A stretch of DNA of 32,806 nucleotides, from NCBI GenBank assembly GCA_905234855.1, contig CAJOIU010000018.1, positions 1 to 32,806 of the forward strand, given 5' to 3'. A model generated the notes under the pieces. The model saw only the letters and a list, made by a program, of their open reading frames with translations, had not been told where the DNA came from and searched no databases. Made by a program: the position numbers and the translations under genes. Of this stretch, positions 1-32,806 are shown piece after piece. How positions within the stretch are numbered: position 1 is the stretch's first letter; the number at the start of each line of letters is the position of its first letter. This DNA is from an uncultured Oscillospiraceae bacterium (lineage in GTDB: Bacteria > Bacillota > Clostridia > Oscillospirales > Oscillospiraceae).

Positions 1-214
1 TGCGCAGGCGGTCGCCGGCGTCCATGGCGGCGGCTCCCCGCTGATGGAGGAGATCACCCTCATGAGCCGCTACGATCTTGAGGAGCTCAAGAAGATCGCA
101 AAATACCTCGCCGGTCTGCCCGGTTATGAGGAATGCCCGCGCTACGAGCGCGCCACCAATACGCCGCGCGCCATGCTGGCCCGCTTCGACGCCCTCAAGG
201 CGAAGAAGGCGTAA
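1..214 (+). CDS. 4-hydroxybutyryl-CoA dehydratase-like protein, C-terminal fragment (5' end outside window)
   Basis: Open from base 2 to the TAA at 212-214, giving 70 residues of a protein that begins before the window. The visible part starts AQAVAGVHGGGSPLMEE and continues with a helix ending KKIAKYLAGLPG. An HGxGSP loop followed by a Lys-rich helix ending in AG-hydrophobic is what I recall for the C-terminus of 4-hydroxybutyryl-CoA dehydratase (AbfD) and relatives in the 4-hydroxyphenylacetate 3-hydroxylase fold. AbfD is a 4Fe-4S flavoprotein that dehydrates 4-hydroxybutyryl-CoA to crotonyl-CoA. The tail of about 30 residues after AGLPG is longer than I expect for AbfD. The downstream crotonase, 3-hydroxybutyryl-CoA dehydrogenase and thiolase fit a crotonyl-CoA-forming enzyme. 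The Cys/His cluster ligands and FAD site are outside the window, so the assignment rests on a short fragment plus context. Confidence 0.6.
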   Translation, partial: AQAVAGVHGGGSPLMEEITLMSRYDLEELKKIAKYLAGLPGYEECPRYERATNTPRAMLARFDALKAKKA

Positions 215-233
215 GAATACACGTCAGTCAAGA

Positions 234-255
234 GGCGGGGGCTTCGGCCCCCGCC
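234..255 (+). other. GC-rich intergenic hairpin with TTCG tetraloop
   Basis: A perfect 9-bp inverted repeat (234-242 with 247-255) encloses TTCG at 243-246. It lies 20 bases after the stop of the dehydratase-like gene and 28 bases before the next ATG. No T-tract follows, so it is unlikely to be a strong intrinsic terminator. A very stable UUCG-capped stem between co-directional genes may instead set 3' mRNA stability or a processing end. Confidence 0.6.
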
Positions 256-283
256 CACAAATGGTTATTAAAGGAGAGTTTCC

Positions 284-1141
284 ATGGCACATATGAACCG
301 CAAGATGGGCATCCCGTCCTTCGATCTGACGGGCAAGACCGCCATCATCACCGGCGGTACGCAGGGTCTCGGCTTCGGCATGGCCTGCGCTCTTGCCGCC
401 TATGGCTGCAACGTGGTCATCACCGCCCGCACCAAGGCGAAGGTGGACGACGCCGTTGACGATCTGAACGAGAATTACTGCAAGGGCGGCCGCGCCCTCG
501 GCATCGCCGCCGACTCCTCCCAGATGGAGCAGGTGCAGATGGTCATCGACGAGACCGTCAGGGAATTCGGCGAGCTCAATATCCTCATCAACAACGCCGG
601 CGTTTCCGGTCCCACCGCGCTGATCGTGGAGACCCGCGAGGGTCGTCCCGAGTACACGGTGTCCGATTTCGAGAAGGTCATCGCCACGAACCTCACCGGC
701 ACCTTCATGTTCTGCCAGGCCGCTGCCCGCCAGATGATCAAGCAGAACGCCACGAACGGCAAGAAGGGCGGCCGCATCATCATCACCGCCTCCGTCGGCG
801 GCATCATCGGCGGCAAGGGCGTCGTCGGCTACGGCGCGTCGAAGGCTGCCTGCCTGAGCCTTGCCCGCACCATGGCAAATAACTTCGGCCGCGAGAACAT
901 CACCTGCAACTGCATCTGCCCGGGCTATGTCGTCACCCCGCTCAATGAGAAGTTCTTCATCGATGAAGAGGGCAACCAGACCGACTATTACCGCCAGCAG
1001 TCGAAGGCCACCTCCGTCCGCCGCCTCGGCACCATCGAGGAGATCGCCGGCCCCGTGCTGGCCATGTGCTCCGACAGCTTCGGCTATATGACGGGCACCT
1101 ATATCCTCTGCGACGGCGGCCAATCCATCCCGGCGGAATAA
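284..1141 (+). CDS. Short-chain dehydrogenase/reductase (SDR family)
   Basis: 285 residues, a classical SDR NAD(P)(H)-dependent oxidoreductase. Visible motifs are the cofactor loop TGGTQGLG (residues 23-30), NNAG (103-106), the catalytic Ser at about 170, and YGASK with Tyr183 and Lys187. The ending (YMTGTYILCDGGQS) is typical of FabG/gluconate-5-dehydrogenase-like SDRs. AAGGAGAG lies 6 bases before the chosen ATG; the in-frame ATG three codons later is spaced less well. In this cluster it could reduce or oxidise a 3-hydroxyacyl-CoA (PhaB-like) or a semialdehyde/4-hydroxy acid, but the sequence does not settle the substrate. It is the only gene of the cluster without an obvious step in the crotonyl-CoA to acetyl-CoA sequence. 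Codon use is strongly C-ending, as in the rest of this cluster, which suggests high expression. Confidence 0.85.
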   Translation: MAHMNRKMGIPSFDLTGKTAIITGGTQGLGFGMACALAAYGCNVVITARTKAKVDDAVDDLNENYCKGGRALGIAADSSQMEQVQMVIDETVREFGELNILINNAGVSGPTALIVETREGRPEYTVSDFEKVIATNLTGTFMFCQAAARQMIKQNATNGKKGGRIIITASVGGIIGGKGVVGYGASKAACLSLARTMANNFGRENITCNCICPGYVVTPLNEKFFIDEEGNQTDYYRQQSKATSVRRLGTIEEIAGPVLAMCSDSFGYMTGTYILCDGGQSIPAE

Positions 1142-1149
1142 CGGGTCTT

Positions 1150-1227
1150 TTTCCGCAGGGCATCGCCTCACTCGGTCGACGTACTCACGGTACGCCTTCC
1201 CTCGTTCGGCTTCCCCCTGCAAAAAAA
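1150..1227. repeat. Large imperfect palindrome flanked by T and A runs
   Basis: Between the SDR and crotonase genes, GCAGGG (1155-1160) and CCCTGC (1215-1220) form the ends of a fold of about 66 bases. Its centre is CGTAC (1180-1184), five bases, then GTACG (1190-1194). Partial complementarity continues between the arms. A T-run lies just outside the left arm (1148-1152) and an A-run outside the right arm (1221-1227). The form resembles small non-autonomous palindromic intergenic elements. No second copy is visible in this window. Confidence 0.5.
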
Positions 1228-1241
1228 TCCCTCGTTATTTA

Positions 1242-1275
1242 TAACGGCGTGTCCGGCTCGCGCCGCACACCGTTA
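1242..1275 (+). other. Intergenic hairpin upstream of crotonase
   Basis: TAACGG at 1242-1247 pairs with CCGTTA at 1270-1275. Inside this, GTGT/ACA and CGGC/GCCG pair around a TCGC loop, with small bulges. It lies 10 bases before the crotonase ribosome binding site (AAAGGAGAGG, 1285-1294). No T-run follows. It may shape mRNA stability or expression of the crotonase relative to the SDR. Confidence 0.4.
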
Positions 1276-1303
1276 CCAAGATTGAAAGGAGAGGTCGATC
1301 CCT

Positions 1304-2230
1304 ATGCACATCGAATATGAAAATGCCATTCTCGACGTTACCGAGGAGGGCATCGCTACCATAACCCTGCATCGCCCCAAGGCGCTGAACGCCCTCTGCG
1401 GCGAGATCAACCGCGATATGATGGCCGCCATTCAGGAGATCCGCAAGGATCCCTCCGTCCGTGTCCTCATCATGACCGGCTCCGCCCGCGCCTTTGCCGC
1501 CGGCGCCGATCTCAAAGAGATGCTGGAGGTCACTCCCCGGCAGGCGCGCGATATCTGCCAGCTTGCGAAGGATATCAACGAGCTTTTGGAGTCCATGCCC
1601 ATCCCCACCATCGCGGCGGTGGGCGGCTTCGCCTTCGGCGGCGGCTTTGAGCTGGCGCTTGCCTGCGATTTCCGCGTGGGCGGCCCCCGCACCACCGTCT
1701 CCTTCCCGGAGGCAGGCCTCGGCATCATCCCCGGCGCGAACGGCATGATCCGCGCCGCGCACATCGTCGGCCCGTCCAAGGCCAAGGAGCTTTCCATGCT
1801 CAACACCATGGTATCCGGCGAGGAGGCCTATCGCCTCGGCCTGCTGAACTGGTTCGTGACCGCCGATCCCGAGCTGGACGCTGCCGCGAAGGTCGCCAAG
1901 ACCGCGCAGAAGGCCGCGAAGAAGCTGGGCGACGGCGCCGCGCTGGACGCTGCCAAGGCCGCGGCGAAGGAAGCAGAGGCCAAGGCCTCCCAGTCCGAGT
2001 ACGACGCCATCTACGGCAAGGCCGTCGAGGTGGCAAAGCAGCTCTGCACGAAGCCTGCCCGCGCGCTCGAGAGCGTCAAGAAGGTCATCTATGACGCGGT
2101 GAACGTAAACGCCCAGCAGGGCAAGCTGAGCGAGACGGCGGAATTTTCCCTGCTGTTCAATACCCACGACCAGCGCGAGGGCATGACCGCCTTCGGCGAG
2201 AAGCGCCCGCCGGTCTATACCAACAACTGA
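1304..2230 (+). CDS. Enoyl-CoA hydratase/isomerase family protein (crotonase)
   Basis: 308 residues, crotonase superfamily. AAAGGAGAGG (1285-1294) precedes the ATG. The oxyanion-hole segment FAAGADLKEM (about residues 66-75) and the signature GFAFGGGFELALACDF (about 107-122) are clear. Both acidic residues of the hydratase active site align: Glu136 in FPEAGLGIIPG and Glu162 in AKELS. Hydration of crotonyl-CoA to 3-hydroxybutyryl-CoA is therefore chemically possible and fits the neighbouring dehydrogenase and thiolase. Usual crotonases are about 260 residues. The extra length is an Ala/Lys-rich, probably helical insert at about residues 187-240, before the conserved trimerisation end. Isomerase or hydratase action on a related acyl-CoA cannot be excluded. 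Confidence 0.9.
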   Translation: MHIEYENAILDVTEEGIATITLHRPKALNALCGEINRDMMAAIQEIRKDPSVRVLIMTGSARAFAAGADLKEMLEVTPRQARDICQLAKDINELLESMPIPTIAAVGGFAFGGGFELALACDFRVGGPRTTVSFPEAGLGIIPGANGMIRAAHIVGPSKAKELSMLNTMVSGEEAYRLGLLNWFVTADPELDAAAKVAKTAQKAAKKLGDGAALDAAKAAAKEAEAKASQSEYDAIYGKAVEVAKQLCTKPARALESVKKVIYDAVNVNAQQGKLSETAEFSLLFNTHDQREGMTAFGEKRPPVYTNN

Positions 2231-2278
2231 GTCAGCAAATATTTCCCATATAAAATATTTAACAGGAGGACACCACCA

Positions 2279-3172
2279 ATGATTCAGAAAATCGCCATCC
2301 TTGGCCAGGGCTCCATGGGCTCCAGCATCACCCAGCACGCCGCCAACTGCGGCTTCGAAGTCATCCTCTGGGGCCGCAACCCCGAGAAGGTCGCCGCCGC
2401 CGTCGCCAAGATCGGCGCTGCGTATGACAAGCAGATCAAGAAGAACCTCGAGAAGGGCAAGATCAACGAGGAGCAGGCCGCTGCCGCTCAGGTCGCTGCC
2501 GACGCCGCCAAGGCCCGCATCACCGGCACCGCCAACTGGGACGATATCGCCGATGCTGATCTCGTCATCGAGGCCATTTCCGAGGATCCCGATCTGAAGA
2601 AGGAGACCTTCAAGAAGCTCGAGGCCACCTGCAAGCCCGAAGCGATCCTTGCTTCCAACACCAGCTCCATCTCCATCACTGAGATCGCCTCTGTTCTCGC
2701 GACCCCGGAGCGTTTCATCGGCATGCACTTCTTTAATCCTGTCCCCCTGATGAAGCTCGTTGAGATCATCAACGGTGAGAAGACCTCCGACGCCACCTAT
2801 GAGGCCGTCAAGGACTTCTGCGACAACGGTCTGAAGAAGATCTCCGTCAAGGTCAAGGACGCCCCCGGCTTCATCGTCAACCGCGTCCTGTTCGCCTATT
2901 TCCTCGAGTGCATCCACATCTATGAGGACGGCATCGCCTCCAAGGAAGACATCGACAATGCCATCAAGTTCGGTCTGAACCACCCCGTCGCTCCTTTCAA
3001 GATGATGGATATGGGCGGCCTCGACACCTTCCCCCATGTCTGCGAGTCCCTCCAGACCCTCAAGAGCAAGGGCGCCAAGGAGCGCTTCGAGTGCCCGAAG
3101 AGCATGCTCGAGCTGCACGCCGCCGGGCGTTACGGCCTGAAGGTCGGCGCCGGCTGGTACGACTACAAGTAA
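2279..3172 (+). CDS. hbd: 3-hydroxybutyryl-CoA dehydrogenase (3-hydroxyacyl-CoA dehydrogenase family)
   Basis: 297 residues, typical of bacterial Hbd. It interconverts (S)-3-hydroxybutyryl-CoA and acetoacetyl-CoA. The Rossmann motif GQGSMG is at residues 9-14. The catalytic region SNTSSISITEI then FIGMHFFNPVP holds the catalytic His150, and APGFIVNRVL begins the helical C-terminal dimerisation domain. The start is supported by AGGAGGA at 2264-2270, 8 bases upstream. At the end of the second beta strand, where NAD-dependent members carry an acidic residue, this protein has LWGRN with Arg33, which hints at NADP(H) preference; that is inference. It follows the crotonase by 48 bases and is followed by a new promoter ahead of the thiolase. 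Confidence 0.93.
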   Translation: MIQKIAILGQGSMGSSITQHAANCGFEVILWGRNPEKVAAAVAKIGAAYDKQIKKNLEKGKINEEQAAAAQVAADAAKARITGTANWDDIADADLVIEAISEDPDLKKETFKKLEATCKPEAILASNTSSISITEIASVLATPERFIGMHFFNPVPLMKLVEIINGEKTSDATYEAVKDFCDNGLKKISVKVKDAPGFIVNRVLFAYFLECIHIYEDGIASKEDIDNAIKFGLNHPVAPFKMMDMGGLDTFPHVCESLQTLKSKGAKERFECPKSMLELHAAGRYGLKVGAGWYDYK

Positions 3173-3187
3173 TCCCATCGTCTTTCT

Positions 3188-3244
3188 ATTAACGGTTGAC
3201 ATTGGACAGTTAATAGGCTAAACTAAAAGCAGTAAACCGTTAAT
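3188..3244. promoter_or_regulatory. Thiolase promoter inside inverted repeats (candidate operator)
   Basis: A sigma-A promoter lies at 3196-3224: TTGACA (3196-3201), 17-bp spacer, TAAACT (3219-3224). It is framed by a perfect 10-bp inverted repeat, ATTAACGGTT (3188-3197) and AACCGTTAAT (3235-3244). The left arm overlaps the -35 box and the right arm lies just past the likely transcription start. A third half-site, GTTAAT, is in the spacer at 3209-3214 and is inverted relative to ATTAAC at 3188-3193. Half-sites overlapping the -35, spacer and start suggest a repressor site. The transcript starts about 3231, so the RNA would carry only the right arm. Confidence 0.65.
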
Positions 3245-3275
3245 TCCACAAATATTTTTGAAAGGATTGATTCCA

Positions 3276-4508
<1,233 letters not shown>

Positions 4509-4534
4509 TCCACGATAACCAAACCGCATAAAAA

Positions 4535-4564
4535 AGGGCTGCCTCAGGGCAGCTCTTTTTTTTT
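4535..4564 (+). terminator. Intrinsic terminator of the acyl-CoA cluster
   Basis: A 9-bp stem (4535-4543 with 4548-4556, one G-T pair) with a TCAG loop is followed by nine T residues. It lies 26 bases after the thiolase stop, and the T-run merges into the -35 box of the next promoter. Confidence 0.9.
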
Positions 4565-4591
4565 GACAGCGGGGTCATACGGTGGTACAAT
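4563..4591 (+). promoter_or_regulatory. Sigma-A promoter for the GNAT and GreA-like genes
   Basis: TTGACA (4563-4568), 17-bp spacer, TACAAT (4586-4591). The expected start near 4598 leaves a leader of about 25 bases with an AAGGGGG ribosome site before the ATG at 4624. Confidence 0.85.
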
Positions 4592-4623
4592 CAAAAAACA
4601 CATTCCGATAAGGGGGCGAGGCA

Positions 4624-5172
4624 ATGGAGCATAAGGGCACGCGGCGGCTGGAAACGGAGCGGCTGATTCTGCGCCCGTTTCGGGTTACCGACGCGGAGGA
4701 TATGTTCCGCAACTGGGCGTCCGACCCTGCGGTGACGGCCTATCTCACATGGCCGACCCATGAGAGCGCGGCGGCATCGAGGGCGGTGGCGGCGCTGTGG
4801 GAGAGCGAGAGCCAAAAGCCGGAGGTATACCAATGGGCGATAGAGCTTCGGTCGATCGGACAGGTGATCGGGAGCATATCGGTGGTAGGCATCAAGGAAA
4901 GCGTCGGCGAGGCGGAGCTCGGCTATTGCATCGGACGCCGCTGGTGGGGACAGGGCATCACGGCGGAGGCAGTCAAGGCGGTGATCCGCTATCTTGTTCG
5001 GGATGTGGGCTTTATGCGGATCTGTGCCGATCACGACATTGTCAATCCAAACTCCGGCCGTGTGATGCAGAAGGCCGGGATGACGAGGGAGGGCGTGCTT
5101 CGCCGCGCCGGGAAAAACAACCGCGGCATCGTTGACGTCGTACAGTATTCCATCCTTGCGGAGGAAGTGTGA
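4624..5172 (+). CDS. GNAT family N-acetyltransferase (RimJ/RimL type)
   Basis: 182 residues. It begins with the RimJ/RimL-type opening RLETERLILRPF at about residues 8-19, followed by DAEDMFRNWASDP. The acetyl-CoA-binding motif A region is ELGYCIGRRWWGQGITAEAV (about residues 98-117), with the Gly-x-Gly pyrophosphate loop, and NPNSGRVMQKAGM is the usual later segment. Members acetylate the N-terminus of ribosomal proteins or small amines; the acceptor here is unknown. It is first in a short operon with the GreA-like gene, 30 bases downstream. Confidence 0.9.
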   Translation: MEHKGTRRLETERLILRPFRVTDAEDMFRNWASDPAVTAYLTWPTHESAAASRAVAALWESESQKPEVYQWAIELRSIGQVIGSISVVGIKESVGEAELGYCIGRRWWGQGITAEAVKAVIRYLVRDVGFMRICADHDIVNPNSGRVMQKAGMTREGVLRRAGKNNRGIVDVVQYSILAEEV

Positions 5173-5202
5173 TAATGATATTACGGGAAGAGGCAGCGCG
5201 CT

Positions 5203-5706
5203 ATGCATGACGAATTGACAGCGGTGGATATCCGCAAAATGCAGGAGGAGATCGACTATCGGGAGCTGGAGCTGCGGCCGAAGCTCATCGAGGACGTGCA
5301 GACCGCGCGGGCCTTCGGCGATCTCTCCGAGAACTTTGAATACAAGGCCGCCAAGCAGGCGAAAAACAAAAACGAGAGCCGCATCCGCTATTTGAAGCGG
5401 ATGATCGCCTCCGCCGTGGTGATCGAGGCGCGGTCGAAGGACGACGAGGCCGGACTATTCGACCGGGTGACCCTCTATATGGAGGACGAGGGCGAGGAGG
5501 AGACCATCACGCTCGTCACGACCCTGCGGCAGAACCCCATGAAGGGGCTCATCAGCAAGGAGTCGCCCGTCGGGCAGGCGATCATCGGGCACAAGGTCGG
5601 CGACCGCGTGTTCATTCAGATCGGCGAGACCGGCGGCTATTGGGCGGCCATCCGTGCCATCGAAAAGGGCGCGGACGACGATTCCATGGAGATCAGCAAA
5701 TATTGA
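5203..5706 (+). CDS. GreA/GreB-family transcription elongation factor
   Basis: 167 residues. Gre factors enter the RNA polymerase secondary channel and stimulate cleavage of backtracked transcripts. The N-terminal coiled-coil domain carries the acidic tip GDLSENFEY with Asp40 and Glu43, matching E. coli GreA Asp41/Glu44. The C-terminal half has the FKBP-like region ending SPVGQAIIGHKVGDRV. The ribosome site GGGAAGAGG precedes the ATG. It is shorter at the extreme C-terminus and more divergent than a housekeeping greA, so it may be a second Gre paralogue or a Gre-fold regulator. It is the last gene before a convergent terminator. Confidence 0.85.
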   Translation: MHDELTAVDIRKMQEEIDYRELELRPKLIEDVQTARAFGDLSENFEYKAAKQAKNKNESRIRYLKRMIASAVVIEARSKDDEAGLFDRVTLYMEDEGEEETITLVTTLRQNPMKGLISKESPVGQAIIGHKVGDRVFIQIGETGGYWAAIRAIEKGADDDSMEISKY

Positions 5707-5710
5707 CGCG

Positions 5711-5747
5711 ACGCACCCGGGAGCATATGCGCTTCCGGGTGCGTTTT
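5711..5747 (+). terminator. Intrinsic terminator after the GreA-like gene
   Basis: A 10-bp perfect stem (5711-5720 with 5735-5744) is followed by TTTTC. It lies 4 bases after the stop codon and just before the convergent oxidoreductase stop at 5751. Confidence 0.8.
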
Positions 5748-5750
5748 CTG

Positions 5751-7913
5751 TCAGGCGTCTTTTTGGACTTCCACGAGGATCGTGTGCTGTGGGTTCCCGT
5801 GGGCGAGCGGGGTGGGGGTGTGGCCGGTGAGGATGTTGATGCTGCCGCCGGTGTCCACGCCGTTTTCGTCCGGCGCGTACCATGCGCCCTGCGCCAGCGC
5901 CGTGACGCCCGGGGCGATATCCTCCGTGACATGAACGGGAATGCGCATCCTGCCCCGGTCGTTGTATACGAGCGCCGTGTCCCCGTCCCGCAGACCCCGG
6001 GCGGCGGCGTCCGCCGGGTGGATCCAGAGCCGCTGGGGGTGAGCTTGGACGAGTGCGGGGTTGTTGCCGTGGACGGTATGGCAGCGGGCGGCGGTATGCC
6101 ACCCCACGAGCTGCAGGGGATAGCTCTTGCTCCCACCATAGCCCTCCTCTGCGGGGACATAGGCGGGCAACGGGGGGATCTTCGGATCGCCCCGGGCTGC
6201 CAGCGCGGGGGAATAGAGCTCGATCCGGCCGGAGAGCGTGGGAAACGGCGTGCCGTGTTCGATCTGCGCCGCAAAGGCGACGGCCTCCACGGGCGTTTTA
6301 TAGCGATATGTCCCCATCGTGCGGAACTCGGAAAACGTCGGCAGCTCCGGGGCTTGTCGCTTCAGATCGGCATAGATCGCCTCCAGCCAGTCCGTGGCTG
6401 TGGGATGGCCGTCGGAAAAGCGCTCCTCCAGCCCCAGCCGTTGGGCAAGCTCACGCAGCCAGTCGTATTCAAAACGGCTTTCGCCGAGCGGCTCGATGAG
6501 CTTGGGGGAGAACCCGATGAAATCCCCCTGCGACCACGGCGTTGTCATATTGTCCTGTTCGAACAGGGAGACGCCGGGCAGGAGCAGATCGGCAAATTTC
6601 GCGCTGGCCGTCATAAAGAGATCGGAGCAGACGATGTATTCACACAGTCGCTCGTCCCGGAGGATCGCCGCTGTGCGGTTCAGATCGCCGTGCTGGTTCA
6701 TGAGTTGGTTGCCCGCGAGGTTGAAGAGCATTTTAACGCCCGTATCCAGTCTTTCCGCGCCCACGAGGCCGTCCTTTTCCGTCAGCTCCGTCCCCCGCAG
6801 GATCGCGTCCGCCCACAAAAATGAGGGGATCGCGGTGTTGACCGGGTTCGGCAGGGAGGGCATATGGGGCATGGGGTGGGTTTGGCACCAGCCGACGCCG
6901 CCCGCCCAGCCGCCGCGTACTCCGACATTTCCCGTGAGGCAAGCCAGCGCGCATACGGCGCGGGTGAACTGTTCGCCGTTTTCGTGCCGCTGCCCGCCGT
7001 AGCCGGGCATGAGCGCCGCGGGCTTGGTGTTGGCATAATCGAGGGCGAGGCGGCGGATGGTATCGGCGCTCACGCCGGTGATGGCCTCCGCCCACGCCGG
7101 GGTCTTGGGCGTGCCGTCCGTCTCCCCGGCGAGATAGGAAAACCACGCCTGCCAGCCGAGGCAGTATTTCTGCAGGAAGGGCAGATCATACCGCCCCTCG
7201 GTCATGATGACATAGGCCATCGCGTCGAGCATGGCGCCGTCCGTGGCGGGACGGATGGGGATCCACTCCGCGCCGAGGGCGCGGCAGGTGGCGCTGCGCC
7301 GGGGATCCACCACCACGATGCGGGCGCCGCCCTCCCGCGCCTTCCGCAGCCAGTACATGAGATCGTCAAAGACCGTCTCGGCCGGGTTGTGCGCCCAGAG
7401 GATGATGAGCTTTGAGGCGGTCAGCGTCGAGTAGCTGCTGCCGGACATGGCGGTGCCGTAGACATACGGTGTTGCATAGGCCGCGCAGGCGGTGGAATAG
7501 TCGTTGTAATAGTCAAGATGACCGCCGTCCAGCCGCAGCAGCCGCTTGCAGAGGCTCGTGCCGCTCAGCACGCCGCTTTCGCCCCACGCATAGTTTACAT
7601 AACGTGATCCCGACCCATAGGTATCCCGGATGCGCACCCAGTTTTCGCATAGCTCATCCAGCGCCTGTTCCCATGAAATGGGCATAAAATGACCCTCGCC
7701 CCGGGCGCCGATGCGCTTCATCGGCGTCAGGAGGCGGCGGTCGTTCAGAAAGGTATTGGCGTATTGCAGACCGCGGACGCAGGGTCTGCGTCCCGGCTCT
7801 GGGTCGTTGGGGTCGGCGGAGAGGCGGACGATCCGCCCGTCCTCCATATGCACCCGCAGACGGCAGCGGCCGCCGCAGTTGTTCCGGCCGGTGGTAAGGT
7901 AGATCTGCTCCAT
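5751..7913 (-). CDS. DmsA-like molybdopterin oxidoreductase, no signal peptide
   Basis: 720 residues, DMSO reductase superfamily, closest by eye to DmsA. It carries a Mo-bis-MGD cofactor; the likely reaction is reduction of an S- or N-oxide. Ser140 in YNDYSTAC aligns with the Mo-ligating serine of DmsA. Other landmarks are WAHNPAET, VVDPR, WIPIRPATDGAML and GWHTAARCH, the start of the C-terminal MGD-binding domain. The N-terminal Fe-S segment has Cys13, Cys17 and Cys45, but the first cluster Cys of DmsA is replaced by Gly9. No Tat signal and no DmsB/DmsC neighbours are seen, so it is probably cytoplasmic. The ATG at 7913 is 4 bases after the radical SAM stop; the open frame upstream of it overlaps that gene and is not coding. 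Confidence 0.88.
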   Translation of the reverse strand: MEQIYLTTGRNNCGGRCRLRVHMEDGRIVRLSADPNDPEPGRRPCVRGLQYANTFLNDRRLLTPMKRIGARGEGHFMPISWEQALDELCENWVRIRDTYGSGSRYVNYAWGESGVLSGTSLCKRLLRLDGGHLDYYNDYSTACAAYATPYVYGTAMSGSSYSTLTASKLIILWAHNPAETVFDDLMYWLRKAREGGARIVVVDPRRSATCRALGAEWIPIRPATDGAMLDAMAYVIMTEGRYDLPFLQKYCLGWQAWFSYLAGETDGTPKTPAWAEAITGVSADTIRRLALDYANTKPAALMPGYGGQRHENGEQFTRAVCALACLTGNVGVRGGWAGGVGWCQTHPMPHMPSLPNPVNTAIPSFLWADAILRGTELTEKDGLVGAERLDTGVKMLFNLAGNQLMNQHGDLNRTAAILRDERLCEYIVCSDLFMTASAKFADLLLPGVSLFEQDNMTTPWSQGDFIGFSPKLIEPLGESRFEYDWLRELAQRLGLEERFSDGHPTATDWLEAIYADLKRQAPELPTFSEFRTMGTYRYKTPVEAVAFAAQIEHGTPFPTLSGRIELYSPALAARGDPKIPPLPAYVPAEEGYGGSKSYPLQLVGWHTAARCHTVHGNNPALVQAHPQRLWIHPADAAARGLRDGDTALVYNDRGRMRIPVHVTEDIAPGVTALAQGAWYAPDENGVDTGGSINILTGHTPTPLAHGNPQHTILVEVQKDA

Positions 7914-7917
7914 GGGA

Positions 7918-8802
7918 TCACAGGCCGCGGTACATATCGTCCCGCAGGACGGAGGGATCCTCCTTGGCAATGATATCGTCCAGCATGGCGACGATCTTCT
8001 CCCGATCCTCCTTGAGCGTGCCCTTGATGGGGAGATAGTTGGAGGCGTGGTTCGAGGTATAGTGCAGGCCGGAAAGCTCGATCTGCCGCACCAGCTCGCG
8101 CGTTTCGAGAAGGGTTTCAAAGGGCGTCTGCAGCGTCAGCTCGCCGCGCTGCACTTCGTCGTAAAGCGGCGTTCCCTCGATGGCCATGAGGGTCATGGAG
8201 GAGAGGTGCTTCGGGCGCATCTCGTTTATCATCCTCGCGGTGAGGGAGGCGTTTCGCTCGAGCGCCTCGCGCCCGCCGCCTTCGAGGCCGGTGATGATGA
8301 TCGCCCAGAGATCGAAGCCCGCGGCCACGAGCCGCTGCCCGGCCTCCAGCATGCCGTCCGCGCCGACGCCCTTGTGGACATGCTTCAAAAGCGCGTCGTC
8401 CCCGGTCTCTACGCCGAGATAGGCGCGGTTCAGGCCGGCGGCGTGGATCTCGCGCAGCTCCTCCGGCGATTTGCGCAGGGTGGACAAGGGACCTGCGTAG
8501 GTGGTCACGCGGCGCAGGCGGGGGAAGGCGTCGTACAGCGCCTTCAGCACGGTGAAGAGATATTCCTTCGGCAGATTGATCGCGTCGCCGTCGCACAGAA
8601 ACACCGTTTCGGTATTGCGGTACCATGTGCCCTTGGCCATCTCGATGTCCTCCAGCACATCCTCGAGCGGGCGGACATGATAGCGCTTCGACTTATACAT
8701 GGAGCAGAAGGTGCAGGTGTTGTTGGAGCAGCCGACGGTGCATTGCAGCAGGTAGCTTTTCCACTCCCCGGGCGGACGGTAGATATCGCCTTCGTAGCGC
8801 AT
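7918..8802 (-). CDS. Radical SAM protein
   Basis: 294 residues. A radical SAM (AdoMet) domain with the 4Fe-4S site GCSNNTCTFCSMY, giving Cys25, Cys30 and Cys33 (CX4CX2C), with another Cys at 21. FLCDGDAINLP, VTTYAGPLS and AYLGVETGDD match the following barrel strands of the Elp3/HemN-like branch with this opening. No SPASM or B12 domain is visible. The substrate is unknown. AAGGAGG just upstream fixes the start at 8802; the frame is open further upstream but would cross the divergent gene's leader. It is followed after 4 bases by the DmsA-like gene, so the two are almost certainly co-transcribed and perhaps translationally coupled. Confidence 0.88.
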   Translation of the reverse strand: MRYEGDIYRPPGEWKSYLLQCTVGCSNNTCTFCSMYKSKRYHVRPLEDVLEDIEMAKGTWYRNTETVFLCDGDAINLPKEYLFTVLKALYDAFPRLRRVTTYAGPLSTLRKSPEELREIHAAGLNRAYLGVETGDDALLKHVHKGVGADGMLEAGQRLVAAGFDLWAIIITGLEGGGREALERNASLTARMINEMRPKHLSSMTLMAIEGTPLYDEVQRGELTLQTPFETLLETRELVRQIELSGLHYTSNHASNYLPIKGTLKEDREKIVAMLDDIIAKEDPSVLRDDMYRGL

Positions 8803-8820
8803 GGTATTATCCTCCTTGGT

Positions 8821-8842
8821 TTTGGGTATGCTATGACCCAAA
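8821..8842. promoter_or_regulatory. Palindrome between divergent genes (candidate operator)
   Basis: TTTGGGT (8821-8827) and ACCCAAA (8836-8842) form a perfect 7-bp inverted repeat with an 8-bp centre. It lies in the 52-bp gap between the radical SAM start (8802) and the small-protein start (8855). The right arm touches the AAAGGGG ribosome site of the small gene. No good -35/-10 pair is clear for either direction. Confidence 0.5.
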
Positions 8843-8854
8843 GGGGTGATCGGT

Positions 8855-9199
8855 ATGACAACGCAGCTTACTGCGGTATTCGACGACAGGGACGGCGCCG
8901 ATCTCGCGCTGATGCGCCTGCGCCGCAACGGGATCGAATACTCCATCGCGGAGCTCAAAGCGCCGGATCGGAAGGTGAGATCGGATATGCCGCTCGTGAA
9001 TCTCAGCCCGAGCTACGGCCTTGCCATGACGGACGGCGTATCCGCAGGGGAGATGTATGCCGCTGTGCTCAATTCCCGGGCGGTGATGGAGAGAAACGCC
9101 GTCTCCGCGGGACAGGCGCGGCTCACGCTGCATGTGCGGACAGATCAGGTGCTGCGTGCGCGGGAGATCATATCCACCGTAAAAGGGCGCGTACTATAA
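8855..9199 (+). CDS. Small uncharacterised protein
   Basis: 114 residues from the ATG at 8855, chosen because AAAGGGG at 8840-8846 fits it; a GTG at 8846 is in frame but would overlap that site. The N-terminus TAVFDDRDGADLALMRLRRNGI resembles the beta-alpha opening of ACT/ferredoxin-like or stress-protein (YflT-type) domains, which run TAVFxxxxxAxxAvxxLxxxG. The C-terminal HVRTDQVLRAREII would be a second beta-alpha unit. There are no transmembrane segments and no metal-binding motif. The function is unknown. Its last 6 bases overlap the convergent rarA stop. Confidence 0.7.
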   Translation: MTTQLTAVFDDRDGADLALMRLRRNGIEYSIAELKAPDRKVRSDMPLVNLSPSYGLAMTDGVSAGEMYAAVLNSRAVMERNAVSAGQARLTLHVRTDQVLRAREIISTVKGRVL

Positions 9200-10501
9200 G
9201 TCTTTCCCTTTGACAAGCTCCCAATACTTTTTCGCGGCCTGCTCGGTTTTGTTTTCGCCGTATTCGTAGTAATGCGCGTCCTTGAGGCTGTCCGGCAGGT
9301 ATTGCTGGGCGACCCAATGGCCGGGGTAGTCATGGGGGTAAAGGTAGCCCTGCTCCCGCTCGAAGCCCGTGCCGTCGGCATGGACGTTCTGCAGCTCGCG
9401 GGGGATGGGACCGGCCTTTCCGGCTTTGATATCTGCCATGGCTGCGGCGATGCCCATATAACCCGAATTGGACTTGGGGCAGGTGGCGAGGAAAATGACA
9501 GCCTCCGCCAGCGGCAGCCGCGCCTCGGGCAGGCCGAGCTGCAGGGCGGAATCCACGCAGGCCTTCACGATGGGAACGGCCAGCGGATAAGCAAGGCCGA
9601 TATCCTCGCTGGCGGAGCATAGGATGCGGCGACACGCCCCCAGCAGATCGCCGGTTTCCAGAAAACGGGCGAGGTAATGCAGCGCCGCGTCGGGATCGGA
9701 GCCGCGCATGGATTTCATGAGGGCGGAGAGGATGTCGTAGTGCTGATCCCCGTCCCGGTCATAGTGCATGGAGCTGCGCTGGGTGACGGCCTTGGCGTCC
9801 GCCATGGTGAAGCGCAAGGTGCCATCCTTCCCGGGGATCGCGGTGGAATATAAAAGCTCCAGCGTGTTGATGCTTTTGCGCGCGTCGCCCCCACAGGCGG
9901 CGGAGATATAGTCCAAAACCCCGTCCTCCAGCCCGATGGCGGCGCCGTCCCGCTCCTGCAGGAGCGCCAAGACCCGCTCCTGCGCCCGGCGGATATCCGC
10001 CGGAGAGAGGGATTTGAACTCAAACACCGTGCTGCGGGACAGGATCGCGTTGAATACGCAGAAATACGGATTTTCCGTGGTGGAGGCGATCAGCGTGATC
10101 TTTCCGTTTTCGATAAATTCCAGCAGCGATTGCTGCTGTTTTTTATTGAAATACTGGATCTCGTCCAGATAGAGCAGTACGCCGTTGGGCGCGAGGAAGG
10201 TGTCGAGCTCCTCAATGACGGCCTTGATGTCGGCCAGACCCGCCGTAGTGGCGTTCAGACGCCGCAGGGGGCGGTTCGTCCGCTGGGCGATGATGCGGGC
10301 GACGGTCGTTTTGCCCGTGCCGGAGGGGCCATAGAAGATCATATTCGGGATATGCCCGCTGTCCGCGATGCGGCGCAGCATGCCGTCCTGCCCGAGGATA
10401 TGCTCCTGCCCGACCACCTCGTCGAGCGTCTGCGGGCGCAGCTCATCGGCCAGCGGTCGGTAGGCGTTTTCGCTGTTTTCCTGTTCTCTGATAAAATCCA
10501 T
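9194..10501 (-). CDS. rarA: Replication-associated recombination protein A (RarA/MgsA AAA+ ATPase)
   Basis: 435 residues. RarA is a clamp-loader-like AAA+ ATPase acting at stalled replication forks. Walker A is GPSGTGKTT with Lys64, Walker B is LLYLDEIQ, and sensor 1 lies in ASTTENPYF. The C-terminal MgsA domain has SEDIGLAYP, CPKSNSGY and GYLYPHDYPGHW, all family hallmarks. The opening RPLADELRPQTLDEVVGQEHILG is the typical RarA N-terminus. The ATG at 10501 has no Shine-Dalgarno sequence, and a TATAAT box ends only 9 bases upstream, so the mRNA may be leaderless. It is divergent from nth, pairing two genome-maintenance genes. Confidence 0.95.
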   Translation of the reverse strand: MDFIREQENSENAYRPLADELRPQTLDEVVGQEHILGQDGMLRRIADSGHIPNMIFYGPSGTGKTTVARIIAQRTNRPLRRLNATTAGLADIKAVIEELDTFLAPNGVLLYLDEIQYFNKKQQQSLLEFIENGKITLIASTTENPYFCVFNAILSRSTVFEFKSLSPADIRRAQERVLALLQERDGAAIGLEDGVLDYISAACGGDARKSINTLELLYSTAIPGKDGTLRFTMADAKAVTQRSSMHYDRDGDQHYDILSALMKSMRGSDPDAALHYLARFLETGDLLGACRRILCSASEDIGLAYPLAVPIVKACVDSALQLGLPEARLPLAEAVIFLATCPKSNSGYMGIAAAMADIKAGKAGPIPRELQNVHADGTGFEREQGYLYPHDYPGHWVAQQYLPDSLKDAHYYEYGENKTEQAAKKYWELVKGKDL

Positions 10502-10510
10502 AACACATAA

Positions 10511-10539
10511 ATTATATAGAAACCTCTTGGAATTTGCAA
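10511..10539 (-). promoter_or_regulatory. rarA promoter giving a near-leaderless transcript
   Basis: Read on the minus strand: TTGCAA (10539-10534), 17-bp spacer, TATAAT (10516-10511). The start is expected about 6-7 bases past the -10, at 10505-10504, leaving only 3-4 bases before the rarA ATG at 10501. Confidence 0.7.
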
Positions 10540-10555
10540 CAACTCGTGGTAACAT
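10527..10555 (+). promoter_or_regulatory. nth operon promoter overlapping the rarA promoter
   Basis: TTGGAA (10527-10532), 17-bp spacer, TAACAT (10550-10555). The -35 boxes of this and the opposite rarA promoter are one base apart, so RNA polymerase cannot fill both at once. Confidence 0.55.
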
Positions 10556-10590
10556 TTCAGCAAGAAACCGATGCGGAAAGAGAGAACGGC

Positions 10591-11241
10591 ATGAGAACGT
10601 CGGAGCAGATCACGCAGATCATCGAAGGGCTGGAGCGGGAATACCCTCTGGCCGAATGTACGCTGGATTACAACGAGGCATGGGAGCTTCTCGTTTCGGT
10701 GCGCCTTGCGGCGCAATGCACGGACGAGCGGGTGAATATGGTGGTTCCCGCGCTGTTTGCGGCGTATCCCACCGCGCAGGCTATGGCGCAGGCCGCGCCG
10801 GAGGATATCGAGCCGTATATCCATTCCTGCGGCTTTTATCACGGCAAGGCGCGCGATATCGTCGGCGCGGCGAAAATGCTCGTGGAGGATTTCGGCGGCA
10901 TCGTGCCGGACAATATGGACGATCTGCTGAAGCTGCCCGGCGTCGGGCGCAAGAGCGCGAATCTCATCCTCGGCGACGTGTATCACGCCCCCGGCAGCGT
11001 GGTGGTGGACACCCATTGCATCCGTCTATCGAACCGCATGGGGCTGGTGGATGATATGAAAGACCCGCCGAAGATCGAAACGGCGCTGCGCGCCGTGCTT
11101 CCCCCGGAGAAAAGCTCCGATTTCTGCCACCGGCTCGTGCATCACGGGCGGGCGGTATGCACGGCGAGAGCGCCGAAATGCGAGGCGTGCTGCGTGCGCG
11201 GCGCATGCCAGACATACGAAAAAAGCAGGGATAATACATAA
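10591..11241 (+). CDS. nth: Endonuclease III
   Basis: 216 residues, a DNA glycosylase/AP lyase for oxidised pyrimidines in base excision repair. The helix-hairpin-helix LPGVGRKSANLIL carries the catalytic Lys121, and VVVDTHCIRLSNRMGL carries the catalytic Asp140. The C-terminal 4Fe-4S loop has the exact C-x6-C-x2-C-x5-C spacing, starting at CTARAPKC. The ATG at 10591 follows a GAAAGAGAG ribosome site; the frame is open further upstream, but those bases belong to the promoter. The stop overlaps the next ATG by one base (TAATG), which suggests translational coupling. Confidence 0.95.
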   Translation: MRTSEQITQIIEGLEREYPLAECTLDYNEAWELLVSVRLAAQCTDERVNMVVPALFAAYPTAQAMAQAAPEDIEPYIHSCGFYHGKARDIVGAAKMLVEDFGGIVPDNMDDLLKLPGVGRKSANLILGDVYHAPGSVVVDTHCIRLSNRMGLVDDMKDPPKIETALRAVLPPEKSSDFCHRLVHHGRAVCTARAPKCEACCVRGACQTYEKSRDNT

Positions 11242-11990
11242 TGTTTTTGGAATTTGAACGACTGGAAAACGTCCGCGATCTCGGCGGACTGCTGCGGGAG
11301 GACGGCGCGAAGCTCAGAAGCGGCCTCCTGCTGCGTACGGGACGGCTGGAAAAAGCCACCGACAACGACATCCGCCGTCTGGCGGACATGGGCATCTCCG
11401 CCGTGATCGACTTCCGCGACGGAGGGGAGGTGGAGCGCGATCCCGACCGGCCGGTGCCGGGCGCGGTCTATTACCATCTTCCGGCGCTGCCCGATCTCTC
11501 CGGGAATTTCAAGCCCGTGGACGATCCCTCGTATACGGCGGAGGAGATCCATCGGGATTTTCGCCGGATCTATCGGTTTTTGGCCACCTCGACGGAGGCG
11601 CTGGATGCGTATACGCGCTTTTTCGAGATCCTGCTCGCCTCGGAGGGGAAACCCGTCCTGTGGCATTGCACGCAGGGCAAGGATCGCACCGGCGTGGCGG
11701 CGCTGCTGCTGCTGACGGCGCTGGGGATCGACCGGGAGACCGTCCGGCGGGAATATATGCTGACGAATGAGTATACCCGTCCCATGATGGCGGCGCTGCT
11801 GCAGGACGAGAGCTTTCCGTTTTCGGAGGATATCGCCCGGGAGGTCTTTCTGGTGTATGAGGACAATCTCCGGCTGTATGAGCATTGCGTCGAGACGGAA
11901 TACGGCTCCGTCATGAATTTCCTCGAGCTGGCGCTGGGCGTCGGTCCGAAGGAGATCGAAACGCTGGAGCGGTATTATCTGGAGTGGTGA
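11241..11990 (+). CDS. Tyrosine phosphatase-like protein (CX5R, Y_phosphatase3 type)
   Basis: 249 residues. The phosphatase loop HCTQGKDRTG holds the nucleophile Cys143 and Arg149 with the extra Lys-Asp typical of bacterial and lipid-active tyrosine phosphatases. The N-terminal NVRDLGGLL and RSGLLLRTGRLEKAT, then VIDFRD, match the Y_phosphatase3 family. Family members dephosphorylate phosphotyrosine or phosphoinositides, and the substrate here is unknown. There is no signal peptide, so it is probably cytoplasmic. It is coupled to nth by a one-base overlap, though no functional link is obvious. Confidence 0.9.
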   Translation: MFLEFERLENVRDLGGLLREDGAKLRSGLLLRTGRLEKATDNDIRRLADMGISAVIDFRDGGEVERDPDRPVPGAVYYHLPALPDLSGNFKPVDDPSYTAEEIHRDFRRIYRFLATSTEALDAYTRFFEILLASEGKPVLWHCTQGKDRTGVAALLLLTALGIDRETVRREYMLTNEYTRPMMAALLQDESFPFSEDIAREVFLVYEDNLRLYEHCVETEYGSVMNFLELALGVGPKEIETLERYYLEW

Positions 11991-12010
11991 TTCGGGAGGG
12001 ATCGCAAAGG

Positions 12011-12175
12011 ATGAACGGGGATTTTTACGATAAGGTCTTGCCGAAGCGGAAGAGAAAGCGGGAGCTGGGGCTGCCGGTTCTGATCGCGGCGGCCTTTATC
12101 TGCATCGTCATCGCCTTTATTGTGGCGATGATCCTGTGTCCGATCCTGAAAATGAACCACTATACGCTGGGATAA
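12011..12175 (+). CDS. Small single-pass membrane protein (54 residues)
   Basis: 54 residues. A charged N-terminus with PKRKRKREL is followed by one strongly hydrophobic helix, about residues 21-44 (PVLIAAAFICIVIAFIVAMILC), and a short tail. A Lys/Arg cluster before the helix predicts the N-terminus inside the cell. GGGAGGG at 11995-12001 is 9 bases before the ATG. It is the last gene of the nth operon, 20 bases after the phosphatase gene. The function is unknown. Confidence 0.7.
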   Translation: MNGDFYDKVLPKRKRKRELGLPVLIAAAFICIVIAFIVAMILCPILKMNHYTLG

Positions 12176-12185
12176 AAAAACGCGG

Positions 12186-12208
12186 CCGCGCAGTCTGTTA
12201 CTGCGCGG
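12186..12208. terminator. Bidirectional terminator between convergent operons
   Basis: A perfect 8-bp GC stem (12186-12193 with 12201-12208) with a 7-base loop. Seven A residues at 12174-12180 give a T-run for minus-strand transcription, and TTTTT at 12216-12220 serves the plus strand less well. The acyltransferase stop codon lies in the loop. Confidence 0.75.
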
Positions 12209-13367
12209 TCGATGCTTTTTCCGGGCGCCGCAGGGCGCGGCGGGCGAGCGGGCGCTCCCACAGATAGGTGAGCGCCGTTCCGGCGAGGATGGCGGCACCG
12301 AAGCACAGGAGCGTATACCTTGTCTGCCACGGCTGCTCGCCCGCTTGGTTCGGCAGCTCTGCGGCATAGGACGGGATATGCCAATCCTTCAGCCGGACGG
12401 CGAGGAACTGATGCCACATATAAAACCCATAGCTGATGGCGGAGAAAAAGCGCGTGACGGGATTTCCGAAAACGCGATCCAATACCGGCGGCGCGAGGCA
12501 GCCGCATACGAGAAACGCGCCTGACGCGATCCCCAGCGGCAGCCGCAGAAGAAGCTGTCCGCGCCGCACCGTCTCGCCGTCGCCGAGGGTCTGCTTATAC
12601 AGGAGCTGGAACAGGATGCCGAGCGCCAGAAGCGCGCCGAGCGCCAGCAGCCATTGACCACGGGGACGAAGCTCCTTCCCCGCGGCCTTGGCATATACGA
12701 GCGCGGCGGCCATGCCGCAGGCGTAGAGATCGAGCATACACGGGAGCTGGTTTACCCAAAAGGTGGTGCTGGGAAGCGTGGATACCCACAGACGGACGCC
12801 CAGCGCCGCCGTCGTGAGCAGCAGGCAGGTCAGCCACGGCCGCCGCTCATACGCTGCCGCGATCAGCGGGAACAGCGCGTAAAACTGCACCTCCACGCCC
12901 ATCGTCCACAGCACACCGAGGATCGGCGAGCCGAAATACACATCCCGGAACAGGTTATGCGTAAACGTGAAGTGGGTGATGAGATCCTTGGCCAGCGCCT
13001 CGCCGGAGGCGTACTGTCCCTGCGGCAGCGCCCAGAGAAACAGGCACAGCAGAACGCTCAATGCATAGGCGGGGACGATGCGCCAGAACCGCTTTATATA
13101 AAACTGTTTCACGGTCGGGCGAGAGGCGATGCCGAGCCGCGCGCGCGCATAGGGCAGCGCAAGCAGAAAGCCGGATAATACCAGCAGAACATCCACCATG
13201 AGATAGCCGTTGCGGACGACCTGCTGCAGGTTTACATAACATTGACCGACGAAGAATCCGGGGTCGAGCCAGCTCTGCTGCCAGATATGATACCAGCCGA
13301 CGAGCGAGATGGCCGCGACCCGCAGCACGTCGGCCGCGGCGAGATAGCCGCGGGAGCGCTCCGTCAT
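12198..13367 (-). CDS. Acyltransferase 3 family membrane protein (OafA/YrhL-like)
   Basis: 389 residues with about ten hydrophobic helices. The family transfers acyl groups, often O-acetyl, onto cell-surface polysaccharides or lipids. Visible landmarks are Arg16 and His27 (LRVAAISLVGWYH), matching the conserved Arg/His pair of helix 1, FLLALPYARARL then FYIKRFWRIVPAY, and TMGVEVQFYALFPLI with Glu159 in the S/G-x-E-x-F/Y motif. There is no SGNH extension. The ATG overlaps the trmB stop as ATGA, so translation is coupled. The acceptor is unknown, and no glycan genes are nearby. Confidence 0.9.
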   Translation of the reverse strand: MTERSRGYLAAADVLRVAAISLVGWYHIWQQSWLDPGFFVGQCYVNLQQVVRNGYLMVDVLLVLSGFLLALPYARARLGIASRPTVKQFYIKRFWRIVPAYALSVLLCLFLWALPQGQYASGEALAKDLITHFTFTHNLFRDVYFGSPILGVLWTMGVEVQFYALFPLIAAAYERRPWLTCLLLTTAALGVRLWVSTLPSTTFWVNQLPCMLDLYACGMAAALVYAKAAGKELRPRGQWLLALGALLALGILFQLLYKQTLGDGETVRRGQLLLRLPLGIASGAFLVCGCLAPPVLDRVFGNPVTRFFSAISYGFYMWHQFLAVRLKDWHIPSYAAELPNQAGEQPWQTRYTLLCFGAAILAGTALTYLWERPLARRALRRPEKASTAQ

Positions 13368-14065
13368 GCCTGCGGCGCCGCGGGGGGCGCGGCTTTCTTC
13401 TCCGGCTCCGGCAGAACGGCGGGGCGATCCTCCGTCTTCACGGCCACGCAGCGGTGGATGGGGACGCCCTCCTCATGGAAGCGGGATTCGTAATTCGTCA
13501 TGATGCCGGTCACGCCGTTCGCGTGCAGATCGCGGGTGACCTCCCGCAGCTCGAAGCCCATGAGGGAAAACTGCTCCAGCGACCAGTCGAACAGCCACGG
13601 CTGGTCGGTTTTATATTCGATGCGCCCGCCCACGGGTAGGATATCCCAATACATCGCGAGGAAGCTCGGCGCTGTGAGGCGGTGCTTGGCTTCCTTTTTC
13701 CGCGGCCACGGGTCGGGGAAGTTGATATAGATGACGGAGACCTCCCCCGGCGCGAAAATACTGCGCAGCGTCACAACGTCCGTGTCGATGAAGCGCACGT
13801 TGGGGATCTCCTCGGCGCAAACCCGCTCCATGGCAGTGACCATGGCGTTCGGGACTTTTTCCAGCGCCACAAGGAGCGTTTCGGGGTTCTGCCGGGCGAC
13901 CCCGGCGGTGAACTGCCCCTTGCCGCATCCCATCTCAGCGCGGACATCCCCGCAGCCGGGCAGCAGCGACGCCCATTGCCCCTTCAGCGCGGCGGGGTCG
14001 AACACCTGCACGGCCGCACAGGCCTCCATGCGCGGGATCAGATTTTTCTTGTTTCGCATTCTCAT
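13364..14065 (-). CDS. trmB: tRNA (guanine-N7-)-methyltransferase
   Basis: 233 residues. TrmB makes m7G46 in tRNA using AdoMet. It begins MRMRNKKNLIPRME like other Firmicutes TrmB proteins. EMGCGKGQF is the AdoMet-binding loop, INFPDPWPRKKEAKHRL carries the signature aspartate, and YKTDQPWLFDWSLEQF and MTNYESRFHEEGVPIHR are family segments. The tail after residue 210 (Pro/Ala/Glu-rich) is an extension beyond the 213-residue B. subtilis protein. The start at 14065 is chosen from the GGAGGA at 14081-14076 (minus strand), 10 bases upstream. Confidence 0.95.
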   Translation of the reverse strand: MRMRNKKNLIPRMEACAAVQVFDPAALKGQWASLLPGCGDVRAEMGCGKGQFTAGVARQNPETLLVALEKVPNAMVTAMERVCAEEIPNVRFIDTDVVTLRSIFAPGEVSVIYINFPDPWPRKKEAKHRLTAPSFLAMYWDILPVGGRIEYKTDQPWLFDWSLEQFSLMGFELREVTRDLHANGVTGIMTNYESRFHEEGVPIHRCVAVKTEDRPAVLPEPEKKAAPPAAPQA

Positions 14066-14105
14066 ATGCTCATGTTCCTCCGAACGGATCAGTCTGATGC
14101 GCACT

Positions 14106-14114
14106 ATTATAGCA
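14106..14114 (-). promoter_or_regulatory. Extended -10 promoter for trmB and the acyltransferase
   Basis: On the minus strand, TG (14114-14113), one base, then TATAAT (14111-14106). There is no strong -35 box, which fits an extended -10 promoter. The start is expected near 14100, 35 bases before trmB. Confidence 0.6.
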
Positions 14115-14182
14115 TAGTTCCCGTCGTTTTTGCACCCTCACGAAAAACAACGCGGGTTCGACCATTTTCCGCCCCGTGCGCG

Positions 14183-14191
14183 TGGTATAGT
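14183..14191 (+). promoter_or_regulatory. Extended -10 promoter for the DUF4340 gene
   Basis: TG at 14183-14184, one base, then TATAGT at 14186-14191. No good -35 sequence is seen 17 bases upstream. The leader would be about 25 bases and holds AAAGGAGGG before the ATG. Confidence 0.5.
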
Positions 14192-14223
14192 CTCCTTGCA
14201 GCACAACCAAAGGAGGGCGGCGA

Positions 14224-15633
14224 ATGAAGCCCAAAGGGAAATTTGTCATGCTTTTTCTGTCGCTGGCGATACTGGCGGGGGCATGGCTGCTGGCGGAATC
14301 AATGGCGGCGGCGGAGCGGGCCGGGGAGACAGCTGCCGTAAGCGCCGCGGCGGAGCGGATCGACCTGTCCGTCGGCGGCGGGGCGGCGGTGACGGCGCTG
14401 TCGTGGGTCTGGGACGGGCAGACGGTGAATCTCGTTTTCAGCGCGGAGAGCGGGGTATGGGAAAACGCGGACGATCCCGCCTGTCCCATCGATCAGACCC
14501 GGGCGCGGGCGCTGGCCTCCGCCGTAGGGCAGGTCTCCGCGTCCATGGCGATCCCCGGGGCTACGGATCTCGCGCAATACGGGCTGGCGGAGCCGACGCT
14601 CATCGTGATGGCCGCGGCCGGGGACGAGATCGCCTCCTACGAGCTGGGGAATATGACCATCACGGGGGAATGCTATCTGCGCATCAGCGGGGAGAGCACC
14701 GTATATCTGGAGAGCGGCAGCCTTCTTCCGGCGTTCCGCGTTTCAATTTGGGATATACTGGAAACGGAAAGCGTGCCGTCGGATATTGCCGCGGTGACGG
14801 AGCTGGAGGTCAGCTCGGCGGCGCAGCATTACGCGCTGCGCCTTGGCGGGGACGGGATATGGAGGCGCGATGACGGCGGGGAGGAAACACCGCTGGAAAC
14901 GGAGAAGGTGCGCGCGCTGTATGAGGAGCTGACGGAGCTTGAGCTTTCCGTCTGCGCGGCATGGGACGCGGAAAACCCCTCCGACTACGGCCTTGCCCAG
15001 CCGCAGGCGCTGGCGGCGGTGCGGTATGAGAGCGGCACCGGCGCGGCGGAGAGCTTTACGCTGGAGTTCGGCGATTATGCGGGAACGGACGTATATGTCC
15101 GCCTTGCCGGATCGCGGATGGTATATTTGGTTCCCGGGGCGGTTCTGGACGCGGTCATGTATCCCGACTGGGAGGCGTTGCAGCCGCTCTCGGTGATGAC
15201 GCTGGCCAAGGAGGAGATCGCCGGCCTGCGGATCGAGCTGGACGGGAAAGCCTATGATATCGTCCGGGTGAGCGAGACGCGGGAGGTAGAGCTTTCCGGA
15301 TCGAAGGAGCCGATGCAGGTGACGGATGTGATCTATTCCAACAACGGCTGGGGCTTGGATGCCGAGGGCATGGACGCGTGGCTGGATGCCCTGTGCGCGA
15401 TGATGGCGGAGGGAGACGCCGCCCGTGGCGGCGGACGGGAGCGGCTCCTGTCCCTCGAGGTCACGCCGAAGACGGCGGAGGAAGGGCAGGAGCCGGAGCC
15501 GGTCACGCTGGAGCTTTGGAGCTATGACAGCCGGCACGACCTGTGGGAGACGGCCGGACGGCGGCTCCTTGTGGATCGGACGGAGGCGGAGGCGCTGGTC
15601 GATCGGCTGACAGCGCTGCTGGCCGACGCATAA
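14224..15633 (+). CDS. DUF4340 domain-containing membrane-anchored protein
   Basis: 469 residues. One N-terminal hydrophobic segment (residues 8-25, MLFLSLAILAGAWLLA) is an uncleaved anchor or signal, and the rest would be outside the membrane. The body shows the DUF4340 pattern twice: short strands of the type YGLAEPTLIVMAAAGDE, then ELGNMTITGECYLRISG and VYLESGSLLPAF, repeated as YGLAQPQALAAVRYESG and LEFGDYAGTDVYVRLAG. It looks like a tandem duplication of a beta-rich unit, the second starting near residue 190. DUF4340 proteins often sit beside GldG-type ABC transporter genes; here it stands alone, with its own promoter and terminator. The biochemical role is unknown. Confidence 0.85.
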   Translation: MKPKGKFVMLFLSLAILAGAWLLAESMAAAERAGETAAVSAAAERIDLSVGGGAAVTALSWVWDGQTVNLVFSAESGVWENADDPACPIDQTRARALASAVGQVSASMAIPGATDLAQYGLAEPTLIVMAAAGDEIASYELGNMTITGECYLRISGESTVYLESGSLLPAFRVSIWDILETESVPSDIAAVTELEVSSAAQHYALRLGGDGIWRRDDGGEETPLETEKVRALYEELTELELSVCAAWDAENPSDYGLAQPQALAAVRYESGTGAAESFTLEFGDYAGTDVYVRLAGSRMVYLVPGAVLDAVMYPDWEALQPLSVMTLAKEEIAGLRIELDGKAYDIVRVSETREVELSGSKEPMQVTDVIYSNNGWGLDAEGMDAWLDALCAMMAEGDAARGGGRERLLSLEVTPKTAEEGQEPEPVTLELWSYDSRHDLWETAGRRLLVDRTEAEALVDRLTALLADA

Positions 15634-15637
15634 GACG

Positions 15638-15669
15638 ACCGCCGCACGGATGTCCGTGCGGCGGTTTCG
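15638..15669 (+). terminator. Terminator after the DUF4340 gene
   Basis: A perfect 12-bp GC-rich stem (15638-15649 with 15654-15665) with an ATGT loop, 4 bases after the stop. The T-run is short (TTT, C, GTT). It may also serve the convergent gene ending at 15683. Confidence 0.7.
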
Positions 15670-15682
15670 TTCGAAGGACGGG

Positions 15683-16567
15683 TCAAAGGGCGTCGTCGTT
15701 CACGCGCTCCGGCGTTTTTTCCAGCTCAGCGGGGTTTTGCAGGTAATGGCGGAAATATTTGAACGCCGCGCCGACGTAGGCGCTGTCCGCGATGCGGGAG
15801 TCATAGGACACGGCGTAATCGACATAATGGCGCTCGACCGGCTCGCCGAGGCGGGACAGCTCCGTGACCCGATGGCGGCGGCCGATGGACAGGCTCATGG
15901 ACAGGGCGCCCATGCTGTTGAGGCTGCGGCTGACGGGGGGCAGACCGCTCGCCCCTTCGTCCGAGATGACGACGGAGCCGTGGAACGGACTGCGCTCCAT
16001 CCATGCGTCGCTTATCCAGCCGTGGTAATCCAGCCAGCGGATCACGGCGCTCCCGGCGCGCAGCACGAAGCGGGGCGTTTTCACCAGCGTGGCCGCGAGC
16101 CGCTCTATGCGTCCCGCAGCTTCGTCAGCCTTGATGGTGCCGACCTGCGCGTTGATCTTGCGGTATACGTCGAAAACGGTGTCCGTGGGCAGAAAGCGCA
16201 CCTTTACGGCCAGCGCTCCCGCGTCGGCCTCGCCGTTTCGCCCGGAGGACAAAACGACCTCGATGTGGTCGCGGGCATAGAGGAACCGACCGGCCACGAA
16301 GCGGTTGAGCGCCGGGCGATGCGCCAACATGCGGATATAGGCCGCGATAAAAACATGCGAAAGGGAGAGATCCTCCTGCCCTTCGGCGCGGCGCGCCAGC
16401 AGCCATGCTTCCATGGCGTCGGTATCCGCCCGGTCGGTGAAGCTGTTGACGGCGTCGGACGTCGAGCGCATGAGAAACGGCGTAAGCTGGAAAACAGGGG
16501 AGACGGTGCGCAGCCGGCGTCCGTCGTTGCGGTCGCCCATGCGGCGTCGGTCGTATCGTTCTGGCAT
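15683..16567 (-). CDS. 2-oxoacid dehydrogenase E2/CAT-fold protein lacking the catalytic His
   Basis: 294 residues. The protein resembles a stand-alone clostridial family with the chloramphenicol acetyltransferase/E2 catalytic fold and no lipoyl domain. Visible segments are SHVFIAAYIRMLAHRPALNRFVAG, the usual E2 core strand-helix with Pro-Asn-Arg-Phe, and SPFHGSVVISDEGASGLPP. The end reads VSYDSRIADSAYVGAAF, where true E2 enzymes have DHRxxDG. The catalytic His is Ser and the Gly is Ser, so ordinary acyl transfer is doubtful. GGGAGG 7 bases upstream fixes the ATG at 16567. It is a single gene with its own promoter. A binding or structural role is possible; the function is unknown. Confidence 0.75.
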   Translation of the reverse strand: MPERYDRRRMGDRNDGRRLRTVSPVFQLTPFLMRSTSDAVNSFTDRADTDAMEAWLLARRAEGQEDLSLSHVFIAAYIRMLAHRPALNRFVAGRFLYARDHIEVVLSSGRNGEADAGALAVKVRFLPTDTVFDVYRKINAQVGTIKADEAAGRIERLAATLVKTPRFVLRAGSAVIRWLDYHGWISDAWMERSPFHGSVVISDEGASGLPPVSRSLNSMGALSMSLSIGRRHRVTELSRLGEPVERHYVDYAVSYDSRIADSAYVGAAFKYFRHYLQNPAELEKTPERVNDDAL

Positions 16568-16631
16568 AGCGAGCCTCCCGGATCGAGTGTGTTGAGGCGG
16601 CGTGGGACAGAAGCGTTCCGCGCCGCCCCTT

Positions 16632-16660
16632 ATTATACATGAAAACACGCGAAAGGACAA
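16632..16660 (-). promoter_or_regulatory. Promoter of the E2-fold gene
   Basis: On the minus strand, TTGTCC (16660-16655), 17-bp spacer, TATAAT (16637-16632). This gives a leader of about 57 bases before the ATG at 16567. Confidence 0.65.
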
Positions 16661-16707
16661 GTACGGAGGCGAATTGCCGAAGATTGTTAAATAACTGGAC
16701 AAAGTGA

Positions 16708-16739
16708 CGGCTTCCTTCGGGTGGAAGCCGGATTTTTTT
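16708..16739 (+). terminator. Orphan intrinsic terminator upstream of the ATPase promoter
   Basis: An 8-bp stem (16708-16715 with 16723-16730), a 7-base loop, then seven T residues (16733-16739). No plus-strand gene ends nearby; the closest ends at 15633. It sits 13 bases before the -35 box of the ATPase operon and may block readthrough into it. The rest of the 16568-16842 gap holds the two divergent promoters and nothing else I can name. Confidence 0.8.
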
Positions 16740-16752
16740 GGACGATTGCCCA

Positions 16753-16781
16753 TTGCATTTCCGGGAACTGGCGTGTAATAT
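16753..16781 (+). promoter_or_regulatory. Promoter of the V-type ATPase operon
   Basis: TTGCAT (16753-16758), 17-bp spacer, TAATAT (16776-16781). The leader of about 55 bases is AT-rich and ends in GGGAGGTG before the first gene. Confidence 0.6.
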
Positions 16782-16842
16782 ATAAATGAGATAATATTAA
16801 CTTCAACATTAGAGGAAGTTTTTTGAACCGGGAGGTGCTGTG

Positions 16843-17157
16843 ATGTCTTTGGAAGCGCTCGACACGATCGCGCTGGCAGAGGAAAAGGCACGCCAGATCC
16901 GAGCCGCCGCGGGAACGGAGGCGAAAAAATCCCTTCGGGAGGCCGAGGAGGCCGTGGCGGTGATGATCGCCGCGGCGGACGGAAAGGCCGAAGCGGAGAT
17001 CAAGGAGCTTACCCGCAAGGCGGATGAAAAGGCCAAAGAGGAAGCGCTGGCGCTGGCCGCCAGCACGCGGAACCGGCAGGCCGCCATGACGGCTCGGGCC
17101 GACCGCAAGATGGAGGAGGTCGTAAACGGGATCGTGGAAAGGATCGTGAACGGCTGA
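16843..17157 (+). CDS. ntpF: V-type ATPase subunit G/H (NtpF-like peripheral stalk)
   Basis: 104 residues, almost entirely one Ala/Glu/Lys-rich helix (coiled coil), as expected for the stalk subunit that pairs with subunit E. It is the first gene of the operon, the place of ntpF in E. hirae. GGGAGGTG at 16830-16837 fits the ATG at 16843; a GTG directly before it is in frame but less likely. The sequence alone is low-complexity, so the assignment depends on length and position. Confidence 0.8.
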   Translation: MSLEALDTIALAEEKARQIRAAAGTEAKKSLREAEEAVAVMIAAADGKAEAEIKELTRKADEKAKEEALALAASTRNRQAAMTARADRKMEEVVNGIVERIVNG

Positions 17158-17158
17158 T

Positions 17159-19105
17159 ATGTCCATTGTAAAGATGAAAAAGCTGCGGGTGATCGTTCTG
17201 CGGGAGCAGCGGGACGGTCTTATGCGGCGGCTGATGCGCGAGGGCTGCGCGGAGATCCGGGAGCCGGCGGGGATGCTGTCCGATCCGGAAACCGCCGCGC
17301 TGCTGCGGCCGGAGCGCGCGGGGCTTGCCCAGCTCCGAACGGAGCAGAGCCGATTGGCGGCGGCCATCAAGATTCTGGGGCAATACGCGCCGGAAAAGAA
17401 AAAGCTGCTGTCCGCCCGGCCGGAGATCGGCGAGAGCGAGTTTCTCGACGGAGAGGCGCTGGCGCGGGATCTCGCGCTGGCGGATCAGATCAACGACTGG
17501 GATGGCCGCGTCCGCCGCATCACGGCGGAGGAAGTGCGGCTCCAAACCGAGATCGAATCCCTGCGCCCGTGGCTGCCGCTGGAGGAGCCGCTGGAGGGCG
17601 CGGGAACGAAGACCTGCGCCGTGGCGCTGTTTTCCGCCATCGCGGAGATTGCCATGGAATCCGTCGCAGACGCGGCGGAGAGCGCCACGGAGGCGGTGCA
17701 GCTCATACTGGTCTCCGACGATGAAAAGCAGCATTGCTTTGCGGTCATCGCCCTCAAAACGGAACTGCCCGATGTGATCGCCGCCGTGCGTGCCATCGGC
17801 TGCACGCAGGTGACCTTCCCCGGCGTGACCGGGACGGCGCGGGAGAATATCGACCGCTGCCGGGCGGCGCTGGCGGCGCTGGCCGAGGAAAAGCAGGCGC
17901 TGACGGAGCGGATCACGGCGCAGGGCGGCGCGGCGGCGGCGCTGCGGCTTTCGGCTGACCGCATGGCGGCGGAGGTGTCCCGCGCCGAGGCGATCGAACG
18001 CCTTTCCGGGACGGACAGCGTCGTGGCGCTGGAGGGCTGGTGTCCCGCGCCGGAGGAGGAAAAGCTCAAGGCCGTGCTGGCGGAGTTCGACTGCGCTTGG
18101 GAGCTTTCCGATCCCGCGCCGGAGGAATACCCCGAGGTTCCCGTCACGCTGAAAAACAGCAAGGTCGTCACGCCGATGAACCTTGTCACGGAGATGTATT
18201 CCCTGCCCGCCTATGACGGCATCGATCCGAACCCGCTGATGTGGCCGTTTTTCGTGCTGTTTTACGGTATCATGATGGCGGATATGGGCTACGGTCTTCT
18301 CATGATGCTGGCCTCGGTGATCGCGTTGAAAAAGATGAGACCCAAGGGCGGCACGGGATATCTCTTAAAGCTTCTGGGCATGTGCGGGATCAGCACCTTT
18401 ATCTTCGGCGCGCTGACCGGCGGCTTCTTCGGCGATCTGCTGCCGCAGGCGGCCAAGCTCATTGACCCCGCCACGACCTTCACCGCGCTGCCCAGCGCAT
18501 TCACGCCGCTGGGGGATATCATGATGATCATGATCGGCTCGCTCGCTTTGGGCGTGGTGCAGATCTTCACCGGCATGATCGTGAGCGTTGTCGATAAATG
18601 CCGGAACGGGCAGGCGCTGGACGCGCTCTTCAATGAAGGCGCGTGGTGGTGCATCCTCATCGGCATCGTGCTGGCGGTGCTGCATTGGGGGCTGTGGCTC
18701 CTCATCGTCGGCGGCGCGCTGCTGGTGATCGGAAAGTTCTGGGAGAATAAGAGCGTGGTCGGTGGGCTGGTCGGCCTGTTCGGCGCGATCTACAACGGTG
18801 TGACCGGGTATTTTTCCGACATCCTCTCCTATCTGCGGCTGATGGCGCTCATGCTGGCGGGCAACGTCATTGCCATGGTTTTCAACCAGCTCGGCGCCAT
18901 GACGGGAAACGTGATCGTTTTCGTGATCGTCGCCATGGTCGGAAACGCCCTGAACTTCGCGCTTAACCTGCTCGGCTGCTTCGTGCATGACCTGCGCCTG
19001 CAGGTGCTGGAGTTCTTCGGAAGGTTTTATAAAGACGGCGGCAAGCCCTATAAGCCGCTGAACATAGATCCCCAATATGTAGATATAATCAAGGAGGAAA
19101 TATAA
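17159..19105 (+). CDS. ntpI: V-type ATPase subunit I (membrane stator, a-subunit homologue)
   Basis: 648 residues. The N-terminal half (about 1-340) is soluble and coiled-coil-rich and begins MSIVKMKKLRVIVLRE, typical of subunit I. The C-terminal half has about eight membrane helices, starting at PLMWPFFVLFYGIMMADMGYGLLM (about residues 358-381). The arginine that lets ions pass the rotor is Arg560 in LSYLRLMAL. The subunit forms the ion half-channels against the c-ring (subunit K). The ATG follows the upstream TGA by one base. Confidence 0.95.
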   Translation: MSIVKMKKLRVIVLREQRDGLMRRLMREGCAEIREPAGMLSDPETAALLRPERAGLAQLRTEQSRLAAAIKILGQYAPEKKKLLSARPEIGESEFLDGEALARDLALADQINDWDGRVRRITAEEVRLQTEIESLRPWLPLEEPLEGAGTKTCAVALFSAIAEIAMESVADAAESATEAVQLILVSDDEKQHCFAVIALKTELPDVIAAVRAIGCTQVTFPGVTGTARENIDRCRAALAALAEEKQALTERITAQGGAAAALRLSADRMAAEVSRAEAIERLSGTDSVVALEGWCPAPEEEKLKAVLAEFDCAWELSDPAPEEYPEVPVTLKNSKVVTPMNLVTEMYSLPAYDGIDPNPLMWPFFVLFYGIMMADMGYGLLMMLASVIALKKMRPKGGTGYLLKLLGMCGISTFIFGALTGGFFGDLLPQAAKLIDPATTFTALPSAFTPLGDIMMIMIGSLALGVVQIFTGMIVSVVDKCRNGQALDALFNEGAWWCILIGIVLAVLHWGLWLLIVGGALLVIGKFWENKSVVGGLVGLFGAIYNGVTGYFSDILSYLRLMALMLAGNVIAMVFNQLGAMTGNVIVFVIVAMVGNALNFALNLLGCFVHDLRLQVLEFFGRFYKDGGKPYKPLNIDPQYVDIIKEEI

Positions 19106-19107
19106 AC

Positions 19108-19596
19108 ATGGATTTCATCAATGCGTATGGCGGCCTCGGGCTGGCCTTTTTGGGCGCCGCGCTGGCGGTGGGCTTTTCCTGCGCCGGCTCCGGCAAGGGC
19201 ACGGGCGTTGCCGGTGAGGCGGCCGCGGGTCTTCTGAGCGAGCAGCCGGAGAATTTCGGTAAATGCGTCATCCTGCAGGTGCTGCCCGGTACGCAGGGTC
19301 TGTACGGTCTGGTCGTCTGGTTCATGGCGATGATCCAGATCGGCCTCATTGGCGGAAGCGGCCTGCAGCCGCTGACCATTGCGCAGGGCGCCGCCGTGTT
19401 CGGCGCGTGCATGCCGATGGCGCTCGGCGGCTATATCACCGCCGTGGCGCAGGGCCGCGTGGCCGCGTCCTCGGTGAATCTCATGGCGAAGAACCCGTCC
19501 CAGTTCTCCAAGGGCATCATCCTCTGCGGCGTTGTGGAGTTTTACGCGATCCTCTCCATGCTGGCGTCCATCCTGATGGTGCTGCAGGCGGTGTAA
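19108..19596 (+). CDS. ntpK: V-type ATPase subunit K (duplicated c-ring proteolipid, Na+-type ligands)
   Basis: 162 residues with four membrane helices, two fused hairpins. The ion site of E. hirae NtpK (Leu61, Thr64, Gln65, Gln110, Glu139) is matched in order: Leu59, Thr62 and Gln63 in LPGTQGLYG, Gln115 in AVAQGR, and Glu144 in GVVEFYAIL. Only the second hairpin has the carboxylate, so one ion per 4-helix subunit is expected. This predicts Na+ rather than H+ coupling. AAGGAGG lies between the subunit I stop and this ATG. Confidence 0.95.
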   Translation: MDFINAYGGLGLAFLGAALAVGFSCAGSGKGTGVAGEAAAGLLSEQPENFGKCVILQVLPGTQGLYGLVVWFMAMIQIGLIGGSGLQPLTIAQGAAVFGACMPMALGGYITAVAQGRVAASSVNLMAKNPSQFSKGIILCGVVEFYAILSMLASILMVLQAV

Positions 19597-19608
19597 GGAC
19601 ATACGACC

Positions 19609-20208
19609 ATGAACGGCATTGAAAAAATCACCGCCCGCATCGAGACCGACGCCGTGGCGGACGCCGCCCGCATCGCGGAGGAAACGAAGCTCCAATGCGA
19701 GGCGCTGCTCGCCGAGGGCGAGGCCAAGGCGCAGGAGAGCTATTGGCGCAAGGTGAAGGAGGGCGTGAAGGCCGCCGAGGACCGTGTCCAGCGGCTGGAA
19801 AAGGCCGCCGATATGGAAGCGCGTAAGAGCATCCTGAGCCATAAGCAGAGCATTCTCGCGGAGGCGTTCGACAAGGCCGAGCAGAAGCTGCTCGCCCTCT
19901 CCGGGGAGGAGTATATCGCCTTTCTCGCGTCGATGGCCGCCCGTGCGGCCATCACCGGGCGGGAACAGATCGTGCTGGCCGGGAAGGACAAAAAGCCCTA
20001 TGGCAGCAAGGTAACGGCTCGCGCGAACGACCTGCTTTCCGCAGAGGGGAAGACCGCGAAGCTCACCCTTTCCGAGGAGGAGGGGGATTTCGCTGGCGGC
20101 CTCATCCTGCGGGACGGGGATATCTCCGTGAATTGCACCGTGGCGGCGCTCATCGCACAGGCGCGGCAGGAGCAGGCGGCCGCGGCCGCGGCGGAGCTGT
20201 TCTCGTGA
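19609..20208 (+). CDS. ntpE: V-type ATPase subunit E (peripheral stalk)
   Basis: 199 residues. A long charged N-terminal helix (about residues 1-110, rich in Ala, Glu, Lys) is followed by a globular C-terminal domain with GDFAGGLILRDGDISVNCT, the conserved GG(L/I)xxxxGxIxxNxT segment of subunit E. It forms the stator stalk with the G/H subunit. The AAGGA ribosome site lies within the end of the upstream spacer. Confidence 0.93.
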   Translation: MNGIEKITARIETDAVADAARIAEETKLQCEALLAEGEAKAQESYWRKVKEGVKAAEDRVQRLEKAADMEARKSILSHKQSILAEAFDKAEQKLLALSGEEYIAFLASMAARAAITGREQIVLAGKDKKPYGSKVTARANDLLSAEGKTAKLTLSEEEGDFAGGLILRDGDISVNCTVAALIAQARQEQAAAAAAELFS

Positions 20209-20245
20209 TGCGCGGGATCATCGAAGCTGACAAGGGGGAATCAAC

Positions 20246-21241
20246 TTGTCAAAAGTAAAAGATACGGACTATTTATTCCTTTCCGCCTATCTCCGGGCGA
20301 AGGAGGCTGCGCTTCTGAGCCGGGAGAGGCTCGAGCGCATGGCGGCCGCCCCGGATTTCGACGAGGCCGCGAAGGTTCTGACCGAGTGCGGCTATCCCGA
20401 GCTTACGGGCGCGTCCGACGGCGAGGTGGAGGCGGCGCTGAGCGCCCGTCGGCTGGAGACACTGGCGGATATGGAGCGGCTCTGCCCGGAACCGGCGCTG
20501 GTGGAGGCCTTCCGCCTGCGGTATGACTATCATAACGCCAAGGTGCTGGTGAAGGCCGAAGGCGCGGGCGTCGGAGGCGAAACGCTGCTGTCCGAGGCCG
20601 GGCGGGTGAGTCCCGCGGCGCTGCAGAGGGCGTATGCCGAGGATAACTGGCGCGCCGTTCCCGCGGCGTTTTCCGCCGCCGTGCGCGGGGCGAAGAGCAC
20701 CCTCGCCCGTACCGCCAATCCCCAGCTTACGGATATGGAGCTCGATAAGGCGTATTACGCGGAGCTGCTCGGCCTCACCCAAACCCTCTCCACCGGGTTT
20801 TACACCGATTACGTCCGCCTGTGCATCGACACGGCAAACCTGCGCAGCGCGGTGCGCTGTCTGCGGGGGCGCATGGACGAGGGCGTGCTTCGGGCGGCGC
20901 TCATCCCGGACGGCGAGGTTCCGGCCTCGCAGATCGCCCGCCGCGTCTACGGCGAGGGCGTGACCGCGGTATTCACCGCGCGGGAGCTGGCGCAGGCGGC
21001 GGAGCTTGGCCGCAAGGCCGTGGAGGGCGGGGAGCTTTCCGCCTTCGAGCGGGAGTGCGATAACGTCCTCACCCGCCGTCTGGGCGAGGCAAAGCGTGTT
21101 TCCTTCGGCCCGGCAGTGGCGGTGGCGTATCTTGCCTCGCTGGAGGGAGAGATCGTCGCGGCGCGGATGGTGCTTTTGGGCAAGCGCGGCGGCGTGAGCG
21201 CGGAGGTTCTCCGGGAAAGGCTGCGTGAGAGCTATGTTTAA
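20246..21241 (+). CDS. ntpC: V-type ATPase subunit C (c-ring to central shaft connector)
   Basis: 331 residues, the length of archaeal/bacterial subunit C (d-type). It is a mostly helical funnel that joins the membrane rotor to the central shaft. The family segments FRLRYDYHNAKVLVKA (about residues 91-106) and the late YLASLEGEIVAARMVLLGK (about 295-313) are clear. The start is TTG at 20246: GGGGG at 20233-20237 is well placed and there is no ATG near. Its last 8 bases overlap the start of the next gene, indicating coupled translation. Confidence 0.92.
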   Translation: MSKVKDTDYLFLSAYLRAKEAALLSRERLERMAAAPDFDEAAKVLTECGYPELTGASDGEVEAALSARRLETLADMERLCPEPALVEAFRLRYDYHNAKVLVKAEGAGVGGETLLSEAGRVSPAALQRAYAEDNWRAVPAAFSAAVRGAKSTLARTANPQLTDMELDKAYYAELLGLTQTLSTGFYTDYVRLCIDTANLRSAVRCLRGRMDEGVLRAALIPDGEVPASQIARRVYGEGVTAVFTARELAQAAELGRKAVEGGELSAFERECDNVLTRRLGEAKRVSFGPAVAVAYLASLEGEIVAARMVLLGKRGGVSAEVLRERLRESYV

Positions 21242-21554
21242 GATCGCTGTGGTCGGCGCGCCCGATACGGTCATCGGCTTCAAGGCGCTGGGACTTGACA
21301 CGTTCCCTGTGCGCGGAGAGGCGGAGGCACGGGCGGTTTTCAAGGAACTGACCCGCTCCGAGCGGGAGGCGGAATACGCCATCATCTATATCGAGGAGGG
21401 GCTGGCGCAGGCTCTGACGGCGGAGATCGACCGCTTTAAGGACAGTCCGCGCCCCGCGATCATCCTCATCCCCGGCAAGGACGGCTCCCTCGGTCTGGGG
21501 CAGTCGGCGCTTACGGCGGCGGTGGAACGCGCCGTCGGCGCGAACATCCTATGA
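21234..21554 (+). CDS. ntpG: V-type ATPase subunit F (central shaft)
   Basis: 106 residues with the CheY-like fold of subunit F: FKIAVVGAPDTVIGFKALGL at the start, EYAIIYIEEGLA, then the Pro-rich PRPAIILIPG. It binds subunit D in the rotor shaft (called NtpG in E. hirae). The ATG lies inside the end of subunit C (8-base overlap), preceded by GGAAAGG. Confidence 0.92.
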   Translation: MFKIAVVGAPDTVIGFKALGLDTFPVRGEAEARAVFKELTRSEREAEYAIIYIEEGLAQALTAEIDRFKDSPRPAIILIPGKDGSLGLGQSALTAAVERAVGANIL

Positions 21555-21606
21555 TCCGGCGCCTCCTGTGGGGGAGGCTATCAATACCGAAGGAAGGTAG
21601 AAGCAA

Positions 21607-23373
21607 ATGAGCGGAACGATCACAAAAGTTTCCGGCCCGCTGGTCGTCGCGGAAGGACTGGCCGATGCGAACGTCTCCGATGTTGTCCGCGTCGGCAGAC
21701 AGCGGCTCATCGGCGAGATCCTGCAGATGAAGGGTGACAGCGCGTCGATCCAAGTTTATGAGGAGACCTCCGGCCTTGGCCCCGGCGCGCAGGTGGAGAC
21801 CACCGGTACCCCGCTGAGCGTGGAGCTCGGTCCGGGACTTCTGACAAACATATACGACGGCATCCAGCGTCCGCTGACGGAGATCCGCGCCTTGACCGGC
21901 GCCACCATCGCCCGCGGCGTGGACGTTGCGCCGCTGAACCGGGAGAAGACTTGGCAATTTGACGCCGTGGCCGCCCCGGAGACCATCGTAAAGCCCGGCG
22001 ACGTGCTCGGCACCGTGCAGGAGACTACGGCCATCCTCCATAAGATCATGGTGCCTGTGGGCGTGACCGGCGTGGTGAAGTCCGTCAAAAGCGGGAAATA
22101 CACCGTCGAGGAGACGGTCGCCGTCATCGAGGACGACAAGGGCGGACGGCATGAGATCAACATGATCCAGCGCTGGCCTGTCCGCGTCGCGCGGCCGTAT
22201 CAGCATAAATATGTCCCGAGCCGCCCCATGAACAGCGGCCAGCGCGTCATCGACACGCTGTTTCCCATCGCGAAGGGCGGCACCGCCGCCGTCCCCGGCC
22301 CCTTCGGCAGCGGCAAGACGGTCGTGCAGCACCAGCTCGCCAAGTGGTCGGATGTGGATATCGTCGTGTACATCGGCTGCGGCGAGCGCGGCAACGAGAT
22401 GACCGACGTTCTGATGGAATTTCCCGAGCTGAAGGATCCCCGCAGCGGCGAATCCCTCATGCAGCGGACGGTGCTGATCGCCAATACCTCGGATATGCCC
22501 GTGGCGGCGCGCGAGGCGAGCATCTATACCGGCATCACCATCGCAGAGTATTTCCGCGACATGGGCTACGATGTGGCGGTGCTGGCGGATTCCACCTCCC
22601 GCTGGGCGGAGGCGCTGCGCGAGATGAGCGGCCGCCTTGAGGAGATGCCCGGCGAGGAGGGCTATCCCGCCTATCTTGCCAGCCGTCTTGCGCAGTATTA
22701 CGAGCGCGCGGGCGTGGTGGAATGCCTCGGCTCCGACAGCCGTCAAGGCAGCATCACCGCCATCGGCGCGGTGTCCCCTCCGGGCGGCGATACGTCCGAG
22801 CCGGTATCACAGGCCACGATGCGTATCGTCAAGGTCTTCTGGGGACTCGACAGCTCGCTTGCCTATGCGCGCCACTTCCCGGCCATCAACTGGCTCACGT
22901 CCTACAGCCTCTACGATGATACCCTCAGCGACTGGTACGACAAGCATTTCCCCGGCTTCATGCGCCAGCGGGAAAAGGCCATGGCCATCCTCCAAGAAGA
23001 GGAGAGCCTCAACGAGATCGTGAAGCTCGTCGGCAAGGACTCCCTGAGCGAAAACGACCAGATGACGCTGGAGACGGCGAAGATGATCCGCGAGGACTTT
23101 CTGCAGCAGAACGCCTTCATGGACGAGGACGCCTATTCGAGCTACGACAAGCAGTTCCGGCTTTTAGGCCTTATCCATAAATACGATTCGCTGTGCCGCA
23201 GCGCCATGGCGCGGGGCGCGGAGCTCGGAAAGCTCTTCGAGATCCCCAGCCGCGAGCGGATCGGCCGCGCGAAGATGATCCTGCCTGGCGAGTATGAAGC
23301 GCAGTACGCCGAGATCGAAAAGCAGATGATCGAGGAGATCGAAGCGCTGGTGGAAGGAGGCAATGACCTATGA
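21607..23373 (+). CDS. ntpA: V-type ATPase catalytic subunit A
   Basis: 588 residues. It catalyses ATP hydrolysis or synthesis in the A3B3 head. The P-loop GPFGSGKT is at residues 231-238 (Lys237), and the catalytic Glu260 is in CGERGNEM. The non-homologous insert typical of A subunits is seen at about residues 115-185. [32 protein letters not shown] is split here only by length; [12 protein letters not shown] and EEGYPAYL are hallmark segments. GGAAGG precedes the ATG. The stop overlaps the subunit B start as ATGA. Confidence 0.97.
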
Positions 23374-24743
23374 TCCGCGAATACAAAACGATCAGCGAGA
23401 TCGCCAGCCCCCTCATGATGGTGAGGAACGTCGAGGGCGTCACCTACGACGAGCTGGCCGAGATCGAACTGCCCAGCGGTGAAAAGCGCCGCTGTAAGGT
23501 GCTGGAGGTAAACGGCGATACCGCCGTCGTCCAGCTCTTCGAGAGCGCGCAGGGCATCAACCTCGCCCAGTCGAAGGTGCGCTTTCTGGGTCATCCGCTG
23601 GAGCTGGGCGTTTCCGAGGATATGCTCGGCCGCGTTTTCAACGGCATGGGCGAGCCCATCGACGGCGGTCCCGCCATTCTCCCGGAGGAGTATAAGGACA
23701 TCAACGGCCTGCCCATGAACCCTGCCGCCCGCGCGTATCCCGCGGAGTTTATCCAGACGGGCATTTCCACCATCGACGGCCTCAACACCCTTGTGCGCGG
23801 GCAGAAACTGCCGATCTTCTCCGGTTCCGGCCTTCCCCATGCGGCGCTGGCGGCGCAGATCGCCCGTCAGGCGCGCGTTCTCGGCACGGATGAGAATTTC
23901 GCCGTCGTGTTCGCCGCCATCGGCATCACCTTCGAGGAATCGGAGTATTTCATCAACGACTTCCGCCGTACTGGCGCCATCGACCGCACGGTCGTCTTCT
24001 CGAACCTCGCGAACGACCCCGCCGTCGAGCGCATCGCCACCCCGCGCATGGCGCTGACCGCCGCGGAGTATCTGGCCTTCGAGAAGGATATGCACGTCCT
24101 CGTTATCCTCACGGATATCACGAACTACGCCGAGGCGCTGCGCGAGGTCTCCGCCGCGAAGAAGGAGGTCCCCGGCCGCCGCGGCTATCCCGGCTATATG
24201 TACACCGACCTTGCCACCATGTATGAGCGCGCAGGCCGCCGCGTGGGCGAGAAGGGCTCCATCACCATGATCCCCATCCTCACCATGCCGGAGGACGACA
24301 AGACCCATCCCATCCCCGACCTCACGGGCTATATCACCGAGGGGCAGATCATCCTCTCCCGGGAGCTCTACCGCAAGGGCATCGTGCCGCCGGTGGACGT
24401 GCTTCCGAGCCTTTCGCGTCTGAAGGACAAGGGCATCGGCGAGGGCAAGACCCGCGAGGATCACGCCGGAACCATGAACCAGCTCTTTTCCGCCTATGCC
24501 GCCGGCAAGGAGGCCAAGGAGCTCATGACCATTCTGGGCGAGGCGGCGCTTTCCGAAACAGACAAGAAATTCGCGGAGTTTGCCGACGCCTTCGAGAAGG
24601 AATACGTCAATCAAGGCAACCAGACGAACCGCACCATCCAAGAGACGCTGGATCTCGGCTGGAAGCTTTTGAAGATCCTGCCGCGCAGCGAGCTCAAGCG
24701 GCTGAAGCTCTCGGAGATCGAGAAATACATGCCGGAAGACTAA
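23370..24743 (+). CDS. ntpB: V-type ATPase regulatory subunit B
   Basis: 457 residues. It forms the A3B3 ring with subunit A. As in other B subunits the P-loop is absent: the equivalent region reads [42 protein letters not shown] supplies the family signature, with arginines that reach the A-subunit site. The ATG overlaps the subunit A stop by 4 bases, consistent with 1:1 expression. Confidence 0.97.
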
Positions 24744-24761
24744 GCAGAACGGGGTGATCCT

Positions 24762-25412
24762 ATGCCGAAAAAAGCCGTAACGCCGACGCGGATGGTCTTG
24801 AACCAGCTCAAGGGCCGTCTGCGTACCGCGGCGCGGGGCCATAAGCTCCTCAAGGATAAGCGTGATGAGGAGATGCGCCAGTTCATGGAGATCGTCCGCC
24901 GCAATAAGCTCCTGCGGGAGCGGGTCGAGCAGGGGCTGACGGAGGCATTTGCAGCCATGAGCATGGCCAGCGCCGTCATGAGTCCCGATATGCTGGAGCA
25001 GAGCCTGTTATATGCCAATCGCAGCGTGGAGCTGGGCGTTTCCTATAAGAACATCATGAGCGTGAACGTGCCGGTCTACGATTTCAATACCCGCTCCGGC
25101 GAGGGGACGGGGGCGCTGCCCTATGGCTTTGCCCAGACGAGCGGCGAGCTGGACGACGCCCTCACGAAGCTCTATGCCGTTTTTGAGGATATGCTGGAGC
25201 TGGCGGAGGTCGAAAAGACCATGCAGCTTCTGGCGGAGGATATCGAAAAGACCCGCCGCCGCGTGAACGCCCTCGAATATGTCATGATCCCAGAGCTGCA
25301 GGAGAATATCCGCTATATCACCATGAAGCTGGCCGAAAACGAGTCATCCACCAAGGTGCGGCTCATGAAGGTCAAGGAGATGGTTCTGCAGGACGCGCAC
25401 AACTATTCGTGA
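24762..25412 (+). CDS. ntpD: V-type ATPase subunit D (central shaft)
   Basis: 216 residues. A long antiparallel coiled coil forms the rotating shaft. The opening TPTRMVLNQLKGRLRTAARGHKLLKDKRDE and the closing RRRVNALEYVMIPELQENIRYI are the strongest family segments. It is the last gene of the operon. No ntpH- or ntpJ-like gene (the K+ transporter subunit in E. hirae) follows. No clean terminator follows except the long-arm hairpin at 25429-25500. Confidence 0.95.
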   Translation: MPKKAVTPTRMVLNQLKGRLRTAARGHKLLKDKRDEEMRQFMEIVRRNKLLRERVEQGLTEAFAAMSMASAVMSPDMLEQSLLYANRSVELGVSYKNIMSVNVPVYDFNTRSGEGTGALPYGFAQTSGELDDALTKLYAVFEDMLELAEVEKTMQLLAEDIEKTRRRVNALEYVMIPELQENIRYITMKLAENESSTKVRLMKVKEMVLQDAHNYS

Positions 25413-25428
25413 CGCCTGCGAACCGAAG

Positions 25429-25500
25429 AAAACACATCCCTACCGCGTTGACAATTACCGTGTAAAACGGTAAAATGATAAACTCGGAAGGATGTGTTTT
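25429..25500. promoter_or_regulatory. Promoter and operator of the EamA gene embedded in a long inverted repeat
   Basis: The promoter is TTGACA (25448-25453), 17-bp spacer, TAAAAT (25471-25476). Within the spacer and touching the -10 is a palindrome TTACCGT-N5-ACGGTAA (25455-25461 and 25467-25473), well placed for a repressor. Around all of this is a perfect 11-bp inverted repeat (25429-25439 and 25490-25500) followed by TTTTTCTTT. RNA reading through from the ATPase operon would form a composite hairpin covering the EamA ribosome site. RNA started at this promoter (about 25483) lacks the left arm. Confidence 0.7.
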
Positions 25501-25503
25501 TCT

Positions 25504-26391
25504 TTGCGGAAATATGATATCTCCATCCTCGCCGCCGGGCTGTGCTGGGGCATGATCGGCCTGTTTACGCGCAGCCTGTCCGCGGCGGGGATGACCTCGG
25601 CGGGTGTGCTGATCGTCCGCTCCGGCGGGTGCTTTGTGCTGTTTGCGCTGCTGGCGCTGCTCAAGAACCCGCAGCTTTTGAAGATACGGTGGAAGGATTC
25701 GTGGCTGTTTTTCTGCTTCGGCGTGCTGGCGACGTTTTTCTTCACCTATTGCTACTACCGCGCCATCGACCTTGCGAGCCTGTCGGCGGCGTGTACGCTC
25801 ATGTATTCCGCGCCGGTGTTCGTCATGGTCATCAGCCTTTTTGTGTTCGGCGAGCGCTTCAGCCGCCGCAAGCTGGCGGCGCTTATATGCGCCGTGGTGG
25901 GCTGCACCCTCGTATCCGGCCTTCTGGAGAGCGGCGCGAGCCTTTCGGCGGCGGGCGTGATCTTTGGTATGCTCGCCGGGATCGGCTATGCATTTTACAG
26001 CGTATGCATCAAGGCGCTGTCGAACCGGGGGTATGACACCATCACCATAAACGTCTGGGGCTGGCTGCTGTGCACGCTGACGGGGCTGATCGTGTGGGGC
26101 TTCGTTCCCGCCGCCCCTGCCGTGGAGAGCGGGAAAAATCTCCTGCTGTCCGTCGGGATGATCGTGATCGCGGGCTTTCTTCCCGCGCTTTTATACAGCT
26201 TCGGCCTGCGGGGCGAGGAGGCAGGGAAGGGCGCGGTCATGGCGTCCATCGAGCCGGTGGTGGCTTTGCTCATGGGTTTTTTCGTGTTTCATGAGACTCC
26301 CACGCCGCTGGGCATTCTCGGCATCGTTCTCGTGCTGGGTGCGGTGGCGATCCTGAATCTGGGAGGGGAGAAGGCTCCCGTAGGGAATTGA
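25504..26391 (+). CDS. EamA-family (drug/metabolite transporter) membrane protein
   Basis: 295 residues from a TTG start, with ten predicted membrane helices in two EamA repeats. The first repeat begins YDISILAAGLCWGMIGLF, and the second ends near SIEPVVALLMGFFVFHETPTPLGILGIVLVLGAV, quoted here only to mark the classic EP..A....F..E segment. GGAAGG at 25486-25491 is well spaced for the TTG at 25504; the ATG at 25492 directly abuts that site and is unlikely. The substrate is unknown; family members export or import metabolites and amino acids. The last 122 bases overlap the convergent YihY-family gene. Confidence 0.9.
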   Translation: MRKYDISILAAGLCWGMIGLFTRSLSAAGMTSAGVLIVRSGGCFVLFALLALLKNPQLLKIRWKDSWLFFCFGVLATFFFTYCYYRAIDLASLSAACTLMYSAPVFVMVISLFVFGERFSRRKLAALICAVVGCTLVSGLLESGASLSAAGVIFGMLAGIGYAFYSVCIKALSNRGYDTITINVWGWLLCTLTGLIVWGFVPAAPAVESGKNLLLSVGMIVIAGFLPALLYSFGLRGEEAGKGAVMASIEPVVALLMGFFVFHETPTPLGILGIVLVLGAVAILNLGGEKAPVGN

Positions 26392-27178
26392 GCCATACGC
26401 CGCCGAAGAGGATATACAGCGAGCAATACGCCCAGTAGAGCGAGACGATCACGGCGGCGATGCTGCCATAGACCCCGAAGAGGCCGAAGCGCTCCAGCGC
26501 GAGGGAATAGAGCTTTGTGAACAGAAGCCACACCGCCGCGGAAAACGCCGCGCCCGGAAGCTGGAAGCGAAGAGGCTTCTCGCGCTTGGGGGCATGGCGG
26601 AACAGCAGAGCGTTTAACGAGGTGAGTCCGGCGAGGAGCAGCAGCGGACGCAGCCCGAGCATCAGCCGACAGAGCGGCTCCGCCTCCGGCCAGCGGCGGG
26701 AAACGGTCATGATAAGCCGCTCGCCGAACAGGAGCAGCATGAGGTTTCCGAGGAGGAACACGATCAGCAGCAGAGTATAGGCCGCGCCCATGACGCGGCG
26801 GCGCAGATAGCCGTCCGTGCCGCCGCCGGACAGCTCGCCTACCCCGCGCACAACGCTGGACAAAAGTCGCGCCGCGCTCCAAAGCTCCGCTGCGGCGGAA
26901 AGACCGAGAGCTGCGGACGGCAGAGCATAGATATCCGATACGACGCTGCGCAGAAAGAGCCCCAGCGGCGCGGGCATATAAACCGCCAACGCCTCCATGA
27001 GCCGCTGCTCCGTCAGCGACGTATATGGCAGCAGGGACAAAAGCAGAGCTGTCAGCGGGCCAAGGGAGAAGAAGAGGTAATAGGCTCCGTTCGCGGCATG
27101 CAGACCGATATCCGCCCGCCGGGGATCGGTGACGATCCGCCGAAGGAACTGTTTTAGCTTTTCTTTCCTGTCGTCCAT
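26270..27178 (-). CDS. YihY/ribonuclease BN-family membrane protein
   Basis: 302 residues with about six membrane helices. It begins with the family's GLHAANGAYYLFFSLGPLTALLLSLLPY region (about residues 25-52), which stands where others have AaaiAYyflfSlfPl. YGSIAAVIVSLYWAYCSLYILFGG closes the last helices, matching YGslaavivlllWlyysayillfGA. Despite the old name, these proteins are not RNases, and their role is unclear. GGGAGGAG 7 bases upstream fixes the ATG at 27178. The last 40 or so residues, after the conserved part, are polar, Pro/Arg-rich and encoded antisense to the EamA 3' end, so this tail is probably not constrained by the family. Confidence 0.85.
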   Translation of the reverse strand: MDDRKEKLKQFLRRIVTDPRRADIGLHAANGAYYLFFSLGPLTALLLSLLPYTSLTEQRLMEALAVYMPAPLGLFLRSVVSDIYALPSAALGLSAAAELWSAARLLSSVVRGVGELSGGGTDGYLRRRVMGAAYTLLLIVFLLGNLMLLLFGERLIMTVSRRWPEAEPLCRLMLGLRPLLLLAGLTSLNALLFRHAPKREKPLRFQLPGAAFSAAVWLLFTKLYSLALERFGLFGVYGSIAAVIVSLYWAYCSLYILFGGVWLNSLREPSPLPDSGSPPHPARERCRECPAAWESHETRKNP

Positions 27179-27289
27179 GCCATTTCTCCTCCCGGGTAGT
27201 ATATCCCGTAAGGCGGGCATGATGCCATTTTTTTGCCGCGGGAGCCGATCCCGCGATACCGTTTTCTGCGCCGAAGGGAGGTGACGCGC

Positions 27290-27961
27290 TTGCAGGCAAG
27301 ACTTACCGAGATCCGCCGCAGCGAGGCGCTGCGCTATCTCGGCTGGAAGGGCGGCGCGCTGCCGCCGGAGATCGAGGCGGATATCGCGCGCTGCGAGGCG
27401 CTGCTGATGGAAACGGCGCGTCCCCGGGCGGTATGGCGGAAATTCGGGCTTGCGCCGGACGGCGCGATGCTGGGAACGGATTTTCGTCCCGCGGGGGAGG
27501 ATATCCGCCGCTTGCTTTCCGGCTGCGAATCCGCCGTGCTCATAGCGGCGACGCTTGGCGCGGAGGCGGAAACGCTTCTGCGGCGGATGCAGGTGCGGAG
27601 CATGGCGGACGCGGTGATCCTCGATGCCTGCGCGGGCGCCGCCATCGAAAACGTCTGCGATAATCTCTGTACCGATATTGCGGCGGAGCTTGCGCCGATG
27701 TTTCTCACTGAGCGCTTCAGCCCGGGCTACGGCGATCTTCCGCTGGCGCAGCAGCGGGAGCTGTGCCGGGTGCTGGACGTGGGGCGCCGCATCGGCGTGA
27801 GCCTGTCGGACGGCGGCATCATGATCCCTCAAAAAACGGTGACGGCGATCCTAGGCGTGTCGCCGATCCCCACGGCAAAGCGGCGCCGCGGCTGCGAGGG
27901 CTGTGAGCTGTATGAGACCTGCGCCTATCGAAAGGACGGAACGACCTGTGGGAAATCCTGA
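27290..27961 (+). CDS. Methionine synthase reactivation domain protein (separate MetH activation subunit)
   Basis: 223 residues corresponding to the C-terminal AdoMet-binding activation domain of cobalamin-dependent MetH, encoded as its own gene. The signature FSPGYGDLPLAQQ and the following GVSLSDGGIMIPQKTVTAILG are those of the family. The Cys-rich tail (CEGCELYETC and a final TTCG) could bind a metal or cluster. TTG at 27290 is chosen as start because AAGGGAGGTG (27273-27282) is spaced for it. The gene overlaps the MetH GTG start by 14 bases. The role, inferred from family knowledge, is reductive methylation of oxidised cob(II)alamin on the partner. Confidence 0.88.
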   Translation: MQARLTEIRRSEALRYLGWKGGALPPEIEADIARCEALLMETARPRAVWRKFGLAPDGAMLGTDFRPAGEDIRRLLSGCESAVLIAATLGAEAETLLRRMQVRSMADAVILDACAGAAIENVCDNLCTDIAAELAPMFLTERFSPGYGDLPLAQQRELCRVLDVGRRIGVSLSDGGIMIPQKTVTAILGVSPIPTAKRRRGCEGCELYETCAYRKDGTTCGKS

Positions 27962-30299
27962 AATCATCTTGTTGGACGGCGCCACCGGCACGATGCTGCA
28001 GGCGGCGGGGCTGCCGGTGGGGGAGCTGCCGGAGGTATGGAACCTTACCCATTCCGAGACGGTGACGGAGATCGGCCGCCGTTATATCGAGGCGGGCAGC
28101 GATATCATCTATGCCAATACCTTCGGCGCGAACCGGCATAAGCTCGCCCGCAGCGGATATACCCCCGCGGAGCTGATCGCTGCAGGCATCCGCTGCGCGC
28201 GGGAGGCCGCCGGGGACGCGGATGTGCGCGTCGCGCTCGATATCGGCCCCATAGGGCAGCTTCTCGAGCCGCTCGGCACGATGTCCTTTACCGAGGCGTA
28301 TGATATCTATAAAGAAATGGTGATCGCCGGTGCGGCAGCGGGCGCCGATCTCGTCGTCTTCGAAACGATGAGCGATCTATATGAGGTCAAGGCCGCCGTG
28401 CTGGCCGCGAAGGAGAACACCTCCCTGCCCGTGTGGGTGACGATGACCTTCGAGGCGACGGGGCGCACCTTCGTGGGCACGACCGTTCCCGCTATGGGGC
28501 TGACGCTCACCGGCCTCGGCGTGGACGCGCTTGGCTTCAACTGCAGCCTCGGCCCCAAGGAGCTGCTGCCCATGATCGCGGAGCTGCGGGAATGGACGGA
28601 GCTGCCGCTCATCCTCAAGCCCAACGCGGGACTGCCCGACCCCGCCACGGGAAAATATACCGTCACGCCGGAGGAATTTGCGTCGGAGCTGTCCGGCGCG
28701 GCGGCGCTGGGCGTCGGCATATTCGGCGGCTGCTGCGGCACCACGCCGGATTTTATCCGCGCGTCCGCGCAGAAGCTTGCGGGGCTATCTCCCGCCCGGC
28801 GTCCCGCGGCGAAGAGGCGGGGCGTATGCTCGGCGGCGCAGACAGCGGCGTTTTCCGGCGTGTGCGTCATCGGTGAGCGGATCAACCCCACCGGAAAAAA
28901 ACGCTTCCAGCAGGCGCTGCGGGAAGCGGATATCGGCTATATCATCGAGCGTGCGGTGGAGCAGCAGGATGCCGGAGCGGATATTCTGGATATCAATGTG
29001 GGGCTTCCCGGTGTCGATGAAGTGGATATGATGGAAAAAGTGGTGAAAGCGGTGCAATCTGTCACTGATCTTCCGCTGCAGATCGACTCCTCCGATCCCG
29101 CCGCCATCGAGGCGGGGCTTCGGGTGGTGAACGGCCGCGCCATCGTCAATTCCGTGAACGGCCGCCGGGAGGTTCTGGACGCGATCCTGCCGCTGTGCAA
29201 AAAATACGGCGCGGCGGTGGTGGGGCTGTGCCTCGACGAAAACGGCATCCCCGCGGACGCGGCGGGACGCATCGCCATCGCGGAGCGGATCCTCGAGGCG
29301 GCACTTTCCTACGGCATCCCGCGGGAGGACGTGCTGATCGACTGCCTGACGCTGACGGTTTCCGCCCAGCAGGAGCAGGCGGCGGAGACGCTGAAGGCCG
29401 TGCGGTACGTTACGGAGGAGCTGGGACTCCATACCGTGCTGGGGGTGAGCAATATCTCCTTCGGCCTGCCCGCACGGGAGAATATCACCGTGAGCTTTCT
29501 GACGCAGGCGATGCACGCTGGGCTGGATCTTCCCATCGTGAACCCGAACCAGACCGCCATCATGGACGCGGTGGCGGCCTTCAAGGTGCTGTCCGGGCAG
29601 GATCGGGACAGCGAGGCTTATATCGCGCGGTTTGCCGAGACGGCGCAGGCCGCCCCCTCCGCGCCGTCCGCTTCGGCACAGATGACGCTGGAGGCCGCCA
29701 TCGGCCGCGGCTTGAAGCAGGAGACGGCGGCGCTCACGGAAAAGGCGCTGGAGACCATGACGGAGCTGGAGGTGGTAAACTCGCTGCTGATCCCCGCGCT
29801 CGACCGCGTGGGCGAGCGGTATGAGAAGCAGGAGATATTCCTGCCGCAGCTCATCAACGCCGCGAACGCCGCGTGCGAGGGCTTTGAGATCATCAAGCGC
29901 CGTATCGCGGAAAAGGGCGGAGGTTCGGTTTCGAAGGGCAAGATCGTGATCGCCACCGTCCACGGCGATATCCACGATATCGGGAAAAATATCGTCCGGG
30001 TCGTGCTGGAAAACTATGGCTATACCGTCATCGACCTCGGCAGGGACGTGCCGGCGGAGACGGTGGTGGAAGCAGCGATCCGGGAGGACGCGAGGCTTGT
30101 CGGTCTGTCCGCGCTGATGACGACCACCGTTGTGAGCATGGCGGAAACCATCGCCGCCCTCCGTAAAAGCGGCCACGACTGCAGGATCATGGTGGGCGGC
30201 GCGGTGCTTACGCCGGAATATGCCGCCGAGATCGGCGCCGACTATTATGCCAAGGACGCCAAGCAGAGCGCCGATATCGCCAAGCTCGTTCTGGGCTGA
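27948..30299 (+). CDS. metH: Cobalamin-dependent methionine synthase lacking the activation domain
   Basis: 783 residues. It transfers methyl from 5-methyltetrahydrofolate via cobalamin to homocysteine. The homocysteine domain (about 1-290) has the zinc ligands Cys199, Cys262 and Cys263 (FGGCCGTTPDF). The pterin domain is at about 310-560 (VIGERINPTG, then LQIDSSDP). The cobalamin cap and Rossmann domain (about 590-783) has GDIHDIGKN with the axial His676. It stops where E. coli MetH would continue into the activation domain, which is the preceding gene. The GTG start with AAAGGA 11 bases upstream lies inside that gene, so the two are coupled. No cobalamin riboswitch is visible upstream. Confidence 0.95.
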   Translation: MGNPEIILLDGATGTMLQAAGLPVGELPEVWNLTHSETVTEIGRRYIEAGSDIIYANTFGANRHKLARSGYTPAELIAAGIRCAREAAGDADVRVALDIGPIGQLLEPLGTMSFTEAYDIYKEMVIAGAAAGADLVVFETMSDLYEVKAAVLAAKENTSLPVWVTMTFEATGRTFVGTTVPAMGLTLTGLGVDALGFNCSLGPKELLPMIAELREWTELPLILKPNAGLPDPATGKYTVTPEEFASELSGAAALGVGIFGGCCGTTPDFIRASAQKLAGLSPARRPAAKRRGVCSAAQTAAFSGVCVIGERINPTGKKRFQQALREADIGYIIERAVEQQDAGADILDINVGLPGVDEVDMMEKVVKAVQSVTDLPLQIDSSDPAAIEAGLRVVNGRAIVNSVNGRREVLDAILPLCKKYGAAVVGLCLDENGIPADAAGRIAIAERILEAALSYGIPREDVLIDCLTLTVSAQQEQAAETLKAVRYVTEELGLHTVLGVSNISFGLPARENITVSFLTQAMHAGLDLPIVNPNQTAIMDAVAAFKVLSGQDRDSEAYIARFAETAQAAPSAPSASAQMTLEAAIGRGLKQETAALTEKALETMTELEVVNSLLIPALDRVGERYEKQEIFLPQLINAANAACEGFEIIKRRIAEKGGGSVSKGKIVIATVHGDIHDIGKNIVRVVLENYGYTVIDLGRDVPAETVVEAAIREDARLVGLSALMTTTVVSMAETIAALRKSGHDCRIMVGGAVLTPEYAAEIGADYYAKDAKQSADIAKLVLG

Positions 30300-30313
30300 C
30301 AGAAACAGAGTCC

Positions 30314-30345
30314 ATCCCGCGCCGCAGCCCGCGGCGCGGGATTTC
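30314..30345 (+). terminator. Terminator after metH
   Basis: A perfect 12-bp GC stem (30314-30325 with 30331-30342) with a 5-base loop, followed only by TTTC. It is strong as a structure but weak in its T-run. Confidence 0.65.
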
Positions 30346-30376
30346 TGCGCCCTGAAATATAAACCGAAATTACCTA

Positions 30377-30405
30377 TTGACAAAGTGGGTTTAACGTGTT
30401 AATAT
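30377..30405 (+). promoter_or_regulatory. Promoter of the leader peptide and metY
   Basis: TTGACA (30377-30382), 17-bp spacer, TAATAT (30400-30405). The start is expected near 30412, 38 bases before the leader ATG. Confidence 0.85.
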
Positions 30406-30449
30406 CATAAACATACAAGGTTGGTTGGTAATTCAAGGAGACAACAGGC

Positions 30450-30512
30450 ATGAGCATCATCATAAAGCAGCTCCGGCACAACTTCCGCAACGGGCGAATG
30501 TGCCGTGTGTAA
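30450..30512 (+). CDS. 20-residue basic leader peptide with one Cys codon near its end
   Basis: ATG at 30450 to TAA at 30510-30512 follows a strong AAGGAG site (30435-30440). The peptide is MSIIIKQLRHNFRNGRMCRV: a short hydrophobic start, then six basic residues including His. The single Cys codon (TGC, 30501-30503) is third from the stop. The gene lies between a clear promoter and the sulfur-assimilation gene metY. Its final bases form the left arm of a hairpin over the metY start (see the attenuator entry). I infer a regulatory role. It resembles in arrangement the Cys-ending leader peptides known upstream of actinobacterial sulfur genes, but I claim no homology. Confidence 0.75.
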   Translation: MSIIIKQLRHNFRNGRMCRV

Positions 30513-30559
30513 GAAGAACCTGTCAAAATCCAAAAATCTATGAAAGAGGTGCTTACACA
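30506..30559 (+). promoter_or_regulatory. Hairpin hiding the metY ribosome site (candidate Cys-responsive translational attenuator)
   Basis: TGTGTAAG (30506-30513, spanning the leader stop codon) is perfectly complementary to CTTACACA (30552-30559), directly before the metY ATG. Further in, ACCT (30518-30521) pairs with AGGT (30547-30550), the core of the metY ribosome site AGAGGTG (30545-30551). A ribosome stalled at the Cys codon 30501-30503 would cover the left arm and free the site. No intrinsic terminator lies between leader and metY, so control would be at translation. Confidence 0.7.
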
Positions 30560-31843
30560 ATGAGCGAATATAAATTTGAGACTTTGCAGCTTCACGTCGG
30601 TCAGGAAGAGGCCGACCCCGTCACCGACGCCCGGGCGGTGCCGATCTATGCCACGACATCCTATGTGTTCCATAATTCCGAGCACGCGGCGGCGCGCTTC
30701 GGCCTGGCCGACGCGGGCAATATCTACGGACGGCTGACGAACTCCACGCAGGACGTGCTGGAAAAGCGCATCGCGGCGCTGGAGGGCGGCGTGGCGGCGC
30801 TGGCGCTGGCTTCCGGCGCGGCGGCGGTCACCTATACGATCCAAGCGCTGGCGCAGGCGGGGGAGCATATCGTCGCCCAGAAAACCATCTATGGCGGCTC
30901 CTCGAACCTGCTGGCGCATACGCTGCCGCTGTACGGCATCACCACGAGCTTTGTGGACGTGCATGACCTCGCGGCGGTGGAGGCGGCGATCCAAGAGAAT
31001 ACCAAGGCCATCTATATCGAAACGCTTGGCAATCCCCATTCCGATATCCCCGATATCGACGCGCTGGCGGCGCTGGCGCATAAGCACGGCCTGCCGCTCG
31101 TCATCGACAACACCTTCGGCACGCCGTATCTCATCCGTCCCATCGAGCACGGCGCGGATATCGTGATCCATTCCGCTACGAAATTCATCGGAGGCCACGG
31201 CACGACGCTGGGCGGCATCATTGTGGATTCCGGCAGGTTCGACTGGACGGCCAGCGGGAAATACGCCCCCATCGCCGCACCGAATCCCAGTTATCACGGG
31301 GTGTCCTTTGTGGCGGCGGCAGGATCGGCCGCGTTCGTGACATATATCCGCGCGATCCTCCTGCGGGATACGGGCGCGACGATCTCGCCGTTTGCGGCGT
31401 TCCTGCTGCTGCAGGGCGTGGAGACGCTTTCGCTTCGCCTCGAGCGCCACGCGGAGAACACCAAAAAGGTCGTGGAATATCTCGCAAATCACCCGCTGGT
31501 GGAGAAGGTGAATCATCCGTCTCTGCAGTCCCATCCCGACCATGCGCTGTATGAGCGATATTTCCCGAACGGCGGCGCATCGATCTTCACCTTTGATATC
31601 AAGGGCGGACAGAGGGAGGCCTTCGCCTTCATCGACAACCTCAAGATTTTCTCCCTGCTGGCAAACGTCGCGGATGTGAAGAGCCTTGTGATCCATCCGG
31701 CCACCACCACCCACTCCCAGCTCTCCCCCGAAGCGCTGCTGGACATCGGCATCAAGCCGAACACCGTCCGGCTCTCCATCGGCACGGAGCACATCGACGA
31801 TATCCTTGCCGATCTCGAGCGCGGCTTTGCCGCCATCGGCTGA
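30560..31843 (+). CDS. metY: O-acetylhomoserine aminocarboxypropyltransferase (O-acetylhomoserine sulfhydrylase)
   Basis: 427 residues, a PLP-dependent Cys/Met-metabolism enzyme. It makes homocysteine from O-acetylhomoserine and sulfide (or methionine from methanethiol), which would feed the neighbouring metH. The opening KFETLQLHVGQEEADP and ATTSYVF, the YGRLTNSTQDVLEKRIAALEGG region, and the PLP lysine Lys208 in HSATKFIGGHGTT are visible. A long loop after the PLP lysine (residues about 215-250) is the mark of the MetY branch versus MetB/MetC. The start is ATG 30560 with AGAGGTG; an in-frame open stretch upstream is covered by the leader peptide and is not expected to be translated in this frame. 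Confidence 0.95.
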   Translation: MSEYKFETLQLHVGQEEADPVTDARAVPIYATTSYVFHNSEHAAARFGLADAGNIYGRLTNSTQDVLEKRIAALEGGVAALALASGAAAVTYTIQALAQAGEHIVAQKTIYGGSSNLLAHTLPLYGITTSFVDVHDLAAVEAAIQENTKAIYIETLGNPHSDIPDIDALAALAHKHGLPLVIDNTFGTPYLIRPIEHGADIVIHSATKFIGGHGTTLGGIIVDSGRFDWTASGKYAPIAAPNPSYHGVSFVAAAGSAAFVTYIRAILLRDTGATISPFAAFLLLQGVETLSLRLERHAENTKKVVEYLANHPLVEKVNHPSLQSHPDHALYERYFPNGGASIFTFDIKGGQREAFAFIDNLKIFSLLANVADVKSLVIHPATTTHSQLSPEALLDIGIKPNTVRLSIGTEHIDDILADLERGFAAIG

Positions 31844-31861
31844 TCCCCATCCCCATAAGCG

Positions 31862-31889
31862 CCCCCGCACGGATCGTTCCGCGCGGGGG
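31862..31889 (+). terminator. Terminator after metY
   Basis: CCCCCGC (31862-31868) pairs with GCGGGGG (31883-31889), with an inner CGGA/TCCG stem and a TCGT loop, interrupted by one A-C mismatch. It is followed by a weak T-rich stretch (TCTGTTATCTT) that runs into the next -35 box. Confidence 0.75.
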
Positions 31890-31898
31890 TCTGTTATC

Positions 31899-31927
31899 TT
31901 GACAAAGGAAAAACAAAGATATAAAAT
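31899..31927 (+). promoter_or_regulatory. Promoter of the secreted protein gene
   Basis: TTGACA (31899-31904), 17-bp spacer, TAAAAT (31922-31927), in a locally AT-rich stretch. Confidence 0.85.
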
Positions 31928-31963
31928 ATTTCCATCCAAATCATTGAAAAGAGAGGGCTAAAA

Positions 31964-32761
31964 ATGAATCGTACTATCAAACGCATCCTTGCGATCACCT
32001 GCGTCGTCGTGCTGGTGATGTCCATGTCCATGTCCGCCTTTGCCGCGGGGACGGTCACCCCTGTCACGGGAACACAGACGGTGTATATACCGAGCAGCAG
32101 CGGGGGCAGCGTCAATATCGGGCTGGCCTACGGAACCAAGAGCTTTACCATCAATCGCTCCTCCGTCAAGGTGACGGCGGGCACGACCGGTGCAAAGATG
32201 GTCGGCTTCGCGAAGCGTAATAACAGCTATTCCAGCAACTATCAGTACAACTACAGCGGCTCCGAGTGGACCACCGAAAGTTACTCCGATGCGGACTACA
32301 GCTATGATATCAACCTGCAGGTGAGCGCCAAGGGTACCGCCAAGGTCACCTATAAGATCGGTTCCACATCCTATACGACCAGCGTCAAGGTTCTGGCGTA
32401 TACCAATCCTGTCAAGTCCATCACCCTAAACGGCGTATACAGCAGCAAGAGCTTTGCGTCCCTTACAAAGAGCTCGATAGATCCCAGCAAGGATCTGACG
32501 CTCAGTACCAAGACGACGGGCGCAAGACTGAAGGTCACACCGGCCAGTGGTTGGAAGATCGCTTACGCTTCCATCCATGACAATTCCTCCGGCATGTCCA
32601 AGTCGATCTCCTCGTGGAACAAGGGACTCAGCTCTGTTTCCCTGTATTGGGGCACGCTGTATGCCAGCCACAACTATTCCATCGATATCGAATATATTAA
32701 TACCTCCAACGGCGCTACGATGAGTACTTATTACTCCGTCTTCGGCAAATATGCCAGCTAA
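31964..32761 (+). CDS. Secreted protein of unknown function
   Basis: 265 residues. A clear Sec signal peptide has basic NRTIKR, a hydrophobic core ILAITCVVVLVM, and cleavage after AFA at about residue 28. The mature protein has no Cys and is rich in Ser, Thr, Tyr, Lys and Gly. It alternates short strands typical of beta-sandwich domains: residues about 36-150 (SVNIGLAYGTKSFTINRSSVKV then KGTAKVTYKIGSTSYTTSVKVLA) look like one Ig-like (BIG-type) unit. A second, less regular unit follows (NPVKSITLNG to the end). No LPXTG, SLH, cell-wall repeat or lipobox is seen, so it would be released or held non-covalently. Its codon use is less GC-extreme than its neighbours'. GAGAGGG precedes the ATG. Confidence 0.8.
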   Translation: MNRTIKRILAITCVVVLVMSMSMSAFAAGTVTPVTGTQTVYIPSSSGGSVNIGLAYGTKSFTINRSSVKVTAGTTGAKMVGFAKRNNSYSSNYQYNYSGSEWTTESYSDADYSYDINLQVSAKGTAKVTYKIGSTSYTTSVKVLAYTNPVKSITLNGVYSSKSFASLTKSSIDPSKDLTLSTKTTGARLKVTPASGWKIAYASIHDNSSGMSKSISSWNKGLSSVSLYWGTLYASHNYSIDIEYINTSNGATMSTYYSVFGKYAS

Positions 32762-32779
32762 ACCATAGGAATGCGACAT

Positions 32780-32806
32780 CCCCCGCGCGGCGCAGCCGCG
32801 CGGGGG
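32780..32806 (+). terminator. Terminator stem at the window end
   Basis: A perfect 12-bp stem (32780-32791 with 32795-32806) with a GCA loop, 18 bases after the secreted-protein stop. Any T-run lies beyond the window. Confidence 0.7.

Follow-up and report, generated by a model that had tools for sequence, protein, structure and literature searches.

A conserved leader ORF with a CGA-ATG core upstream of metY in Clostridia, a probable ribosome-mediated attenuator of sulfur amino acid genes

The window analysed here is a stretch of 32,806 nucleotides from an uncultured Oscillospiraceae bacterium (GenBank assembly GCA_905234855.1, contig CAJOIU010000018.1, positions 1 to 32,806 of the forward strand). 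Near its end, a 20-codon ORF lies between a promoter and metY. This raises the question of whether translation of the ORF controls metY and, if so, which signal it reads. The original prediction was of a translational attenuator in which a ribosome paused at the Cys codon of the leader would expose the metY ribosome site. The leader probably controls metY as a ribosome-mediated translational attenuator, and it belongs to a conserved, widespread family. Sequence comparison suggests that in this family a ribosome stalled at a fixed spot probably turns sulfur amino acid genes on at cysteine or methionine shortage.

Leader and predicted fold at the start of metY

Direct reading and the list of ORFs bear out the promoter, the leader ORF and the Cys codon of the original prediction (Table 1). 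The 8-bp complement between the end of the leader and the bases before metY is perfect, and a further 4 bp (ACCT and AGGT) pair with the metY ribosome site. The expected lack of a terminator and of a T-box also holds. No terminator was found in a scan of 29900-32806, and no Rfam family, including the T-box (RF00230) and the SAM riboswitch (RF00162), reaches its gathering score in the window. The metH-like gene before metY lacks the C-terminal part, because its match to TIGR02082 ends at position 846 of 1182. In the gap between metH and metY, a G+C-rich hairpin followed by a weak T run can be seen by eye at 30317-30343. It is not among the results of the terminator scan and is possibly the end of the metH transcript.

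Table 1. Positions of the leader, its predicted pairing arms and the neighbouring features in the window.
Feature	Position	Strand	Remarks
metH-like gene, 798 aa, gene before metY	27903..30299		TIGR02082 positions 4-846 of 1182, below cut-off
Palindromic operator-like site ACCTATTGACAAAGTGGGT	30372..30390	+	Covers the -35 box; Rrf2-type repressor possible, identity inferred
Sigma-70 type promoter, TTGACA-17-TAATAT	30377..30405	+	Consensus match only; -35 TTGACA 30377-30382, spacer 17 nt, -10 TAATAT 30400-30405, TG before -10
Leader ORF Shine-Dalgarno AAGGAG	30435..30440	+	Direct reading
Leader ORF, 20 aa, MSIIIKQLRHNFRNGRMCRV	30450..30512	+	ATG at 30450, stop TAA 30510-30512
Conserved core encoding NFRNGRM	30480..30500	+	Motif in 57 of 128 metY loci
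Codon pair CGA-ATG (Arg-Met), predicted parking site	30495..30500	+	CGA-ATG in 57 of 57 with alternatives allowed
Sole leader Cys codon TGC, predicted sensing codon	30501..30503	+	Right after CGA-ATG; Cys here in 53 of 100 T leaders
Left arm TGTGTAAG	30506..30513	+	ATG+8 to +15; perfect 8-bp complement of 30552-30559
Left arm ACCT	30518..30521	+	Partner is AGGT of the metY ribosome site
metY ribosome binding site AAAGAGGTG	30543..30551	+	Direct reading; predicted fold covers part
Right arm AGGT	30547..30550	+	Partner is ACCT 30518-30521
Right arm CTTACACA	30552..30559	+	Adjoins the metY ATG on its 5' side
metY, O-acetylhomoserine sulfhydrylase, 427 aa, regulated gene	30560..31843	+	TIGR01326 613.5 bits, cut-off 495.1

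The predicted fold of 30500-30575 has a z of -2.45, and 4 of 200 shuffles are equally stable. The stability of the whole 5' UTR (30412-30580) is ordinary (z = 0.06; 103 of 200 shuffles equally stable). When the bases up to ATG+12, the footprint of a ribosome on Arg-Met, are removed, the prediction makes the metY start 4.21 kcal/mol cheaper to open. The corresponding mean over 100 shuffles is -0.34, and none of the shuffles reaches the value of the window. Sequence lying under a stalled ribosome is thus predicted to sequester the Shine-Dalgarno region, as in the erm and cat leaders. The arms cover the bases before the metY ATG better than the Shine-Dalgarno core, which counts against this model. 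A 20-codon ORF and an 8-bp complement are weak evidence on their own, and with the z of 0.06 for the whole leader they would suit a chance arrangement without function. This explanation, to which we give almost no credence, is refuted by conservation of the leader before sulfur genes in genomes of the order and the class.

Conservation of the leader and the genes it precedes

Homologues of metY were gathered from relatives, the order and public genomes (137 loci). CGAATG occurs within up to 450 bases upstream of metY in 83 of these loci. A few of the occurrences are due to chance (L033, L036, L102 and L128). Read in frame, the remaining loci mostly encode a peptide of the form M...L(L/V)RxN(F/Y)R(F/N/C/Y)GRM. 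A motif search that allowed Arg, Lys, Gln or His followed by Met, Leu, Ile or Val was applied to 128 of the 137 loci (at least 50% identity). The N[FY]RxGRM-type motif is present at 57 sites in 57 loci, with CGA-ATG at every site. The original prediction had been made to depend on conservation in relatives, and the leader ORF is kept there, both in these loci and in the order and class genomes described below.

Comparison of the sequences establishes the leader and its conservation at codon level. Across the 57 sites, the first Arg is encoded by all six codons, Gly by all four, and Asn and Phe/Tyr by both of theirs. CGA is rare in the metY genes of the surveyed loci (52 of 1699 Arg codons) and in three genes of the window (2 of 62). 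The synonymous variation and the fixed CGA indicate that the peptide is selected as a peptide and that CGA is additionally selected as a codon or as bases. The distance from the start codon to CGA is 16 codons in 78 of 100 leaders with the architecture of the window (T leaders, described below). The Shine-Dalgarno sequence and the synonymous variation suggest that the leader is translated from its own ribosome site; some leaders of relatives are without a clear Shine-Dalgarno sequence. The core NFRNGRM goes beyond the original prediction, which had placed the pause at the Cys codon. A Cys codon does follow the core, but the most conserved feature is the CGA-ATG just before it, within NFRxGRM.

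The set of 140 leaders used for the comparisons below was gathered entirely through CGAATG, so the universality of CGA-ATG is not demonstrable from it. Invariance of CGA-ATG rests only on the 57 of 57 sites of the NFRxG type and on 54 of 60 sites in a search that accepted any MGN codon. L036, L102, L128 and the first CGAATG of L048 were left out of the set as not leader-like. Also left out were L182, L185-L187, L196, L212 and sequences identical around the core. A Pfam and NCBIfam scan of five leaders gave no NCBIfam match and one sub-threshold Pfam match (CART, E=0.035).

Among the 127 metY loci with 60% identity or more, 45 lack CGAATG; two of these 45 have fewer than 250 bases upstream. The closest MetY, that of L002 (94% identical to the MetY of the window), is among these loci. 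Together with the other loci without CGAATG, L002 suggests that the leader has been gained and lost. The named carriers include two isolates, Oribacterium sp. NK2B42 (L127) and Atopobacter sp. AH10 (L132), and are otherwise mostly metagenome bins. An exception to the core was found by eye in L104, which encodes NFRNGVM with GTC-ATG in place of CGA-ATG. The loci without CGAATG and this exception count against the attenuator model. L104 lies on a contig labelled Treponemataceae and reads NFRNGVMCCCCF. L131, on a contig labelled Treponema, also carries a leader of the family. The leaders on these spirochaete-labelled bins may represent transfer or misbinning.

A known RNA element was also sought. 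The scan covered the window and, of the 45 metY loci that lack CGAATG, 40 (all but L004, L122, L123, L133 and L134), and no Rfam family reached its gathering score. An RNA that binds a protein or a metabolite, with the ORF incidental, would explain why CGAATG is kept at base level and why TG follows it directly in 81 of 104 T leaders. Such an RNA is hard to reconcile with the synonymous changes at the remaining motif codons, the mostly fixed length of the ORF, the lack of an Rfam family in the window and the loci scanned, and the arm sequences that differ between loci, and we regard it as very unlikely.

The genes downstream were surveyed with two patterns. The first was a degenerate pattern in which the second Arg codon was free (any MGN), and it was applied to 295 genomes of the order. 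It found 60 sites in 53 genomes, and the reversed-pattern control found 19. CGA is present at 54 of the 60 sites, all of which precede sulfur genes. Thirty-eight of these 54 lie directly before metY loci already collected. The other 16 precede MetQ/MetNI-type methionine transporters (8), NMT1/SsuA-like transporters (5) and further metY genes (3). Four of the six matches without CGA (L182, L185, L186 and L187) lie in or over other genes by our own reading, which left out G060 and G111:C10, and were rejected.

The second pattern had CGA fixed and was applied to 391 genomes of the class. It found 30 sites in 28 genomes (reversed control, 3), and three sites are shared with the order search. Of these sites, 26 precede metY, 2 precede metQ and 2 lie elsewhere, with sulfur genes at 28 of the 30. 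The matches L196 and L212 were rejected because the genes downstream are not sulfur genes. For nine proteins, drawn from eight leader loci, the target names come from family scans, and for the rest from reading of translations; the SsuA match (L184) is under the curated cut-off. The targets in the order and class genomes indicate that the family serves sulfur amino acid supply. The transporter targets of the MetQ/MetNI and NMT1/SsuA types extend the original prediction, which concerned metY. In L171 and L172, an NMT1-like transporter gene under the leader is followed by a gene whose product, judged by eye, resembles a mandelate racemase/enolase-type enzyme. The substrate of this transporter may be an unusual sulfur source.

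Two architectures and the placement of Cys codons

The leaders fall into two architectures, and four leaders of ambiguous architecture (L059, L062, L171 and L172) were left out of the comparison. In architecture T, which is that of the window, the strand predicted to cover the ribosome site of the gene starts at CGA-ATG and the Cys codons come after. In architecture X, a terminator type that is new relative to the original prediction, an antiterminator arm starts just after CGA-ATG and the Cys codons come before. The distance from CGA to the gene is 62-123 bases in 43 of 49 T leaders before metY. For X leaders, the distance to metY is 153-253 bases (25 loci).

In the T leaders, the stretch from ATG on is predicted to pair with the ribosome site of the gene. 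Several T loci have TACCTC opposite GAGGTA, a pairing that implies that the residues of the tail are dictated by the arm. Opening costs were calculated for a short-gap set of 44 out of 81 loci, chosen as not of type B and with a gap of 130 bases or less (the set includes L128, which was later dropped). With the footprint to ATG+12 removed, the predicted opening cost falls by a mean of 3.36 kcal/mol, versus 0.57 in shuffles. The gain has p<=0.05 in 15 of the 44 loci. It is below 1.2 kcal/mol in 15 of the 44, which counts against the model. After removal of near-duplicates, 33 loci remain, L128 included, and the Wilcoxon p is 2.5e-6.

Mean predicted pairing with the start region, over 43 loci, is 0.17-0.35 at ATG+0 to +13 and 0.061 or less beyond ATG+16. 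ATG+0 to +13 is the stretch expected under a ribosome holding ATG. Pairing with the start region is also predicted upstream (0.13-0.21 at ATG-9 to -6 and 0.14-0.19 at -3 and -2), which counts against the model. The opening-cost and pairing profiles lend computational support to the predicted translational attenuation by a ribosome parked in the leader.

In all 36 X leaders, arm 1 (CUCCCGGGCA, usually from ATG+8) and arm 3 (UGCCCGGGAG) form 8 bp or more, a count that is not independent since the X class is partly defined by its arms. In 29 of the 36, arm 3 also pairs with arm 4 to give a terminator that has a T run. Pairing of arms 1 and 3 is mostly kept at position 8 (GC 25, GU 8, AU 3) and at position 10 (AU 25, UA 6, UG 2, unpaired 3). 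Mutually exclusive RNA structures are predicted in both architectures, weakly so in 15 of the 44 short-gap T loci. All X leaders were found through CGAATG, and its invariance among them is that of a search handle. A search with an X pattern found ten sites in eight of the 391 class genomes (reversed control, 3). These precede metQ (4), metY (2), an amino acid transporter permease (2), a PLP enzyme of Cys/Met metabolism (1) and a cysK fragment with GCS2 (1). In L218 (1313-2831), the X leader is followed by a fragment that matches only the C-terminal third of CysK, and then by a glutamate-cysteine ligase-like gene. The fragment is a possible pseudogene or relic.

The placement of Cys codons differs between the architectures. 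A tail after Arg-Met is present in 70 of 100 T leaders, and 67 of these 70 have Cys within six codons after ATG; in X leaders this is the case in 6 of 36. Cys makes up 122 of 350 residues (35%) in the first six positions of T tails, versus 13 of 1404 in N-terminal parts across the full set of 140 leaders. The Cys share of metY codons is 0.07%. Before CGA, Cys is present in 33 of 36 X leaders versus 6 of 100 T leaders (p=4.6e-22). Common X forms are M-C-C-R-M and N-F-R-C-G-R-M. Cys codons therefore sit, in both T and X, where a stall should give the on state. This placement of end-product codons, where a stall would shift the RNA pairing, extends to the single Cys codon of the window. It supports ribosome-mediated, cysteine-responsive attenuation and is the strongest argument for sensing by Cys codons.

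The predicted Cys signal thus stands for most relatives, but not as the sole signal. Thirty of 100 T leaders, for example L011, L170 and L208, have no Cys codon and end in RM-stop, which rules out Cys alone. A Met-tRNA or nascent-peptide signal probably contributes. The stop codon is UGA in 26 of these 30 leaders versus 30 of the 70 tailed leaders (p=5e-5). Read-through of UGA into a hidden Cys tail was considered and rejected, as Cys after the stop (9 of 180 codons) is not clearly enriched.

Two explanations that overlap partly with the attenuator model bear on these leaders. In the first, the hungry codon would be the AUG after CGA and the Cys codons would be a second input. Each of the 57 NFRxG leaders has ATG at this place, in a search that would also have accepted Leu, Ile or Val. 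Met makes up 33 of 144 residues in the four codons before CGA in X leaders versus 2 of 400 in T leaders, and five of nine T leaders before metQ genes are of the RM-stop form. In the genome of the window, a T-box precedes a metNI-like pair, and its specifier, in our own reading of the alignment, is AUG. The extreme enrichment of Cys in T tails does not fit a Met-tRNA sensor, and in X leaders a stall on AUG itself would mask part of arm 1. We consider sensing of Met-tRNA a serious contender, although the balance is against it.

In the second, NFRxGRM would arrest the ribosome at Met18 on a small molecule of sulfur metabolism, as in TnaC, and the Cys codons would only tune the response. Such a sensor would account for a peptide kept despite synonymous change and at mostly fixed length, and for the RM-stop leaders and their excess of UGA. 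Alone, it gives no reason for the 35% Cys in T tails. In addition, the NFRxG part is absent from 24 of 36 X leaders, which mostly have M/C-C codons instead. A sensor of this kind is rather unlikely.

Comparison also establishes where the Cys codons and, as predicted folds, the arms are placed in the two architectures. From this we infer stalling, its trigger, the off and on states and the roles of CGA and of the peptide as follows. In the preferred model of attenuation, the leader would be translated fast under sulfur-replete conditions and the ribosome would leave. This would leave the bases just after CGA-ATG free to pair with the ribosome site and start region of metY, keeping the gene off. 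A shortage of charged Cys-tRNA, and probably of charged Met-tRNA, would stall the ribosome on Arg-Met or directly beyond it; the rare CGA codon and the nascent NFRxGR peptide may slow translation there. CGA is usually read via an inosine-adenine wobble pair, which may make it slow. The stalled ribosome would mask the left arm and free the metY start, and metY would be on.

In X leaders, starvation at the Cys codons before CGA would leave arm 1 free and give read-through, and CGA-ATG could keep the ribosome of a replete cell over arm 1, allowing the terminator to form. The role of CGA-ATG in T leaders could be to sensitise the stall. A starved ribosome would cover the anti-Shine-Dalgarno arm in T and free arm 1 in X, so the placing points to "starved = on" in both. 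A wider reading is tentative and, as a whole, doubtful. It holds that a Clostridia-wide family of sulfur-sensing leaders has a conserved slow CGA-AUG that closes an arrest peptide of 18 residues (NFRxGRM), and that one parking site gives two opposite outputs, a freed ribosome site or a hidden antiterminator arm. Evolution would have relocated the Cys codons to keep "starved = on", and in RM-UGA members the nascent peptide would sense a sulfur metabolite at the stop codon.

Known systems and other control of sulfur genes

Ribosome-mediated attenuation and cysteine-responsive leaders are already known. The translational attenuators of erm and cat genes work through a ribosome that halts within a short leader and so exposes a masked Shine-Dalgarno sequence downstream; their signal is an antibiotic. 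The metY leader would likewise free a ribosome site by a parked ribosome, whereas its signal is probably the charging of Cys-tRNA or Met-tRNA. Before sulfur genes, a stall induced by an antibiotic is not to be expected. TnaC and SpeFL are ligand-sensing arrest peptides with a conserved nascent peptide, arrest near the end and Rho sites; the ligand of TnaC is tryptophan. The metY leader resembles them in its conserved peptide and in the arrest proposed near its end, with which the sequence conservation fits. It differs in having Cys codons and an anti-Shine-Dalgarno arm instead of Rho sites, and it has no known ligand.

Poly-cysteine leaderless short ORFs of mycobacteria reportedly give cysteine-responsive attenuation, to judge by the title of the 2020 work of Canestrari et al. 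The cys leader peptides of Actinobacteria, as far as described in the available part of PMC1262725, have Cys runs near the stop, and those of mycobacteria lack a conserved terminator hairpin. The Clostridia family shares with both a short upstream ORF, Cys codons and sulfur genes. Unlike the Actinobacterial leaders in that partial account, it has a Shine-Dalgarno-led ORF, NFRxGRM, CGA-ATG, Cys tails and predicted anti-Shine-Dalgarno or antiterminator arms. The consecutive Cys run of the mycobacterial ORFs is absent from the leader of the window, which has one Cys codon, and is present in L089 (CCCCC) and L093 (CCC).

The uORFC-8-2 motif before cysS in Rhodobacterales has a conserved uORF, Cys codons and a terminator and is predicted to act by ribosome-mediated attenuation (PMC8632094, available part). 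It differs from the metY leader in belonging to Alphaproteobacteria and to cysS, in tandem Cys usually at positions 14-15 and in being of the terminator type only. The CGA-ATG core is absent from it as described in that part of the paper.

The leader family does not appear in the available parts of two sister surveys of bacterial RNA motifs (PMC11109978, PMC6429828), and no description of it was found in the literature searched. As supplements and most subscription papers were outside the search, this absence is weak evidence, and the family is apparently undescribed. If the proposed mechanism is true, many Clostridia gain a leader-peptide regulon for cysteine and methionine supply, in a class where one would look to T-boxes and riboswitches for amino acid control. 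Sharp, testable predictions on amino acid sensing by the ribosome follow from the CGA-AUG pair and from the swap of Cys position between architectures. Because the leader motif is easy to recognise, it can serve as a genomic marker of sulfur genes, some of them for transporters whose substrate is uncertain.

The T-box (RF00230) and the SAM riboswitch (RF00162) control related genes in the genome of the window, and neither matches the metY leader. The SAM riboswitch (L226, G000:C31:9683-9781) precedes metK. The T-box (L227, G000:C8:22645-22880) precedes the metNI-like pair; its score of 91.9 bits falls slightly short of the 93-bit cut-off. Counting the metY leader, this one genome has sulfur genes under RNA control of three kinds. 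Relatives carry the leader before metNIQ instead of a T-box and so use the leader where the genome of the window uses a tRNA sensor.

A loose palindrome pattern like that at 30372-30390 is present in 29 of 127 metY upstream regions, versus a mean of 2.4 (maximum 7) in 50 mononucleotide shuffles. The genome of the window (82.6% complete) contains one Rrf2-type regulator. The recurrent palindrome at the -35 box and this regulator make transcriptional control likely as well. In some relatives, by eye, the palindromes lie beside divergent genes whose start (MIST.GRYALR) resembles that of an Rrf2 regulator.
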